Shown here: piece by piece, positions 1-64,000 of the stretch
Position numbering within the stretch: position 1 is the stretch's first letter
Layout of the letters: each line of letters starts with the position of its first letter
Source of the DNA: Cutibacterium sp.
Lineage (GTDB): Bacteria; Actinomycetota; Actinomycetes; Propionibacteriales; Propionibacteriaceae
DNA length: 64,000 nt
Reading direction: 5' to 3'
NCBI RefSeq assembly: GCF_030525615.1
Contig: NZ_JAUNEJ010000003.1
Span: 106,711-170,710 of the forward strand
Program-made: the position numbers and the translations under genes
The notes under the pieces: generated by a model
Told to the model about the DNA's origin: nothing
The model's database searches: none
The model's input: only the letters and a program-made list of their open reading frames with translations

Positions 1-314
1 GTGGTACCGGAGAGGAAATCAGCGGTGAGCTTCTGCTGTAGATCAGACCACTGGAACGTCTGGATGGTGACTTTTACGTTGTGATCTTTTTCAAACTTAG
101 AAATTACTCGCTTGTATGGCGGATAATCATGGCCGGCAGACAGGTAGAACAAGATTTCCTTGCCGGTTCGCTCACCTGAGTGCGAGGAGGAATCGTCAGA
201 CGAGCCGACTCCTGCGGAGGGGGAGCACCCAGTGAGGTTGCCGACTACGGCGGTTGAGCCGAAGGCAACAGCTCCGGCGAGAAGGGATCGGCGGGACAGG
301 GGAGCGTGCAACAT
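1..314 (-). CDS. sugar ABC transporter substrate-binding lipoprotein (N-terminal part only)
   Basis: The gene reads right to left and leaves the window, so only the first 104 residues are visible. They show an export signal with a twin Arg (SRRSLLAG), a hydrophobic stretch and a lipobox (LTGC), a Ser/Asp-rich linker, then the opening beta strand and helix of a type I solute-binding fold (KEILFYLSAGHDYPPYKRVISKFEK). This is the usual layout of family 1 carbohydrate-binding proteins that feed MalFG-type permeases. The start at 314 is preceded by AAAGAGA. It follows the LacI gene after a 25-base gap on the same strand, so the two are probably one operon and the sugar is probably the regulator's inducer. 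The substrate cannot be named from this part. Confidence 0.8.
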   Translation of the reverse strand, partial: MLHAPLSRRSLLAGAVAFGSTAVVGNLTGCSPSAGVGSSDDSSSHSGERTGKEILFYLSAGHDYPPYKRVISKFEKDHNVKVTIQTFQWSDLQQKLTADFLSGT

Positions 315-339
315 TGCAGTCTCTTTCGTGAGGTGATTC

Positions 340-1347
340 TTAGTTCGAGGTGCTTCCTCGAGAAAACAGCTTCCAGGGGACAGAAACCTGGCTGGCGTCA
401 GCAGTCCCTTCGATTCGGTGCCAGAAATGGCGCATGATGTCGTCAATTTCTGAGACATCAAGGCCCAGCGAGCTCAAAGAGGGATCCATCTGTGTCGCTT
501 CGGTGGAATTCCCAGTGCCGATGACGGCGATGTCTTTGGGGACCTCGATGTTGAGAGATTGAGCCGCAAGTATGAGGCCGATCGCAGTGCGGTCTGAAGC
601 GCAATAGACGGCCTCGGGAAGAGGACTGGAGGTTTGAAATGCCTGAACTGCGGCGCGGAAGACGTCTCCTACGAAGGCGCTGGACGTAAAGAGCAGCTGA
701 GGAACACGTCCATGGCTTGTCTGGAAGTCCCGGTACATCTGCCAGCGGGGATCACGTTCGCACTCTTCGCGTGTGCGGTCCTGGCCGGCGAAGGCAATGG
801 AGGTCCTGCGAGCGTCCGCGAGAGCAGTCATGGCGCACGACACACCGTCGCGCTCATCGATGATGACGTGATCGTATCCTTTGGCACCGGGTTCACTACC
901 GATGAGGAGAGTTGGTACCAACGCTTCGGGTTGGGCCTCGATGACCCGGGAGATGCCCGGGCGTGAGACGGCAACGATCGCGGCATCACACGCACGCGCC
1001 CTGATGAGCTTGTTGATGGGACTGATGTCACCATTGACGATCGCTACGGTGACGAGCTGGTAATCGTGTTCGGACAACCTTTGCGATGCCCGAAGTTGGA
1101 AACGTTCGACGTAGCGGTTCAACGGGGCGTCATGGAATAAGGCCACCGTGCGGGTTTTGCCCAGTCGCAGTGAGCTCGCAGCACGATTCCGCACGTACCC
1201 CAGCTCGCGGGCGGCTCTTCGGACCCGTTCTTGAGTTTCCGGGGTGAATCCCTCGGAGTGACGACTGTCTGACAACACGTATGAGGCCGTCGACACCGAG
1301 ACCCCGGCACGGGCGGCTACGTCAACGAGTCCGATATGTGATCCCAT
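340..1347 (-). CDS. LacI-family transcriptional regulator
   Basis: A 335-residue protein of typical LacI/GalR length. The N-terminal helix-turn-helix and hinge helix are clear (VDVAARAGVSVSTASYVLS, then RVRRAARELGY and RNRAASSLR), followed by a periplasmic-binding-protein-like ligand domain with a late IGTGNS motif. The ATG at 1347 has a GGAG site 8 bases upstream. It lies directly upstream of a sugar-binding lipoprotein gene, the normal arrangement for local control of sugar uptake. A strong dyad at 1417-1449 upstream of the start is the likely operator, implying control of its own transcription and of the transporter. The effector is unknown. Confidence 0.93.
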   Translation of the reverse strand: MGSHIGLVDVAARAGVSVSTASYVLSDSRHSEGFTPETQERVRRAARELGYVRNRAASSLRLGKTRTVALFHDAPLNRYVERFQLRASQRLSEHDYQLVTVAIVNGDISPINKLIRARACDAAIVAVSRPGISRVIEAQPEALVPTLLIGSEPGAKGYDHVIIDERDGVSCAMTALADARRTSIAFAGQDRTREECERDPRWQMYRDFQTSHGRVPQLLFTSSAFVGDVFRAAVQAFQTSSPLPEAVYCASDRTAIGLILAAQSLNIEVPKDIAVIGTGNSTEATQMDPSLSSLGLDVSEIDDIMRHFWHRIEGTADASQVSVPWKLFSRGSTSN

Positions 1348-1416
1348 GGGATGTCTCCTGCAAATAATCGGTCACCACTATGTGTCCAAGACTCAGAGTA
1401 GAGAGGGTAAAAGGTG

Positions 1417-1449
1417 TTGGTCAATCGTTTGAATCAAACGTTTGACCAA
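1417..1449. promoter_or_regulatory. 33-bp dyad, probable LacI-family operator
   Basis: Two 16-base arms (TTGGTCAATCGTTTGA and TCAAACGTTTGACCAA) flank one central A and match as inverted copies at 15 of 16 positions. Nested inside is the perfect 12-mer TCAAACGTTTGA (1434-1445), whose central CG is typical of LacI/GalR operators, so two overlapping palindromes share one arm. It lies about 70 bases upstream of the repressor gene. Confidence 0.8.
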
Positions 1450-1500
1450 ATGTGAAAAAGTAAACACTGTAACCAAGGTGTTCAGGGGGATACCGGCCAT

Positions 1501-1920
1501 TTGACTGGTATGTCGTACCCTCGTCCCGTGACCAGCAAACGTGCCCAGGACGCCAAACGCCGCATTGACCTTGAGGAAGGGGAGCGACGTCAGGAAGCTG
1601 CCCGCGCCCAGCGGCTTATCGACGACTTCCTTGCCGCCGCCCGGTCCAAGGGCATGACCCCAGAACCGCTGCGTGCCCGGCTCATGGATGGCCATGAGGC
1701 GCGAACCGATAAACGAGGCTGGTACCTCAACGTCAAGCATTCCCTGGCCATCGGCGAGAACGGGGAGTACTACCAGCTCGTCGTCCCGGGCGGATTTCGG
1801 GAGCGGATACGTGGGGTCACGTTGGAACCATCGTTGCCTCCCATGCATATCGGACGTGGCGGACGCGACGGCGAAACTGGTGATCTCAAGGATTTTCTGG
1901 GTCGACTGCTGGCCGACTGA
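1501..1920 (+). CDS. conserved hypothetical protein
   Basis: A 139-residue soluble protein with no signal or membrane segment. The first 45 residues are a highly charged helix (KRAQDAKRRIDLEEGERRQEAARAQRLIDDFLAAA). The rest looks like a small globular domain (RGWYLNVKHSLAIGENGEYYQLVVPGG). The TTG at 1501 has a GGGGGAT site upstream; an in-frame ATG at 1510 is an alternative start. It faces away from the LacI gene and shares the intergenic region with the operator dyad, but nothing suggests it belongs to sugar uptake. The family is not recognised. Confidence 0.7.
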   Translation: MTGMSYPRPVTSKRAQDAKRRIDLEEGERRQEAARAQRLIDDFLAAARSKGMTPEPLRARLMDGHEARTDKRGWYLNVKHSLAIGENGEYYQLVVPGGFRERIRGVTLEPSLPPMHIGRGGRDGETGDLKDFLGRLLAD

Positions 1921-2019
1921 GGGAGGAATGTTGGCGTCCGGGGGCGGGTCGCTGCGAGGGTTGCGCAGATGATTCGAACCACTCCTGGCAGCGCAAACCC
2001 CGCTGCGGCTAACCGCCTC

Positions 2020-2688
2020 TCATGCTGCGGCGAGCAGCTCAGCACGATGGGTCCGCATGGCCCGACTCGCTCGTGAGCATTGGGCTCGCACCGCCTCTGG
2101 ACTGGTGTGGTGGCGGCGCGCCGCAGAGGCGGAATCCAGGGCGTCCACCCACACACTGCGCAGCACCGGAGCACTGGTGGAGGTGATGATTCCCAACTCC
2201 TCGGCTGCGGTGAGCAATCCCGACGCCATCTGACCGGGACTCTCCGTCATCTCTGGCGCACTGATCTCCACGGTCTTAACCGGGGTTTCCTTGCTTGCGC
2301 TGCGTCGTTTCGCTGAGATGACGTGCAGGCACTCCAAAGCCATATTCATACACACCTTGTGGCTGCGGGTCAGGGGGAAACTGACGATAACCAGCCACGC
2401 CTGACTAACGTAGTCGTCCAGAGATGCCCGCCGATCCTTACTCGCCATGACGGTAAGGGCTGGCAGAACAGCCTGAAGTAACGCCATTCCGGCGAACTCC
2501 GATATGTGGTCAGCACCACTGCGAGCAGCGATGAGGGCGCGGACGGCAGCGGCGTCGTCGTCACGCAGTGTCGTGGGAAGCTCCTCGGGCTGGCACCCAG
2601 CGCAGATGAGACTGGCGTGCCAGGTGGCTCGTGAATGGGTACACAGCTGGACCCAATGGGAATTCAGACGGCTACGGATCGTTGTCAT
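2020..2688 (-). CDS. hypothetical protein with C-terminal HTH-like segment
   Basis: A 222-residue soluble protein. I place the start at the ATG ending at 2688, which has AAAGG eight bases upstream, rather than further out where the frame runs into tandem repeats (GQHSGRYGQHSGRYGQH) with no coding character. The middle is helical; the end (DSASAARRHHTSPEAVRAQ) resembles the turn and recognition helix of sigma-region-4-like DNA-binding domains. CAGC resembles half of a zinc pair but has no partner. Genes of this look often occur near plasmid or phage remnants in Propionibacteriaceae, and the repeats beside it fit that. Function unknown. Confidence 0.6.
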   Translation of the reverse strand: MTTIRSRLNSHWVQLCTHSRATWHASLICAGCQPEELPTTLRDDDAAAVRALIAARSGADHISEFAGMALLQAVLPALTVMASKDRRASLDDYVSQAWLVIVSFPLTRSHKVCMNMALECLHVISAKRRSASKETPVKTVEISAPEMTESPGQMASGLLTAAEELGIITSTSAPVLRSVWVDALDSASAARRHHTSPEAVRAQCSRASRAMRTHRAELLAAA

Positions 2689-2766
2689 GGCAGCACCTTT
2701 CAGGATTGGCGGTGCCCCAAGTCCATCGAGGCGACGTTGCCCACGGTGTTGTCTGGCGCGGGAAAG

Positions 2767-2818
2767 GTGTTGTCCGTATCGACCCGAGTGTTGTCCGTAT
2801 CGACCCGAGTGTTGTCCG
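2767..2818. repeat. 21-bp tandem repeat, about 2.5 copies
   Basis: Units begin at 2767 and 2788, with a 10-base partial third copy at 2809. The core is TTGTCCGTATCGACCCGAG. The spacing and the 50-100 base distance from a second direct-repeat block recall the multiple transposase-binding repeats at IS21-family ends, but no transposase is left here. Confidence 0.75.
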
Positions 2819-2876
2819 GTGGCCCATCCCCAACACGACGACCGGCCGCGCCCAAACAGGTCACGGCCGGTCCTAT

Positions 2877-2930
2877 TCACGAAGATCGTGAGATGGAACC
2901 CCGTCACGAAGATCGTGAGATGGAACCCCT
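2877..2930. repeat. 27-bp tandem direct repeat, two copies
   Basis: Two exact 26-base copies (period 27) begin at 2877 and 2904; the core is ACGAAGATCGTGAGATGG, which contains the short palindrome CACGAAGATCGTG. The block abuts the stop codon of the ABC permease at 2930. Together with the repeats at 2767-2818 it may mark the scar of a lost insertion element. Confidence 0.75.
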
Positions 2931-5413
2931 CACTCGTCGGCTAGTGCTTCAGTGGGTGCGGCGACGGCTGCGCGCCGGCCCGGAAGAACCGAGGCAAGAC
3001 ACGACGCCACTAAGCAGATCGCGATGAGGCCGAGGGTCCATGGCCAGTCGATTGAAAAGCGCACTGAAATCTCCTGCGAGGCCGCCCGGAATACCGACCG
3101 AATACCCAACCAGGCGAAGTAGAACCCGGCCACCATGCCGACGATGACACCGACCATGCCGACCTGGATCGACTCGTAGAGCAGCATGAGTCGTAGCCCA
3201 CGCCGCTGCATGCCCATGGCTCTCAGCAGCGCCGACTCGCGGCGTCTCTCCAGCACTGACAAACTCAAGGTGTTGGCCACACCGATGAGGGCGATGAGGA
3301 CGGCGACGCCCAACAGAGCCGTCATGACGATGAGCAAGGCCTTGAGAATCAGCTCGATAATTCCGCCGATGAGGGCACCGCCATCAATGTTTGTGTGCTG
3401 TGAAGCGGAGACTGCATCCATCGACGACATCATCGCCGTCAGCACCGAAGCTAGATTGCTGCGGTCTTCAAGGTGAATCCAGATCGCCTGGTCGTCCACG
3501 GAAGGAATGATCCGGTTCAGGTCTTCCCCGCTCACCAAGATGCTCTTGTAGGGAAGCCCATTGACCTCCTTAACTTTGAGAGTCACCTTTCCGTTGCCGG
3601 ACGGGAAGTCCATCGTCGTGGGCGTGGTGCCACCCATAGAGGTCATCAAGGCAACCCCGGACTCCATTTCCTGAGCAACCGAGGGCGCAACCTTGGCAAT
3701 CTCATCCTTATCCGCCGAAATGACCTGGGTTTGGTCAGAGACGCCAGTCTTGACGAATCCGCCCTCGAGAATCACAGAGTCCCGGACGTTCGGCAGGTCA
3801 TGCACGGCCTTGGCGGCTGACGGGTCTAAGGCCCCTGCCACTGGCTGCTGAGTATTGGGGTCAATGTCGGGAACGTTCGTGAAGGTAATGTCGATCGGGA
3901 AGTATTTGTTGATCTGATCCATGACCGTCGTGCGCGTCGTGGAGATACCAACCTGCAGGGTCACCGACAGTCCGATTGCCAGCATGAGGGCCACCGCTGT
4001 CAGAGAGGTACGGGTCGGATTGCGCGTGGCATTGGAGGTCGACAGCCGCGCCGTCGGCCCCAGCGGACGCAACAGAAATCCAAACCCCTTGATGAGCCAA
4101 GGCACATACAACGGCGCAGCGATGAGGACGGCCAAAGACAGGCACATGGCCGACACGATGGCCCAGCCGATAACCCCATCGCCTTCACCAGTGATTGCCT
4201 TGACAGAGGTGATGATTCCGATCACCGCGAGCACGGAACAGATGATGGTCCTCGCGACACCGATCTGACGCTTCTGCTCCACCGTCGGTACCGGGCGCAG
4301 CGCCTCCAGGGGAGCAACACGAGTCGCCCGAAGTGCCGGCAGGAAAGCGGCCAGAATGGTGATGATGACGCCGATGAGGAACTCAACAACGAGGTCTTTC
4401 CATGGCCATTCCAGCCCGAAGGCCAACGCTCCGGTATAGGCAGTACCGGCGACCGTCAGCACAATCCCGAGCACAATACCCAGGGCCGATCCGATAACGC
4501 CGAGCAGGATTGCCTCACCGAGAACTCGTCTCCTCACCTGGCTGCTCGACGCTCCGACAGCTCGCATGAGACCGATCTGACGGCGCCGCTGGGCCAACAG
4601 AATGAGGAAGGTCGTCGTGATGATGATTGCACCGACCAGCAGAGCAATCGCCCCGAAAACCATGAGCAGATACTTGGTGACGTCGAACCCTTCAGCCAGA
4701 TCGGTGATGGTCTTCTTCTGATGATCGGCTGCGGTCAGGATCGTTGAGCCATGCTCCTCGCCGGTATTGAACTCGGGGGCGTTCTTGACAGTTGGCAGGG
4801 TCTTTTCAAGATTGGTGACGACCTGCTCGGGAGTCGTGTCGTCCTTGACCTTGATGACCCAGGTATCAAGGAGCTGGGTGACGTCCTCACTGCTGTAGCC
4901 CGGAGCGGTCTGCAAGGAATCCGAATCATCGGTGATTCCGACCACCTTGGTGTCCTGGCCGGTGATGTCGATGGTGTCGCCGACGCCCACGTGGAGTTTC
5001 TCAGCCGCCGCCTTGGACAGCGCGATCTCACCGGGGCCAGACGGCCAGTTACCTGAAGTCACCGAAGACCACCGGAACGGCTCAGCGGGGGTCTTGTGGA
5101 TGTTAATCATCAGGGAATCGCGGCCATGAGAAGCCGCCACGGTGGTCGATTGAACGACGTCGACGTTCTGTACCCCGGAGGTGTCGCGGATCGCCTGGGT
5201 CATGTCCTCGGGATCAGCGTTGCCCGCGATGGCGTACACCACGACGTCGGCCTTCGAGGTGGCAACCGCCTGTTCCTTACCCAGAGCCATCCCCTGGGTC
5301 CGAATGAACATCGAGATACCGACCAGGAACCCGATTGACACCGCGATGGCAATAAGGGTTGCAGCCATCCTTCCGGGATGTTGGCGCAGCTGTCTGAGAG
5401 CCTCGTTGAACAT
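2930..5413 (-). CDS. FtsX/MacB-type ABC transporter permease
   Basis: An 827-residue membrane protein with two FtsX modules. There is an N-terminal membrane anchor (about residues 15-35), a large external domain, three membrane helices around 245-360, a pair near 390-440, a second external domain (about 480-690), and three C-terminal helices. This 10-helix plan is that of type VII-like permeases that do not move substrate across the bilayer in the classical way but extrude lipoproteins or peptides, or signal drug stress. Its ATG overlaps the ATPase stop (TGATG), so the two are translated together. With the response regulator upstream it resembles Bce-like or antimicrobial-stress modules. The substrate is not visible. 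Confidence 0.9.
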   Translation of the reverse strand: MFNEALRQLRQHPGRMAATLIAIAVSIGFLVGISMFIRTQGMALGKEQAVATSKADVVVYAIAGNADPEDMTQAIRDTSGVQNVDVVQSTTVAASHGRDSLMINIHKTPAEPFRWSSVTSGNWPSGPGEIALSKAAAEKLHVGVGDTIDITGQDTKVVGITDDSDSLQTAPGYSSEDVTQLLDTWVIKVKDDTTPEQVVTNLEKTLPTVKNAPEFNTGEEHGSTILTAADHQKKTITDLAEGFDVTKYLLMVFGAIALLVGAIIITTTFLILLAQRRRQIGLMRAVGASSSQVRRRVLGEAILLGVIGSALGIVLGIVLTVAGTAYTGALAFGLEWPWKDLVVEFLIGVIITILAAFLPALRATRVAPLEALRPVPTVEQKRQIGVARTIICSVLAVIGIITSVKAITGEGDGVIGWAIVSAMCLSLAVLIAAPLYVPWLIKGFGFLLRPLGPTARLSTSNATRNPTRTSLTAVALMLAIGLSVTLQVGISTTRTTVMDQINKYFPIDITFTNVPDIDPNTQQPVAGALDPSAAKAVHDLPNVRDSVILEGGFVKTGVSDQTQVISADKDEIAKVAPSVAQEMESGVALMTSMGGTTPTTMDFPSGNGKVTLKVKEVNGLPYKSILVSGEDLNRIIPSVDDQAIWIHLEDRSNLASVLTAMMSSMDAVSASQHTNIDGGALIGGIIELILKALLIVMTALLGVAVLIALIGVANTLSLSVLERRRESALLRAMGMQRRGLRLMLLYESIQVGMVGVIVGMVAGFYFAWLGIRSVFRAASQEISVRFSIDWPWTLGLIAICLVASCLASVLPGRRAAVAAPTEALADE

Positions 5414-6411
5414 CAGCCCTCCAATCCGGCCATCGCCTCGTTGACCGCTTCGGCGGTGGGGGATGTGATGTCGTCGACGATACGGCCATCAAGCAGCATG
5501 AGGACCCGGTCGGCATAGGACGCTGCCTTGGCGTCGTGGGTGACCATGATGATCGTCTGGCCCAGGTCGTCGACGCAGTGGCGCAGATAGCTCAGCAGAT
5601 TCGCTCCCGACTTGGAGTCCAGGGCGCCAGTGGGCTCATCGGCAAAGACGACGTGCGGCTTGGTAATCATGGCTCGAGCACAGGCCACGCGCTGCTGCTG
5701 ACCGCCCGACAGTTCGGAGGGACGGTGCTTGAGACGATCAGCGATACCCAGGCCGGTGATGAGCTGGTCCCACAAGGCCGCGTCGGGCTTGCGCCCGGCC
5801 AGGTCGAGGGGCAGGAGGATGTTCTCCTCGGCGGTCAGCATTGGCAGTAGGTTGAACGATTGGAAGATGAATCCTACGTTGTCGCGACGCAAGGTCGTCA
5901 GTTTGGCGTCGGGAAGGTTCGAGAGTTCCTGGCCAGCTAGGAATACTCGACCGGAGGTGATTCGGTCCAGACCGGCCAGACAGTGCATGAGGGTGGACTT
6001 GCCAGACCCGGACGGCCCCATGATCGCGGTGAAGGTGCCACGGGTGAAACGAACGTTGACCGAATCCAAGGCAGTGACCCGGGTCTCCCCGTCGCCGTAG
6101 ACCTTGGTGAGGTCGATACCAGCGGCAGCGTCCGTTTCGACGGGAGTGTTCAACAGCCCGGGGGCCACAGAACGGCTTGCGGAGGCAGTACTGGAAGGGA
6201 GTGCGGCCGGGACGGCTTCGGCGGCACGAGCCGGTTTGTGATCTGGCCGTCCCCACGGCTGACTCGGCGGTTGCCCCTGCTCTTGGGGCGAGGAATCGGT
6301 CCACTCCGAAGGAACAGCGCGTCGCGGCGGCTGGAAGAACCCCGACTCGTCTGGGGTCGTGTGGTGTCGCCAGGGTTCTTTTGATTCGTAGGGTCGGTTC
6401 TGGTCGCTCAT
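5413..6411 (-). CDS. ABC transporter ATP-binding protein, MacB/LolD type
   Basis: 332 residues. A long Pro/Ser/Ala-rich, probably disordered N-terminal extension (about 1-110) precedes a standard ATPase domain: Walker A GPSGSGKST, Q-loop FIFQSFNLLP, signature LSGGQQQR, Walker B VVFADEPTGALDS, H-loop MVTHD. The ADEPTGALDS signature is characteristic of the MacB/LolD/BceA branch that pairs with FtsX permeases, encoded next. I chose the ATG ending at 6411 (MSDQNRP) because AAAGG stands six bases upstream; MKGI at 6423 is the alternative. A TATATATATG stretch lies just upstream (6476-6486). Confidence 0.92.
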   Translation of the reverse strand: MSDQNRPYESKEPWRHHTTPDESGFFQPPRRAVPSEWTDSSPQEQGQPPSQPWGRPDHKPARAAEAVPAALPSSTASASRSVAPGLLNTPVETDAAAGIDLTKVYGDGETRVTALDSVNVRFTRGTFTAIMGPSGSGKSTLMHCLAGLDRITSGRVFLAGQELSNLPDAKLTTLRRDNVGFIFQSFNLLPMLTAEENILLPLDLAGRKPDAALWDQLITGLGIADRLKHRPSELSGGQQQRVACARAMITKPHVVFADEPTGALDSKSGANLLSYLRHCVDDLGQTIIMVTHDAKAASYADRVLMLLDGRIVDDITSPTAEAVNEAMAGLEG

Positions 6412-6508
6412 GATGCCTTTCATAGTTCCCGAAGAGACGTCGGCGGATGGACACCCCTGCACGCCTTGGGTGACATATATATATGTGATGTATTCGATGT
6501 CTTTGATG

Positions 6509-7165
6509 TCAGATGAGGCCGACGTCGTGGGCAAAAAGCACAAGCCCGACGCGATCTCGGCACTCCAGTTTCGATAATAGTCGACCAATGTGAGTTTTCA
6601 CGGTGCCCTCTGCCATGTAAAGGGTTTGGGCGATTTCGGCGTTCGTCGCCCCCTTGGCGATTTCCACCAGTACCTCTCGCTCGCGGTCCGTCAGCACTGA
6701 CAGTCTCTTGTCGGCGGCTTTCGGGTCATTGGGCAGGGTGGGGACAACGTAATCCAGCAGGCGTCGAGTGGCAGAGGGGGCTACGACTGCGTCACCAGCA
6801 GCGACATTGCGGATCGCGCTGAGCAACTCGGTGGGCCGGGCGTCCTTGAGAAGGAATCCGGAGGCACCGGCCTTGAGGGCGGCGTAGACATACTCGTCGA
6901 GGTCGAAGGTGGTGAGAATCAGTACTTTCGTGTCCAGCGGAGATGCCGTGATACGTCTCGTGGCCTCGACGCCGTCCATCTGCGGCATCCGGATGTCCAT
7001 GAGAGCGACGTCAACTGGCATTCGACGCAGCACATCGAGAGCCTGGACTCCGTTCGACGCTTCCGCGACGACCTCCATGTCATCCTCGGCTTCGATGAGC
7101 ATACGAAACCCGGAACGGACCAGAGATTGGTCGTCAACAAGGATGACGCGGATCGGGTCAGGCAT
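6509..7165 (-). CDS. NarL/LuxR-family response regulator
   Basis: 218 residues. Receiver domain with the acidic pair D11/D12, phospho-acceptor D57 (ALMDIRMP), switch Thr (ILTTFD) and Lys (LLKDA), then a LuxR-type HTH (LTDREREVLVEIAKGATNAEIA and GTVKTHIGRLLSKL). Such regulators are normally encoded beside a HisKA_3 kinase. Here none adjoins, but an orphan-looking kinase of exactly that class lies on the same strand at 13676-15046, so the pair appears to have been split. The ABC ATPase and FtsX permease downstream are the likely targets. Confidence 0.93.
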   Translation of the reverse strand: MPDPIRVILVDDQSLVRSGFRMLIEAEDDMEVVAEASNGVQALDVLRRMPVDVALMDIRMPQMDGVEATRRITASPLDTKVLILTTFDLDEYVYAALKAGASGFLLKDARPTELLSAIRNVAAGDAVVAPSATRRLLDYVVPTLPNDPKAADKRLSVLTDREREVLVEIAKGATNAEIAQTLYMAEGTVKTHIGRLLSKLECRDRVGLVLFAHDVGLI

Positions 7166-7271
7166 GGCACCTCCATCTCATTGTCAGTAATGCTAGGGCC
7201 CTATGACGTTCTGTACCACCGAGGGGTATGGCAGCTTGGGGTCAATGCCCGATCGTTGGCATGGCGGACCA

Positions 7272-7650
7272 TTATTCAGGTGTCCTCCACTTGTCAGTTG
7301 AGACTCGAAGAAGGCGTGCCATGGATGAACTTGTCAACCTCTGGGTCCGCAGGATTGTACTGGTCGCCGCACCAGGCTTGGGCGAAGCGCTCCAGACGCT
7401 GTTCAGTGGGACAAAAAGCAGGAAGCCGGTGACGGCACAGGCAATCTCGCCAACGGCTAGAGATGGGCCGGGTAGATCCGCCACGAACGCAACGATGAAC
7501 ACAATGAACGCAGGGAACAACGTCGTACCGGCCCCGATAATTGTTCTCGAGGTGATGACGCGTCAGATCACCCCCACGCATAGTCCCATAAGCGCCCACG
7601 CGCCGTTTAAAGCTAGCGTTATCACGGTAGGCACGTACAGATCCGTACGA
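7272..7650 (-). pseudogene. decayed membrane-protein fragment
   Basis: Read on the minus strand, a frame beginning at a GTG near 7649 gives one hydrophobic helix (VITLALNGAWALMGLCVGVI), hits a TGA at 7563-7565, then continues in the same frame through two more hydrophobic helices (LFPAFIVFIVAFVAD and ACAVTGFLLFVPLN) to a stop near 7272. It could be the amputated sensor part of a kinase or a small permease. The internal stop and absent remainder argue for a relic. A shorter real protein starting after the stop cannot be excluded. Confidence 0.4.
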
Positions 7651-7751
7651 TTTAACACAGCGCGAACCTACCGTATGTCGGGACGATCGCGGGTCCCACG
7701 GTATGTTCGGACGTATGTCCGCAAGTGGTCGAGTTTCTTCTCCGATGCATC

Positions 7752-7850
7752 TTAATTCTTGACAGCCCCCTCTGAGATACCGGCGATGAGCTGTTTCGCG
7801 CCCACGGCAAGCACTGGAACGACGGCTATCAGCGACGACGCCGTCGGATG
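7752..7850 (-). pseudogene. C-terminal scrap of a MalG-type sugar permease
   Basis: On the minus strand, the last 30 or so codons before a TAA at 7752-7754 read SSLIAVVPVLAVGAKQLIAG then ISEGAVKN. This is the conserved end of inner-membrane sugar permeases (final helix followed by a short motif ending in AGAVK-G/N). Upstream of about 7850 the frame no longer looks like a permease. It is in the opposite orientation to the intact transporter that follows, so it comes from a different, lost sugar transporter. Confidence 0.55.
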
Positions 7851-8087
7851 TGGCTCGGGTGACGTCCTGGCGGCAAGCCATAAGGCATATGTTTCATAGG
7901 CGGTATCGAACGCGCAGCTTTCTTGACCGTATCTCCACTAGAACGCAAAACCGCGTGTATAAGCGTATTGAGGTAGTATCGTGTAGGCGAGCGTGGGACG
8001 GTGTGAACAACGCCACTCACGTCCACATGATGGTCGCTGAGATAGCCACGGAGGTTCGTCTTCAGTAAACTAACTAAGACAGTACTC
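7851..8087. other. intergenic stretch without recognisable genes
   Basis: Between the permease scrap and the dyad upstream of the amino-sugar transporter I see no frame with coding character on either strand. The base composition is lower in GC than the flanks. Confidence 0.5.
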
Positions 8088-8118
8088 TGGTATCGATAAT
8101 CCAATGATTCGTATACCA
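8088..8118. promoter_or_regulatory. dyad upstream of the amino-sugar ABC operon
   Basis: Outer arms TGGTAT (8088-8093) and ATACCA (8113-8118) enclose inner arms AATC (8098-8101) and GATT (8106-8109) around CAAT, a nested 31-base dyad with a one-base asymmetry. It lies 56 bases before the first gene, where an operator would be expected. It does not match the usual DasR/NagR pattern (TGGTCT with AGACCA). Confidence 0.4.
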
Positions 8119-8173
8119 CTGGCTAATTCTGTACTGTGTATGTGACTAAATTGGTCTCAAAGAGGAGGAGCAC

Positions 8174-9514
8174 ATGGGTATGCGAAAGCGCCTAGTTGGC
8201 GCGACGGCTGCTGTTATTGCGGCAGTTGTCGGATTGACGGCTTGTTCGGGCGGCGGTGGCGGCGCTGGTAACGAGAAGAAGGAAGCTTCCGGCACTATTG
8301 AGGTTGCCGCGATTGAAACTGCTTATGGTCAAGATGGCTGGAAAGCGGTGACAAAGGCTTTCACGGATGAGACGGGCATCAAAGTTGATCTTGTCATGGA
8401 CAAGAAGCTTGAAGATGTCATTGGACCCAAGATGAAGGCAAATGACTACCCTGACGTCATTCATCTGGCCCAGGGGCGTGAAGCCGGACTTACGGAAACC
8501 TTCATCAAAGACAAGGGAATTGCCGATATCACGGATGTATTTTCGTCCAAGATTCCGGGCGAAGATGTCACAGTGAAATCAAAGCTCGTTGAGGGCTTCA
8601 CGGGTAACACCCTGACAGATCCTTACGGTGGCGGTAAGACCTACCTTGCGCCGATGTTCTACACTCCGACCGGTTTGTACTATGACGCAAACCTCCTCAA
8701 GGAGAATGGCTGGGAGGCACCCAAGACCTGGGATGAGATGTGGGCTCTAGGCGATAAGGCCAAGGCCAAGGGCATCTACCTGTTCACCTACCCCACGGCA
8801 GGTTACTTTGACGCGTTCTTCTATGGTCTGCTCTACACCGTTGGCGGCCAGGAATTCTTCGACAAGGCCACGCACTTTGAAGAAGGCGTCTGGGACACCC
8901 CAGAGGCGCAGCAGGTGTTTGACATCATCGCAAAGATCGCCAAGTACACCAACCCGGTGACTCCATCGCAGGCCAACTCAGAGAACTTCACCGCAAATCA
9001 GCAGCTTGTTCTCGACCATAAGGCCATCTTCATGCCGAACGGTGACTGGGTCGTCGGAGAAATGGCTGACGCACCGCGCGCGAAGGGCTTCGAGTGGGCT
9101 AACATTCCGCTGCCCACCCTGAAGGCCGGCGATCAGCAGTACGCCTACACCTTCTTCGAGCAGGCCTGGATCCCCGCAAAGGCCAAGAATCAGGACGCGG
9201 CAAAGAAGTTCATTGCCTTCCTGTACAGCGACAAGGCTACCGAGGCGTTTGCCAAGGTCGGCGCTATGCAGCCCACCAAGAACGTCCAGAACTACATGGA
9301 TGAGTCCAAGAAGGCTGTCTACGGCGTGTACGAGAATGGCGCTAAGGCCGCTATGGGAAATATGGCCTCGTTCAAGCAGATTGAGGGACTCGATTGGAAG
9401 GCTGTCTGGTTTGAGCCTATTAACTCGTTGGTCAGTGGCGACATGACTAAAGAACAATGGGTTAAAGGCATCAAGGAAGCCAGTGATAAGATCCGTCCGA
9501 ATGTGCAGAGCTGA
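8174..9514 (+). CDS. carbohydrate ABC transporter substrate-binding lipoprotein, NgcE-like
   Basis: 446 residues with a lipoprotein signal (hydrophobic core 9-22, lipobox LTAC) and a Gly-rich linker. The mature domain is a long family 1 solute-binding protein: PDVIHLAQGREAGLTETFI, then YLAPMFYTPTGLYYDANLL and WEAPKTWDEMWALGDKAKAKG. This sequence style is that of the N-acetylglucosamine/chitobiose-binding NgcE group. A strong AGGAGGAG site lies 5 bases before the ATG. It heads a four-gene set (binding protein, two permeases, small membrane protein) that converges on a GH20 hexosaminidase, which supports an N-acetyl-hexosamine-containing ligand. No ATPase is encoded here, so a shared MsiK-type ATPase elsewhere is probably used. 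Confidence 0.85.
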   Translation: MGMRKRLVGATAAVIAAVVGLTACSGGGGGAGNEKKEASGTIEVAAIETAYGQDGWKAVTKAFTDETGIKVDLVMDKKLEDVIGPKMKANDYPDVIHLAQGREAGLTETFIKDKGIADITDVFSSKIPGEDVTVKSKLVEGFTGNTLTDPYGGGKTYLAPMFYTPTGLYYDANLLKENGWEAPKTWDEMWALGDKAKAKGIYLFTYPTAGYFDAFFYGLLYTVGGQEFFDKATHFEEGVWDTPEAQQVFDIIAKIAKYTNPVTPSQANSENFTANQQLVLDHKAIFMPNGDWVVGEMADAPRAKGFEWANIPLPTLKAGDQQYAYTFFEQAWIPAKAKNQDAAKKFIAFLYSDKATEAFAKVGAMQPTKNVQNYMDESKKAVYGVYENGAKAAMGNMASFKQIEGLDWKAVWFEPINSLVSGDMTKEQWVKGIKEASDKIRPNVQS

Positions 9515-9666
9515 ATTATGCCTGATCTGCTGATCGGAAGTTGCTGATCGCGCAGGTGTAAAGCATGTACGACAATGGGGGTGTTGAACGCATTTCGACA
9601 ATACGTTATGTGTTCAGCACCCCCGGGTCGTGTCACTTTTATTTATTCATGTCATAAGGAAATTTG

Positions 9667-10707
9667 ATGACGGACGACATTCACGCGGCGACATCGGGTT
9701 CACCGGATGAGCCGGCTTCACATCATGATCCATCCCCCGCTCGTGCCGCAGTTACGGAGCAAGCTACATCATCATCAGTGGCACCGACCTCGAATGTCGC
9801 GCCGCATCGCACCCGAAAGAGTCACGGTCACGCCAGACGCAGGTGGTTCGTTTCCCTCTGCGTCGCTCCTGCCACGATTCTGTTTCTCATCGTCCTGGTG
9901 TATCCGACGATCAAAGTGTTCTGGATGTCGTTCTTCCAGCGCACCGCGTATTCAGACACGCAGACATTCGTCGGTTTGTCGAACTTTCAGAAGCTGTTCC
10001 ACGATCCAAACTTTGTGCGTTCGTTCCAGAACACGATTCTGCTACTCGTAGTTGTCACAATTGTTACGTTCGCTTTTGCGCTAGTGTTCGCCGCTATCCT
10101 TTCGCGGGAAAAGGTAAAAGGCGACAGCTTCTTCCGGGTTATCTTCTATATTCCTAATATCTTATCCATCGTTGTCGTGTCCGCGATATTTTCCGCGATC
10201 TACAAACCCGAAAACGGGCTTCTCAACACCATCCTTTCGTTGTTCAAGGGCGAACCGGTGCAGATCATGTGGAAGAGCGAGCGGCTCGTGATCTTGGCGT
10301 TGATTATCGCCATGGTGTGGCAGGCCATTGGTTATTACATGGTCATGTACATGGCGTCGATCTCTAGTGTTCCAGAGAGCATTTACGAAAGTGCATCGCT
10401 AGACGGTGCATCAAACTTTAAGCAGTTCTTCACGATCACTATCCCGATGATTTGGACGAACATCCGGACGACGCTCACGTTCTTCATCATTTCGACTATT
10501 AACATGGCCTTCTTGTTCGTGACAGCCATGACCGGTGGCGGACCAAACGGGGCGTCTGAAGTTGTTCTGACGTACATGTACACTCAGGCCTACACGAATG
10601 CGTCCTATGGTTACGGCATGGCGATTGGTGTCATGGTGTTCCTGTTCTCGTTCATCCTGGCTGCTTTGGTAAATAAAGTGACCGAACGCGACGTGCTCGA
10701 GTTCTGA
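9667..10707 (+). CDS. carbohydrate ABC transporter permease, MalF/NgcF type
   Basis: 346 residues, six predicted membrane helices after a disordered 60-residue cytoplasmic tail rich in Ser, Pro, His and Arg. The EAA loop that contacts the ATPase is clear (YESASLDGASNFKQFFTITIP). The start is the ATG at 9667, with AAGGA nine bases upstream; an overlapping TTG at 9664 is less likely. It is preceded by a 150-base gap after the binding protein and followed after 16 bases by the second permease. Confidence 0.9.
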   Translation: MTDDIHAATSGSPDEPASHHDPSPARAAVTEQATSSSVAPTSNVAPHRTRKSHGHARRRWFVSLCVAPATILFLIVLVYPTIKVFWMSFFQRTAYSDTQTFVGLSNFQKLFHDPNFVRSFQNTILLLVVVTIVTFAFALVFAAILSREKVKGDSFFRVIFYIPNILSIVVVSAIFSAIYKPENGLLNTILSLFKGEPVQIMWKSERLVILALIIAMVWQAIGYYMVMYMASISSVPESIYESASLDGASNFKQFFTITIPMIWTNIRTTLTFFIISTINMAFLFVTAMTGGGPNGASEVVLTYMYTQAYTNASYGYGMAIGVMVFLFSFILAALVNKVTERDVLEF

Positions 10708-10723
10708 ATCGATAGAGTCCAAC

Positions 10724-11593
10724 ATGAAACGTATCAAGATTTACCGCATCTTCGTCTATGTGGCGCTAATTCTTCTCGCGATCTCGATCATTATTCCAGT
10801 GGCGTGGGTGTTCTTGGCATCCATTAAGCAGAACAAGGAATTGTACGGGAACCCGTGGACCCTCCCGGAAGGCTTCTACTTTAGAAACTTCGTCGAGGCA
10901 TGGACAAACGCCCGTATGGGTGACTACATGTTCTCGTCGGTCATAGTCACCGCACTGGCGCTGGTACTGCTGCTCGTGATCGCGCTGCCTGCCTCGTATG
11001 TTATTTCTCGCTTCCAGTTCGCTGGAAGGCGGATTCTTCAGGTCGCGTTCATGGCTGGCCTGTTCATTAACATCAACTACATTGTCGTTCCGTTGTTCTT
11101 GATGCTGGCCGACGCAGATACGTGGCTGACGTCATTTGGATTAGACGGGTTCTTCCTCAATAACCGGTTTATTTTGGCATTGGTGTACGCGTCAAACGCG
11201 TTGCCGTTCACTATCTATCTGCTGAGCGGTTACTTCCAGACCCTGTCTCATGCGTACGAGGAAGCGGCATACGTTGATGGTGCCGGTTATTTCCGGACCA
11301 TGGTGCAGATCATGTTCCCCATGGCGAAACCAGCTATCATCACCATCATCTTGTTCAACTTCTTGTCGTTCTGGAACGAGTACATCATTGCGATGACGTT
11401 GCTGACCGATCCCCATGGAGCCAAGACGCTTCCTGTCGGACTGCTTCAACTTACTCAGGCGCAGAACGCCAAAGCCGAGTGGGGCTATCTGTACGCTGGC
11501 TTAGTCTTGGTAATGCTACCTACGCTTGTTCTCTACATGTTGGTGCAAAAGAAGCTCACTCAAGGTATGACCCTGGGTGGCCTCAAGGGTTAG
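10724..11593 (+). CDS. carbohydrate ABC transporter permease, MalG/NgcG type
   Basis: 289 residues with six membrane helices and the EAA loop (YEEAAYVDGAGYFRTMVQIMFP). The C-terminus ends LTQGMTLGGLKG, the standard MalG tail. It pairs with the preceding MalF-type permease to form the channel for the NgcE-like binding protein. Spacing and strand indicate one transcript with the genes on both sides. Confidence 0.92.
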   Translation: MKRIKIYRIFVYVALILLAISIIIPVAWVFLASIKQNKELYGNPWTLPEGFYFRNFVEAWTNARMGDYMFSSVIVTALALVLLLVIALPASYVISRFQFAGRRILQVAFMAGLFININYIVVPLFLMLADADTWLTSFGLDGFFLNNRFILALVYASNALPFTIYLLSGYFQTLSHAYEEAAYVDGAGYFRTMVQIMFPMAKPAIITIILFNFLSFWNEYIIAMTLLTDPHGAKTLPVGLLQLTQAQNAKAEWGYLYAGLVLVMLPTLVLYMLVQKKLTQGMTLGGLKG

Positions 11594-11617
11594 TTCAATT
11601 TGAGAGGACATTGAGAT

Positions 11618-11821
11618 ATGAGTAATTTCGCGAAGGACCACCCTAAGGCCCGACAGGTATACATTCTCGTCTTTTTCGTAGTGGGTTTATTTTGCGTCAT
11701 TTTCGGGTGGACGTTCACCGGTGAAATGAAAGGGCTAGTTATCATGCTAGTGGGCACGGTGCTTTTGCTCGCGTCCCTCTTCGTGTACAATTCTGCCTTC
11801 AAAGATCGCAAAGTTAAGTAA
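11618..11821 (+). CDS. small two-helix membrane protein linked to sugar transporter
   Basis: 67 residues with a GAGAGGA-like ribosome site (TTGAGAGGACATTGAG). Two membrane helices (about 13-32 and 37-57), with basic residues at both ends. It comes 24 bases after the second permease and before the operon terminator, so it is cotranscribed. Small proteins of this size and position recur behind carbohydrate ABC permeases in Gram-positive bacteria (I believe the family is catalogued as DUF6903, but could not check). A role in assembling or regulating the transporter is a guess. Confidence 0.75.
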   Translation: MSNFAKDHPKARQVYILVFFVVGLFCVIFGWTFTGEMKGLVIMLVGTVLLLASLFVYNSAFKDRKVK

Positions 11822-11908
11822 GAACATCACGACAAGCTATGAGTTGTCGCGTAGCAAGACACCGGCGACTTCTAATGAGAAGCGCCTGACCGCATGACAC
11901 CAGCTATG

Positions 11909-11956
11909 AGTCCGCGCGGGTACCACCTCGAATCAGAAGTGGTACCCGCGCGGACT
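11909..11956. terminator. bidirectional hairpin terminator
   Basis: Perfect 18-bp stem (AGTCCGCGCGGGTACCAC with its complement) and a 12-base loop at 11927-11938. It lies between the convergent ABC operon and hexosaminidase gene, so it can end both transcripts. No strong T run follows on either strand. Confidence 0.8.
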
Positions 11957-11973
11957 TATGTGCGCACGTGGCC

Positions 11974-13518
11974 TCATACCCGCGTCATCCGGTGCCAGTT
12001 GACCCCCATCGCGGTCAGTCGGCGAGTTTGGGCCTCCAGGTCTGAGAGTGGTCGTGCGGGGTTGCCGGTCCACAGTTGTTCGGCGATTGATGTGCCACGG
12101 GGAAAAGCGGCGTCCTCGACTTGGGCGGGGGTTCGCAGGTATTCGGTCCATAGTTGGAACTGCCCGCCGAGGAGGTGCGGGGAGTCGACTGCCGCCAGGA
12201 CGTCATGGAGTCCAGCCACGTCGTCCATGGTTGTGGGGGCGGCGATGGTGACCGGTGCTTGGGGTCCTGTTTCGATTCCGTAGTCAAGGTAGGTGTGGCG
12301 GACGGGTGCGGCAATGACGTCGTGACCGGCCGTGGCGGCGCGGGCGATGTCGTCGGCGTTGCGCCAGACCATGACAGTGACGTCTTCGGGAGCGCCGGCT
12401 GCGAGAACCTCGTCCCAGGCGATGACCTGGCGACCTGCTGCCGCGAGGTAGTCACAGATGTGGTGTTCGAACCATGCCTGAGCTTGCTGTGGCGTTGTGA
12501 TGTCAAGTGTGGCGAGTCGGGTACGAGTGGGGGCGTGGGTGAACCATTCCTTGCCCGGGCATTCGTCGCCGCCGATGTGGATAGGTGAGGTCGGGAAGAT
12601 GTCCATGACGGTGTCTAATGCGTCGCGGCAAAAGGCGAGTGCGTCGTCGGTGAGATTGATGTGATGTTCGGATACTCCGAACGCGGTGCGTGGGTGATCT
12701 ATCGGCGTCCCGCAGCCCAACGCGGGGTACGCGGCGACTACTGACTCAGTGTGACCGGGTAAGTCGATTTCTGGGACGATCGTGATGCCGAGGGAGCGTG
12801 CGTGCCGATCGATGGCACGCAGCTCGTCGATGGTGTAGGCGCCGCCGTGGGGTATCTGGTCGTGGTCGGGAACGTCGTCACAATCGTTGGTGTCGGGTGG
12901 TGGTTGGTGGCCGCGTAGCGTTCCTGGGCGCCATGCTCCGACGGTGGTTAGGCGCGGCCAGCCACATACCGGTAGACGCCATCCTTGGTCGTCGGTGAGG
13001 TGGAGGTGCAGCCGGTTGAGTTTGTGCATGGACAGTACGTCAAGGAAGCCCATGATGAATGAGGCGGGCATGAAGTGTCGTGAGACATCTAGATGGGCTC
13101 CGCGCCAGGGGTAGTGGGGTTGGTCGACGATGGTTCCTTGGGGGAGTTGCAGGTCGGCCAGCCGCAGTGGGCCGGGACCGTATACCCATGGGGTGAGTAG
13201 TTGGAGCAGGGTCTGTATGGCCCAGCGTGTGCCTTGGGCGTCGCCACAACTGATGTGGATGCGGGTGTCGATGTCGATCCGGTAGCCCTCTGGCGGTTGG
13301 GCGGGATCGACGGTGGCGGTGAGGAAGGCGTCGTGTGATGGTGCGGGTACAACGTCGAGTGCTGGGGCTAGCCGTCTGGTGAGGAGGGTTATGGCGTCGG
13401 TGATTTCGGCGGGGCCGCTCCACGTCAGTACTGGTGGCAGCGGGCAGCGGTCCTCGGATAGTTGCACCTGGCGGGGCTGAGGGCATAGGCCTCGGATTAC
13501 GTCGTCGGTAGTGGGCAT
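11974..13518 (-). CDS. beta-N-acetylhexosaminidase, GH20
   Basis: 514 residues. An N-terminal GH20b-like domain (to about 125) precedes the GH20 barrel: WRGAHLDVSRHFMP, then LNRLHLHLTDDQGWRLPV, and the catalytic Asp-Glu pair D318/E319 in HIGGDECPG. In this family the Asp orients the substrate acetamido group for assisted catalysis and the Glu is the acid/base. There is no signal peptide, so the enzyme should cleave imported oligosaccharides in the cytoplasm. The ATG ending at 13518 has AAGGAG six bases upstream. It converges on an NgcE-type transporter, giving a complete uptake-and-cleavage pair for N-acetylglucosamine- or N-acetylgalactosamine-ended sugars. Confidence 0.95.
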   Translation of the reverse strand: MPTTDDVIRGLCPQPRQVQLSEDRCPLPPVLTWSGPAEITDAITLLTRRLAPALDVVPAPSHDAFLTATVDPAQPPEGYRIDIDTRIHISCGDAQGTRWAIQTLLQLLTPWVYGPGPLRLADLQLPQGTIVDQPHYPWRGAHLDVSRHFMPASFIMGFLDVLSMHKLNRLHLHLTDDQGWRLPVCGWPRLTTVGAWRPGTLRGHQPPPDTNDCDDVPDHDQIPHGGAYTIDELRAIDRHARSLGITIVPEIDLPGHTESVVAAYPALGCGTPIDHPRTAFGVSEHHINLTDDALAFCRDALDTVMDIFPTSPIHIGGDECPGKEWFTHAPTRTRLATLDITTPQQAQAWFEHHICDYLAAAGRQVIAWDEVLAAGAPEDVTVMVWRNADDIARAATAGHDVIAAPVRHTYLDYGIETGPQAPVTIAAPTTMDDVAGLHDVLAAVDSPHLLGGQFQLWTEYLRTPAQVEDAAFPRGTSIAEQLWTGNPARPLSDLEAQTRRLTAMGVNWHRMTRV

Positions 13519-13675
13519 CGTTGCTCCTTGCAGTATCGTCACTCAAGCTTACTGACAGAGGCCCTGTGTCGGGACTGTGAGTACGGCATGTGCGGCAGAG
13601 GTTACGCGTGGCACCCGGTTGTGTGGCACATGGTTACAGCTCCTCATTGACCCGGTAGTAGCTGGGGAGTAGGAA

Positions 13676-15046
13676 TCATCTTTGCCGGGAATCGGACTGA
13701 ACCGGCAGCTTCGCCCTCACGCAAAACCCGCTCTCTTTGCGAGGCCCGGCAGATAGTTGCCCACCCATCGACGTCACACGCTCCCGCATTCCCTGTAGAC
13801 CGTGTCCTCGACCGTCCCCCTGGACAGCAGCCCCGTACCCGTTATCGAGGATTTCGACGTAGATGGCAGTGGGCGAGTAGGCCAAGGTTACGGTGGCGCG
13901 GGCACTGGGACCGGCGTGTTTGAGGACGTTGGTGAGAGCTTCCTGAACGACTCGGTAGATCACAAGCCCGAGGGCCTGGGAGACCACCGGTTCATCTCCG
14001 GTCACCCTCAGCTCAGCCTTCACTCCGGACTTCTCGACGAGTTCGGGAATCTCTGCCAGCCCAGGGGAGGGTGAATACTCGGCGTCAGCGTCTTGACGCA
14101 GCACCCCGACGATTCGCCTCATTTCAACCAGGGCTTCACGGCCGGTCTCAGCGATGGTGTCGAGGACCTCGGGGGCTTTCTCTGGTTTCTTCGTCGCCAG
14201 CGCCTTGCCACCCTCGGCCTGCACGATCATCACCGACAAGGAGTGGGCGACGATGTCGTGGAGTTCACGGGCAATCTCATTGCGGGTACGTTCCTCAGCG
14301 ACCCTGGCTTGCTGCTCGCGTTCGGCGAGGATAGCCCGGTACCGTTGCGCTTTGACAATGCGCTGTTGAGATTCGATGAGGGCGGACTCGCGTAGCCGTC
14401 GTCCCACCGCATAAGGGGTCAGGACCAGGCCGGCACAAACCGTCATGGCAAGGATGAGCAGTACCCACGGGGTCCCCGAGGTGGGGTCATATCCGATAGT
14501 TATGGTGGGTTGCCACCTCACTGGGCCGATGACTGACCCCAGAGCCCCAATCCACAACACCCAGCGAGATTCTGGGCCATCGACCCATCTGGCCACCGAG
14601 TACGAGGCGATCGGGACGATGAAGATACTCAGCACCGGGAAGGGGACGAAGGTGAATTGGATGGTGGCGCCCAAAGCCACCAGAACCATCATGAGCAGTG
14701 GCTGGTCACGGCGAATCGGCAGCGAAGCCACCATGATGACCGAAGAAATAAGGGCGGCGGCGTACTCAGGAAAGGGTCGTTCGACCACGCTGACGAAGTA
14801 GGGGACGATCGTCACCACGGCCATGACGAGGGTGAGGGTGACGTCTCCCCACCAAGCTCGTTCAGTATCTGCCGGACGACCGTCGTCAAGCTTGGGGTCC
14901 AGCACCTCTTCCATGCCTGGGATGGTGATCTGCGGGACGTTGTTGCGAGCCGGGTTGAGTCGGTTGAGGCGGGCGCGCATTCCGGACCCGCGGGACTCGG
15001 CGGAACGGTTGTCCGTAGTCGACGTCTGCGAGCCGGTCTCCTCCAT
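13676..15046 (-). CDS. sensor histidine kinase, HisKA_3/NarX class
   Basis: 456 residues. Basic N-terminal tail, six or so membrane helices (about 55-215), a coiled linker (ESQQRIVKAQRYRAILAERE), DHp helix with the phospho-acceptor His (ARELHDIVAHSLSV), and an HATPase domain (QEALTNVLKHAG, DNGYG, GHGLQGMRERV). There is no response regulator on either side: downstream is a GH20 gene, upstream a divergent galE. The NarL-type regulator at 6509-7165 on the same strand is the natural partner. The start ending at 15046 (MEETGSQ) lacks a clear ribosome site; an internal ATG ending at 14980 is possible. Confidence 0.93.
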   Translation of the reverse strand: MEETGSQTSTTDNRSAESRGSGMRARLNRLNPARNNVPQITIPGMEEVLDPKLDDGRPADTERAWWGDVTLTLVMAVVTIVPYFVSVVERPFPEYAAALISSVIMVASLPIRRDQPLLMMVLVALGATIQFTFVPFPVLSIFIVPIASYSVARWVDGPESRWVLWIGALGSVIGPVRWQPTITIGYDPTSGTPWVLLILAMTVCAGLVLTPYAVGRRLRESALIESQQRIVKAQRYRAILAEREQQARVAEERTRNEIARELHDIVAHSLSVMIVQAEGGKALATKKPEKAPEVLDTIAETGREALVEMRRIVGVLRQDADAEYSPSPGLAEIPELVEKSGVKAELRVTGDEPVVSQALGLVIYRVVQEALTNVLKHAGPSARATVTLAYSPTAIYVEILDNGYGAAVQGDGRGHGLQGMRERVTSMGGQLSAGPRKESGFCVRAKLPVQSDSRQR

Positions 15047-15232
15047 AACCGCCAGTCTAGGAAGGTGGACCAACTGTGGCGGAATGGTTTCTGATGTCAG
15101 GTCATGACACCTGGCGTGGCAACGCGCACCGTCTGTGACCACTTTTCCACACACCGTCTTCGCCCCCTGCTCGGGCCGGTGAGCCGCACTCTAGAATTGA
15201 GACCGACGATCACGGCGACAAGGAAGGTTCCC

Positions 15233-16222
15233 ATGAAAATTCTCATCACCGGCGGGGCCGGTTACATCGGATCGACTGTCGGTTCGGCGTGCGAGGAAGC
15301 AGGCCACGAGGTCGTCGTTCTCGACGACTTGTCAGCGGGACGCCGCGAATTCGTCCGTGACCGCACCTTCTACGAGGGCGACATCGCCGATCAAGATCTG
15401 CTTGACCGCGTGTTCACTGAGAACCACATCGATGCCGTTGTGCATTGCGCAGCCAAGATCATCGTTCCGGAGTCGGTCGACCAGCCGCTGAATTACTACG
15501 ACAACAACGTTGGCAAGACTGTCTCCCTGCTCAAGGGCATGGAACGCAACGGTGTACACCGCATTCTGTTCTCCTCCTCGGCCTCGATTTACGCCACCGA
15601 TGAGGAGTTCAAGGTGACCGAGGAGTCCGCCCTCGACCCCGGTTCCCCCTACGCCACCACGAAGTTCATGGTGGAGTTCATCCTGCGTGATGCCGCCCAC
15701 GCCTCCGACCTCAAGGCCCTCAGCCTGCGCTACTTCAACCCGATCGGTTCGGACCCGAAGCTGCGTACCGGCCAGCAGATTGAGCACCCCACCCACGTGC
15801 TCGGCAAGATGATCGACGCCTGGCTGGAGAACTCCACCTTTACCGTCACCGGCGTCGAATGGCCGACCCGGGACGGTTCGGGCATTCGTGACTTCATCCA
15901 CGTCTGGGATCTCGCCCGCGCCCACGTCGCCGCCTTGGAGCACCTCGACGAGGTGACGGCCGAGGATTCCTACCAGGTGTTCAACATCGGCACCGGAAAT
16001 GGCGTCACCGTCAAGGAGCTGGTCAAGGCCTTCGAAGAGGGCACCGGCAAGCCCCTCAATGTCGTCTACGGTCCGCCGCGTCCCGGTGACGTTGCTGGTG
16101 CGTACACCGTCTCCAGCCGGGCCAAGGACCTCCTTGGCTGGAGTGCAGAGCTGACCCCGGCCGATGGCATTCGTGACGCCATCGCATGGCTGCCCGAGCG
16201 CAAGAAGATCTTGGGTTACTGA
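15233..16222 (+). CDS. galE: UDP-glucose 4-epimerase
   Basis: 329 residues of an extended short-chain dehydrogenase/reductase. NAD-binding G7-G8-A9-G10-Y-I-G13, D31-D32 for NAD specificity, the SSSASIYA serine region, catalytic Tyr/Lys in SPYATTKFMVE, and RYFNPIG for the UDP-sugar. It interconverts UDP-glucose and UDP-galactose in the Leloir pathway and for cell-wall sugars. The ATG at 15233 has AAGGAAGG eight bases upstream. It stands alone: it is divergent from the kinase and followed by its own terminator. UDP-GlcNAc epimerase activity cannot be excluded. Confidence 0.92.
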   Translation: MKILITGGAGYIGSTVGSACEEAGHEVVVLDDLSAGRREFVRDRTFYEGDIADQDLLDRVFTENHIDAVVHCAAKIIVPESVDQPLNYYDNNVGKTVSLLKGMERNGVHRILFSSSASIYATDEEFKVTEESALDPGSPYATTKFMVEFILRDAAHASDLKALSLRYFNPIGSDPKLRTGQQIEHPTHVLGKMIDAWLENSTFTVTGVEWPTRDGSGIRDFIHVWDLARAHVAALEHLDEVTAEDSYQVFNIGTGNGVTVKELVKAFEEGTGKPLNVVYGPPRPGDVAGAYTVSSRAKDLLGWSAELTPADGIRDAIAWLPERKKILGY

Positions 16223-16244
16223 TCTGTCGAGTTTTGATCTGCCG

Positions 16245-16270
16245 CCGGCCTCGCATTCCTGCGAGGCCGG
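16245..16270 (+). terminator. hairpin terminator after galE
   Basis: Perfect 11-bp GC-rich stem (CCGGCCTCGCA) with a TTCC loop, 23 bases after the galE stop. It lies between galE and the convergent TetR gene and may serve both. Confidence 0.8.
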
Positions 16271-16320
16271 TGCTGTTTCCCCGGGATTCCTCGACGGGAG
16301 AAGATCCCAAGGGGGCCAAA

Positions 16321-16941
16321 TCAGACGGGTCGGATGAAAGCCATCACCATCGTCGTCAACTGGTTGGTCATTCGGTCGATGTCGGCCTTCCTCCCCGACG
16401 CCATGGCCGCCAACATCCGAGAGTCAAAGACGGCGCGGGTCACTTCGGTGAGGTCGTCGACGCTGATCGTGGTCGTGACGTCGTGGTCGCGCAGGGCCTG
16501 TGCCACCATCTCCCTCAGGGCAGGGGTAATGGTTGACGCGACCTGCTGGTAGGCCTGCCGTAGCTGTGGATTCCGTGCCGCCTCAAGAGTGATCTCCATA
16601 ATCGCCATCACCGTCGCCGGGTCAGAGCCGACTGCCGAGGAAAACAGGGCGATGATGTCATGAATCCGATCACGCAGTGGGCCGTCGTTGGGGAAGTCAA
16701 GTGAGGAGCTGAGGACAGCAATGTTCTTCTCGACGTAGCGGCTCAGCACCGCCATGCACAGCTCGTCCTTGGAATCGAAGTTGGAGTAAAACGCCCCCCG
16801 GGTGAACCCCGCTTCCTCGCAAATCTCCTCGACGGTCGATCCGGGTACTCCCTTGCGGGCAAAGACGGCGACGGCGGCGTCGGCCAGCCGAGTCCGGGTG
16901 GCTGCGCGGCGAGCCGAGACCGGAGTGTTAGTGGTGGACAT
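16321..16941 (-). CDS. TetR-family transcriptional regulator
   Basis: 206 residues. The N-terminal HTH is typical (TRTRLADAAVAVFARKG, then TVEEICEEAGFTRGAFYSNF), followed by an all-helical ligand domain. The ATG ending at 16941 has AGGAG upstream; a longer in-frame start is less likely. It is divergent from the MMPL transporter gene, with two dyads between them, so it probably represses the export operon and itself. The ligand is unknown but is likely a compound exported by the MMPL protein. Confidence 0.93.
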   Translation of the reverse strand: MSTTNTPVSARRAATRTRLADAAVAVFARKGVPGSTVEEICEEAGFTRGAFYSNFDSKDELCMAVLSRYVEKNIAVLSSSLDFPNDGPLRDRIHDIIALFSSAVGSDPATVMAIMEITLEAARNPQLRQAYQQVASTITPALREMVAQALRDHDVTTTISVDDLTEVTRAVFDSRMLAAMASGRKADIDRMTNQLTTMVMAFIRPV

Positions 16942-16978
16942 GACGCTCCTGGGACACTCAAACATTGAATACGACGAT

Positions 16979-17016
16979 GTATCGGATACGATACTGCATC
17001 AAATACACACCTGTAT
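16979..17016. promoter_or_regulatory. two dyads between TetR and MMPL genes
   Basis: GTATCG-GATA-CGATAC (16979-16994) is a perfect inverted repeat. ATACA-CACC-TGTAT (17003-17016) is a second, with near-symmetry extending outward (TCAA and TTGA). Both are the size of TetR operators and lie in the divergent promoter region. Confidence 0.6.
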
Positions 17017-17049
17017 TGAGTGGTGTGCTCACGAGTTCATTGTGGGGTG

Positions 17050-20007
17050 ATGATGTCCTCCTTCCTTCACGACGTCGGAGCGTGGTGTTTCCGCAGAGCG
17101 AAGACCGTCGTCGCCCTGTGGCTAGGCCTGTTGGTCCTGCTCGGGCTGGGCATGGTGGCCTTGCAAAGCGACTATGACGACTCTTTCACGATCCCGGGTG
17201 CACCTTCTCAGGTGGCCTACGACAATCTTCAGGTGACCTTCCCGCAGGCGTCCGCGCTGAGCGCCAACGTCGTGGTTACCGTCCCCGATGGCACCGACAT
17301 CTCCTCAAAACCCATTCGCTCCCGAATTGAGAAAGGGATCGAGGACCTCAAGGACCTCAAGGACGTCACCGGGGCGACGTCACCGTGGAGCAAGTACGTC
17401 ACCGGGATGGTCAACGAGGACCGAACTGCGGTCGTTATCCAAGTGGAACTGGGACAGGTGAGTTCGGTGACCTTCCCCGATTCCGGACGTGACGACCTGC
17501 AACGAGTGGGTCACGAAATCGAGGCCGACTTGCCGTCGGGGTCACACGTCTACGTTGGTGGCGCGGCTTTCGAGGCCATGCTGCCGTCGCTGTCGATTAC
17601 CGAGGTCATTGGCGTCGGGGTGGCCCTTGTCGTCCTCGCTGTCACCCTGGGGTCCTTGGTGGCAGCCGGAATGCCAATTATTACAGCCGTCCTCGGGGTG
17701 GGAATCACGTACTCGATCATGGCGATCCTCACCCGGTTTACCACGGTCAATTCCGTCACCCCAATGCTGGCCGTCATGCTGGGTCTGGCCGTGGGGATCG
17801 ACTACGCCTTGTTCATCCTTTCGCGTCATCGGGACCAGCTGCGCGACGGCTTCGAGGTGCAGGAATCAGCCGCCCGAGCCGTGGCAACCTCGGGTTCAGC
17901 CGTGGTCTTCGCAGGAACGACGGTCGTCATCGCCCTCATTGGGTTGGCCATTGTCAAGATCCCGTTCCTGACCGTCATGGGGATGTTTGCAGCCATCGGT
18001 GTCGCCCTGGCCGTCGTCATTGCCCTGACCATGCTCCCTGCCTTTATGGGTCTCATGGGCGACAGATTGCGTCCGCGGAAATCTCGTCGCGAACGCGGGT
18101 CGAAGGCAGCTGCGGTGGCAGCCGGACCGGGTTGCAGCAACAATGCCACAGCTGACGCGAACACGGCGGCTGACATGAACCCGACATCAGCGGGCGCGTC
18201 GGCCACTGGCAAGGGGGAACGTTCCGGCGGCGTCTTTGGGTGGTGGGTGCGCACCGTCACCCGGGTTAACAATGCCACAGCTGGCGCGAACACGGCGGCT
18301 GACATGAACCCGACATCAGCGGGCGCGTCGGCCACTGGCAAGGGGGAACGTTCCGGCGGCGTCTTTGGGTGGTGGGTGCGCACCGTCACCCGGGTTCCGT
18401 TGGTGACCATTCTCGTTGTCGTGGTGGGGCTGGGGGCTCTGGCTGTCCCCATGAAAGACCTCCACCTTGGCCTGCCCACCGCCGCCGAGCTGCCCGCCGC
18501 CGACACCGCTCGGCAAACCTACGACGCCTTGGAGGACAAATTCGGACCGGGGTTCAACGGCCCGGTTATCGTCACCGCTGACATCGTTACTTCCACCGAC
18601 CCAATGAAGATCGTCAACGGGCTTAAGGCCGACATCGAGAAGCTCCCGGGTGTTGACAAGGTGGCGTTGGCAGTCCCGAACCAGAACGCCGACACTGCCA
18701 TGGTCCAGGTACTGCCGACCACGGGTCCTACCGATGAGGCCACCAACGACCTGGTTCGCGAACTGCGGAACCACGAGGCGCAATGGCACGACAAATACGG
18801 GGTTGACACTGCCGTCACTGGGTTGACGGCTATCAAACTCGACGTCTCCGATCGCCTGGGCGACGCCCTGCTGCCGTTCGGCGTTTTCGTTGTCGGATTG
18901 TGCCTGGTGTTGCTGACGGTGGTGTTCCGTTCCATCGCGGTGCCCATCAAGGCGACCGTCGGCTACCTGCTCTCGGTGCTGGCCGCTTTCGGGGCGGCGC
19001 AGCTGGTCTTCAACCGAGGTATCGGCCTGTCGGTGGTGAACCTCGACCGCACGGTCCCGATCATCTCCTTCATGCCGATCGTCGTGATGGGTATTCTCTT
19101 CGGTCTGGCGATGGACTACGAGGTCTTTCTGGTGTCGCGAATGCGCGAGGAATACATCCACACCGGTGACGCTAAGGGCGCGGTCGTCAAGGGGTTCATC
19201 GGTTCAGGCAAGGTCGTCACGGCTGCCGCCGTCATCATGTTTTCGGTCTTTGCCTTCTTTATTCCACAAGGTATGAACGCCATCAAGGAGATCGCCCTGG
19301 CGCTGGCTATTGGCATTCTTGCTGACGCCTTCCTGGTAAGGATGACCCTCGTGCCCGCCGTCATGGCCCTGCTCGGTGACAAGGCCTGGTGGCTGCCCGG
19401 ATGGTTGGAGCGCTGCTTGCCCCGACTCGACATTGAAGGTGAAGGGATCGCCCACGAGGAGAAACTTGCCAAGTGGCCCACTGCCGATCACGTCGAGGCG
19501 GTCCACGCCGAGGGAATCGGGGCTAAAGGCCTGTTCACCGGCCTTGACCTGCATGTCGAACCTCATGAGGTGCAGGCGGTGGTGGGGCCGCAGGGTCCCG
19601 TGACAGCCGTCCTGCTGGCGATTGGGGGGAGGCTGGCCTTTGATGAGGGCCGAATGCGATCGGCAGGACGTCTGCTTCCCGAGCGCGCCTCAGCGGTGCG
19701 TCGGGCGGTGTGGGTCATCGACGCAACCGATACCAACCTGTCGGAGGAATTGCGGGCTGCCACCATGACCCTCACCCGTCCGCCCCGACATCGCCCCCGT
19801 CTGTTCCTCATTGACCACGCCGACCAGATCGTCGAGCAGTCCCACCGCGACCAGCTGGAGTCCCTCGTCCGTGAGGTGAAGCAGGTCGGTGAGGCCGCTG
19901 TGATCCTGGGGGCTCAGCGAGCCGGTCGAATCGACTGGTTGCAGCCGCAGGCTGTTCACGACCTCAACGAACACCAACCCGAGCTGTCCCTCGGAGGTAC
20001 CCGATGA
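17050..20007 (+). CDS. MMPL/RND-type transporter with C-terminal degenerate ABC-like domain
   Basis: 985 residues. Two MMPL halves, each with an N-terminal helix, an external domain and five-six helices. The proton-relay GxxxDY motif occurs in both (GLAVGIDYALFILSRHRD; LAMDYEVFLVSRMRE). MMPL proteins export lipids, siderophores or drugs. After the last helix about 200 residues resemble an ABC ATPase: HVEPHEVQAVVGPQGPVTAV has the place but not the GKS of Walker A, RLFLIDHADQI looks like Walker B, and VILGAQR sits at the H-loop. It is therefore probably a non-hydrolysing relic. A 43-residue stretch near 364-449 is duplicated in tandem. Start ATG at 17050 (or 17053) has GTGGGG upstream. The stop overlaps the next gene. 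Confidence 0.9.
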   Translation: MMSSFLHDVGAWCFRRAKTVVALWLGLLVLLGLGMVALQSDYDDSFTIPGAPSQVAYDNLQVTFPQASALSANVVVTVPDGTDISSKPIRSRIEKGIEDLKDLKDVTGATSPWSKYVTGMVNEDRTAVVIQVELGQVSSVTFPDSGRDDLQRVGHEIEADLPSGSHVYVGGAAFEAMLPSLSITEVIGVGVALVVLAVTLGSLVAAGMPIITAVLGVGITYSIMAILTRFTTVNSVTPMLAVMLGLAVGIDYALFILSRHRDQLRDGFEVQESAARAVATSGSAVVFAGTTVVIALIGLAIVKIPFLTVMGMFAAIGVALAVVIALTMLPAFMGLMGDRLRPRKSRRERGSKAAAVAAGPGCSNNATADANTAADMNPTSAGASATGKGERSGGVFGWWVRTVTRVNNATAGANTAADMNPTSAGASATGKGERSGGVFGWWVRTVTRVPLVTILVVVVGLGALAVPMKDLHLGLPTAAELPAADTARQTYDALEDKFGPGFNGPVIVTADIVTSTDPMKIVNGLKADIEKLPGVDKVALAVPNQNADTAMVQVLPTTGPTDEATNDLVRELRNHEAQWHDKYGVDTAVTGLTAIKLDVSDRLGDALLPFGVFVVGLCLVLLTVVFRSIAVPIKATVGYLLSVLAAFGAAQLVFNRGIGLSVVNLDRTVPIISFMPIVVMGILFGLAMDYEVFLVSRMREEYIHTGDAKGAVVKGFIGSGKVVTAAAVIMFSVFAFFIPQGMNAIKEIALALAIGILADAFLVRMTLVPAVMALLGDKAWWLPGWLERCLPRLDIEGEGIAHEEKLAKWPTADHVEAVHAEGIGAKGLFTGLDLHVEPHEVQAVVGPQGPVTAVLLAIGGRLAFDEGRMRSAGRLLPERASAVRRAVWVIDATDTNLSEELRAATMTLTRPPRHRPRLFLIDHADQIVEQSHRDQLESLVREVKQVGEAAVILGAQRAGRIDWLQPQAVHDLNEHQPELSLGGTR
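18139..18396 (+). repeat. 129-bp in-frame tandem duplication inside the MMPL gene
   Basis: Copies at 18139-18267 and 18268-18396 differ at one base seen (GAC versus GGC, Asp to Gly). Each encodes 43 residues from NNATA to TRV: a cytoplasmic Ser/Ala/Thr-rich loop plus the amphipathic lead-in (GVFGWWVRTVTRV) to the seventh membrane helix. The near-identity shows a recent event. Confidence 0.95.
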
Positions 20008-22379
20008 TGACCGAACGTTCCCACTCCACAATCAGGCTGCGGTGGCCGGCGGTGGCCGCCTTGATCCTCGTCCCGCTGCTAGTGGTGGCGGGCCTGGTCG
20101 GCACCACCTGGCGGACTACCGACCGGCTGGGTCAGGTGAAGGCGGCTGTCGTCAACGAGGACAAGGCCGTCACGATCGGTGGACAACTGGTTCCGATGGG
20201 CCGCCAGCTCACCGCAGAGTTGGTCGATTCCGGCTCTCACACCACTGATGGCCATACTGTCGACTGGATCCTCACCGACGCCGATGGGGCAGCAGAAGGG
20301 CTGCGCGACGGCACCTACTCGGTGGCCGTGACGATCCCGGAGTCCTTCTCGGCTGACGCCACCTCCTTCTCGGCCAATGACGCGGCGAAAGCCAAACCGG
20401 CCATGATCGACGTCACCACGTCGCACGCCTCGCCGGTCTCTGATAGCACTATCGCGGCCCTGACTGCCCAGGTGGCGCGGCGCTCCCTCAACACCACGTT
20501 GACCTCGCAGTATCTCGATAACGTTTACATCGGCTTCAACCGATTTGCCCAGCAGATGGGTGCGATGACCGACGCTGCTGCCAAAATCGACGACGGGGCG
20601 ACAAAACTTGCCGACGGCACGAAGCAGTCCGCCGCCGGAGCCGGGACTCTGGCTGCCGGCATGACGACGCTCAGCCAGGGAGCCCAGCAGCTGCAGGCCA
20701 ACGGGGGCAAGCTCACCGATGGCGTATCTCAGCTCACAAGCGGCCTTAATACCCTGTCGGATAAGGGCAAACAGCTCAATGATGGCGTGAACGAGCTGGC
20801 TGGTGGGGTGACGACCTACACCGATGGCACCGGCAAAGTCGTCGACGGAATCGGTCAGCTGTCCGCAGGTTTGGCCACCATGGACGACAAGGTCAGCGCA
20901 GCCATCGGCGACCTCGACCCATCTCAGCTCAACCAGCTCACCGACGGTGCGAGCCAACTTGCCGACGGTATCGATCAGTTCACCGGCGGTTTGGTGGGAT
21001 ACCGCAGCGAGATCCGGAAGTACGCCTCCGGTGACAAAACCGCAGAACTTAGCAAGGAGGCGCTGTCCCAAGGCGAGGCGGGCTTCCTGGTGCGCTGTCA
21101 GCAGAAGCACACTGCGCAGGATTGCCAGAAGTTGGTCCCCCTGATTCGTGACATCATGACCGATGGGTACGCCCTCGGGGTGCAGGCTGGATCGACAGTG
21201 GCCGTCAAGGCGATGGCTATCAAAGACCCCGATTCCGGCATGAGCATTGACGACGGTATCAATCAGCTTGCTGACGGGTCCTCCCAGCTGTCTGAGGGGG
21301 TCGACAAGTTCACCGCCGAGATGCGTACCGGACTTCCCAAAGTGGTCGGGCAGATCACCCAGCTGCGAGACGGTATCCACGAGGCCGCCACCGGTGCCCA
21401 GACCCTTGCCAGCCAGTCCCAGGCGCTCAAGGCGGGTGGGGAGGAGCTTTCCGCTGGGGTCACGACCCTGGCCAGCGGTGTCGGCGCGTACACCGCTGGA
21501 GTCTCCCAGGCTGCCGCCTCGACCCCGGAGCTTGAAGAAGGGATCACTCAATATGTCGGCGGGGTCAATCAGCTTGCTGACGGGGTGACGAAGGCATCGG
21601 CGGGGGTCGGTACCTTCACCTCCGGTATGACGAAACTCAACGAGGGTGCCCAGCAACTCACTGACGGCACCGGCACGTTCTCCAGCCAGCTTGCGGCCGG
21701 GGCCAAGAAGGTGCCGACCTACTCTCAGGACGACCGCACCAAGCTCGCAGACGTCGTGTCCACCCCGATCAACGGAGAGGGGCCTGCCATTGCGACCTCG
21801 GTGGCCGCCGTCGCGGTTCTGCTCATTCTCGGTGGCTGGCTTGCCGCCCTGGCGACCTGGATGGTGGCCCGCACGGTTCCCTCCCGAGTACTCAGTTCGG
21901 CACGCTCGACGCTGGGTCTGCTGGCTCGCACCATGTCGGTCGGGGCGATCGTGACCGTTGCGGTGAGTGTCGGTCTGGCCGTTATCGGCGGAGTGGCGTT
22001 GGGTCTCTCAGTGCCCCGGTCGATCGGTTTGGGTGGAGTATTGCTGCTTGTCGGGGTGATGTTTGGCCTGGTTAACCATGCCCTGGCTGCCTGGCTGCAC
22101 GGTCTGGGGCGGCTCATCAGTGTTGTCCTGGTGACGGCGAGTGTGGCTGCCGGTTTGGCCAGTACTGTTCCGGCCCCGGTCCACTGGGTTGACGTCATTT
22201 CCCCGCTGCGCCCTGCCTTACACGCAGTACAAGCCGTGGTGGCCGGGAACAATCCCAGCTTCGGATCCCTGCTGGCCATCGTGATATGGGCTGTGGCAGC
22301 TCTCATCGCAAGCTTGCTGGCGGTGGGACGACGACGGCAGACCAGTGCCAAGAATCTGCTGGCTGGTGCCTCCGCCTAG
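20004..22379 (+). CDS. YhgE/Pip-domain membrane protein
   Basis: About 790 residues. One N-terminal helix (13-35), an external domain ending near 180 (the conserved VNEDKAV and the YSVAVTIPESFS region are typical of YhgE/Pip proteins), then a very long external helical stalk (about 190-600) with heptad-like repeats of the type xLADGxxQLxxG, and five-six C-terminal helices. This is the ABC-2-like Pip plan, related to phage-infection protein and the ESX/YueB receptors. It overlaps the MMPL stop by four bases (ATGA), so the two are coupled and probably form one envelope export system under the TetR regulator. ATG at 20007 is an alternative start. Confidence 0.9.
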   Translation: MMTERSHSTIRLRWPAVAALILVPLLVVAGLVGTTWRTTDRLGQVKAAVVNEDKAVTIGGQLVPMGRQLTAELVDSGSHTTDGHTVDWILTDADGAAEGLRDGTYSVAVTIPESFSADATSFSANDAAKAKPAMIDVTTSHASPVSDSTIAALTAQVARRSLNTTLTSQYLDNVYIGFNRFAQQMGAMTDAAAKIDDGATKLADGTKQSAAGAGTLAAGMTTLSQGAQQLQANGGKLTDGVSQLTSGLNTLSDKGKQLNDGVNELAGGVTTYTDGTGKVVDGIGQLSAGLATMDDKVSAAIGDLDPSQLNQLTDGASQLADGIDQFTGGLVGYRSEIRKYASGDKTAELSKEALSQGEAGFLVRCQQKHTAQDCQKLVPLIRDIMTDGYALGVQAGSTVAVKAMAIKDPDSGMSIDDGINQLADGSSQLSEGVDKFTAEMRTGLPKVVGQITQLRDGIHEAATGAQTLASQSQALKAGGEELSAGVTTLASGVGAYTAGVSQAAASTPELEEGITQYVGGVNQLADGVTKASAGVGTFTSGMTKLNEGAQQLTDGTGTFSSQLAAGAKKVPTYSQDDRTKLADVVSTPINGEGPAIATSVAAVAVLLILGGWLAALATWMVARTVPSRVLSSARSTLGLLARTMSVGAIVTVAVSVGLAVIGGVALGLSVPRSIGLGGVLLLVGVMFGLVNHALAAWLHGLGRLISVVLVTASVAAGLASTVPAPVHWVDVISPLRPALHAVQAVVAGNNPSFGSLLAIVIWAVAALIASLLAVGRRRQTSAKNLLAGASA

Positions 22380-22418
22380 CGAAGTGGCATTCCTGCCTAG
22401 CCGATCTAGAGTGGCACC

Positions 22419-22574
22419 ATGAACAAGCCCCTGCTCGCGAGTCTTGCCGTTGTGGCCACTGCCATTGCAGTGGTCAGCCGGGTCCGCTCGATCCGACGGG
22501 GCTGGATCGACGAGGTGTGGCGATTCGGTATGGAAGGGATCGACGCGAGTCCCGACGACCAGCAGTGGGATTGA
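22419..22574 (+). CDS. 51-residue single-helix small protein
   Basis: The frame runs from ATG at 22419 to TGA at 22572-22574. It gives a hydrophobic N-terminal helix (MNKPLLASLAVVATAIAVVS), then a basic stretch (RVRSIRR) and an acidic tail (MEGIDASPDDQQWD). This matches a small inner-membrane protein with a cytoplasmic tail; actinobacterial DLW-39-like proteins have the same build, but I cannot assign it. It stands alone between the Pip and aldehyde dehydrogenase genes. Confidence 0.55.
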   Translation: MNKPLLASLAVVATAIAVVSRVRSIRRGWIDEVWRFGMEGIDASPDDQQWD

Positions 22575-22708
22575 TCGTCGTCAAGACTTCGTGCTTGTTT
22601 CCCCGTCGCAGATCGTGCCGGCGAATGGGAGAGTCCTCCCAGGGTGGTGTCATTCCTGTGAACACGGAACTCGCTCACGGCGTCCGAATCCCGTCGTAGG
22701 GTGGATTC

Positions 22709-24166
22709 ATGACGACCACCGACCGCTCGCTTCCTGCAGATCTCCCCTCCCAGCTGCTCATGGACGGAGCATGGGTGGACGCCGAGGCATCCCGAACCTT
22801 CGACGTCTTCGACCCCTCCACTGAGAAGCCCCTCGTCGCCATCGCCGACGCTTCCGTCGACCAAGGCACCGATGCCCTCGACGCCGCCGTGCGTGCCCAG
22901 GAGTCGTGGGCCGACACCGCACCGCGTGAGCGCGGCGAAATCCTGCGCCGGGCCTTCGAACTCGTCACCGAGCGCAAGGACGACTTCGCCAAGCTCATGA
23001 CCCTTGAGATGGGCAAACCGCTGGCCGAGTCCTACGGAGAGGTCACCTACGGTGCGGAGTTCCTGCGCTGGTTTTCCGAGGAGGCAGTGCGTATTCGCGG
23101 TGACTACGGTCTCCTCCCAGAGGGCAAAGTTCGCCAGCTGGTCACCAAGCGTCCGGTCGGTCCGTGCCTGTTCATCACCCCGTGGAACTTCCCGCTGGCG
23201 ATGGCCACCCGCAAGATTGCCCCGGCTCTGGCTGCCGGCTGCACCGTCGTCATTCGACCGGCCTCGGCCACACCACTGACCACCCTGCTCTTCGCCAAGG
23301 TGCTGGTCGATTCCGGTCTTCCTGCCGGGGTCGTCAACGTCATCACTGGCCGTGACCACGCCGTCACCGCCGCCATCCTGGAAGACCCGAGACTGCGCAA
23401 GCTCTCCTTCACCGGGTCTACCGGAGTCGGCGTCAACCTGTTGGGAAAGGCGGCCACGCACGTCTTGCGCACCTCGATGGAGCTGGGCGGTAACGCTCCC
23501 TTCATCGTCTTTGAGGACGCCGACCTCGACCAGGCCATCGCCGGAGCCAAGGGGGCCAAGATGCGCAATATGGGCGAGGCCTGCATCGCGGCCAACCGAT
23601 TCATCGTCCACGAGTCGGTGGCTAAGGAGTTCACCAACCGGATGGTCGAGATGATGTCCGGCCTTGTTGTCGGGGATGGTCTGGACGACAAGTCCGAGGT
23701 TGGACCGATGATTACCGAGAAGGATCGCGCGAAGGTTGACGCGTTGGTTCATTCTGCGGTTGAGGCCGGTGCGACGGTCCGCTGTGGCGGCGAGATCCCC
23801 GAGGGCAAGGGCTGGTTCTACCCTCCGACGGTGCTGTCCAACGTGCCCGCCGACTGCGAGATCATGCAGACTGAGATATTCGGACCGGTCGCCCCGATCA
23901 CCACCTTCCGTACCGAGGAAGAGGCCCTCGCCATCGCCAACTCGGTCCCGGTCGGGCTGGCTGGCTACGTCTTCACCGGGGACACCGCCCGCGTTCTGCG
24001 GCTGGGCCAGAAGTTGGAGACCGGCATGATCGGCGCCAATCTTGGCGTGTTCTCCAACGCGGCGGCCCCGTTCGGCGGTGTCAAAGAATCCGGGCTGGGA
24101 CGAGAGGGTTCCTACCAAGGCATTGAGGAATTCTTGGAGACGATTTATGTCGCTCTCCCGACGTGA
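22709..24166 (+). CDS. gabD: NAD(P)-dependent aldehyde dehydrogenase, succinate-semialdehyde type
   Basis: 485 residues, the usual length. Clear family landmarks: WNFPLA, the FTGSTGVG cofactor loop, ELGGNAPFIVFEDAD with the general-base Glu, catalytic C292 in MGEACIAANRF, EIFGPV and FGGVKESG. The combination is that of succinate-semialdehyde dehydrogenases (GabD), which oxidise succinic semialdehyde to succinate. The cofactor-binding site carries IRPAS where KPA is usual (Lys to Arg), possibly altering NAD/NADP preference. Single gene, no obvious operon. Confidence 0.88.
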   Translation: MTTTDRSLPADLPSQLLMDGAWVDAEASRTFDVFDPSTEKPLVAIADASVDQGTDALDAAVRAQESWADTAPRERGEILRRAFELVTERKDDFAKLMTLEMGKPLAESYGEVTYGAEFLRWFSEEAVRIRGDYGLLPEGKVRQLVTKRPVGPCLFITPWNFPLAMATRKIAPALAAGCTVVIRPASATPLTTLLFAKVLVDSGLPAGVVNVITGRDHAVTAAILEDPRLRKLSFTGSTGVGVNLLGKAATHVLRTSMELGGNAPFIVFEDADLDQAIAGAKGAKMRNMGEACIAANRFIVHESVAKEFTNRMVEMMSGLVVGDGLDDKSEVGPMITEKDRAKVDALVHSAVEAGATVRCGGEIPEGKGWFYPPTVLSNVPADCEIMQTEIFGPVAPITTFRTEEEALAIANSVPVGLAGYVFTGDTARVLRLGQKLETGMIGANLGVFSNAAAPFGGVKESGLGREGSYQGIEEFLETIYVALPT

Positions 24167-24411
24167 GTCACAAGACGTGATGGCGGGAAGGTAGCGTCAT
24201 CCAAGCCCTCATGTGACGCTGGTTAGCTGCTGAGGGTCTGTCCGACGTTTTCCGTGTTGACGCCGCGACAAGACGACTCCTGTTAGTCAGCGCTGCCAGA
24301 GCCGGGCTGGGGTCCCACGGCAGCATTGGTCAGGCCCCGGAGATACCTCAGATTCGCGGTATTCTGACCTCGCTGTACCAGCCGCTGCGCGGCCCTAACC
24401 AAGGAAGGCAC

Positions 24412-26778
24412 ATGACTCACGATCTGGCTTCAGCAATCGCATTCCAGGTGCGATCGACCTCGGGACGTTCCGTCGCCGCCTCGACGCCCATGGAGGTGTG
24501 GCAGGGACTGTCAGCCTCCGTCGTGGGTCGTCTTGCCGATGACTGGGAGGCCACTGACTCCGCGTACAAGGCCGGGCGTCAGGAGCACTACTTCTCCGCT
24601 GAGTTCCTCATGGGCCGCGCTTTGCTCAACAACCTGTCGAACCTCGGCTTGGTCGACCAGACCCGTGAAGCCTTGGCCAGCTTCGGCATTGACCTGTCCC
24701 AGGTGCTCGAGCAGGAGCCTGACGCCGCCCTCGGCAATGGGGGCCTCGGTCGTCTGGCCGCCTGTTTCCTCGACTCCTGCGCCACTTTGGAACTGCCCGT
24801 CACCGGCTACGGCATTCTCTACCGTTACGGTCTGTTCAAGCAGCTCTTCGACAACGGATTCCAGACCGAGCACCCAGACCCGTGGATGGAAGATGGCTAC
24901 CCCTTCGTGATTCGTCGGGAGGAGCAGCAGCGCATTGTCCGCTACGCCGATATGTGGGTGCGAGCCATCCCTCACGACATGCCGATCACCGGTTACAGAA
25001 CTCGCAACGTTGGGACCCTGCGGCTGTGGAAAGCCGAGCCGATGGAGCAGTTCGACTACCAGGCTTTCAATTCCCAGCGTTTCACTGACGCCATCGTGGA
25101 GCGGGAGCGCACCTCGGACATTTCGCGGGTGCTTTACCCCAACGACACCACCTTTGAAGGCAAGGTGCTGCGCGTTCGTCAGCAGTACTTCTTCTGCTCG
25201 GCCTCCTTGCAGGAGATCGTCGACAACTACGTCAAGCACCACGGTGAGGATCTCACCGATTTCGCCAAATACAACTCGGTTCAGCTCAATGACACCCACC
25301 CGGTGCTGTCCATTCCCGAGCTGATGCGCATTCTGCTCGACGAGCACGGTATGGGTTGGGACGAAGCGTGGGAAATCGTCACCCACACCTTTGCCTACAC
25401 CAACCACACCGTGCTGGCCGAGGCGCTGGAGAAGTGGGAAATGCAGATCTTCGATCGTCTTTTCCCGCGTATCAGTGAGATTGTCCGCGAGATCGACCGC
25501 CGGTTCCGGGAGGAGATGGACAAGCGCGGTGTGGACGGTCAGACCATTGAGTACATGGCTCCCGTCTCGGGCAATCAGGTGCGGATGGCGTGGATCGCCT
25601 GCTACGCCTCTTACTCGATCAACGGTGTCGCGGCCCTGCACACCGAGATCATCAAGCGCGAAACCCTCAAGGAGTGGTACGCGATTTGGCCCGAGCGGTT
25701 CAACAACAAGACCAACGGCGTCACCCCGCGCCGCTGGCTCAACCAGTGCAACCCGCGCTTGGCAGCCCTGTTGACCGAGGTCACTGGGTCTGACGCCTGG
25801 GTGAAGGACCTCTCGGTGCTGGCCAACTACACCGACTCCGTTGACGATTCGGTCTACGACCGTATCAACGAGATCAAGCACGCCAACAAGGTTGATTTCG
25901 CGGCCTGGGTGGCCGAGCGGGAGGGCGTCGAGATCGATCCGGACGCTATCTTTGACGTTCAGATCAAGCGTCTGCACGAGTACAAGCGCCAGCTCCTCAA
26001 CGCCTTTTACGTGCTGGATCTGTACTTCCGCCTCAAAGACGACCCGACCCTCGACGTCCCCAAGCGAGTTTTCATCTTCGGCGCCAAAGCCGCTCCCGGC
26101 TACATTCGCGCCAAGGCAATCATCAAGTTCATCAACGAGGTGGCTCGGCTGGTCAACAACGACGAGGACATCAACGGTCGTATCAAGGTCGTTTTCATCC
26201 ACAACTACAACGTCTCGCCGGCTGAGCACATCATTCCGGCTGCTGACGTTTCCGAGCAGATCTCGATGGCCGGCAAGGAGGCCTCGGGCACCTCGAACAT
26301 GAAGTTCATGATGAATGGCGCGCTCACTCTGGGAACCCTCGACGGGGCTAATGTTGAGATCCTCGACGCGGTTGGCAGCGATAACGCCTACGTCTTTGGT
26401 GCCACTGAGGAAGAGCTGCCCTCCCTCAAGCGCGGGTACGACCCACGCTGGCACTACGAGAATGTGCCGGGCCTCAAGCGAGTCATCGACGCCCTGACCG
26501 ACGGCACCCTTGACGACAACGGATCCGGCTGGTTCCACGACCTGCGGCAAAGTCTTATGGAGCCTGGTTGGGAAGGTCCCGACGTCTACTACGTGCTGGG
26601 TGACTTCGAGTCCTACCGCACCGTCAAGGACGCCATGGCTGCCGATCATGCGGACGCTCGTGGCTGGGCTCGCAAGGCTTGGGTGAACATCACCAAGTCT
26701 GGCCGGTTCTCCTCGGACCGCACCATCCGTGACTACGCTGAACAGGTGTGGAAGCTGGACCCGACCCCGATCGGCTGA
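24412..26778 (+). CDS. glgP: glycogen/alpha-glucan phosphorylase
   Basis: 788 residues, typical for GT35. Glycogen phosphorylases use PLP to release glucose-1-phosphate from alpha-1,4 glucans. Visible landmarks: LGNGGLGRLAACFLDS, the PDPW and YGLFKQ region, HLHEYKRQLLN near 520 and the PLP lysine K631 in EASGTSNMKFMMNGA. The start has GGAAGG upstream (AAGGAAGGCACATG). The 245-base gap before it shows no gene. The bacterial-type N-terminus lacks the allosteric regulatory extension of animal enzymes. Confidence 0.96.
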   Translation: MTHDLASAIAFQVRSTSGRSVAASTPMEVWQGLSASVVGRLADDWEATDSAYKAGRQEHYFSAEFLMGRALLNNLSNLGLVDQTREALASFGIDLSQVLEQEPDAALGNGGLGRLAACFLDSCATLELPVTGYGILYRYGLFKQLFDNGFQTEHPDPWMEDGYPFVIRREEQQRIVRYADMWVRAIPHDMPITGYRTRNVGTLRLWKAEPMEQFDYQAFNSQRFTDAIVERERTSDISRVLYPNDTTFEGKVLRVRQQYFFCSASLQEIVDNYVKHHGEDLTDFAKYNSVQLNDTHPVLSIPELMRILLDEHGMGWDEAWEIVTHTFAYTNHTVLAEALEKWEMQIFDRLFPRISEIVREIDRRFREEMDKRGVDGQTIEYMAPVSGNQVRMAWIACYASYSINGVAALHTEIIKRETLKEWYAIWPERFNNKTNGVTPRRWLNQCNPRLAALLTEVTGSDAWVKDLSVLANYTDSVDDSVYDRINEIKHANKVDFAAWVAEREGVEIDPDAIFDVQIKRLHEYKRQLLNAFYVLDLYFRLKDDPTLDVPKRVFIFGAKAAPGYIRAKAIIKFINEVARLVNNDEDINGRIKVVFIHNYNVSPAEHIIPAADVSEQISMAGKEASGTSNMKFMMNGALTLGTLDGANVEILDAVGSDNAYVFGATEEELPSLKRGYDPRWHYENVPGLKRVIDALTDGTLDDNGSGWFHDLRQSLMEPGWEGPDVYYVLGDFESYRTVKDAMAADHADARGWARKAWVNITKSGRFSSDRTIRDYAEQVWKLDPTPIG

Positions 26779-26780
26779 GT

Positions 26781-26829
26781 CACGACTGCGGAAGCCGGGC
26801 TGCCTGCGGGCGGTCCGGCTTGTGTCGTG
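26781..26829 (+). terminator. hairpin terminator after glgP
   Basis: Interrupted stem: CACGAC with GTCGTG outside and AAGCCGG with CCGGCTT inside, around a GCTGCC/GGCGGT core. It begins two bases after the glgP stop. Confidence 0.65.
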
Positions 26830-26909
26830 GTCCGGGGTGTTGCTGGTTCGCAGGTGGGGCCAGCGCCGCAAGGCCTTGGCAGCTATGCGAGCCAGACGGC
26901 TCATAAGGC

Positions 26910-26999
26910 TGAGGTCATTGTGATGAGTCCTTTATGTGAGTGTCGTTGATAACAGCTATGACCTCATAAGTTATACTGATTAGCAGCCATACAAGGAGG
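26910..26999 (+). promoter_or_regulatory. promoter/operator region of the small-peptide locus
   Basis: Inverted arms TGAGGTCAT (26910-26918) and ATGACCTCA (26958-26966) match perfectly; CTCATAAG also occurs as a direct repeat. A TATACT -10-like box is at 26972-26977 and TTGATA at 26946, though the 20-base spacing is long. AAGGAGG (26993-26999) is the ribosome site for the 60-aa ORF. Confidence 0.45.
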
Positions 27000-27006
27000 T
27001 ATAGGC

Positions 27007-27189
27007 ATGGACACTGCTAAGAGATCAGCAACAATCATCGCAGCCATCACCGCGTTCTTATCGATTTGTTGCAGCACCCCTGGAGCAGCTGCGCAAGAGT
27101 TCGAGCCAGAGAGTCGAGAGCAGAGTACTCCAAACCCAAGCGAAGCCCTTGATTTCTTTGCAGCAATCTCCACCCCGGTTCAACACTGA
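27007..27189 (+). CDS. secreted small protein, 60 residues
   Basis: Strong ribosome site AAGGAGG seven bases upstream of the ATG. A basic N-terminus (MDTAKR) and hydrophobic core (SATIIAAITAFLSICC) end at a GAAAQ signal-peptidase site near 28-29. The mature part is about 32 residues, acidic and Pro/Ser-rich at first, ending EALDFFAAISTPVQH, a short amphipathic helix. The stop overlaps the start of the next frame (TGATG), so the two are coupled. It could be a secreted bacteriocin half, a pheromone precursor or simply a leader. No homologue is recognised. Confidence 0.6.
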   Translation: MDTAKRSATIIAAITAFLSICCSTPGAAAQEFEPESREQSTPNPSEALDFFAAISTPVQH

Positions 27190-27284
27190 TGTGTGCACCA
27201 TTTTCCGGTCCTGCAGCGTGGGGCTGCGCCGTAGCAATGGGACTACTTGGGATGATGCCGAACTTCAACGACGCATGCGATTGA
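27189..27284 (+). CDS. 31-residue Cys-containing peptide
   Basis: Starts on the ATG that overlaps the previous stop and encodes a short peptide with Cys at 2, 13 and 30, a Gly/Ala-rich hydrophobic middle (AAWGCAVAMGLLGMM) and an acidic end. There is no separate ribosome site, which fits coupled translation. Size and amphipathic or hydrophobic core resemble antimicrobial peptides, but no family match is evident and no modifying enzyme remains nearby. It may also be the result of a single-base shift separating one longer precursor (60-aa ORF plus this peptide). Confidence 0.4.
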   Translation: MCAPFSGPAAWGCAVAMGLLGMMPNFNDACD

Positions 27285-27293
27285 GAGGGCGAA

Positions 27294-27530
27294 ATGAAAA
27301 AATACATCAATCCAGATAGTTTTTTTGTTAGATTTCTAGCAAATTTTGCACTATTCTACTCGGCTGCCATCGTAGTGATGGCTGTCGCATTTTTGACGGG
27401 GCATTGGAATACCTTAATATGCTTTGTCGGATTGTTGGTTTTCAGCGTACTTGCCGCCCTATTAAGGGCAGCAATTTCTAAGCCAGGAGAACCATTCATG
27501 AAGTCGCCTGTATTCAGAACTGATCGGTAA
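27294..27530 (+). CDS. two-helix membrane protein, immunity-like
   Basis: 78 residues encoded in notably AT-rich DNA, nine bases after the 31-aa peptide, with GAGGG upstream. Two membrane helices (about 12-34 and 40-60) and a basic tail. Small two-helix proteins encoded straight after a peptide gene are often immunity proteins, which is my reading here; the sequence itself is not recognised. Confidence 0.6.
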   Translation: MKKYINPDSFFVRFLANFALFYSAAIVVMAVAFLTGHWNTLICFVGLLVFSVLAALLRAAISKPGEPFMKSPVFRTDR

Positions 27531-27599
27531 TGCATTCTCCATTAATTCTGTAGTTTCGGGGGTTCGCTTCACAAAGTGAACTTCCGAAACTATCTCCTA

Positions 27600-28060
27600 G
27601 GTGTAGTTGCGCATGACGTTGTTTACGCCTGTGGGGAGTAGCGAGGTGGCTGGTCTGGTGAGGCGGTGTGGGGTCGATGATAGGTGTCGGGGATGTTGCC
27701 TACACCGATGGTGTGGACTGGTTCAGCTTCCCAACGGTAGGGGCGGGCGTCAAGAAGCTCCTCAGGGCTTGATCCGGTTATACCGTTCGACGGTGCAGCC
27801 CAAAGTCGGCGTAGCCATCACCCGACCGTGGCCTGAGAAATCCGGATACCACGATCTGCCAGGTCGATACAGATCAGCCGGGCCGACCACTGTCGTTCCC
27901 GCCCCAGCCTAGCGATGGTCTCGACGACCCCAGTAGGGGTTTGATGTGGGTGGGGCTGGCTGGTCCGATCAGTCAGTCCGGCTTCTCCGAGGCGGCGGTA
28001 CCGGTTGACCCATCGATTAACGCCCAGCAGCCCACCAGCACATCGATTACGTCCTGGTTG
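27600..28060 (-). pseudogene. IS481-like transposase remnant
   Basis: On the minus strand, a frame from about 28033 to 27818 reads as the HTH and linker of an IS481-type transposase: GLLGVNRWVNRYRRLGEAGL, then TDRTSQPHPHQTPTGVVETI and ARLGRERQWSARLICIDLAD, ISQATVG, ending at a stop. The same protein continues in two other frames (WLRRL, then GLHRRTV), so at least two frameshifts have killed it. The DDE catalytic part is missing. Confidence 0.7.
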
Positions 28061-28064
28061 TAGG

Positions 28065-28322
28065 TCATTCTGGCTTGCGTGGTTTGCGGGGCTTTGGTTC
28101 GACGCCTGCCACGTGTTGGCGGATCATTCTGCGGGCATGGTCACGGTGCCGTCTGGTGACCTGACAGATCGCGTCTAAGATCTCGCTTTTCTCCCGCCGG
28201 GTCGCCTTCGGCCACTTCGCTACCTTAGAGGCCAGGATTGCCGTACGCTGAGTCAACTTCAACTGCATCCACTTACTCTGACTGACGCAGGCACATTGAG
28301 ATGAGTTAATGAAGAACTCCAC
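28065..28322 (-). pseudogene. N-terminal fragment of a second transposase/integrase
   Basis: An 85-codon frame whose last 60 residues (QRTAILASKVAKWPKATRRE, KSEILDAICQVTRRHRDHAR) are the N-terminal DNA-binding start of an integrase-type transposase family different from the IS481 fragment alongside. It ends at a Pro/Lys tail (KPRKPRKPE) and the catalytic core is absent. The true start may be the ATG ending at 28268. Confidence 0.6.
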
Positions 28323-28329
28323 GCGGGCA

Positions 28330-28560
28330 TTCAGGATGAGTCAACGGGTCATCTTGACAATCGAAAGAACAAATGATGAAGTCCCCGCACAATTTTGAAA
28401 AACTAGAAAATACTAGGGAATACAATGAGAACTGAATAGATATTCAACAATGTGCTCGACTTGCCAGAGCGAATCCGTGCGAGGGATGTACAAATCTCTG
28501 CTATCGCGTATTGTTCGTCTGCGCGCATCTGCTTTAATGATGCCGTTGAGGTGAAGCGTT
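28330..28560. other. AT-rich intergenic stretch
   Basis: No gene seen. The composition is far lower in GC than the rest of the window. It should contain the promoter of the MFS gene, whose ribosome site GAGGTGAAG ends seven bases before the TTG at 28561. Confidence 0.5.
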
Positions 28561-29770
28561 TTGAATTCTCAGAGGTTATTGTTTCGGAAATTATATAGCA
28601 CGACGTTGATTAATTTGATTGGAGATGCTATCGCACAGCTTGCGCTTCCTCTAGCATTTCTTTACGCAACAGGCTCGATCAAGTTAGCCTCAACACTCGC
28701 TGGCGTCACTTTAATGACTCAGTTAGTTCTATCTCTGCCTTTAGCGGCGGTATCTGATCGGTTACCTCGAAGAAGGATTGTCTTCGCGGGATATCTGGTT
28801 GAAGGCATTTGCTTAACGGTCCTGGGGTGGTTGCTGTTGGGCGGTTTTGCGAATTTCGTACTTGTGACATTGGTAGGAATTATGCGCGGAGGTGCGAGTC
28901 AATTTGGTGTTGCCGCAAGTTCTGGATATGTTCCCCAACTGTTGGGGAGAGACGCAATGCTGAAGTTCAACTCCCGAGTTGAGACAATAGAGGGAGTGGC
29001 AGCGATTGGCGGGCCGTCGATATCCGGGGGGGATAGTGGGATTATTCGGTGGAGCGTACGCCGTATTTATCCCCGCCCTGTTGTCGTTTGTTAATGGTGC
29101 TATCTATTCCAGACTTCCAGACAAACCGGCGCCGCGCGCCGATGAAAATGAAAAGAGTTTAACGCTGCTCGTTATTGTGAACGATATACGTGAAGGCATT
29201 GGCTACGTGTGCAAAAGCCGAACGCTTGTCGCGATGATGGCCGTACAGTTTGCTCTGGGGGCGACGACTGCAGGATACGCGTTTGGGGTCGTCGTTCATC
29301 TTAGCGTCCATATGGGACTAAGTCCGTGGCATGTTGGTTTCACCATGGCCGCCTCTGGCGTCGGAGGGATCACTGCTTCTATTTTGCTCGAGCGGTTAGT
29401 CCCGTTGAAACAGTATCTTGCTGTACTCCTCATTTCTCTCATTGGCGTTGGTGTTATCCTTGCTACGTATTCAGCTATTCACTCTGTGCTTTTGGCGGCG
29501 GCATGTTTGTTTGTTCTTGATTTTTGCTGGGTTGGTATTTTCATTTATTCGGGAACGCTAAGCCAATATGTAACGGACGATGCGCACCTCGCACGTGTGG
29601 ATTCGGTGGCTGATCTGGTGTTCCTTGGAGCCTCGTCGATTTCTGCACTGTTAGCGGGCGTATTAATTAGTGACGGACATGTGGCAAAGTATCTTTGTGT
29701 GCTGGGGGTTTCGGTTGTTCCAGCGCTCGTGGCTTTGCTATTTATCAAGCGGGCCGACGAAACGGAATGA
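28561..29770 (+). pseudogene. MFS efflux transporter, frameshifted in a G7 tract
   Basis: Two overlapping frames together encode one 12-helix exporter of about 402 residues, of the EntS/MefA-like MFS group (first part FRKLYSTTLINLIGDAIAQL and PLAAVSDRLPRRR; second part from IVGLFGGAYAVFIPALLSFV to KRADETE). The break is at a run of seven G (29026-29032). With six G the sequence reads GPSISGGIVGLFGG and continues to the stop at 29770; with seven it ends at 29094. Initiation is at TTG 28561. Low GC and neighbouring transposase scraps point to acquisition. It may be off in this genome but restorable by slippage, so I do not regard it as a settled pseudogene. Confidence 0.85.
29026..29032 (+). 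repeat. homopolymeric G7 tract at the MFS frame break
   Basis: Seven consecutive G inside the coding region. Removing one restores the full reading frame. Such tracts are the classical substrate for slipped-strand phase variation, and homopolymeric G/C tracts have been described in C. acnes genes. Confidence 0.9.
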
Positions 29771-30003
29771 CCACCTTGTCATAGGCAGGGCCGATTCGTC
29801 ACGGTCGACAACCGGATGTCCACGGGCGTGGATGACGGTGGCCGGGTTGATTGTGAGGGCCTGGGACCTCGTCTCCGGCGGTGCGTTCGGGTGGAAGTGT
29901 CCAGATGGGGGCGCTGACGCGGTAATCGGTGGGGCTGACAAGCAGTGCCGGAGAGGCTGTTCGTGGGAGGATGGAGCACACCCGAGACGTATCAGGAGTC
30001 GTC

Positions 30004-31131
30004 ATGTCCAAGAAGAAAAAAGTCGGCATCCTCACCGCCGGTGGTGACTGCCCGGGACTCAATGCCGCGATTCGTGGATTCGGCAAAGCGGCCATTCGGG
30101 ATCACGACATGGAGCTGATCGGTATTCAGGACGGCTTCCTTGGCTTGGCGGAGAATCGCACCGTCACCCTTGGCCCGCGAGCCCTTTCGGGGATTCTGAC
30201 AGTCGGTGGAACCATCCTCGGAACCAGTCGTGACAAGGTCAATCGTATGGTTATCGACGGTGAGGAAAAGGATATGGTCCCCACCATCGCTGACACCTAT
30301 GACAAGCTGGGTCTCGACGCCCTGGTAACCATCGGCGGTGGCGGCACCGCGAAGAATGCGCACAAGCTCTCCAAAGCTGGGCTCAACGTCTTGCACTTGC
30401 CCAAGACCATCGACAACGACATCGTCGGGACTGACGATTCCTTCGGATTCTCGACGGCACTCGAGATTGCCACGGACGCCATTGACCGACTGCATTCCAC
30501 GGCCCACTCCCACCACCGCATTATCCTGGCCGAGATCATGGGACACCGGGCTGGCTGGCTTGCGCTGGGATCTGGTATCGCGGGAGGGGCGGACGTCATC
30601 TTGCTGCCCGAGGTGCCCTACAAGCTCGACTCCATCGTTGCCGCCATCGAGAAGAGACGTAAGCAGGGGCTGAACTTCTCCGTCATCGCGGTGGCTGAGG
30701 GAGCTCGTGACGAAACTGATTCGGCCGCGCTGGCCGGAGCTCAGGCCCTCGTCCACTCCTCGAAGACCCCGGAGACGAAGGCGGCGGCCAAGAAAGCCAA
30801 GAAGGATCTCGAACATTCCATGCGCGAGAACACTCTCAAACTTGCTGCCCAGCTGGAGGAGGCCACTGGCCTGGAGTCACGGGTATCGATCCTGGGCTAC
30901 GTGCAGCGCGGCGGTATCCCGTGCGCCCATGACCGTATCCTGGCGACCCGGCTGGGAACCATGGGTGCCAAGCTCGTTGACGACGGCGAGTTCGGGATCA
31001 TGGTGGCCTCCCAAGAAGGCGGCACGACGACAGTTCCTCTTAAGGAGGTCGGCGGCAAGGTCAAGTATGTGCCGTCAGACCACCCCTGGGTGAAGGCTGC
31101 CCGCGAGGTCGGAACGGGCCTTGGCGACTGA
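30004..31131 (+). CDS. pfkA: 6-phosphofructokinase
   Basis: 375 residues, starting at the ATG 30004 with AGGAG upstream. PFK landmarks: TAGGDCPGLNAAIRG (nucleotide loop), PKTIDNDI with catalytic Asp, IMGHRAGWLALGSGIAGGAD, YVQRGG near 300. It phosphorylates fructose-6-phosphate. The donor is uncertain: Lys134 of PKTIDND (position 124 in E. coli numbering) is the PPi-type residue, whereas Gly114 (position 104) is ATP-type, a mixture typical of the group III, mixed-substrate branch. The usual GGDG motif reads GGGGT (residues 111-115), so the conserved acidic residue is lost. Single gene. Confidence 0.88.
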   Translation: MSKKKKVGILTAGGDCPGLNAAIRGFGKAAIRDHDMELIGIQDGFLGLAENRTVTLGPRALSGILTVGGTILGTSRDKVNRMVIDGEEKDMVPTIADTYDKLGLDALVTIGGGGTAKNAHKLSKAGLNVLHLPKTIDNDIVGTDDSFGFSTALEIATDAIDRLHSTAHSHHRIILAEIMGHRAGWLALGSGIAGGADVILLPEVPYKLDSIVAAIEKRRKQGLNFSVIAVAEGARDETDSAALAGAQALVHSSKTPETKAAAKKAKKDLEHSMRENTLKLAAQLEEATGLESRVSILGYVQRGGIPCAHDRILATRLGTMGAKLVDDGEFGIMVASQEGGTTTVPLKEVGGKVKYVPSDHPWVKAAREVGTGLGD

Positions 31132-31181
31132 GTAGCGCTGGCGATTGAGCCGCCCGCCCATTGAGTAGTGCTGCCCTGTGC

Positions 31182-31793
31182 TCACGTGTTTCTCGTTGAG
31201 ACTGGTCGTCGAGCGGCGGTGTGGACCACGCACCTGTCTCCCGGGTTGGGGTCAATCGTTGCCGACGTCCCCGTCACCCCCTCGATGACTCCGCAGTGCA
31301 GGGCACAGACCACCTGCGGATGGTCAAGGGCCAAGTCGAGGAACGGGCAGTGGCGAAGCACGATTTCTCCCGCGTCGTAGGCCGGCGAGAATCCCATCTC
31401 GTCGAGCACTGTGACGACATCGCCACGATGGCGGCGTCCCCAGCGTCGACCAATACGGGCGGCAGTCGCGGTCGGATCGTCGCTGGCGGCAACCTCTTCA
31501 ACGAGCATTCGGGCCAGCAGCCGGTAGGCGCGAGGTCCCTCATCGTTGACCACGGTGAAGACGGTATGCGGACGCCCGCGAGCAGCCCGGTGTCGACGGG
31601 TGGTTTCCGCTCGTCCCTGCTTGACGAGACGGTCGAGGTGGAATCGCGCCGTTGAGGGGTGAATCCCCAAGTCGGCGGCCACCTCGGCGCTGGTGGCAGA
31701 ACCGCCGCGTTTCTGCAAGACGCAGGCCACCTCGTCAATCCTCTGCTGAGATCCCGGGTCGATCAGACTGTCGTCAGTTATGTGGCCTCTCAT
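31182..31793 (-). CDS. HTH regulator with Cys-rich C-terminal domain, probable Fe-S/NO sensor
   Basis: 203 residues. A winged-helix N-terminus (RIDEVACVLQKRGGSATSAE, then GIHPSTARFHLDRLVKQG, the ArsR/SufR kind). The C-terminal part holds four Cys in the order HCPF, VC-x3-HC, RC (CPFLDLALDHPQVVCALHCG, then GDRCVVH), the spacing seen in SufR-like [Fe-S] regulators. Its ATG overlaps the stop of the nitrite reductase (ATGA), so it is cotranscribed and translationally coupled with it. An Fe-S sensor of nitric oxide or oxygen controlling nitrite reduction is the natural reading, though not proven. Confidence 0.82.
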   Translation of the reverse strand: MRGHITDDSLIDPGSQQRIDEVACVLQKRGGSATSAEVAADLGIHPSTARFHLDRLVKQGRAETTRRHRAARGRPHTVFTVVNDEGPRAYRLLARMLVEEVAASDDPTATAARIGRRWGRRHRGDVVTVLDEMGFSPAYDAGEIVLRHCPFLDLALDHPQVVCALHCGVIEGVTGTSATIDPNPGDRCVVHTAARRPVSTRNT

Positions 31794-34522
31794 GCTGTCA
31801 CCTGGATGATTCCTCGCGCCCCGCGCTCCATCTCCACGAAAGAGTGGTTGACGAAGGTGTAGCGGCCCGGCTCTTCGAAGACCATCTCGACGAAACCTCC
31901 CTGGGCGCTGGACAGGTCGAGGGCCTGACAGCCTCCTCCCTCCGGATTGCCACGCCTGAGGGTGTAGGCACCTTCCTTGAACACGGTGTCGAACTGGGTT
32001 CCGACGACGTGGAAGGAGCACCCGCGACTCGGGCCGGCTGCCAACACCCAGATACGCACCCGCTCTCCGACCTTGGCCGTGAGCGGCGCGAAAACGTACT
32101 GGTTGGCGTGACCGTTGAACATCGTCAGGTCCGGGGTTTCGTTGGCGATTTTGGCTGTGTTGACCTCGCCGCCGTTGTGCTCGCTGAGGTAGGTCTCCGA
32201 CTGCACTAGGTAATACTCACGATCGGCCCGTGGCAGGTCGTGGGGAGGGACGATGACAGCGCCGAACATACCGGCCGCGATGTGGGCCGACATTGGCATG
32301 GTGGAGCAGTGATAGAGCCAGATTCCAGCGCGAGGCAGGGTGAAGTTGTAGTCCAGTTCCTGTCCCGGGGCGATGGTACGCATGACGTCGTCAGGGGAGA
32401 CGGTGCCGGCATGGAAGTCGAGGGAGTGACCCATACTCCCGTTGTTGACCAGGTGTATCCGCATATGGTCGCCGATTCGGGCGTGGATAACCGGGGCCAT
32501 GTAGCGGCCGTTGTAGGTCATAGCGGCGATGGTGGTGTCCGGGGCGATTTCCTGCACAGATTCCTCGACGGTCAGGGCCATCGAGTGGACGCGCCCAGTC
32601 AACAGCGCAGGCACGACAGCGTTGCGGGTGGTGAATCCCTTGCCAGGAGCTTTGGTGAGATCGATCGAGCGACGAGGGTTCGCCGAACCGCTGTGGTTAT
32701 TGTGCTCAGTAGCCCCCGAAATGCCATTGACCGTGACTGTAAGCACCATTCCTGCCGATTTGTGACCGACAATGGTGCACCAGCCCTCGGTTGGGTCCGT
32801 GATGACTCCGACCTTGACGGTGGCGCGGGCCCCGGGGTCCAGACGTGGCGAATGGGTGCCGTTGGCAAAGTGCAGGTCGTGGACCTGGTTGGGGTCCTTG
32901 TTGGTGACCTCGACGACCAGTTCGTCACCGGCGGGCACGGTGATAGTGCTGGGGTGGTACTTCATTCCCTTCGCCGTGATGGCGACTGTCGTGGTGTGGC
33001 CGATGGGGGAGACGGAGCTTTCCGGCGCTGCTGTGCTTACAGCGTCATTGTGGTCAAGACGGTTACCGACGGCGGCTGCCGTGAGAGCGGTGGCGAGTCC
33101 GGCGAAGGCTCCGACGAAGGATCGCCGGTCGGTCGGTGCGATGGGAGCTGGGTCGATGGTCTTGCTGGTGACTCCAGCAACGACGGATCGATCCGGGATT
33201 TTTGAGGCCTTCGAGGCCGCTGGCTTGCCAGGGAAAGCCGCAGCGGTTTCTCCTTTTTCTGCGGCAGCTTTCCGGGCTGCCATCTGGCGTCCTTTCTCCT
33301 TGAGCATGGGAACGCCGGTACGCACCATCGCTGCGGTCGCAGGTAGGAAAGTCGCCAGTCCGACGACAGCCATCACCATGCCAATGCGGCGGGTCCAAGT
33401 ACCGACCGCGAGCACCCACAGCAGCAGACCAGCGTTGGTGACTGTCGCGCGCAGCGCCCCGAAGGCGTGCATTTTGGCATTGGTGGCTCGCACGATTCTG
33501 GGTCCTCCGCCCATGACCATCGGCATGAGGTAGCTCATGGCACCGATGAGGAGCTGAAGCAGGAAACCGACGATGACGGGAACCGAGAGGGTGAAGATGT
33601 CGTCAGCCAGTAGTCCGGTGCCCGTGGAGGCGAGTTTGCAGACCAGCCACACGAGCCACACCAGCAGCCAGAAGATGGCCGCTCCCATCGTGAATCCGGG
33701 AAAGTCACGCGGCGGCTTGTGGACGGCGCAGGCCACGAGGTCTGCCAGCACAATGCCGATACCTACGATGTAGGCCGCCACGCCGATGGCGGTCAGCCAC
33801 CACAGTCCGCACAAGGCTCCTGCGGTGGTGACGGCGACTGCGGCCGCCATGACGTAGAGGGAGTGCGTGCCATGACGCTCCTGGGCCGGTCGCATGGTGG
33901 TGCGTAACACAGTCGGCCACAAGGTGATAAGGGTGCCGATGACGGTTAGACCGACGAATCCGAGCAGGTTGAGAGCCTGGTGAGCGACAAGCAGACGAGT
34001 TCGCCACGGCTCGATGGGGGAAAATGCCATGATCGCGCCGAGGGTCGCTCCCAACGGCAAGAGGCAGGCAGCGGCGCAGTAGAACCTGACTGTCGAGTCG
34101 AAGCGACCGGGCAGGGCGTGGCGAACTTGGTTGGCCAGGGCAAAGGCGTACCAGGTCAGCACCGTCCCGACCACGACGGCACCGGCGACTGTCACCCACG
34201 GCCAGGCTGCCACTATGCCGACGCAGGTGACGACGATCCCGACCGTCAAGAGCCGGATTCGCAGCACCTGACGGCTGCGGTCGGCTCCAGTGAGGTTGTT
34301 GTGCAAGATCGCCTCGGTGAAGTACTGGCCCCACACCATGATTGAGGTTGTCGCAACGCCGAGGGTGACCATGTGTACCAGCAGCCAGTGGGACTGTGGA
34401 ATCCACCGGCTCGCGATCGCGACGATGGGCAGAGCAACGAGCCACCCGGAGACGGGACGAGACGCTTTGCGGTGCCAGCTGCGTTTGTTCGTGTCGGGCT
34501 TGTGGTCGGTGGTCTTAGACAT
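31790..34522 (-). CDS. membrane-anchored copper nitrite reductase (AniA/NirK-like) fusion
   Basis: 910 residues; the ATG ending at 34522 has AGGAGG upstream. Residues about 25-430 form ten or more membrane helices. A linker and second anchor (about 510) lead to a cupredoxin domain with His, Cys, His and Met ligands (HDLHF; WCTIVGHKSAGMVL). Then comes a two-domain nitrite reductase: GHSLDFHA gives T2 His, YHCSTMPMSAHIAAGMFGAV the T1 Cys, His and Met, and SFHVVGTQFD plus FVNHSFVEMERG the last domain's residues. It reduces nitrite to NO on the outer face, the extra cupredoxin likely feeding electrons. It is cotranscribed with the Cys-rich regulator and divergent from the Dyp gene. Confidence 0.9.
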   Translation of the reverse strand: MSKTTDHKPDTNKRSWHRKASRPVSGWLVALPIVAIASRWIPQSHWLLVHMVTLGVATTSIMVWGQYFTEAILHNNLTGADRSRQVLRIRLLTVGIVVTCVGIVAAWPWVTVAGAVVVGTVLTWYAFALANQVRHALPGRFDSTVRFYCAAACLLPLGATLGAIMAFSPIEPWRTRLLVAHQALNLLGFVGLTVIGTLITLWPTVLRTTMRPAQERHGTHSLYVMAAAVAVTTAGALCGLWWLTAIGVAAYIVGIGIVLADLVACAVHKPPRDFPGFTMGAAIFWLLVWLVWLVCKLASTGTGLLADDIFTLSVPVIVGFLLQLLIGAMSYLMPMVMGGGPRIVRATNAKMHAFGALRATVTNAGLLLWVLAVGTWTRRIGMVMAVVGLATFLPATAAMVRTGVPMLKEKGRQMAARKAAAEKGETAAAFPGKPAASKASKIPDRSVVAGVTSKTIDPAPIAPTDRRSFVGAFAGLATALTAAAVGNRLDHNDAVSTAAPESSVSPIGHTTTVAITAKGMKYHPSTITVPAGDELVVEVTNKDPNQVHDLHFANGTHSPRLDPGARATVKVGVITDPTEGWCTIVGHKSAGMVLTVTVNGISGATEHNNHSGSANPRRSIDLTKAPGKGFTTRNAVVPALLTGRVHSMALTVEESVQEIAPDTTIAAMTYNGRYMAPVIHARIGDHMRIHLVNNGSMGHSLDFHAGTVSPDDVMRTIAPGQELDYNFTLPRAGIWLYHCSTMPMSAHIAAGMFGAVIVPPHDLPRADREYYLVQSETYLSEHNGGEVNTAKIANETPDLTMFNGHANQYVFAPLTAKVGERVRIWVLAAGPSRGCSFHVVGTQFDTVFKEGAYTLRRGNPEGGGCQALDLSSAQGGFVEMVFEEPGRYTFVNHSFVEMERGARGIIQVTA

Positions 34523-34804
34523 GGTGCCTCCTAAGCAGGAGCGCGATGTGCAGCGGGTATCGGACGGTTCGGGTGCGCGACCGGGCGTGAGTGCTGGCCT
34601 TGAGTGCGAGCCAGCCCCGGTGAGAGCCGACGGAGGGCGCGAGCATGGACGAGTCCTTTTTGATGATGAATTCCTCAAAATTCTATCGCGTAAGGCGGTC
34701 TTTTCGTCTGGGGGTCGCTACGCCGGGATGTTTTTTGTTGGCTACGTCGGGGGGTGGTTTTTGGTCACTTCGTGACGTGGTGTGGGGCTGGTCGCCCCTT
34801 TCGA

Positions 34805-34817
34805 TAAACTGACCGTA
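34805..34817 (+). promoter_or_regulatory. -10 box placing transcription start on the Dyp ATG (leaderless)
   Basis: TAAACT (34805-34810) ends six bases before the ATG at 34817, the spacing of a -10 to +1. No ribosome site precedes the ATG (CTGACCGT). The mRNA is probably leaderless, as is common in actinobacteria. Confidence 0.5.
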
Positions 34818-35695
34818 TGTCCACCGTGCAGCCCGGCATCCTTGCCCTTGGTTCCTCCCATCACTCCTACCTCATGTGGGACCTCGTCGATGGTGTCGAT
34901 GAGCGTCAGGCCGTCCAGCGTCTCCTTGAGGTGGCAGCAGCCGCAGGGTCCCCCGCGAGCACCCTGGTTGTCGTCGGATTCCGTCCCGAGCTGTGGGATC
35001 GCCTTGGTGAGCAGGGTATTGACGGACTTACGGGGTTTAACGAGCCGGTCGTTGGGGACGACGGGTTTACCATGCCTGCCACCCAGCACGACGCCGTGGT
35101 GTGGATTCAGTCCAGTTCCCGCGATGCTGTTTTCGACCGTGGCATGGGCATCCTTCAGGCTCTTGACGGACTGTTTCAGCTGGTCGACTGCACCGACGGC
35201 TGGGTCTACTGCCGGAACAAGGACCTCACTGGGTTCGTCGATGGGACCGAGAATCCGGCCATCACCGAGGCTCCCGGAATCGTCGCTGGCGACACCGGCA
35301 ACAGCGTCCTGCTGATCCAGCGCTGGCCTCACAAGGCCCGTCGTTGGACCTCCTTGCCGACTGGGGAGCAGGAGAAGGTCATTGGTCGCACCAAGGGCGG
35401 CGACGAGGAGCTGGATCCCCAAGTTGAGACTTCCCACGTTGCTCGCACCGACCAGGAAGATCACGGCGACATCCTGCGTCGCAACACTGCCTACGGTGAC
35501 GTCGCTCTGCACGGGACGATGTTCGTCGGGTTCGCCTCATCGAAGGACCCAATGCAGTCCATGCTTGAGTCGATGGCAGGCAAGGGCTGTCCGCGCGACG
35601 CCCTGACCCGCTACTCCTCGGTGGAGACCGGCGGCTACTACCTCATCCCATCGGCTGAGCGGATTGCCCAGGAGCTTCCAGAGGACGACGACTGA
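34817..35695 (+). CDS. Dyp-type heme peroxidase
   Basis: 292 residues. Hallmark GFVDGTENP with catalytic Asp142, proximal heme His207 (ETSHVARTD), distal Arg in ILRRNTAYGD and the C-terminal FASSKDP region. There is no Tat or Sec signal, so it should act in the cytoplasm; class B/YfeX-like by length and motif. These enzymes oxidise dyes, porphyrinogens or other aromatics with H2O2. It shares a divergent intergenic region with the nitrite reductase and lies near catalase, forming an oxidative and nitrosative stress neighbourhood. Confidence 0.94.
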   Translation: MSTVQPGILALGSSHHSYLMWDLVDGVDERQAVQRLLEVAAAAGSPASTLVVVGFRPELWDRLGEQGIDGLTGFNEPVVGDDGFTMPATQHDAVVWIQSSSRDAVFDRGMGILQALDGLFQLVDCTDGWVYCRNKDLTGFVDGTENPAITEAPGIVAGDTGNSVLLIQRWPHKARRWTSLPTGEQEKVIGRTKGGDEELDPQVETSHVARTDQEDHGDILRRNTAYGDVALHGTMFVGFASSKDPMQSMLESMAGKGCPRDALTRYSSVETGGYYLIPSAERIAQELPEDDD

Positions 35696-35767
35696 GGTCG
35701 GTCTCCCTAGTCAGGGGCTTATTGGCGATGATGGTCCGGGGCCTAAACGGTCTCGGACCTGGTCGTC

Positions 35768-36049
35768 TCAGGCGACCTTCACCGGGTGGTCTGGGTGGTT
35801 GTCCAACCATCCCTTGATGAAAGTACAGTCCGGGCGCACCGGCAGGTTGTGAGACGCGATGTCGTCGAGAGCACATCGTGCCAAGGCGCTGCCAACCCCC
35901 TTTCCGCTGAAGGGGTCGAAGACTTCGGTGTGAGGCATGACGACAATGTTCCCTTCGCGTCGAAAATCTGCGAATCCAGCGAGTTTGCCGTTGACATGAG
36001 CCTCGTAGCGTGACTGCTCGTCGTTTTTGGTGACAGTCGTATCGTTCAT
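35768..36049 (-). CDS. small GNAT-type N-acetyltransferase
   Basis: 93 residues, the length of the mini-GNAT family (YjdJ/Gtn-like). The acetyl-CoA loop is FSGKGVGSALARCALDDIA (with the pattern G-x-G-x-A/G), then LPVRPDCTFIKGWLDNHPD, the standard end of this family with the conserved Cys and Trp. The substrate is unknown. It faces away from catalase and converges with the Dyp gene. Confidence 0.85.
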   Translation of the reverse strand: MNDTTVTKNDEQSRYEAHVNGKLAGFADFRREGNIVVMPHTEVFDPFSGKGVGSALARCALDDIASHNLPVRPDCTFIKGWLDNHPDHPVKVA

Positions 36050-36184
36050 GCTCCCAGTGTCGAACCAGTGTGGTCTTTTTCAAGGCGCTTTGCAGCTGCG
36101 TTCACCGATGGCGACATCTGCTTGAAATGGCGTTGCCAAGGGGCAGTTTGGGAGTGAGTCCATAACGCATACGGAGGTTTCGTC

Positions 36185-37636
36185 ATGCCCATTGATCCCA
36201 CTAAGCCGTCGACCAATACGAATGGTTCCCCGGCTCCCAGTGATGAATTCTCCCTGACCGTGGGTGCCGACGGCCCGGTGCTGCTCCATGATGCCCGCCT
36301 GGTTGACACCTTGGCCCACTTCAACCGCGAGAACATCCCCGAGCGCAAGCCGCACGCTAAAGGGTCGGGAGCCTTCGGACACCTCGAAATCACCGCCGAC
36401 GTCTCGGAGTACACCAAGGCTGGGTTCCTGCAGAAGGGCAAGGAAACCCCGATGTTGGCCCGCTTCTCCACGGTCGCCGGTGAGCTCGGCAGCCCCGACA
36501 CCTGGCGTGACGTCCGTGGGTTCGCGCTGAAGTTTTACACCGACGAAGGCAACTTCGACATGGTCGGCAACAATACCCCGGTGTTCTTTATGCGCGACCC
36601 GATGAAGTTCCCGCACTTCATTCGTTCCCAGAAGCGCCTGCCGAATTCCGGCCTGCGCAGCCCCAACATGATGTACGACTACTGGAGCCTCTCCCCGGAG
36701 TCGGCTCACCAGGTTGCCTACCTCATGGGTCCACGGGGTATTCCGCTCAGCTACCGCACCATGAACGGCTACTCCTCCCACACCTACTCGTGGGTGAATG
36801 CTGAGGGGAAGATCACGTGGGTGAAATACCACTTCATCAGCGATCAGGGCGTCCACAACATGACCGCCGACCAGGCCAAGGCCGTTGTTGGAGATCATCC
36901 GGACATCCACCGCGAGGATTTGTTCAACCACATTGCCGACGGCGACTACCCGTCGTGGACCGTCAAGGTGCAACTCATGCCTTACGACGACGCCAAGAAT
37001 TATCGCTTCAACCCCTTCGACATCACCAAGGTGTGGCCGCACAAGGACTACCCGTTGCACACCATCGGCAGATTCACCCTAGACCGCAACCCGGAGAACT
37101 TCTTCGCCGAAATCGAGCAGGCGGCCTTCTCCCCATCGAACACCGTCGAGGGCACCGGTTTGTCTCCTGATCGTATGTTGCTGGGCCGCGTCTTCGCCTA
37201 CAACGACGCCGCCCGTCATCGTTTGGGAGTCAACTACGAGCAGTTACCCGTGAATCGTCCGACCGTGGCGACGAACCAGTACACCTTCGACGGCCAGATG
37301 GCCTATGAACATTCCGGGTCCGCGCCGACCTACGCCCCGAACTCCTACGGTCGGGCTTACACCACCGGCTACCGTGCCGGATCGGAGACCACGTGGGAAA
37401 CCGACGGTGAGCTCGTCCGCGCCGCCCAGACCCTGCACCCCGAGGATGACGATTTTGGTCAGGCCCACACCTTGGTCCACGACGTCTTTTCCGACCAGGA
37501 GCGCGACGAGCTCGTCGAGACCCTTGTTGACCTGCTGACCAATTTCGACATGGAGGAGCCGGTGATCGGCAACACCCTCACCTACTGGCGCAACATCGAC
37601 GCCGGTGTAGCCGACAAGATTGAGTCCGCCATGTGA
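36185..37636 (+). CDS. katA: monofunctional heme catalase
   Basis: 483 residues, clade 3 size. Catalytic His57 ([18 protein letters not shown]), distal Asn in [12 protein letters not shown], and proximal heme ligand Tyr339 in [15 protein letters not shown], where the canonical AYGDT-QR is slightly altered (YNDAAR). It breaks H2O2 to water and oxygen in the cytoplasm. Good ribosome site (GGAGG nine bases before ATG). Stands alone; ends at a long hairpin repeat that separates it from the convergent ABC exporter. Confidence 0.96.
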
Positions 37637-37684
37637 TCTGATTCAGCTACCCCGGGCGGTACTCCAGTACCCGTTTCCCCAGTC

Positions 37685-37763
37685 GCGCCAGTTTTGTGCA
37701 GTTGCGCCGCACATACCTGGCGCAGCTGTACAAAACTGGCGCAACTGCCACCCAACTGCCAGG
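37685..37763. repeat. long imperfect hairpin, copy A of a dispersed intergenic repeat
   Basis: Arms 37685-37708 and 37719-37742 pair over 24 bases with two mismatches (both would be G-U in RNA) around a 10-base loop; then ACTGCCACCCAACTGCC follows. About 50 bases recur at 52815-52867. It sits between the convergent catalase and ABC exporter genes, so it can also serve as a terminator. Confidence 0.85.
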
Positions 37764-37776
37764 GGACGGTTTAGGT

Positions 37777-39522
37777 TTAGTGCTGACTTGACCACACCTG
37801 CCACAAGCGGGCGAAGGGGCCGTTCCCGTGGCGCAGCTGATCGGGACGTCCGACCTCGACGATTCGACCATCCGCCATGACGGCGACGTCATCAGCCATC
37901 GCCACCTGGGACAGCCGGTGGGCTACCACCAAAGCTGTCCGTCCCTTCACCACCTGTGCAGCGGCGCGATCCAGGGAAGCCGCTCCCGAGCTTCCGGCCT
38001 CTGCCGTTGCTTCGTCCAGGAGGATGACCGGGGGATCGGCCAGCAAGGCCCGAGCCAGCGCCACGTGCTGAGCCTGGGCAGGTGAGAGCTTGATTCCCAG
38101 CCGTCCCACCACGGTGTCGATCCCATCTGGCAGGTTCTCCACCCACTCGGCACCGACCTGGCGCAAGGCTTCCAGCACCGCGTCACGGACCCGATCGGCG
38201 GGCCAATTGTCGGCGGTGGTCGGCAATCCAAGGGCCACGTCGTCGAGAAGACTGCCGGAGAAGGTGTGGATTTCCTGGCTGATGAGTACCGTTCGAGCCT
38301 TTTCGGGGGACATGACAACCTGGCCACACCGAGGTTCCAGCAGCCCCGCGACCAGTGCTGCCAGGGTTGACTTGCCAGCACCGGACTCACCGACCAGAAC
38401 CATGGTGTGTCCGGCAGGAATGTCCAGGCTTACCCCGTGGAGGACGTCCGGGCCGTCCTGGTAACCGAAACTCAGTCCTTTCACGTGAACCGAGACCGGA
38501 CCATGGTGAATGTGCTCGACGGCGACCGGTTCCTTCTGACGGGCGTACATCACGCCGACTACTCGTTGCAGACAGACCCAGGCGGCTTGCAGGTTGTTGA
38601 GGAACATCAGGAGGAACCGCACCGGGGAGAACAGCCTCAGCAACACCAGGACTGCCGTCGCCGCCGCACCGACGCTGAGACGGTGAGCGGTGACGAGGAG
38701 ATACCCCGTCCAGGCGACGCCGATGGTGGCGACGGCCTCCCCGACCAGCAGCCTGACGATCAAGGTGTTTCCAAGGAATCGCCCGCGCAGATTCCAGCGG
38801 ATCGCCTGCCACGATCCGCCCGCCGCTGTCCGCGTGCGTAAATTCTCCAGCCCAAAAGCCCGTACCACGTCAAGGCCGTGGATCGTTGAGAGGATGTGCT
38901 GGGACTGAGTTGTCGAGGCCCTTCTTTCGGCACGATAAACGGGCGGAGCAGTTCGCAGAAATTCCCTGATGGCCAGGCCGTAGAGAATCGCAGCGAGGGC
39001 TACGGGAAAGAAGAAGGCCGGGTGCAGGCTGGCCAGCGCTCCCACTGACACGAGCACCAGGATGATGGTGTTGACGAGGCGTGGCAGTGCGCCATTGGCA
39101 GCGTCGCGGACGGCGGTGACGTCGTCAGAGGCACGCGAGACAAGATCGGCTGTCCCTGCACGCTCTACCCGCTGTTGGTCCAGACCCAACCCGGATTCGA
39201 TCATCGGCTCGCGTAACCGGGTGACAATGGTCGTGAAGAAGGATGGCGTCAAGACCTGGGCGGCACCGTTGCAGATCCCTGACCCAATCACTGCGGCCGC
39301 CATGACGAGGGCCGGGGTGAGCAGTGAGGAGGATGGACGATCAGTGCGGGCCGCGTCGATGATCCATCCGGTCGCCATCGGCACAGCCAGGTCAAACAAG
39401 GCGGCTGCCGTGATGACCACGATCGCCCCGGCGAAGTAACCGCGTACCCCACCTGCCGCCCGGTGGACCTCGTGACGAACTTGGGCGGCAGTGGCAAGTG
39501 GAAGCCAACGAGGGGTACTCAT
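37777..39522 (-). CDS. half-ABC exporter, subunit with intact Walker motifs
   Basis: 581 residues: six membrane helices (about 30-310) and an ATPase domain. Walker A GESGAGKST and Walker B PVILLDEATAEAG are normal, the Q-loop region and H-loop (VVAHRLSQV) present, but the signature is LSPAQAQ in place of LSGGQ. It overlaps the partner subunit by four bases. As a pair the two would have one active ATP site (its Walker A with the partner's signature) and one dead site. It is the last gene of the B12-riboswitch operon on this strand. The cargo is unknown; a siderophore-, corrinoid- or peptide-like product of the cluster is possible. Confidence 0.9.
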   Translation of the reverse strand: MSTPRWLPLATAAQVRHEVHRAAGGVRGYFAGAIVVITAAALFDLAVPMATGWIIDAARTDRPSSSLLTPALVMAAAVIGSGICNGAAQVLTPSFFTTIVTRLREPMIESGLGLDQQRVERAGTADLVSRASDDVTAVRDAANGALPRLVNTIILVLVSVGALASLHPAFFFPVALAAILYGLAIREFLRTAPPVYRAERRASTTQSQHILSTIHGLDVVRAFGLENLRTRTAAGGSWQAIRWNLRGRFLGNTLIVRLLVGEAVATIGVAWTGYLLVTAHRLSVGAAATAVLVLLRLFSPVRFLLMFLNNLQAAWVCLQRVVGVMYARQKEPVAVEHIHHGPVSVHVKGLSFGYQDGPDVLHGVSLDIPAGHTMVLVGESGAGKSTLAALVAGLLEPRCGQVVMSPEKARTVLISQEIHTFSGSLLDDVALGLPTTADNWPADRVRDAVLEALRQVGAEWVENLPDGIDTVVGRLGIKLSPAQAQHVALARALLADPPVILLDEATAEAGSSGAASLDRAAAQVVKGRTALVVAHRLSQVAMADDVAVMADGRIVEVGRPDQLRHGNGPFARLWQVWSSQH

Positions 39523-41291
39523 GACAGCATTGCCTGGTAGTCCTGGCGGGCCAGCAGTTCGCGATGGGTGGCGCGGGCGACCTCATGGCCGTCGTCGTCG
39601 AGCATGACTACCTCGTCCATGCAGTCCAGCAGAGCAGGGGACGTGGTGGCAATGACGGTGGTGCGCCCCCGCCTCAATTCCTGCAGCCGTTGCGCGATGG
39701 TAGCGGTTGTGACGGCGTCGACGCTGGTGGTGGGATCGATCAGCACCAGGCCATCAGGGGAGTGCAGCAAGGCTCGGGCGAGAGCCAGACGCTGACGTTG
39801 GCCTCCGGAGACGTGACGACCGCCCTCCCCAACCTCCGTCTCGAGACCTCGTGGCAGCACTGTGGCGACAGTGTCCACAGCGGCGGCGTCAACGACAGCG
39901 TTGAATCTCGTTACCGTCGCCTGGCGATCCAGCACGATGTTGGCCCGCGCGGTGTCGTCAAAAAGCTCGGGGAAGCGGGGCGCCACCAACACCAGACGAC
40001 GGCGCTGAGATGGGTTGAGATGGCTGGCCGACACCCCGTTGAAGAGGGTTTGCGGCCCGTGGTCGATGGCGTCGGCCAGGGCGTCGCACACCTGCTGCGG
40101 GGCGACGATTCCTAGATGGATACCGGCGGGGATGTTGAGACAGAACTCGGGTTTCTCGACCGGTACCTGCAGCGATACCGCGCCGTCTCCGGGAGTCGTG
40201 CGGGTCCCGTCGTCGGGATGGACTGGCCAAGCGGCTGGACTGTTCAGCAGCTCGCAGAACCTGTCTCCGGAGGCATTCGCGTTGGCCAGCATAGTTGCGG
40301 TGTCCACGCCGAGGGCACGAAGTGGAGGCCCGAGGGTCTGCGCCAGACCCACCACCGTGACAAGTTGTCCCACACTGATGAGGTTTTTGAGAGTGAGCCA
40401 CCCGGACAACACGGTAAGAACGGTGATGAAAACCCCGACAGAGGCGTTGATAGTGCCGGTGTAGACACCCTTGGCCCGGCGGTTGCGCAATGTGGCTGCC
40501 AGCCCCGCTCGACTTGCCGCGCGAAACCTTTCGGTGGCCCGATGTCCAGCCGACAGCCCCTGAATGACCCGCAATCCGCTGGTGAGATCGGCGGCGGATC
40601 CAGCCACTGCGGCTTCGGCTCGCCGCTCCCGGTGGGTGCTGCGCTTGACCGGGGCGACTCCCTTGACCGACAACAGGATCAGCAGTGGCACTATGCACAC
40701 CGTTGCCAGCACTAGCCAGCCGTTGATGAGAGCCATTGAGATTAGGGCGCCGAGCAGGGTGACGATGTTGCCCGGGATCGAGGTCAAGGCGATGAAGGCT
40801 CGTGACACTGCCCGGACGTCGGTGACGACGACTGCAAGAAGGTCACCTGGAAGACGGGACTTTCCGCCGATTCCCTGCGGGGCGGTGATCCGGTCCAGGG
40901 CTTGGACGCGCAGATCATGTTCGGCCAGCCCGGCACCGACGTTGGTCTGCATCCTCACCGTCTGGGCGACTGCGCGAACCACATAGGCCAGTGCTACCAG
41001 GGCCAGCCAGCCAGCGAGGGCTGCCGCATTGGCGGCGACGACTCCATCATCAATGGCATGGCCTAACGCAACAGGCACCCCGATGTTGACCAAGCTGACG
41101 AAAGCCGAGGCGATTGACCCGGGTAGCAGCCAGCGTTTCCCGTCGCGAGCCATGTGACGCACCACGGCCCGACCGTCGTGGACCTCGTGCAGGTCAATGA
41201 GAGCGGTGTCGATGGGTGGCGGAGTCTGTTTTGGGACGTGCGGTAGCCACCGCAGCTTCGGCTGCCAGTGACGGTGGGGAGTTCGTATCAC
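39519..41291 (-). CDS. half-ABC exporter, subunit with degenerate Walker A
   Basis: 590 residues. Six membrane helices (about 55-330), then an ATPase domain in which the Walker A is lost (IVAPQQVCDALADAID), Walker B ends DP (VLIDPTTSVDA, no catalytic Glu), and the signature VSGGQRQR is intact. Thus it complements the next gene, whose Walker A works but whose signature is damaged. It starts at GTG ending at 41291, overlapping the stop of the ChlI-like gene (GTGA), so it belongs to the same operon. Confidence 0.9.
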   Translation of the reverse strand: MIRTPHRHWQPKLRWLPHVPKQTPPPIDTALIDLHEVHDGRAVVRHMARDGKRWLLPGSIASAFVSLVNIGVPVALGHAIDDGVVAANAAALAGWLALVALAYVVRAVAQTVRMQTNVGAGLAEHDLRVQALDRITAPQGIGGKSRLPGDLLAVVVTDVRAVSRAFIALTSIPGNIVTLLGALISMALINGWLVLATVCIVPLLILLSVKGVAPVKRSTHRERRAEAAVAGSAADLTSGLRVIQGLSAGHRATERFRAASRAGLAATLRNRRAKGVYTGTINASVGVFITVLTVLSGWLTLKNLISVGQLVTVVGLAQTLGPPLRALGVDTATMLANANASGDRFCELLNSPAAWPVHPDDGTRTTPGDGAVSLQVPVEKPEFCLNIPAGIHLGIVAPQQVCDALADAIDHGPQTLFNGVSASHLNPSQRRRLVLVAPRFPELFDDTARANIVLDRQATVTRFNAVVDAAAVDTVATVLPRGLETEVGEGGRHVSGGQRQRLALARALLHSPDGLVLIDPTTSVDAVTTATIAQRLQELRRGRTTVIATTSPALLDCMDEVVMLDDDGHEVARATHRELLARQDYQAMLS

Positions 41292-42280
41292 GCTGCTCCC
41301 GGAGCGCCGACCGATTCGAGGGGACGTCGCCTCATACGGTGTGGCAAGACGAGCCGGGCAGCCTGAGTGAGGTCGTCAGCGGTGATCGTGGTGCGTCCGT
41401 TCCACGCCGCCAGGGTGCGTGCAGCTCTCACCATCATGATGTCGGCGCGGTGCCCGTCGACATGGGCGTTGATACAAGTGCGGGCGACAGTCATCAGAGT
41501 CTCGTCGTCGATGTGGACCTCCTTAACAAGTGCGGTGGACCGTACGATTCGTTCGCTGATGTCGTGGCTCTGGTGTTCCCACCTGCGAGAGAAGCCACGT
41601 GGGTCGTCTTCGAAGGATAGTCGCCGCCGGATGACCTCGATACGTTGCTCGGGGTTATCCTCCCCCTCGACGCTCACGCACAATCCAAACCGGTCGAGCA
41701 GCTGAGGACGCAGTTCTCCTTCCTCCGGGTTCATGGTGCCTACCAGGGTGAATCGTGCCGGATGGGTGACGCTGACCCCCTCACGCTCAACAGTGTTGAC
41801 CCCCATGGCCGCTGAGTCCAGCAACAGGTCGACGACGTGGTCGTCGAGGAGGTTGACCTCGTCGACGTAGAGGATCGCGCGGTGGGCGGCGGCCAACAGG
41901 CCAGGTTCAAAACGGCGTCGCCCCTCGCGAAGGGCCGTCTCCATGTCAAGGGTGCCCGTGACGCGATCCTCGGTGGCACCAACCGGAAGCTCGACGACAG
42001 GCACCTGGACGGTGCGGGGGGCGGGCATATGTTCGGGCAAACCAAGTTCGGCGGCGTGGGCCGAATACTCCTCGGGGGACAGGTGGTAGGCCCCAGGGAT
42101 CTCCTGGTGTTCGGGAAGGAGAGCTGCCAGGCCGCGTACTGCAGTGGACTTGGCAGTTCCCTTTTCGCCGCGAATGAGCACCCCGGACAGGTCGGGGCTG
42201 ATGGTGGCGAGAATGAGCGCCAGCTTCATCTCCTCCTGTCCGACGATGGCGCAGAAGGGGTAAACAGGGCCATGTGCCAT
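41288..42280 (-). CDS. ChlI/BchI-like AAA+ subunit of a metal chelatase
   Basis: 330 residues. AAA+ ATPase with Walker A RGEKGTAKST, Walker B ILYVDEVNLLDDHVVDLLLD, sensor 1 GTMNPEEGELRPQLLDRFGL and an arginine region. Magnesium-chelatase I subunits have this exact order. They hydrolyse ATP to drive metal insertion by a CobN/ChlH-type large subunit. The start ending at 42280 (MAHGPVYPF) has GAAAGGA upstream. 13 bases separate it from the ChlD-like gene upstream in the operon. Confidence 0.92.
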   Translation of the reverse strand: MAHGPVYPFCAIVGQEEMKLALILATISPDLSGVLIRGEKGTAKSTAVRGLAALLPEHQEIPGAYHLSPEEYSAHAAELGLPEHMPAPRTVQVPVVELPVGATEDRVTGTLDMETALREGRRRFEPGLLAAAHRAILYVDEVNLLDDHVVDLLLDSAAMGVNTVEREGVSVTHPARFTLVGTMNPEEGELRPQLLDRFGLCVSVEGEDNPEQRIEVIRRRLSFEDDPRGFSRRWEHQSHDISERIVRSTALVKEVHIDDETLMTVARTCINAHVDGHRADIMMVRAARTLAAWNGRTTITADDLTQAARLVLPHRMRRRPLESVGAPGAA

Positions 42281-42293
42281 GTCAGCGGTCCTT

Positions 42294-44228
42294 TCAGGGT
42301 TGGGTCGGGTCGAGCTGGGAGACAATATTGACAAGATCGTCGGCACGCAGGTCGTCGATACGTAGGCATGGTCCGCCCAGAGCCGTCGCGATGTCTCTGG
42401 CCCGGGACAGCCGAATACCGCGAGGATCTTCGGTGTCGATGACGACCCAGCTGAGGCGTCGATCGGCACCGATTTCGCCGGCTACCCGAATCGCCTCGTC
42501 GGTGGCGCGGGCATTGGGGCTGCCATCCAGAGCGACATTGCCCCGCCCGTCGGTCACAAGCACCAGGAGTGGACGGAGATCAGGATCCTTCAGCAACAGC
42601 GGCCGGACGACCTCACAGGCTTTGACAAGACCTGCCGCCAAGGGAGTGCGGCCGCCGATGGGAAGCTCGGACAGGCCACGCTGGGCCACCTCCACCGAAG
42701 AAGTCACCGGGACGAGCACCTCGGCTCGTTCGCGGCGGAAACCGATCAGACAGACCCGGTCACGCTTGACGTAAGCGTCAAGCAATAAGGAGAGGACTGC
42801 CCCCTTGGATGCGGTCATCCGGCCTCGTGCCCCCATTGATCCGGAGGCGTCGACAACAAAGATGACACAGGAAGCCGATCGGCCACTGCGCACCTTGGCC
42901 CGCCAGTCCGCAGGTTCAATGTGAACCGCCATCGCTGAACGGTGCGGGTCAGCACGCCGTGATTTCTGGTGGATTGCGGCGGCGCGCAGGGTGGCGTCTA
43001 GAGCGAGGTCATCGGGGACGGTGGTGGGGCGTGCCGAAATGTAACGGCCACGTCGATCCTTGCTGAGGGTGCGCAGACGTCGGCCGGAAGCACGGCGGGC
43101 CAGACGATCCTGGTCGGGTTCCAGCGGTCGGACGGCGAAGGGGTCCCCGACGGCAGCGACCTGATCGGCAGGGGACTGCTGGTCTGGCTGGTGATGTTGG
43201 TCGGCGTCGGAAGCACCGTCCGTGTGGTTATCGGGTTGCTGATCGTCCTGGCTGCTGGGTGGGGAAGCAGATCCCTCCCCTTCCAACCCGTTTTCCACAT
43301 CGTCACTGGAGTTCTGGTTGGGATGGTCCGGCTGCTGGTGTTGCTGGTCGTCGGTCGTGTGGTGTTCTGGTTGGGGAGGTTCTGATGGGGTTTCGTCTCT
43401 GCGACGATGCCGTAGCACCATCTCGCTGACTGCCAGCACGTCATCTTCGGTGGCGATCCCATGGCCCGCCAGAGCGGCGTGTGCTCGGGTGGCCTCGGCC
43501 ATGACGATGTCGGCGCGGTGCCCGGCGACGTGGTTTTGTCGGCACAATGAGGTAATGAGTTCGGTGACAATCTCGTCGAGATGAACCCCATCAACTACCT
43601 TGCGGGCCGTCTCAATGGTGGCTGTTTGACGACTCTCGGCTTCCTGCCACGTGGAGAGAAAAGCGGTGGGGTCGGCGTCATAGCACAGTCGCCGCCGGAT
43701 GATCTCGGCGCGAGTTTCCGGGTTGACCTCGCCATGCACGTCGACGCACAGTCCGAACCGGTCCAGCAACTGGGGTCGCAGTGCCCCCTCTTCCGGGTTC
43801 ATGGTTCCAACCAGGACGAATTGGCTTGTCATAGCCGCCGTCAGCCCCTCGCGCTCGACCCGAACGGTTCCCGCGCAAGCGTCGATGACAAGGTCAACGA
43901 GATGATCGTCAAGGAGATTGACCTCATCGACGTAGAGCACTCCGCCGTCGACTTCGCTCAGCAACCCCGGCTGAAGTATCGGTCGTCCCGACGCCAACGT
44001 GGCCTCAAGGTCGAGTCCACCGACAAGGCGATCCTCGGTGGTCCCCAGGGCTAACGTCCTCATCACCTGGCCCGGTAGCAGTTTCGCCAGTCCACGGACC
44101 ACCGTGGACTTCGCGGTCCCCTTTTCCCCACTGAGCACAACCCCGCCGATACGCGGGTTGACCGCGCACAACAGCAAGGCCAGTTTTGTCTCCTCCTGCC
44201 CGACGATGGCGGTGAACGGGTAGGCCAT
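42294..44228 (-). CDS. ChlD/BchD-like AAA+ and VWA subunit of a metal chelatase
   Basis: 644 residues in three parts. The N-terminal AAA+ domain still has intact Walker A (SGEKGTAKST) and Walker B (GVLYVDEVNLLDDHLV). The middle (about 285-370) is a Gln/Asp/Pro/His-rich, disordered linker. The C-terminal von Willebrand A domain has MIDAS DASGSMGARGRM with T at GGRTPLAAG and D in VTDGRG. ChlD-type subunits bridge the ATPase ring to the chelatase. ATG ending at 44228 overlaps the CobN stop. The intact ATPase sites are somewhat unusual for D subunits, many of which are degenerate. Confidence 0.92.
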   Translation of the reverse strand: MAYPFTAIVGQEETKLALLLCAVNPRIGGVVLSGEKGTAKSTVVRGLAKLLPGQVMRTLALGTTEDRLVGGLDLEATLASGRPILQPGLLSEVDGGVLYVDEVNLLDDHLVDLVIDACAGTVRVEREGLTAAMTSQFVLVGTMNPEEGALRPQLLDRFGLCVDVHGEVNPETRAEIIRRRLCYDADPTAFLSTWQEAESRQTATIETARKVVDGVHLDEIVTELITSLCRQNHVAGHRADIVMAEATRAHAALAGHGIATEDDVLAVSEMVLRHRRRDETPSEPPQPEHHTTDDQQHQQPDHPNQNSSDDVENGLEGEGSASPPSSQDDQQPDNHTDGASDADQHHQPDQQSPADQVAAVGDPFAVRPLEPDQDRLARRASGRRLRTLSKDRRGRYISARPTTVPDDLALDATLRAAAIHQKSRRADPHRSAMAVHIEPADWRAKVRSGRSASCVIFVVDASGSMGARGRMTASKGAVLSLLLDAYVKRDRVCLIGFRRERAEVLVPVTSSVEVAQRGLSELPIGGRTPLAAGLVKACEVVRPLLLKDPDLRPLLVLVTDGRGNVALDGSPNARATDEAIRVAGEIGADRRLSWVVIDTEDPRGIRLSRARDIATALGGPCLRIDDLRADDLVNIVSQLDPTQP

Positions 44229-47200
44229 CAAACCAACCCCAGCCCGGCGAGGTCGATTCCACCATCGACAGCTGCGGGGGCCGACGCGGCAACGGACGGT
44301 TGCGGATCGTCAGAGACCTCCTCAATGGTTCCCTCGATGTCGGCGTAGGTGTTCTGCAACTCCTCGACAGTGCTCGGGTCGGCCTGCCAGACCTCACGCT
44401 GGGCGGCGTCAAGGAGCTTATCGACGATGTTGTGCAAGGCGTGTGGGTTGACCTCCCGGAACCACTCCTGCATGGCGGGGTCTAGGGCGTAACGACGTGC
44501 CACTTTTTCCCACAGGCCGTCATCGACGACATCTGCGGTGGCATCCCAGCCGATAAGGATGTCAAGCACCTTGGACAAGTCCCCGGCCCCCTTGTATCCG
44601 TGCCGTTGGAGTCCCTCGATCCACGACGGGTTGAGGATCCGGGAGCGCAGGATGAGCCTGGCCTCTTCGGTGGTCGTCCGGGTGGCGATCCGCGAGGGGT
44701 CTGAGGAGTCGCCTACGAAAGACATCGGAGCCTCGCCCCGAACTGTCGTCGCAGCAGCGATGAGTCCGCCGTAGTAGTTGTAGAAATCGGTGCAGCTGAG
44801 CATGTCGTACTCGCGAGTGTCCTCATTCTTGACGGTGACGTCCATCCGTGACAGAGCAGCGGTGAATCTCTGCGTCTCGACGTCTCCGAACACCCCTTCA
44901 CCGTAGGCATGGGAGGAGGCGGCGATGTAGGCCCGACCCAGGTCGGCCTTGTCCTGCCATGCCTTGGTCTCAATGAGTTCCTCCACGCCGGCACCGTATC
45001 CGCCGGGCGGGCAACCGAAAATACGCAAGGTCGCTTTCCGACGAGCCTGCTCGACGTCGACGCCACGAGCGATCATGTCGGCGGTATCAGCCTCGACGTG
45101 GGCGCGCAGCATGTTGTCACCGTCAGCTTCGGGTAGGGCGGCCACCATTCGCACGGCTCGGTCGACCATCTCGACGAGGTTGGGGAAGGCATCCCGGAAG
45201 AGACCCGAGATACGCGGGGAGACGTCGATGCGAGGGCGGCCCAGTTCGGTCGGGTCGATGATCTTCAGCCCGCTGACAAGGCCTGACGATTCCCAGACCG
45301 GACGTACCCCCATGAGGTACAAGATCTCGGCGATGTCGGCGCCGCCGCTGCGCATATTGGCCGTTCCCCACACTACGACCCCGACGGTGCGGGGCCATGG
45401 CTGATCGGGGTGGGCCTCGGCGTACCCGGAGAGCAACTGGTCTGCGAGTTCGACGCCTTCCCTCCACCCGGTCGGCGTCGGCATGGTTTCTGGGTCCAGG
45501 GAGAAGAAATTCCGCCCGGTCGGCAGGATGTGGGCGTTGCCTCGGGTAGGCGCTCCCGACGGTCCGGGGGAGACGAATCCGCCATCCAGAGCCGTCATGA
45601 TTGAGTCGATCTCGTCATGGGTGGCGTCCAGGCGGGGCATGAGATCGGTGATGACCCAGGTGAGGGTTTCGACGACGTCACCTCGTTGGGTACCGAGCTG
45701 CTCTTGGCACAGCTGGATAGCTAGGTCGTGGGCCCGGTCGGCGTCCACGCACCCCTCGCGTTGAGCGGCGATTGCTGGGGCCAGCAGATCTACACACTGC
45801 TGGTGGGCCGCCGCCATGATTTCTCGTCCGGTCCGAGGCAGGTCGCCGGTAATGGCGACAGGCTCACCGGCCTTGGCGCTGACCTCATCGAGACTCGTCC
45901 CCCAAGCATTCAACACCGCTTCTCGTAGCGACGGCACCTGGCCATTGGGCTGTCGGGTCAACTGGGCGACGTACTCCACCACTTCGCCCGGGTCATCCTG
46001 GTTTGCGACGAGGCGTCCCAGCACGTGCAAACCGTCGGAGATCTCGCGGTCTTGCAGCTCGAGCAGGTGATGGTGAACCTTGTTGAGCAGTTCCACAGGG
46101 TCGGTGTCGATGTCGTCGGCTGTTAAGCCAAGATCGGTGTTCAGACCGGCTTCGACGACGGCGTCCCATATTTGTTCGGCGACGAGTCGGGCGCGCTGAG
46201 GGCTTTGTGATTGTGCGCCGGCGTGTTCTCGCAGAATTCGGTCGATCTCAGCGGTGGAGTCGTACAGACCGGCCTGACGCATGGGCGGGGTGAGGTGGTC
46301 GATGAGGGCGGCCGCACTGCGTCTCTTGGCTTGGGTGCCCTCACCAGGGTTGTTGATGATGTACGGGTAGATGTTGACCATCCGGTCGAGGGCGAGTTCC
46401 GGGTAGCACTCGTCGGATAAGCCCAAACCCTTACCGGGAAGCCATTCCAGGCTGCCGTGGGTTCCGACGTGGATGACGGCGTCGGCCTTGAAGACGTCAC
46501 GAATCCAGCGGTAGTGGGCCAGGTAGTGGTGTGGGGGAGGCAATAACGGGTCGTGGATGGCGGAATCCGTGACGGCTTCGAAATTCCCGCGCGGCGGCTG
46601 GATCGTCAGCAAGATGTTGCCGTCAAGGTGACCGGCGAAAGAGAACTCGTTGTCATGGACGAAGAGGGTTCCCGGGTGCGGTCCCCAGTTGCGGTCCATG
46701 CATTCCCGTACGGACTCCGGCAGCGCCCGATACCAGGGGCGGGATATTTCTAGGCCGGCATGGGCTTCGGCTCGGTCATGCATTTGTTCGGGGGTCAGCC
46801 AGCGTTGATCGCAGGTCAGGCAGGACAGCAGGACTTGGGCGATGTCGTCTGCTCGCTCGAATTGCTCTGGGACGTAATACCCTTCTTCGGCCATCCGGAT
46901 GAGCAGTTGGCGCACGGATTCGAAGGTGTCCAGGCCACTCGCACAGCCGATACGGTCATTGCGGGGCGGATGGTGGTGGAAGACGATGGCGATTTTGCGC
47001 TGGCTGGCCGGGGTGCGGGCTAGATGTGCCCAGGACAGTGCCAGCTCAGCCATCGCTTGTGGACGGCCCGGTACCGGGATCATGCGGGGGACGACTGCCC
47101 CGGTGAGTTCATCGACCTCGTCGGCCTCCCGGGTGGCGAGAAACTTGGTGATGAGGGCGCCATCGAACTCCGGTTGGGCGGCTTGGGTCGCGATGTCCAT

Positions 47201-48115
47201 CGATCCCATCCCCCGGGCCTCCCACATCTGTCGAGGCTCGTAGGAGGTAAGGGCGTGCAATACGCTGACGCCGAGGTTCGGGTAGGCGTCGGCATTGGCC
47301 GGGACACCAGCTGTCATGGACATCCCGTGGACGTCGATGAGGGTGTCGATGACCCGGGTGCCCTCCTCGTCATAGAGCAGGGTCTGGAGGGTTTGGGCCA
47401 TGCTCATGTTGCCGCGCCGGGAGTCGGGCAGGCGCAGGCAGAAGAAAGGGACAGTGTTAGCGTCAAGACTCTCGACGGCCTCGACGAGAGCTTCGATGTG
47501 CTCGGTGTTGTGCTCCAGCCAGTAGCTGCGGGGGAAAGTGATTCCGACGGTGGGACGATCAGGATTGAGGTAATGCTGATACTCAGCGAGGCTGGTGAAT
47601 AGACCGTGACGCGGGTGCCAGATCCCCTCAGTGGGGGCAGGGACGGCCTCAGGGACGGGCGCGTTTCCGCCTGTCGCCCGGTCGACGAGGACCCGTAGTG
47701 CAGCTTCGACGTTGTCTGAGCCTCCCATTCCCAGCAGGCTGAAAACCCCTTTCCAGGTGCCGTCGGTCAGGCCGCTTACCCATTCCTGAGCTGCGAGTAG
47801 GCCGTCGTCATCACCGGAGGTGGGTTGGATGTGGATCCATGGCTCAGACAGTCCGGACTTGCGGCGGTCCTGCCAAGCTCCAACGAGGTCAGGCCATGCC
47901 GGGCAGGACCCCGTCCCACCGTGGAAGCTCAGCACAACCACATCGCTGCGAGCCGCCGCACGGGCAAAGGCGCTTGTCATCTGCGGGTCGGCGAGCTGCT
48001 CCTTGGTGCGGCCGAAGAGGGTGACGTCGAGGCCGTCGGCTTTCATCCGGGAGAGGGCCTGGCTGACGAGGGTGAGTTCCCCTCCGGTGGCTGAGAAGAA
48101 ACACAAAGTAGTCAT
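44228..48115 (-). CDS. cobN: CobN-type cobaltochelatase large subunit
   Basis: 1295 residues, the length of CobN/ChlH subunits. Recognisable stretches include LSFHGGTGSC near the start, PFFCLRLPDSRRG, IVFHHHPPRNDRIGCASGLD, VIHVGTHGSLEWLPGKGLGL, and VVVWGTANMRSGGADIAEIL. These are the CobN signatures; CobN inserts cobalt into (hydrogeno)byrinic acid diamide, or Mg in ChlH homologues. No CobS or CobT exists here, but ChlI- and ChlD-like genes follow in the operon, a combination suggested to replace CobST. Ends in a Ser/Ala-rich tail. Overlaps the radical SAM and ChlD genes by a few bases each. Confidence 0.93.
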   Translation of the reverse strand: MTTLCFFSATGGELTLVSQALSRMKADGLDVTLFGRTKEQLADPQMTSAFARAAARSDVVVLSFHGGTGSCPAWPDLVGAWQDRRKSGLSEPWIHIQPTSGDDDGLLAAQEWVSGLTDGTWKGVFSLLGMGGSDNVEAALRVLVDRATGGNAPVPEAVPAPTEGIWHPRHGLFTSLAEYQHYLNPDRPTVGITFPRSYWLEHNTEHIEALVEAVESLDANTVPFFCLRLPDSRRGNMSMAQTLQTLLYDEEGTRVIDTLIDVHGMSMTAGVPANADAYPNLGVSVLHALTSYEPRQMWEARGMGSMDIATQAAQPEFDGALITKFLATREADEVDELTGAVVPRMIPVPGRPQAMAELALSWAHLARTPASQRKIAIVFHHHPPRNDRIGCASGLDTFESVRQLLIRMAEEGYYVPEQFERADDIAQVLLSCLTCDQRWLTPEQMHDRAEAHAGLEISRPWYRALPESVRECMDRNWGPHPGTLFVHDNEFSFAGHLDGNILLTIQPPRGNFEAVTDSAIHDPLLPPPHHYLAHYRWIRDVFKADAVIHVGTHGSLEWLPGKGLGLSDECYPELALDRMVNIYPYIINNPGEGTQAKRRSAAALIDHLTPPMRQAGLYDSTAEIDRILREHAGAQSQSPQRARLVAEQIWDAVVEAGLNTDLGLTADDIDTDPVELLNKVHHHLLELQDREISDGLHVLGRLVANQDDPGEVVEYVAQLTRQPNGQVPSLREAVLNAWGTSLDEVSAKAGEPVAITGDLPRTGREIMAAAHQQCVDLLAPAIAAQREGCVDADRAHDLAIQLCQEQLGTQRGDVVETLTWVITDLMPRLDATHDEIDSIMTALDGGFVSPGPSGAPTRGNAHILPTGRNFFSLDPETMPTPTGWREGVELADQLLSGYAEAHPDQPWPRTVGVVVWGTANMRSGGADIAEILYLMGVRPVWESSGLVSGLKIIDPTELGRPRIDVSPRISGLFRDAFPNLVEMVDRAVRMVAALPEADGDNMLRAHVEADTADMIARGVDVEQARRKATLRIFGCPPGGYGAGVEELIETKAWQDKADLGRAYIAASSHAYGEGVFGDVETQRFTAALSRMDVTVKNEDTREYDMLSCTDFYNYYGGLIAAATTVRGEAPMSFVGDSSDPSRIATRTTTEEARLILRSRILNPSWIEGLQRHGYKGAGDLSKVLDILIGWDATADVVDDGLWEKVARRYALDPAMQEWFREVNPHALHNIVDKLLDAAQREVWQADPSTVEELQNTYADIEGTIEEVSDDPQPSVAASAPAAVDGGIDLAGLGLV

Positions 48116-49209
48116 GAGGCGGTTTCCAGACGGGCGAGGGTGTCGTTGATGAGGCAGGTGAGTGGGGTCCGGCTGCGCTCCGGATCAGCAAGGTTGTTGG
48201 CTTCGACGCGGGAGGGGCAGTCGCCGGGGCAGCGTCCGGCTAGGGTACAGTGACGACACGGCCCTTTCAGGGTGTGGACATCCTGGGAAAAGCGCTCCTT
48301 GAGGCGGTGCCAGTCGACATGGTGGACGGTTCCGGCCCGGGATGCTGGATCTCCCACGGATTGAGAGCAAGGGTAGACGCTGCCGTCCGGGGCGACGGCC
48401 ATGGATTCGCCAACTGCAGCGTGGCAGTAGGGGCGATTGGGTACCGACAGCGGCAGCAGAGTGCGACCGGAAGGGTCGACCGTGGTGACGCTGGCGCAGG
48501 AGCGACGCAGCGCCGCCCGGACGGTTTCCAACTCACGCCAGACAAGGGGTTTCGCGCGTATGGCATTGACCTGAGCGAGGCGTCGATAGAGGGCGCGGAT
48601 TCCGGTGACGACAGCGTCATCGGTGGGGACGAGGTCTGCCCGACCGGCTGCACTGCCGAGGCTCACCAGCGGGTCAATGCCGAACCCGGTGACGTTGGGG
48701 AGTCCGCCCAGGGTGAGGGCTAGGTCGCCGAGGTGCTCGACGTTGAAGGCCGAGAGCACAGTTGTCACTCGCACCGGGACACCAGCCCGGACTAGGGCCA
48801 GCAGACCCCGAAAGGTTTGGGCCGCTGAGCCGCGAGCCTTCTGCTGTACCGACGGTGGGCCGTCAACACTTACCCCGACCCGGACACCACGCCGTTTGAA
48901 CATGGTGGCCATGTCGTCGTCGAGACGCGCGGCATTGGTCTGGATACCGCAGGTGACTCGACCGCCCCGGATGCCTGCAACCCGGTCGGCGACGTGCTCG
49001 ATGAGGGAGGGCACCAGGGTCGGCTCCCCGCCTGCCAATTGCACATGGGCCGGTTGGCCGGTGGTGCGGACTCCCTCGGCGAGAAGATCTATGGCAGCGT
49101 CGGCGATGTCAGACGACATCCGACCTCCCCTCCGATCACGTCGGTAGCAGTAGGGACAGGACAGGTCGCAGGCAGCAGTGGGCCACAGTATGAGGTAACG
49201 GACGGTCAT
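48112..49209 (-). CDS. radical SAM/SPASM-like enzyme of the B12 operon
   Basis: 365 residues. The SAM-binding cluster is C14-x3-C18-x2-C21 (CDLSCPYC), with GGEPTL for SAM contact. The C-terminal part has a set of Cys typical of SPASM/twitch domains binding extra Fe-S clusters (RPYCHA, YPCSQ, C-x2-C and C-x3-C in CRHCTLAGRCPGDC). Such enzymes modify peptides or small rings; its place between the ATPase gene and cobN suggests action on a corrinoid or peptide ligand, but the substrate cannot be seen. No substrate-peptide gene with a Cys motif was found beside it. Overlaps both neighbours. Confidence 0.87.
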   Translation of the reverse strand: MTVRYLILWPTAACDLSCPYCYRRDRRGGRMSSDIADAAIDLLAEGVRTTGQPAHVQLAGGEPTLVPSLIEHVADRVAGIRGGRVTCGIQTNAARLDDDMATMFKRRGVRVGVSVDGPPSVQQKARGSAAQTFRGLLALVRAGVPVRVTTVLSAFNVEHLGDLALTLGGLPNVTGFGIDPLVSLGSAAGRADLVPTDDAVVTGIRALYRRLAQVNAIRAKPLVWRELETVRAALRRSCASVTTVDPSGRTLLPLSVPNRPYCHAAVGESMAVAPDGSVYPCSQSVGDPASRAGTVHHVDWHRLKERFSQDVHTLKGPCRHCTLAGRCPGDCPSRVEANNLADPERSRTPLTCLINDTLARLETAS

Positions 49210-50204
49210 GGCTGGCTCGCCTCCTGCTGGCCGACGAGATGATCGTGCAGCTCGGACAGGGTTGGTATGACCCGGTTGTTCACCGACCAGCCGTCGTCGG
49301 TAACGCTGACGGTCACACCGGCATCCTCATCGTCCTCGACTACTCGATATCCAGACCGCGTCAGGGTGTGACGGGCCAGGTCAGCGTCCGTCCCCGATCC
49401 CAGGATTCGCGCGGTGGGCCGTCCGTTGTCGCATTGCCAGAAGGTGAGGGTGCGCAGATCAAAGGTGATTCCGTCGGTGCGAAAGGCTTCTTCTAGGGCA
49501 CCGCTGCGGGCCAGGTCCTCGGGGGCGCCGATTTTCACGTCCGTGCCACGCCCGGCCACCCACAGAGTGTCGGTGTAACGCATGACCGCTTCGATGTCGT
49601 GACTGCACACCACGACGGCAATCTTCCGTGTGGTACACACCTCGCGCAGCAGCCCGAGTAGGGCAATACGGCCCGGTGGATCGAGGAAAGACGTCGGTTC
49701 GTCGAGCAGCAGAATGGACGGCTCTTGGGCGAGTGCCCGAGCCACCATGACGCGCTGGCGTTGTCCGTCTGATAACTCTCCGACGAAGGAGTCGGCCAAC
49801 TCTGCAGCTCCCACCGCCGTCAAAGACTCGTCGATGACGGCCTGGTCGTGGGGCCGCAATCGTCCTCCGATTCCAGAATGCGGATGACGTCCCAACGAGA
49901 CGACATCCCTGGAGGTGAGGCGGGCCACCGAGACTCGGTCGGTTAATACCGTCGAGAGGGTCTGGGCGATCTGGCGACGCGACATGGTCGAGGTTGGGGT
50001 GCCGTTGAGGGACACTTCGCCCTCCAAAGCGGGCTGCAACCCGGCCACCGACCGCAGCAGGGTCGACTTGCCGGCCCCGTTCGGTCCGACCAGTCCGACC
50101 ATCTGCCCGGCTTTCACTGTTCCCGTCACCCCCGACAAGATCGTGGTGACGTGGCGGCCTGAGATATACCCGACGGACAGGTTGTTGAGGGCTAAACCGA
50201 TCAT
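49206..50204 (-). CDS. iron/B12-type ABC importer ATPase (BtuD/FecE-like)
   Basis: 332 residues. ATPase domain with Walker A GPNGAGKST, signature LSDGQRQR, Walker B ILLLDEPTSFLD and H-loop CSHD, the FecE/BtuD set. A further 90-residue C-terminal segment (from about 240; it includes VVEDDEDAGVTVSVTDD) is an extra domain. The ATG ending at 50204 overlaps the permease stop (ATGA) and has GGAGG upstream. It powers the permease encoded next to it. Confidence 0.92.
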   Translation of the reverse strand: MIGLALNNLSVGYISGRHVTTILSGVTGTVKAGQMVGLVGPNGAGKSTLLRSVAGLQPALEGEVSLNGTPTSTMSRRQIAQTLSTVLTDRVSVARLTSRDVVSLGRHPHSGIGGRLRPHDQAVIDESLTAVGAAELADSFVGELSDGQRQRVMVARALAQEPSILLLDEPTSFLDPPGRIALLGLLREVCTTRKIAVVVCSHDIEAVMRYTDTLWVAGRGTDVKIGAPEDLARSGALEEAFRTDGITFDLRTLTFWQCDNGRPTARILGSGTDADLARHTLTRSGYRVVEDDEDAGVTVSVTDDGWSVNNRVIPTLSELHDHLVGQQEASQP

Positions 50205-51274
50205 GTTGCCTCCGCGTCTCGATACCAGCGGATGAGGATGACCATCACGACCGGAGCCCCAAACACCGCATTGACGGCATTGACGGGCAGCACGTCGTCT
50301 CCTGGTAACTGGGCCAGAATGTCGGCCATCAAAGCCAAGGAGCCACCTGTGAGAATGCATCCGGGCAGCAGATATCGGTGATCTGCCGTCCCCAGTACTC
50401 CGCGAGTGAGGTGGGGGATCGCGATGCCGAGGAAGCTGATCGGTCCGCAGAAGGCAGTGGCGGCCCCGGCGAGGATGGCGGTGCTGGCCACCAGTAGGGA
50501 GCGCACAGCCTTGAGGTTCATCCCCATCGTTTGGGCGTACCGTTCCCCCAGTAGCAGGGCGTTGAGGGGTTTGGCGAGCAACATGCTGGCCAGGATCATG
50601 ACGACCATGATCGGAACCATCACCTTGAGGTTTTCCCATGTCACGCCGTGGTAGCTGCCGAACTGCCAGCTGGTGTATTGGGCTACGAGTTCCGGACTGG
50701 CTCGTGACAACAAAACGGTGACCCCTGAGGACACGAAGTATCCGATCATGACGCCGAGCAGCAGCAGAATCGTCGACGAGTGGATGAATCGTCCCGCCAG
50801 CATCACGATGAACAACACCACGGCCGCTCCCAGCGCGGCTGCCACCATCACCAACAGGTCAGGTCCGATACCCAGTCCGGATGCGAAGGTCGCGGCCCCT
50901 GTCGACGACGCTGTGCCGAGCACGACGAGGGCGACGCCGAGGCTGGAACCTGAGGAGATACCGAGCACGTAGGGGTCGGCCAGCGGGTTGCGGAACAAGG
51001 TCTGCATTTCCAGGCCAGCGATTCCTAGGGCTGCGCCAACGAGCAGGGCGGTGATGGTGCGTGGGGCACGGACGTCCTGGATGATCGTCTCGGACACTGG
51101 GTCGACGGTGGTGTTCCCGGTGATGGTCGCCATGACGTCACCGATAGGGATATTGACCGATCCCAAGGCTAGTCCGGCGATCGCCACCAGGATGAGGACC
51201 ACGATGAGGAACGCGAAGCGGACGGGCAGCGGCAGCCCGCGCCGCCGTTGCACCGTCCGTTGTCGTGTGGTCAC
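50201..51274 (-). CDS. FecCD/BtuC-type ABC importer permease
   Basis: 357 residues with nine or ten membrane helices. FecCD landmarks: LALGSVNIPIGDV, RAPRTITALLVGAALGIAGL, the conserved QTLFRNPLADPYVLGISSG segment, FCGPISFLGIAIPHLTRGV (the coupling loop) and ILTGGSLALMADILAQ. Such permeases move B12, heme or ferric siderophores from the binding protein into the cytoplasm. It sits between the binding protein and ATPase genes; the start overlaps the binding-protein stop. Confidence 0.94.
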   Translation of the reverse strand: MTTRQRTVQRRRGLPLPVRFAFLIVVLILVAIAGLALGSVNIPIGDVMATITGNTTVDPVSETIIQDVRAPRTITALLVGAALGIAGLEMQTLFRNPLADPYVLGISSGSSLGVALVVLGTASSTGAATFASGLGIGPDLLVMVAAALGAAVVLFIVMLAGRFIHSSTILLLLGVMIGYFVSSGVTVLLSRASPELVAQYTSWQFGSYHGVTWENLKVMVPIMVVMILASMLLAKPLNALLLGERYAQTMGMNLKAVRSLLVASTAILAGAATAFCGPISFLGIAIPHLTRGVLGTADHRYLLPGCILTGGSLALMADILAQLPGDDVLPVNAVNAVFGAPVVMVILIRWYRDAEAT

Positions 51275-52539
51275 TTGGCTGGGGCCTTCTTGTAGAAGGT
51301 GAATTCGTGGTTCGGGTTGAGTTCAGGGTGCAGGATGGCAGACAGGTCTGCCAACACCAGGTCAGGGCGGACGACACCGGTCTGCCAGTAGTCGTTTCCG
51401 TGCTTGGGGTCGTCGCGCAAGACGCCGTTCCAGACGTTGCCGGTGCCGACGGCCTTGAGATTCTTCATACGTGGATCGTCTTTAAGGATGGCCGGTATGG
51501 ACGCCTTCTCCGACTCATTGATCTGACCGTCAATCCAGAAGTCCGCGTCGTGAGCCCGCTTGAGGACCTTTTCGGTGTCCAGTTTCGACGAGCTGACCCC
51601 GTGGACGTCGTTGAAGACGTAGTCGCCGCCAGCGTCACGCAAGAACTGGATGGAGTAGTTCTCGTTGGACTTGATGTACCAGACCCCCTTGAACTGGTAG
51701 CCGTAAAGCACACTGGGTCGTGTCTTCACCTTGGCGGTGAGCTGTGTCGTCTCGTGGTACTTCTTGGCGATGTCTGCGTACTTTTCGTTGGCCACCTTCT
51801 CGGCATTGACGAACAGTGCGTCGTACTTGAGCCACTCAGCTCGTCCCAGCGGGGTGTTCTCGAGGAAGCTGGGTTCCGCGACGACGGGTATGCCCATTTC
51901 CTGGACCTTGGCGAACTTGCTGGGGTCGTAATGGCCGCTGATGATGAACAGGTCGGGGCGTAGGGCGATCAGTTTTTCGGTGTTGACCTCGGTGGTGCCG
52001 TCACCGACACCAAAATCAGCGACCTTGCGTTCCTTGAGGGCCTCGCGGGTCTTCGGGTCACCGACACTGTCGACGCTGGCCATTCCGACCACGGCGTCCA
52101 ACTTGTTCATCATCTGGTACTTCATCGGCTCGGTCGTTGATCCGAGGGCAATCCTGGTCGCGGGGATGGTGATCTTCTGTGCCCCGGCGAGGTCTCCGTC
52201 CAGCTTCGGTTGTGGGGCACCGCACTGCACTAGGACGTACTTGATCGCCTTGGTCGAGGTGTTCGACGGGTTCTTGATCGTCACCACTTTGTAAGACTTG
52301 TGGTAACTGACGGTCAGACCCTTGGCGTCGCTGAACTCCGCCTTGTCGGGGAAGTAATCCTTGTTTTTGTCAAAGGACCCCGACTTGATGCATCCGCCGG
52401 CGGTAGCAGAGGAGGATGCCGTCGGTTTGTCGCCAGATGTGGGTTTGTCGCCAGAATTTGAGCATCCTGCCAGCGCGAGGCTAGGAGCAATGAGGAGGGT
52501 GATGAGGGCCGAGACCTTCCTCGACGTGGTCTTATTCAC
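51271..52539 (-). CDS. substrate-binding lipoprotein of the B12/iron type ABC importer
   Basis: 422 residues starting at GTG ending at 52539, with AGGGAG upstream in the riboswitch hairpin. Lipobox LAGC, a linker with a GDKPTSGDKPT repeat, then a FepB/BtuF-like binding fold: TIPATRIALGSTTEPMKYQM, RPDLFIISG, LFLNA-like FVNAEKVA, VLYGYQ, NYSIQFLRDAGGDYVF and RPDLVLADL. It is the first gene of the operon, so the cell-surface ligand is what the riboswitch-controlled system takes up. Long separate N-terminal segment (30-110) is unlike E. coli BtuF, so the ligand may be more than B12. Confidence 0.88.
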   Translation of the reverse strand: MNKTTSRKVSALITLLIAPSLALAGCSNSGDKPTSGDKPTASSSATAGGCIKSGSFDKNKDYFPDKAEFSDAKGLTVSYHKSYKVVTIKNPSNTSTKAIKYVLVQCGAPQPKLDGDLAGAQKITIPATRIALGSTTEPMKYQMMNKLDAVVGMASVDSVGDPKTREALKERKVADFGVGDGTTEVNTEKLIALRPDLFIISGHYDPSKFAKVQEMGIPVVAEPSFLENTPLGRAEWLKYDALFVNAEKVANEKYADIAKKYHETTQLTAKVKTRPSVLYGYQFKGVWYIKSNENYSIQFLRDAGGDYVFNDVHGVSSSKLDTEKVLKRAHDADFWIDGQINESEKASIPAILKDDPRMKNLKAVGTGNVWNGVLRDDPKHGNDYWQTGVVRPDLVLADLSAILHPELNPNHEFTFYKKAPAK

Positions 52540-52540
52540 G

Positions 52541-52760
52541 CGGTTCTCCCTGCGGTTGTGCCGCAGGACTCGCTATGACAGGCACGACGTGTGTCTGGCA
52601 GACCCCTGCGGCGAGAGTCGTTATTGCCACTCCGCAGGGAGTCGACCGGACTGAGCCCATGAGGCATTACCGTTGCGCGACAGTGTCGGATTCCCACCGA
52701 CTTCGCTCACTGAGGAGTACCTCGAACCGAACCCGATTCGAGGCAGTCGAAGATTAGCAC
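52541..52760 (-). promoter_or_regulatory. cobalamin (B12) riboswitch
   Basis: On the minus strand the leader of the binding-protein gene carries a B12-element core: GTCGGTGGGAATCCGAC (hairpin, 52683-52699), then CACTGTCGCGCAACGGTAAT and CTCAGTCCGG. A hairpin immediately before the start (CCTGCGG-loop-CCGCAGG, 52549-52567) covers the ribosome site. Two further CCTGCGG/CCGCAGG segments (52603-52611 and 52632-52640) can pair alternatively, giving a plausible on/off switch. High B12 should shut off the operon. Confidence 0.85.
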
Positions 52761-52802
52761 CTCACGGCACAGTGGCGCGCGGTACCTCGGGTACTCCCTT
52801 CC

Positions 52803-52867
52803 TCAGTTGCGGCATTTTGTGCAGCTGCGCCGCACATACCTGGCGCAACTGCCACCCAACTGCCAGG
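52803..52867. repeat. copy B of the dispersed intergenic repeat
   Basis: From TTTTGTGCAG at 52815 to TGCCAGG it matches copy A (37692-37763), except that a 20-base piece (one arm) is absent and one base differs. It lies after the CblS-like gene and before the riboswitch, so it can serve as terminator or insulation. Confidence 0.8.
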
Positions 52868-52884
52868 AATAGTGCTCAAGATTT

Positions 52885-53688
52885 TCACGCGAGTCCGCCG
52901 ATGACTTCCCATGGCCGTTCCGGCGTAACCAAACCGTGCAGTTCCTTGACGTCATAGGGTGCGCAGGCCAGCACGATGCAGGTCGACGGGCCGCCCGAGT
53001 GGGCCAGATCAACGTCCGTAGTGCGGAAGGTGGCCCGCAGGCCAGTAGTAGCGGCGAGTTGTTCGGCCTCCCATGCCACCCCATGAGAACCCACCGGGGC
53101 GCAGTCATGGACTTTTCCTGAGTCCACCAGACGACGCACTTCCTCAACAGTTACGATCTCGCGGCGACCAGGGGAAACGTCGTCGTCGGGGGCGGAGATG
53201 GGTGCTCCGAGGCACACCAGCGCGTCACCATGATGGGTCCGGGGGAACTCTCCCTCGGGCATGACGCCAATGATCGTTACACCAATCCCGGTTTGGGTGG
53301 TCACAACGTTGTCCTCGGTCGATCCCGTCACAGCCTCAGGGCCCATTCCGGCGGAGACCGCACAACGTCGAAACTCCTCGATCATGGGCCGGGCCGACTC
53401 CTCGTCCTGGCACAGGGTGTCGACGAGGATGAGAGGACGCGCACCGACACACAGCACCTCCAGGAGTGGCACTCGCGCAGCCAGGTGGGCGCACCAGATC
53501 GGGTCAGCCGGGTAGGAGTCGTCGGGACGTGGACCGATCCCGCCGGTGGTGTCGCAGGCAATGACGAGACGGGAAGCTGGGACATCGGCGATGAGCAGGT
53601 CACGCAGCCTCGTGACAGGCAGTGGGGAGGAGGTGGCATGGTTCGGGGCGGTCACGGTGACATTCAACCGCGACCGCCCCGAGACCAC
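52885..53688 (-). CDS. AIR-synthase-like protein, probable alpha-ribazole kinase (CblS-like)
   Basis: 267 residues of the PurM/SelD/ThiL fold. RLVIACDTTGGIGPRPDD carries the nucleotide-binding N-terminus; PLLEVLCVGARPLILVDTLC and AVTGSTEDNVVTTQTGIGVT are the stretches shared by CblS-type proteins. CblS phosphorylates alpha-ribazole for salvage of the lower ligand of cobalamin. That is an assignment by pattern, not proof; ThiL-like activity is the other option. It lies just upstream of the B12-riboswitch operon on the same strand, which supports a corrinoid role. The start is GTG ending at 53688, with no clear ribosome site; a GTG ending at 53655 is possible. Confidence 0.65.
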   Translation of the reverse strand: MVSGRSRLNVTVTAPNHATSSPLPVTRLRDLLIADVPASRLVIACDTTGGIGPRPDDSYPADPIWCAHLAARVPLLEVLCVGARPLILVDTLCQDEESARPMIEEFRRCAVSAGMGPEAVTGSTEDNVVTTQTGIGVTIIGVMPEGEFPRTHHGDALVCLGAPISAPDDDVSPGRREIVTVEEVRRLVDSGKVHDCAPVGSHGVAWEAEQLAATTGLRATFRTTDVDLAHSGGPSTCIVLACAPYDVKELHGLVTPERPWEVIGGLA

Positions 53689-53806
53689 CGACTCGCTTTC
53701 ACGGAGTGCAGGTTCCGCGAGATTTACTCGTGAGCTTTATCACATTCTATGGCGGTCGGTGTCAGGGCGCAATGTCGTGTCTGAGCCGGGTGCCATACTT
53801 GCCACT

Positions 53807-53884
53807 GGACACGGGGTGCGTCGTGTGGGCGCTGAGAACACACCCGTGGAACCTGATCTAGTTCGTACTGGCGAAGGGATGTCC
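53807..53884 (+). promoter_or_regulatory. TPP riboswitch (THI element)
   Basis: Contains the conserved TPP aptamer strings in order: ACGGGGTGC (53811-53819), GCTGAGA (53831), ACACCCGTGGAACCTGATCT (53839-53858) and GCGAAGGGA (53872-53880). GGAC (53807-53810) can close P1 with GTCC (53881-53884). The ribosome site GAAGGGA is part of the aptamer itself, so binding of thiamine pyrophosphate would block translation of the following gene. Confidence 0.95.
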
Positions 53885-53887
53885 GAG

Positions 53888-55483
53888 ATGACTTCTTCCA
53901 CCTTATCCGTCGATCTGTCGCAGGGTTCAATCCCGCGCGTGCTCTCCATTGCAGGGACGGACCCCTCCGGGGGTGCCGGCACCGCCGCCGACACTAAGTC
54001 GATCACCGCAGCCGGAGGCTACGCGATGACGGTCGTCACCGCCTTGGTTGCTCAGAACACCCAGGGGGTGCGGGCGATCCACACCCCGCCCACGGAGTTC
54101 CTGAAGCAGCAGTTGGCGGCGGTCACCGACGACGTGTCTATCGATGCCGTCAAAACCGGAATGCTTGGGAACGTCGAGATCATTAACACGGTTGCGGAAT
54201 TCCTCGACGAGCACCGTCCTCCCGTTGTCGTCGTCGACCCGGTGATGGTCGCCACCAGTGGGGATCGCCTGTTGGACGCCGACGCCGAGGCTGCCATGCG
54301 CGACTTCTGCCGTCGGGCCACCGTCATTACCCCGAACATCCCCGAGCTCGCAGTGCTGTGCGAAACCGAGCCGGCGAAGAATGCCGAGGAGGCTTTGGAG
54401 CAGGCGCGCGGCTGGGCCAAGGAGACCGGGGTCGCCGTCATCGTCAAGACCGGGCATTTGGACTCCCCGCGCGTCGACAATATCTGGGTGACTCCGGAAG
54501 GGGCGACGTACACCGCCCAGGCCACTCGGGTGGAAACGACGAACACCCACGGCACCGGATGTTCCCTGTCTTCGGCCTTGGCAACCCGGTTAGGCGCAGG
54601 AGACGCTCCCGGTGACGCTCTGGTATGGGTCACCGACTGGCTGCATGAGGCCATCCAGTACGCAGCCGCCCTGAGGGTCGGCCAAGGGCACGGTCCGGTG
54701 GACCACTCCCACCGGACCCGACGACTCTGCGCCAATTCCTCGGCGTCCGCATGGTTCGGGCCGATCGAGCCGCTGGAATCGCCCGAGTCTCTCGCCAGAG
54801 TGTCTGAGTCCCTCGCCGGATCATCCGAGTCTGCACCTGCTGCTGCGGTGACCCCGGTTGGTCCGTGGACGACGGCTCTGTGGCACGCCAGCGCGGATCT
54901 GGCCCGCCAAATCCAGGCCTCGGACTTCGTCGCTGCCCTCGTTGACGGCACCCTTGCTGGTCACGCCTTCGACTTTTACCTCGGCCAGGACGCCCAGTAC
55001 CTGACGTGGTACTCACGAGCCTTGGCATCTTTGGCGGCGCGCGCTACTGACCAGCAAGAGTCGGTGTGGTGGGCCCAGTCCGCCGAAAACTGCATTGTCG
55101 AAGAGGCCGAACTGCACCGCACCTGGTTGGGGGGACGCGACCAGGTCCCGGCCGGTCCGGTGACGACGGCGTACACGAACTTCTTGCTGGCTCACACCTT
55201 GGGTGACGACTACGTCGTCGGCGTGGCGTCAGTTTTGCCGTGCTTCTGGCTATATGCCCAGGTGGGGGCCGGCTTGCCGGAGGTTCCGCAGGACCACCCG
55301 TACGCGCTGTGGCTTGATACGTACCGTGACCCCGAGTTCACCAAGGCCACCTCTCACACCCTCGGGATCGTCGAGAAGGCTTTCGAGCAGGCTGGTCCTG
55401 CTGCTCGGGCTCGTGCCGCCCACACATACCTGACGGCGTGCCGTCATGAGTTGGAGTTCTTCGACCAGGCGACGCGTGTTTGA
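53888..55483 (+). CDS. thiD: ThiD-TenA fusion: HMP(-P) kinase and aminopyrimidine aminohydrolase
   Basis: 531 residues. Part one (to about 270) is an HMP/HMP-P kinase: SIAGTDPSGGAGTAADTKSI, MVATSGDRLL, TPNIPELAVL and NTHGTGCSLSSALA, with the catalytic Cys in TGCSLS. A linker of Ser/Glu/Pro (ESPESLARVSESLAGSSES) joins to TenA (about 310-531) with LPCFWLYAQVG (nucleophile Cys) and the helical bundle. ThiD phosphorylates the pyrimidine of thiamine; TenA salvages base-degraded pyrimidine. The start is ATG 53888, because the riboswitch GAAGGGA lies seven bases upstream; the nearer ATG 53879 lies within the aptamer stem. Confidence 0.95.
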   Translation: MTSSTLSVDLSQGSIPRVLSIAGTDPSGGAGTAADTKSITAAGGYAMTVVTALVAQNTQGVRAIHTPPTEFLKQQLAAVTDDVSIDAVKTGMLGNVEIINTVAEFLDEHRPPVVVVDPVMVATSGDRLLDADAEAAMRDFCRRATVITPNIPELAVLCETEPAKNAEEALEQARGWAKETGVAVIVKTGHLDSPRVDNIWVTPEGATYTAQATRVETTNTHGTGCSLSSALATRLGAGDAPGDALVWVTDWLHEAIQYAAALRVGQGHGPVDHSHRTRRLCANSSASAWFGPIEPLESPESLARVSESLAGSSESAPAAAVTPVGPWTTALWHASADLARQIQASDFVAALVDGTLAGHAFDFYLGQDAQYLTWYSRALASLAARATDQQESVWWAQSAENCIVEEAELHRTWLGGRDQVPAGPVTTAYTNFLLAHTLGDDYVVGVASVLPCFWLYAQVGAGLPEVPQDHPYALWLDTYRDPEFTKATSHTLGIVEKAFEQAGPAARARAAHTYLTACRHELEFFDQATRV

Positions 55484-55527
55484 CTGGCTCACTGCTCCCC
55501 AGACGCAACTTCCTAGGACCCGAGTTC

Positions 55528-56883
55528 ATGACTACAACAGCATCACTGCCGACCACCTTGGACACGTCGCCGAAGGGGTTAATGCCCCCGGAGGGGCGGG
55601 CCGCTCTGCGCGCCGGGGTCGTCGGTAACTTGATCGATAACATCCACGTCTTCTTGCCTCTGACAGCACTCGCCCCAGCGATGGCAGTCCTCGCCGGGCC
55701 TTCGGCCAGCGCCAGCGCCGGTGCCCTCGTTGTCATCGCCATGTTGCTGGGGCGTCCCCTCGGCGGAGTGATTTTCGGGCGGATCTCTGACCGGTTGGGA
55801 CGTACCCGGACCACCCGTCTGGCCATAGCCGGCACTGCCACCTGCGCCGGGCTGATTGCTGTTATGCCCACCCACCAGCTCATCGGGGCATGGACGATCG
55901 GACTCATTCTGCTGCTGCGGTTTTTGGGCGGAATCTTCGTCGCCGGGGAATACTCGGCTGCCATCCCGCTGGCCATGGAGTGGTCGTCACCGCACAAGCG
56001 TGGCTTGGCGTCCGGGGTCATCTTGTCCATGGCCCCCTGGGCCCAGGCATTGATCGCCTTCGCCGTTGCCGCCATGCTCGCCGTCCTCGGCCCGGATCAG
56101 TACGCAGTATGGGGGTGGCGTGTTCTTTTCGTCGCCGGTGCGGCCATGAGTATCGGGATGATCGTCTACTACTCCCGACGTGTTTGTGACGCCCCGCTGT
56201 TTCGCCGTGCCCGTGACTCTCGAGAAGCCTGGCAGACTCCGACCCCTGGTGTTCGTGAAGTCATCGCAGGGGCGTGGGCCCCGGCTTTTTGGCAGGTGTT
56301 TACCCTCATGACGGGGTTGTGGCTGCTCACCGACACCACCGTGCTGATTCTCACCGCGCGGCTGAGTGCCGACGCCCATCTGACGGCGACGGCGGCCTCC
56401 TGGGCGGTGGGGGTCGCCTCGGTGGGTCAGGCGGTCTTCATGGCCCTGGCCGGGCACTGGTCGACGAGGGTGGGGCGACGCCGCCTGCTGGTGTGCTGGG
56501 GTATCAGCGCTGCCGTTCTGGGGCCGCTGTTGTGGTGGGGGGCGATTAGTTCCTCCTCAGCCGGCAGGGCAGCCCTGTTCGCCGTCGCCCTCCAGGTAGC
56601 TACTGTGTCGGCTTACGGCCCGATTTCGGCCTATCTGTCGGAAAGATTCCCCACCGAGGTGCGCTCAACCGGTTATGGCATGGGATACAGCCTGTCCCTC
56701 ATCCTGCCGGCCTTGTACCCCTTCTACCTTTCGGGCTTGGAGAGGGTTTTCGGACATCTGGGAGCGGTGCTCGTCTTAGTTGCTCTCGGTGGTGTGTTGG
56801 TGGTGCTCGGTGCCGCCCTCGGACCGCGACTGTCTCGGGATGACATCGACGCTGACATTGATGACGTGGCGAGGGTGTCATGA
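55528..56883 (+). CDS. MFS transporter of the thiamine operon
   Basis: 451 residues with 12 membrane helices. The loop 2-3 motif GRISDRLGRTRTTRLA and the symmetric GHWSTRVGRRR in the second half are the MFS A-motifs; RLLSERFPTEVRSTGYG-like ISAYLSERFPTEVRSTGYG is a late conserved loop of the metabolite/sugar-porter side. It is preceded by thiD-tenA (44-base gap) and overlaps thiM by four bases, so it is thiamine-linked, likely taking up HMP, thiamine or a precursor. The substrate is inferred from context only. Confidence 0.88.
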   Translation: MTTTASLPTTLDTSPKGLMPPEGRAALRAGVVGNLIDNIHVFLPLTALAPAMAVLAGPSASASAGALVVIAMLLGRPLGGVIFGRISDRLGRTRTTRLAIAGTATCAGLIAVMPTHQLIGAWTIGLILLLRFLGGIFVAGEYSAAIPLAMEWSSPHKRGLASGVILSMAPWAQALIAFAVAAMLAVLGPDQYAVWGWRVLFVAGAAMSIGMIVYYSRRVCDAPLFRRARDSREAWQTPTPGVREVIAGAWAPAFWQVFTLMTGLWLLTDTTVLILTARLSADAHLTATAASWAVGVASVGQAVFMALAGHWSTRVGRRRLLVCWGISAAVLGPLLWWGAISSSSAGRAALFAVALQVATVSAYGPISAYLSERFPTEVRSTGYGMGYSLSLILPALYPFYLSGLERVFGHLGAVLVLVALGGVLVVLGAALGPRLSRDDIDADIDDVARVS

Positions 56884-57650
56884 CGATCGACAGGGTGGTG
56901 GCAGCCGTCAGATCGAGCCCGCCCATGGTTCACTGTCTCACCGCAACGGTGAGTATGTCCTTGGTAGCTGACGGATTGCTGGCTGCCGGGATGCGCCCGA
57001 TGATGACCGAGACTCTTGAGGAGGCACCGGTTGTTGTCACCGCTGCTGATGCCCTGTCGGTGAATTTGGGCACCTTATCCACCGATGGCATGGCCGGTAT
57101 CCCGGCCACAGTTGCTGGCCGTCCGAAAGACATCCCGTGGGTCCTCGACCCGACGGCGATCGGGCTGGCGCCAGTGCGCACCCGAATGGCCCGAGATTTC
57201 CTCGCTGAGGGGCCGGATGTCGTCAAGGGGAATGCGTCGGAAATTCTCGCCCTTGTCGGAGGACGAGGGGGACGCGGGGCCGATTCGGTTGACACTCCGG
57301 GACACGCCGTTGACGCAGCTGTCGAGGTGGCCCGCCGAACCGGAGGAGTCGTCGTGGTGTCAGGGCCGACGGATGTCATTGTGACTGCTGGCGGCGTAGC
57401 CGACAAGGTTTCCAGAGGTCATCCGCTCATGGCCCGGGTCACCGGGACTGGGTGTTTGCTGGGGGCGCTGACCGCAGGGTGTCTCGTGGCGGCCGACGAT
57501 CCGGTGGAGGCCGCAGTAACGGCCGTGACTTGGTTCGACGTCGCCGGCGAGGTCGCGGCGGCCCGTGTCGGCGGACCCGGCAGTTTTCGTGTTCAACTGC
57601 TCGACGCCCTCGACGAGGTCGCGAGAACTGGAGTGGAGGAAACGAGATGA
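56880..57650 (+). CDS. thiM: hydroxyethylthiazole kinase
   Basis: 256 residues, a ribokinase-fold enzyme that phosphorylates the thiazole moiety for thiamine salvage. Landmarks: HCLTATVSMSLVADGLLAAG, VLDPTAIGLAPVR, VVKGNASEILALVG, DVIVTAG and the phosphate loop RVTGTGCLLGALTAG with the catalytic Cys. GTG/ATG start overlaps the MFS stop (ATGA), and its stop overlaps thiE. Confidence 0.94.
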   Translation: MTIDRVVAAVRSSPPMVHCLTATVSMSLVADGLLAAGMRPMMTETLEEAPVVVTAADALSVNLGTLSTDGMAGIPATVAGRPKDIPWVLDPTAIGLAPVRTRMARDFLAEGPDVVKGNASEILALVGGRGGRGADSVDTPGHAVDAAVEVARRTGGVVVVSGPTDVIVTAGGVADKVSRGHPLMARVTGTGCLLGALTAGCLVAADDPVEAAVTAVTWFDVAGEVAAARVGGPGSFRVQLLDALDEVARTGVEETR

Positions 57651-58294
57651 CCCCGGATCTGCGTTGCTATGTGGTGACATCGGGAACTGAGCGTCGCACT
57701 GTCCAGACAGCTGCGTTGGCCGCCGGGGCAGGTGCCGGGATCATCCAGGTGCGAGCCAAGACGCTGACTACTCGCGATCTGTTGTCATTGGTCCTTCAGG
57801 TTGGCGAGGCAGTGCGTCGTTCGAATCCAGAAACCCGGGTGGTTGTCGATGATCGGGCTGACGTTGCTTGGGCTGCGATGAGGGCCCGAGGGAACGTCCA
57901 CGGGGTGCATTTGGGGGTCCAAGACCTTCCGGTGCGTGACGCCAGGGCCTTGCTCGGACCCGAGGCCATCGTGGGGTACACCACCGGAACCCTGGATTTG
58001 GTGAGGTCGGCTGAGCCCTTCGCTGATGCCCTGGACTATCTGGGTGCCGGGCCTTTCCGACCCACCCCGACCAAGGACTCTGGACGCCCGCCGCTGGGGA
58101 TCGAGGGATACCCGGCCCTGGTGCAAGCTAGTTCCCTACCCATTGTCGCGATCGGCGACGTTCAGGTTGACGACGTGGCTGCCTTAGCGGGGTCCGGTAT
58201 CGCAGGCGTGGCCATGGTTCGTGCCGTGATGGGTGCTGAGGACCCGGCTGCGGTGGTTTCGAAGGTGATTGCGGCTTTCGACCGGGAGAGGTGA
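57647..58294 (+). CDS. thiE: thiamine-phosphate synthase
   Basis: 215 residues. GAGIIQVRAKTLTTRDLL starts the barrel, VVVDDRADVAWAA and VHLGVQDLPVRDAR bind pyrimidine, GYTTGTLD, YLGAGPFRPTPTKDSG and IAGVAMVRAVMG complete the ThiE pattern. It joins HMP-PP and thiazole phosphate to thiamine phosphate. The ATG at 57647 overlaps the thiM stop (ATGA) with GGAGG upstream. End of the TPP-riboswitch operon; no ThiG/ThiC is present in this window, so salvage is the visible theme. Confidence 0.95.
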   Translation: MTPDLRCYVVTSGTERRTVQTAALAAGAGAGIIQVRAKTLTTRDLLSLVLQVGEAVRRSNPETRVVVDDRADVAWAAMRARGNVHGVHLGVQDLPVRDARALLGPEAIVGYTTGTLDLVRSAEPFADALDYLGAGPFRPTPTKDSGRPPLGIEGYPALVQASSLPIVAIGDVQVDDVAALAGSGIAGVAMVRAVMGAEDPAAVVSKVIAAFDRER

Positions 58295-58425
58295 TCCCCC
58301 GGTGCTCTTAGGTGAGGCAGAGCGGATGTCGTCGGCCCCGACATACGATCACTTTCGGCCCTGTTGGGTGGCCGGCCCACCTGCGAGTCGCACCGCCTGG
58401 CGCACGCTCACCTTCGACGCCATGC

Positions 58426-58580
58426 TCAGTCGGGGGCGGTGGCGCGGTTGGTGGCTTCGTCGCGGGCGGCGCGTAGTTTGGTGTTGTTGGCGCGTAGGTT
58501 TTGGATGAGGTCCCAGGCGCGTTGTGAGGTGAATTGGTCGTCAGAGCCAGCGGTGGGGTGTCGGTCATGGTGTTCCTCCT
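58426..58580 (-). pseudogene. phage-like small coiled-coil gene remnant
   Basis: A minus-strand frame ending at TGA 58426-58428 reads AGSDDQFTSQRAWDLIQNLR, then ANNTKLRAARDEATNRATAPD, a charged helix like phage scaffolding or capsid-assembly proteins. The only ATG with a ribosome site (AGGAGG, MTDTPP) is in another frame, so a shift has broken the start. Confidence 0.45.
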
Positions 58581-58591
58581 GGGCATAACAA

Positions 58592-58618
58592 AACCCCGCA
58601 GGAACTTCCCACGGGGTT
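58592..58618 (-). terminator. intrinsic terminator in the prophage remnant
   Basis: Stem AACCCCG with CGGGGTT around a 13-base loop; on the minus strand it is followed by TTTTGTT. It separates the small remnant from the two short phage frames upstream. Confidence 0.75.
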
Positions 58619-58632
58619 GGTCTCGGGTCGGG

Positions 58633-58761
58633 CTAGCTGATCGCCGCCAATCGCTCCTCAACAGCGAGCATGTCAGTCAACGGTTACTTCTCATTGAGAG
58701 CATAGAACAGTTCCCGGGCCTCTTCGCCCCACTCGATCTGCTCCTTGACTGATTCAAGCAT
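58633..58761 (-). pseudogene. two very short phage-remnant frames
   Basis: A 25-codon frame (58684-58761) reads MLESVKEQIEWGEEARELFY ALNEK and a 12-codon one (58633-58671) reads MLAVEERLAAIS. Both look like ends of small charged phage proteins cut short. They may be nothing but scraps. Confidence 0.3.
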
Positions 58762-58765
58762 GGAC

Positions 58766-59187
58766 TCAGGCTATCTTCTTCTGAGTATTCTTACGTTTGG
58801 TCTTCTTCTCGAAACGAGCGTCAACCTCGGTCCAGTTCAACGGCATAGAGGTTTGCTTGGTGCCCCCTGGGGTGTCCTTGTCTCTGTCGTTGCGAACGAC
58901 ACCGTTACCATTAACCGGATACGCGGAATAGAAACTCAGGCCTTCCGTCCGCTGGCGCCGGTACGGCGAGGTTGTGGCGTCGCAGATGGGTACTACGGCG
59001 CAGTTGCAGCCGGTGTGGAACCGGTTCGAGGGTGCTCCGACCCCGGGGGTTTCGGTGTGGCGCTCAACGCCCCGGCAATTTCGGCTGAGTTGTAGACCGG
59101 GCCTCGGGAGGCGATCACTATGCACCAGGGGCACTCCTTCTTGACACCCCGCCGACGCCCAATCCGGTCAAGATCCTGCAGGAGCAT
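58766..59187 (-). pseudogene. phage head (MuF-like) protein remnant, frameshifted
   Basis: Two frames, one after another, spell the Cys/His signature of actinophage minor head proteins: CPWCIVIASRGPVYNSAEIA in one frame, then, after a shift near 59070, RFHTGCNCAVVPICD in the other. The tail ends in a charged helix (NWTEVDARFEKKTKRKNTQK). A frame-broken fragment beside the tRNA, which fits a decayed prophage integrated there. Confidence 0.6.
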
Positions 59188-59299
59188 GGGCGTTTGCCCT
59201 AGTCAGAATCTTCACCCCGGCGAAGTCGACCATTGTCACGGCGTCACCCCGCTCACCACTATCGTGAACAATGGCTAGGGGTAAGGCCGCCCGGGCCAC

Positions 59300-59375
59300 T
59301 GGTGGAGCATAGGGGATTCGAACCCCTGACCTACTGCTTGCAAAGCAGCCGCGCTACCAACTGCGCCAATGCCCC
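59300..59375 (-). tRNA. tRNA-Ala(TGC)
   Basis: 76 bases including an encoded CCA. On the minus strand the acceptor GGGGCAT pairs with ATGCTCC, the D arm is GCGC with loop AGTTGGTA, the anticodon arm reads CTGCTTTGCAAGCAG with anticodon TGC, and the T arm is AGGGG-TTCGAAT-CCCCT. A phage-remnant patch on its 3' side suggests use as an integration site. Confidence 0.97.
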
Positions 59376-59434
59376 GTGGACTCGGACAGTCTAGGGGAAC
59401 TTAGCCCGTTTAGGCGAGTCACACACCGGGGCAT

Positions 59435-59512
59435 TCAGCCAAATCTGCCAAAAAACGGCCAAAATGGCGTTGATATCGCGATTTCGGGGCAGTTTTTGGC
59501 AGATTTGGCTGA
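59435..59512. repeat. 20-bp perfect inverted repeat with 38-base loop
   Basis: Arms 59435-59454 and 59493-59512 match perfectly (TCAGCCAAATCTGCCAAAAA and complement). It lies just past the M16 peptidase stop at 59518 and could end that transcript; it also has the look of a small mobile or regulatory repeat. Confidence 0.85.
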
Positions 59513-59517
59513 CATCG

Positions 59518-60876
59518 CTACGACAGCACCTCCGTGGGGTTGACAACGACGGGTTCCAATCCGCGCTCGGTCAGCGCTGGGGCCAAGTCCTCGGCTCGAC
59601 CACAGATCCCGATTCGCCAATCGTTTTCGTTGAGGAGTTGGCGCCACGCATTGTTTGCCGACCATTCCTGGCCATCCGCCCTTACTGAGGACATCGCAGC
59701 TAGGTGATCGTCGACCCAGGTCGGGGCCAGATCTGCCCTCACGAGGGCGGCTACCTGGTGGGCGACCGCACCGGCAGTGTCGTATTGCAGCGGGGCGATA
59801 CCCACCGAGTGATCGCGGGCAGCATTGACCTCTTCGTCACTCAGATCGTCATCGCAGGTGAGAATTCGAAGCGCCTCGGCAACAGCGGCAGCTCCGACCT
59901 CGGTCCGGAAAGACCCAGCGACTGTCGCCACCCCGCCATCAAGTAGCGGGCGAGAGGACATACCGACCCCGTAGGACCACCCCTTGTCCTCTCTGAGAAC
60001 TTGGTTGAGTCGGGACCCGAAGGTTCCGCCAAGGGCACCGCAAGCCACTTTGAGGGCCGGCCATCCCGGATGAGTCCGCCCGACCGTGGTCTGCTGGATT
60101 CTCACATCGGCCTGCACGGCGTCTGGGCGGTCGACGACGATTACTCGTGGTCCATCAATCCGAGGCGTGGTCGGGGGCACCTCCACCGGCGACCCACTGG
60201 CCGTCCACTGTTCGAACACTGATAGATCGAGACCCTCGACCCCTTCGCCGGCGACCACCAGCACGGCGTTGCTGAGGGTCCAGTGCGCGGCCCAGAACTC
60301 CCGGGCTGCTTCCGCACTTAGCCTGTCCACCGATGACAAAGTGCCAATGGTGGGCAGAGCCGACCGCGACCCCTCCGGCCAGAGGGCACGAGCGGCTGCC
60401 TGCCCGGCCAGGGCCGACCCACGCTGGCTGGTCTGGGCCAAAGAGGCTCTCGCTACGTCGATCTGGCGGGAAATGTCAGCCTCGGCCAGGCTGGTCGTCT
60501 TCAGCAGCTCGACGAAGAGTTCGGCCGCAGTACCAAAGCGTGTCACGGGCACATCGACACCAATATGGCTGCTAGCCAACCCGGCTGCCCCGTCGTAGCT
60601 CGCTCCGATCGACTCCATGGCCTCGGCGAAGGCGGTGTCAGGATGGGGACCGGTCGATTCGTCGGCAGTGCGGACAACGAGTCCGGCGAGTCCCTCGAGT
60701 CCGGCCGGTTCAGCACGCAGAGGGGCGTCCAACCCGATTTCCATAGTGATAATGCGTTGCCCGGGTATCGGTACGCGTACTACCGTCAGGCCACTCGACA
60801 GGGTCTCGACCATGCACTCGGGGAAGGACCACGGCGAACCAATACGTACTTCAGGACGATCGTTGAGGGTCTTCAT
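59518..60876 (-). CDS. M16 peptidase-like protein lacking the zinc motif
   Basis: 452 residues of the insulinase/MPP fold. It has no HxxEH, and the second half contains FGSRLNQVLREDKGWSYGVGMS, which is the conserved R/Y region of the non-catalytic half. It should be the partner subunit that shapes the substrate cavity for the catalytic protein encoded upstream. Starts at ATG ending at 60876, with GGAGGCGTG, overlapping the partner stop (ATGA). Confidence 0.9.
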   Translation of the reverse strand: MKTLNDRPEVRIGSPWSFPECMVETLSSGLTVVRVPIPGQRIITMEIGLDAPLRAEPAGLEGLAGLVVRTADESTGPHPDTAFAEAMESIGASYDGAAGLASSHIGVDVPVTRFGTAAELFVELLKTTSLAEADISRQIDVARASLAQTSQRGSALAGQAAARALWPEGSRSALPTIGTLSSVDRLSAEAAREFWAAHWTLSNAVLVVAGEGVEGLDLSVFEQWTASGSPVEVPPTTPRIDGPRVIVVDRPDAVQADVRIQQTTVGRTHPGWPALKVACGALGGTFGSRLNQVLREDKGWSYGVGMSSRPLLDGGVATVAGSFRTEVGAAAVAEALRILTCDDDLSDEEVNAARDHSVGIAPLQYDTAGAVAHQVAALVRADLAPTWVDDHLAAMSSVRADGQEWSANNAWRQLLNENDWRIGICGRAEDLAPALTERGLEPVVVNPTEVLS

Positions 60877-62129
60877 CACGCCTCCTTGTGGATGACAGTC
60901 GAAGCTCGGTCGGGAGAAAGCCAACGTTTCGCGGCCTCGGCGACCTGGTCGGCAGTGACCGCGCGAACCCGGTCGAGGTAGGTGTTAACGAGGTTGGCGT
61001 CGCCCAACAGGGTCTCGTGCATATTGAGCAGGTCAGCCCGTTCGTCGACGACCGCCAGGGACTCCAACCAGCCCCTCTCCACCTGGGCTCGGGCGCGTTC
61101 CAGTTCGGCTTGGCGCGGCCCCTCGGCGGCGACCGCGGCGATGATCTCGTCAACGGCCCCAGTCAGCTCTTCCTCACAGACCCCCGGCTTGAGGTGGGCC
61201 GACAGCAACGCAGCCGAGGATCCTCGCGATAGTCCGAAGTCGTTCATCGCGACCCCATCGACCAGATGACGTTCCCTCTCCAGGGTGCGGACGAGACGCG
61301 AACTCATCCCGGACCCGATGACGTCGATGGCCATCGCCACGGCGAGATTGTCGGGGTCGGTGATGGGCGGGGTGGCCCAGGACCGGGTCACCGAGGTTCG
61401 AGGTACCGCACGTTCGACGACCACTCTCGGGTTGTCGTGGCGAACTGGTCCCTGGATGCGCGTCGGGAGGCTTCCGGTGGCAGCAGGGACCGCCCCCAGA
61501 TATTTCTCGGCGAAGGCGAGACCCTCGTCGGCCTCGACGCACCCAGAAATGACGAGAACGGCGTTGTCGGGCCGATACCAGGTGGAGTGGAAAGATGCCA
61601 CGTCGTCGAGGCAGGCGGCATCGAGGTCGGGAACCGACCCGATCGTTGAATGGCCGTACGGGTGCGTTTTCCCGAATCTCCCGTCCAGGAGCAGATCGAG
61701 CAGATCGCCGTACGGGGTGTTGTCGTAGCGTTGCCGCTTCTCCTCCTTGACGACCTCCCGCTGGGTGGTGAGGTTCTCCTCGGTGACGGCGAGGTGGGCC
61801 AACCGCTCGGCCTCCAACCACAACGCCAGTTCGAGAGCCCCGGCGGGAACCGTCTCGAAATAGTTGGTGCGGTCGAAGCTGGTTGAGGCATTGGCCGATC
61901 CACCTACCGACTCAATGGTGGCCAGGTGTTCGCTCGACGCGATTCCGCTCGTGGTACCCGAGAACATCAGGTGCTCGAAAAGGTGGGCAAACCCGAAATG
62001 GCCCGCCTCCTCGTCAGCCGATCCCACCCGGTACCAGATGTTGACGGCCACCCCGGGAGAGGTGGTGTCCGGGTTGACGACCACGCGCATCCCATTGTCA
62101 AGGGCCGTGCGGTGTATGTGAAGTGACAT
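60876..62129 (-). CDS. M16 zinc metallopeptidase (catalytic subunit)
   Basis: 417 residues. The inverted zinc motif is HLFEH (in AHLFEHLMFSGT), with the downstream Glu in LTTQREVVKEEKRQRYDN. These are MPP-beta/PqqF-like peptidases; with the next gene they form a two-gene unit. The start ending at 62129 (MSLHIHRT) is chosen for the N-terminal length; an ATG ending at 62141 adds four residues. Substrates are not visible from sequence; processing of peptides or quality control is the family norm. Confidence 0.9.
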   Translation of the reverse strand: MSLHIHRTALDNGMRVVVNPDTTSPGVAVNIWYRVGSADEEAGHFGFAHLFEHLMFSGTTSGIASSEHLATIESVGGSANASTSFDRTNYFETVPAGALELALWLEAERLAHLAVTEENLTTQREVVKEEKRQRYDNTPYGDLLDLLLDGRFGKTHPYGHSTIGSVPDLDAACLDDVASFHSTWYRPDNAVLVISGCVEADEGLAFAEKYLGAVPAATGSLPTRIQGPVRHDNPRVVVERAVPRTSVTRSWATPPITDPDNLAVAMAIDVIGSGMSSRLVRTLERERHLVDGVAMNDFGLSRGSSAALLSAHLKPGVCEEELTGAVDEIIAAVAAEGPRQAELERARAQVERGWLESLAVVDERADLLNMHETLLGDANLVNTYLDRVRAVTADQVAEAAKRWLSPDRASTVIHKEA

Positions 62130-62332
62130 GGCTTCGAGCATAGGGGCAATCGGTAACGATGTAACGCGGCTCATGGTGGTGATTCGGTGTGCAAACGGTG
62201 GTGCTGTCACCCCTCATGGCAGGGGCCGCAGTTTTACCCCGATCACCACAGGCGGGCAACACCAAGCTCCGTGTGACAACCGAGAACACCACCTACCCCA
62301 GTTCGTCGTTATCGCGCCGTACTCTGGAAGAT

Positions 62333-62752
62333 ATGCAGACGCAGCGAAACGTGGTGTCCCACGCCTTGCAACGCCGTCACACCCTGGAGGCGTTGCTCAG
62401 CCCCCAGGTCGACCTCAACGCTCCCACAGCGTGCGATGCCGACCCCATGCTGGTGCGCGCCGCCATGCACCACGGCGAACCTCTAGACCATGACTGCCCT
62501 GTCTGTGAGTCCCCTCGGCTGGTCTTGCTGCGCCACGTGTTCGGTCACCAATTGGGTCAGTACTCGGGGCGCATCCGTACTCTCGACGAGCTCGAGGAGA
62601 TGGAGCACCAGTTCGGTGAGTTCCGTGTCTACGAGGTAGAGGTTTGCCCCGACTGCCGCTGGAACCACATCCTCGTCGATTACGTCCTTGGAGATGGTCG
62701 ACGTCGCCGCCCGCCGCGCCATCAGCCAACCGTGGAGGACCTTTATGGCTGA
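62333..62752 (+). CDS. DUF5318-family zinc-ribbon protein
   Basis: 139 residues. Two Cys pairs (CPVC near 56 and CPDC near 107) form a zinc-ribbon; HALQRRHTLEALLSPQVDL and ILVDYVLGDGRRRRPPRHQPT frame it. In mycobacteria the same family member (Rv0049) precedes the class A PBP ponA1; here the gene overlaps the PBP start by eight bases, the same pairing. Function unknown; the conserved pairing suggests a link to cell-wall growth. No good ribosome site is seen before ATG 62333. Confidence 0.8.
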   Translation: MQTQRNVVSHALQRRHTLEALLSPQVDLNAPTACDADPMLVRAAMHHGEPLDHDCPVCESPRLVLLRHVFGHQLGQYSGRIRTLDELEEMEHQFGEFRVYEVEVCPDCRWNHILVDYVLGDGRRRRPPRHQPTVEDLYG

Positions 62753-64000
62753 TCGCAAATCTGCCAAGCGGTCAGCCCGCCGAGGGGGTTCCACATCCAA
62801 GGGCGGTGCCCGATCAGCCCGCCGCGCTACCAGGCCACAGCTCAGCTCGCACCGCAAGACGGCCCCGCACCGCAAGACGGCAAGGCGCAACAAGATGACA
62901 GGGCGCAGCAAGAAGGCACAGCGCAGCAAGACGACCAAGTTCCTGCGGGGCCTGATCGGAACAATCTTGGCGTTGGCGATCATCGCCGTCATTGGCGTTT
63001 TCGTCGCATATCAGCGCACCGACCTTCCCGACCCCAACCACGACTTCCAGACGAACACCTCGTTTATTTATTACCGTGACGGGAGCCGACTCGGGTCGTT
63101 CTCGGTCCAGAACCGTCAGTCGATTCCGTATGAGTCAATGCCCAAGAACCTTCGCAATGCCGTCGTATCGGCCGAGAATCGCAGCTTCTGGACGGATCCC
63201 GGTATCTCGGTCAAGGGCATGATTCGTGCCGCATGGACCATTGCTCGTGGCGGTGAAATGCAGGGTGGTTCGACGATCACTCAGCAGTACATCAAGGTGT
63301 TGTACCTGTCCCAGGAACGCACCATAAGCCGTAAGTTCAAGGAACTCTTCCTTGCGGTCAAGACGAGTAAGGAGGTGCCCAAGGAGGACATCCTTGCGGG
63401 TTACCTCAACACTATTTATTTCGGCCGGGGCGCATACGGGGTCCAGGCTGCCGCGAAGGCGTTCTTCTACACGGACGCCTCCAAGCTCACCTTGTCCCAG
63501 TCGGCTGTGCTGGCCTCGGTCATCAACAGCCCGGGCAACTTCGACCCCAACGGCGGAGTGGCCGCCCGCGAGAGGTTGTTGCAGCGGTACCGCTACGTTC
63601 TCGACGGTATGCTCGAGGCCGGCAACATTACCCAGGCCCAGCATGATGAGGCCTATCGCGAGTTGCCGAAGTTCCCGAAGGTCCCCAACTACAACCGGTG
63701 GGCTGGAACCGACGGCTACCTGATGAAGATGGTCCATGACGAACTCATCGCGAACGGGTTCTCAGACCAGCAGATCAAGGGCGGCGGGCTGAAGGTGACG
63801 ACCACCCTCGATCGAAAGGACCAGCAGGCAGCGGTTGCTGCCGGACAAAAGTACAAGAAGATCGCCGGTCGCAACGCGGGTTCCAAGGGGCCTCAGAACC
63901 TTCATCCTGCGCTTGCGTCGGTTGATGTCAAGACCGGTGGTGTGTTGGCCATGTACGGCGGTGACGACTACATCTCCAACACTCGTAACTGGACTCGCAC
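62745..64000 (+). CDS. class A penicillin-binding protein, PonA1-like (5' part)
   Basis: The first 418 residues, running off the window. A 70-residue Lys/Arg-rich cytoplasmic tail (SAKRSARRGGSTSKGGARSA, then many K/R), a membrane anchor (about 67-90), and the GT51 transglycosylase domain: AVVSAENRSFWTDPGISVKG with the catalytic Glu, GGSTITQQYIK, YLNTIYFGRGAYGVQAAAKA. The transpeptidase domain is starting (PALASVDVKTGGVLAMYGGDD). It polymerises and cross-links peptidoglycan. GGAGGA lies before ATG 62745, overlapping the DUF5318 gene. Confidence 0.95.
   Translation, partial: MADRKSAKRSARRGGSTSKGGARSARRATRPQLSSHRKTAPHRKTARRNKMTGRSKKAQRSKTTKFLRGLIGTILALAIIAVIGVFVAYQRTDLPDPNHDFQTNTSFIYYRDGSRLGSFSVQNRQSIPYESMPKNLRNAVVSAENRSFWTDPGISVKGMIRAAWTIARGGEMQGGSTITQQYIKVLYLSQERTISRKFKELFLAVKTSKEVPKEDILAGYLNTIYFGRGAYGVQAAAKAFFYTDASKLTLSQSAVLASVINSPGNFDPNGGVAARERLLQRYRYVLDGMLEAGNITQAQHDEAYRELPKFPKVPNYNRWAGTDGYLMKMVHDELIANGFSDQQIKGGGLKVTTTLDRKDQQAAVAAGQKYKKIAGRNAGSKGPQNLHPALASVDVKTGGVLAMYGGDDYISNTRNWTR

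Follow-up and report, generated by a model that had tools for sequence, protein, structure and literature searches.

Remnant of a four-cysteine pro-bacteriocin-like gene beside a conserved, presumed immunity gene in a Cutibacterium genome

Introduction

SdpC from Bacillus is a secreted precursor with a pro-domain, which frees the hydrophobic, helical, cysteine-containing peptide SDP and has a membrane immunity protein encoded nearby. The precursor of halocin C8 is secreted as well and consists of an N-terminal domain and a cysteine-rich C-terminal bacteriocin with ten cysteines. PAMP from Propionibacterium jensenii comprises 64 residues. Its secreted precursor (PAMP/PamA) has a length of 198 aa including a 27-aa signal peptide, and the active C-terminal peptide of 6383 Da is released by external proteases with cleavage at arginines (PMC5756557, reviewing Faye et al. 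2002). Neither a cysteine pattern nor a neighbouring immunity gene is described for PAMP in the review (PMC5756557). Immunity genes kept after loss of the toxin or the exporter have been reported as orphan bacteriocin immunity in E. coli plasmids (PMC12546727) and in the 'cheater' loci of the pneumococcal blp system (PMC4517551).

Here we analyze a locus within a stretch of 64,000 nucleotides from Cutibacterium sp., referred to as the window. Very probably, this locus is a laterally acquired bacteriocin operon in which the toxin gene is dead and the immunity gene is alive.

Results

Organization of the locus

The locus sits between glgP and pfkA. Where glgP and pfkA are also close together in other genomes of the genus, no related sequence was found between them. 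Three small reading frames (60, 31 and 78 aa; ORF60, ORF31 and ORF78) had been reported in a first-pass annotation. Their coordinates were confirmed, as were the overlap of the ORF31 start codon (27189) with the stop codon of ORF60 and the gap of 9 bases between ORF31 and ORF78. Homologues exist for all three, so the frames go beyond chance. For details see Table 1.

The GC content is 41% for ORF78 and 41% for the upstream region, compared to 61% for the whole window. This low GC content and the multicopy insertion-sequence scraps support the acquisition which the annotation had read from AT-rich flanks and transposase scraps. The good ribosome-binding site it described in front of ORF60 is indeed present in the sequence. 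The dyad promoter region it noted is real but modest: the 9-bp inverted repeat overlaps a promoter-like match, and by our own estimate chance alone would give about 0.4 pairs of this kind in the region searched. The dyad was rejected as a conserved operator, the pair being absent at every other family locus fetched. The nearby MFS protein had been put forward as a possible exporter. It is a poor candidate, since its gene is a frameshifted pseudogene and the precursors of the family described below carry a Sec-type signal peptide.

Table 1. Features of the locus (positions within the window).
Feature	Position	Strand	Description
9-bp inverted repeat	26910..26966		arms TGAGGTCAT (26910-26918) and ATGACCTCA (26958-26966), 39 nt between them
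Promoter-like match	26949-26977		overlapped by the 9-bp inverted repeat
Ribosome-binding site	26994..27001 (approximate)	+	AAGGAGGT; strong; assigned to the former precursor gene
Decayed precursor gene	27007..27281	+	remnant of a secreted four-Cys bacteriocin-like precursor in two frames; from profile and alignment with intact relatives
ORF60	27007..27189	+	signal peptide (~residues 1-29), shortened linker, pro-domain fragment TPNPSEALDFFAAIST (27127-27174); ends with out-of-frame PVQH and stop at 27187-27189
Deletion junction	27175..27176	+	2 nt in the window, 204 nt in G008, 198 nt in G055
ORF31	27189..27284	+	C-terminal half of the core with Cys 2, 3 and 4
ORF78	27294..27530	+	intact two-helix membrane protein, presumed immunity protein
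19-nt inverted repeat	27551..27592		3' of ORF78, possible operon end
Insertion-sequence scraps	27590..28013		multicopy; ~20 partial matches elsewhere in the genome, 77-100% identical
MFS transporter gene	28561..29770	+	split by frameshift: profile 2-143 in one frame, 142-343 overlapping in another

Intact relatives and the precursor family

One further genome of the genus, G008 (record title Acidipropionibacterium timonense), was found to encode a homologue of ORF78, with a larger secreted precursor encoded directly 5' of it. The precursor end and the membrane-protein gene of G008 align with window positions 27177-27500 at 74% identity over 324 bases, and ORF31 corresponds to the last 31-35 residues of the G008 precursor. 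In a search of the Propionibacteriaceae the closest intact precursor was a 197-aa protein from G055 ([Pseudopropionibacterium] massiliense). A gap of 9 bases separates its gene from that of an ORF78 homologue downstream. Single, continuous precursors together with a membrane protein are present in G055, G041, G038, G164, G158, G173, G061 and G204. ORF60 and ORF31 correspond to parts of these precursors.

Intact precursors comprise 189-251 aa and are built up from a signal peptide, a helical pro-domain and a C-terminal four-Cys core, in this order; the adjoining small membrane protein has 66-109 aa. In the family alignment (A1, 14 members) the invariant columns are one Lys and exactly four Cys, the spacing between Cys1 and Cys2 is always 17 residues, and the pro-domain contains the motif T-x-G-K-H-F. 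Basic residues are often located just 5' of Cys1 (RR-GIRC, RSRR-DVPTC, SAR-GSCCKC), which suggests a release of the core by a trypsin-like protease. An AlphaFold2 model based on two sequences was of moderate overall confidence (pLDDT 63). The helices of the pro-domain were confidently predicted (about 80-94), and the core was modeled as weak hydrophobic helices. None of the solved folds matched this model. The annotation had recognized no known family, and indeed neither the locus nor the family gave a match in Pfam, NCBIfam, PHROGs, PADLOC, PDB sequences or Rfam.

The precursor family occurs almost only in propionibacteria. It was detected in 21 of 199 Propionibacteriaceae genomes, the order-wide sample yielded one marginal match outside this family of bacteria, and when 395 genomes were sampled across the class, the window's own genome alone matched. 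No relatives of the window locus turned up in viral contigs, phage records or plasmid DNA. A distant precursor of the family is encoded as cargo on the 3.5-kb gut plasmid HG796345 from an uncultured bacterium (HG796345.1, 102-1012; locus L050). Its gene is overlapped by that of a 92-aa membrane protein, and apart from these two the plasmid has annotations for a RelBE-like pair and a likely replication gene.

A related four-Cys core is also present in G005 (L037), a further genome of the genus. The secreted protein encoded there at 1105-1668 is intact but has another pro-domain, and the gene for a membrane protein of 94 aa comes next. This locus is a possible sister family of pro-bacteriocins.

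The precursor gene of the window is broken

A comparison of the family profile with the window resulted in three ordered pieces distributed over two frames: profile positions 5-44 (E = 0.13), 89-108 (E = 0.009) and 166-203 (E = 8e-12), the last being the C-terminal core in the frame of ORF31. The pro-domain fragment of ORF60, TPNPSEALDFFAAIST, has the counterpart TPNADEALDYFAAVST in G008. The deletion junction is flanked by the pro-domain scrap FFAAIST on one side and GSTLMC on the other. Approximately 200 bases are lost at this position, among them those for GKHF and for Cys1 of the core, and the reading frame changes. Furthermore, the N-terminal linker in front of the pro-domain scrap has lost about 40 codons compared to the relatives. 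A continuous four-Cys precursor is therefore not encoded, and the gene is a remnant of the family rather than a working member. As judged by these alignments, ORF60 and ORF31 are pieces of one ancestral precursor gene.

The homology of ORF31 extends in frame beyond its ATG in the 5' direction, starting at 27177 (GSTLMC versus GSALMC in the alignment), and the start of ORF31 is thus an internal Met codon. The TGATG overlap is a by-product of a CTG-ATG codon pair read in the other frame. ORF31 contains neither a signal peptide nor Cys1, the first of the four invariant core cysteines, and it cannot be the mature peptide of the four-Cys precursor family. The annotation had offered either coupling or a frameshifted longer precursor as an explanation. 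The longer precursor comes close; a simple frameshift does not, since a slip between the frames of ORF60 and ORF31 would not rebuild a precursor from which about 200 intervening bases are missing. Programmed frameshifting was rejected for the same reason and because there is no slippery site at the junction. The deletion was seen in the single genome of its species and may be peculiar to one strain or result from faulty assembly.

Signature of purifying selection on ORF78

ORF78 shares 77% identity with its homologue in G008 and 38% with that in G055. In comparison with G008, its closest homologue, pN is 0.135 and pS is 0.875 (saturated), and this pattern vanishes when the DNA is read in the other two frames. 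ORF78 thus shows strong purifying selection, which may be older than the loss of the toxin.

Homologues of ORF78 adjoin precursors in G008, G055, G061, G070 and G096, and a divergent group of such membrane proteins has the motifs (N/W)P..F..RF and KPG in common. The immunity-like membrane protein of the first-pass annotation is supported: ORF78 is intact and has two predicted helices. It probably still guards the cell from the peptide of the lost precursor. The strong divergence of the immunity proteins within the family fits toxin specificity, and it fits other roles as well. Matches to the membrane protein in G097-G099 were judged to represent a distinct protein of the chromosome with other neighbouring genes. 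On contig C25 of G041 (L078) an ORF78 homologue was observed with no visible precursor upstream, a candidate orphan immunity gene.

Recurrent breakage of the precursor gene

In total, 26 loci were compared, found mostly through the precursor and with the identical G087 and G088 taken as one. The precursor is uninterrupted at 11 of them (G005 with its divergent pro-domain, G038, G041, G055a, G061, G158a, G158b, G164, G173, G204 and the plasmid), its start is uncertain at two (G054 and G070b), and it is broken at the remaining 13. The damage consists of internal deletions (the window, G000, as well as G055b, G070c and G140), frameshifts by small indels (G008, G070a and G074), stop codons or lost N-termini (G065, G088, G096 and G162) and heavy decay (G006 and G062, where the membrane-protein frame is lost too). 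Relative to G055a, G070a has two substitutions and an insertion of 2 bases, and the membrane proteins of both are identical.

The membrane-protein frame is still open at 11 of the 13 broken loci, i.e. at least 10 besides the window, and none of the 26 loci combines a fully intact precursor with a missing membrane-protein frame. If single hits fell at random according to gene length (toxin share ~0.71), 11 of 11 would have a probability of ~0.02, a rough value, as most loci were detected by way of the precursor and some of the single-indel cases may be sequencing errors. Such an asymmetry of loss is a prediction of a toxin-immunity pair. We see about even chances that an uncatalogued four-Cys pro-bacteriocin family exists among propionibacteria in which the toxin is repeatedly and independently destroyed, by internal deletions, frameshifts and stop codons, and the immunity is kept, with immunity-only lineages, a Cutibacterium among them, being common.

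In-frame internal deletions were observed in G070 (L069, 3081-3551) and in the second copy of G055 (L075). The signal peptide, or the signal peptide and the start of the pro-domain, is joined to the end of the core in these fusions, and the immunity-like gene is intact in both.

Discussion

Comparison with described systems

In its mode of working PAMP appears to be the closest known kind, set beside the family by description: its precursor is secreted and similar in length to those of the family, whose active part is presumed to be C-terminal as well, and both come from Propionibacteriaceae. In the G041 and G038 precursors, the C-terminal 64 residues are cationic and have a mass of 6386.5 before disulfide formation, compared to 6383 Da for PAMP, a suggestive agreement in mass alone. 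Among the intact relatives, C-terminal 64-aa masses range from 6375 to 6953, two of them being 6386.5. The G041 and G038 precursors differ from that of PAMP in their length of 189 aa instead of 198 aa.

The family resembles SdpC/SDP in having a secreted pro-domain precursor for a cysteine-containing, hydrophobic peptide and a membrane immunity-like neighbour. However, no family member matched the SdpC model in NCBIfam or Pfam, no SdpA/SdpB-type maturation genes were noticed beside the window locus, and SdpI is a larger multi-pass protein, unlike the small membrane protein of the family. With halocin C8 it shares a secreted precursor with an N-terminal domain and a C-terminal, cysteine-containing core, but the core has four cysteines instead of ten and there was no profile match. 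As in the orphan loci of E. coli plasmids and blp, where the toxin gene or the exporter has decayed, the immunity gene has been kept here beside a decayed toxin gene; toxin classes and hosts are different, and protection by ORF78 is presumed. With a non-functional toxin gene and an intact presumed immunity frame, the locus presents the arrangement of an orphan immunity locus.

Alternative explanations

In the first-pass annotation the locus was understood as a small bacteriocin operon with two functional peptide genes. The bacteriocin type of the locus is retained, whereas the two genes become one broken precursor gene. On that reading the 60-aa peptide would be secreted, the 31-aa three-Cys peptide would be made by translational coupling and ORF78 would provide immunity, in agreement with the good ribosome-binding site, the stop/start overlap, the open frames and the strong conservation of the C-terminal core relative to G008. 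Nevertheless, both parts lie in one continuous protein in the relatives, ORF31 starts at an internal Met and lacks a secretion signal and Cys1, and ORF60 terminates out of frame past the pro-domain scrap, which makes two functional products extremely improbable. It is also very unlikely that the locus encodes a new functional short form, i.e. a core devoid of its pro-domain and obtained by reinitiation or frameshifting. Its parallel would be locus c of G070, an in-frame fusion of the signal peptide with the core end, and internal deletions sparing the core end do recur there, in G140 and in the second copy of G055 (the latter keeping just the last residues of the core). Yet Cys1 is missing from every such form, the reading frame is not kept in G140 and in the window, no slippery site is visible at the window junction, and internal deletions also arise by neutral decay.

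Insertion-sequence scraps and a broken MFS gene adjoin the locus and the membrane-protein frame is also gone in G006 and G062, so ORF78 might be dead like the rest, its open frame being a recent survivor. We consider this unlikely in view of the 77% amino acid identity at saturated synonymous divergence and the 11 of 13 broken loci with an open membrane-protein frame. A role other than an antibacterial one, such as that of a secreted peptide acting in signalling or in the envelope, with a membrane protein (e.g. a receptor) as its partner, has in its favor that the antibacterial activity of the members is itself deduced and that a model of the family is absent from the libraries. The patchy, mobile distribution, the presence on a minimal plasmid and the asymmetry of loss, with the toxin going before the immunity, render it decidedly unlikely. 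For the acquired operon with a dead toxin gene and a living immunity gene, decay of the island as a whole favors neutral loss of the toxin, the retention of ORF78 being the exception.

Proposed mechanism

Based on the intact relatives we propose the following scheme, in which we infer the killing, the maturation and the immunity. A precursor of ~190-250 aa would be exported through its signal peptide and held inactive or folded by the helical pro-domain. Proteolysis just 5' of Cys1 would free a hydrophobic peptide of ~50-65 aa with four cysteines, presumably forming two disulfides, which may harm related bacteria at their membranes. The producer would be shielded by the small membrane protein whose gene directly follows that of the precursor. 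In the window, two internal losses, of part of the linker and of about 200 bases with GKHF and Cys1, have left the ends in different frames. Ribosomes may still reach the immunity gene by way of the remaining TGATG overlap and the short distance to ORF78. The strain would make no bacteriocin, yet it could stay immune to that of its neighbours.

The coupled 31-aa cysteine peptide is a tempting misreading and should not be synthesized as a candidate bacteriocin. The interest lies instead in the intact, uncatalogued family and in the recurrent loss of its toxin. It is the intact members (e.g. G055, G041 and plasmid HG796345) that are genuine candidates for a family of narrow-spectrum bacteriocins directed at propionibacteria, and the window locus is a testable case of immunity that may have outlasted its toxin.
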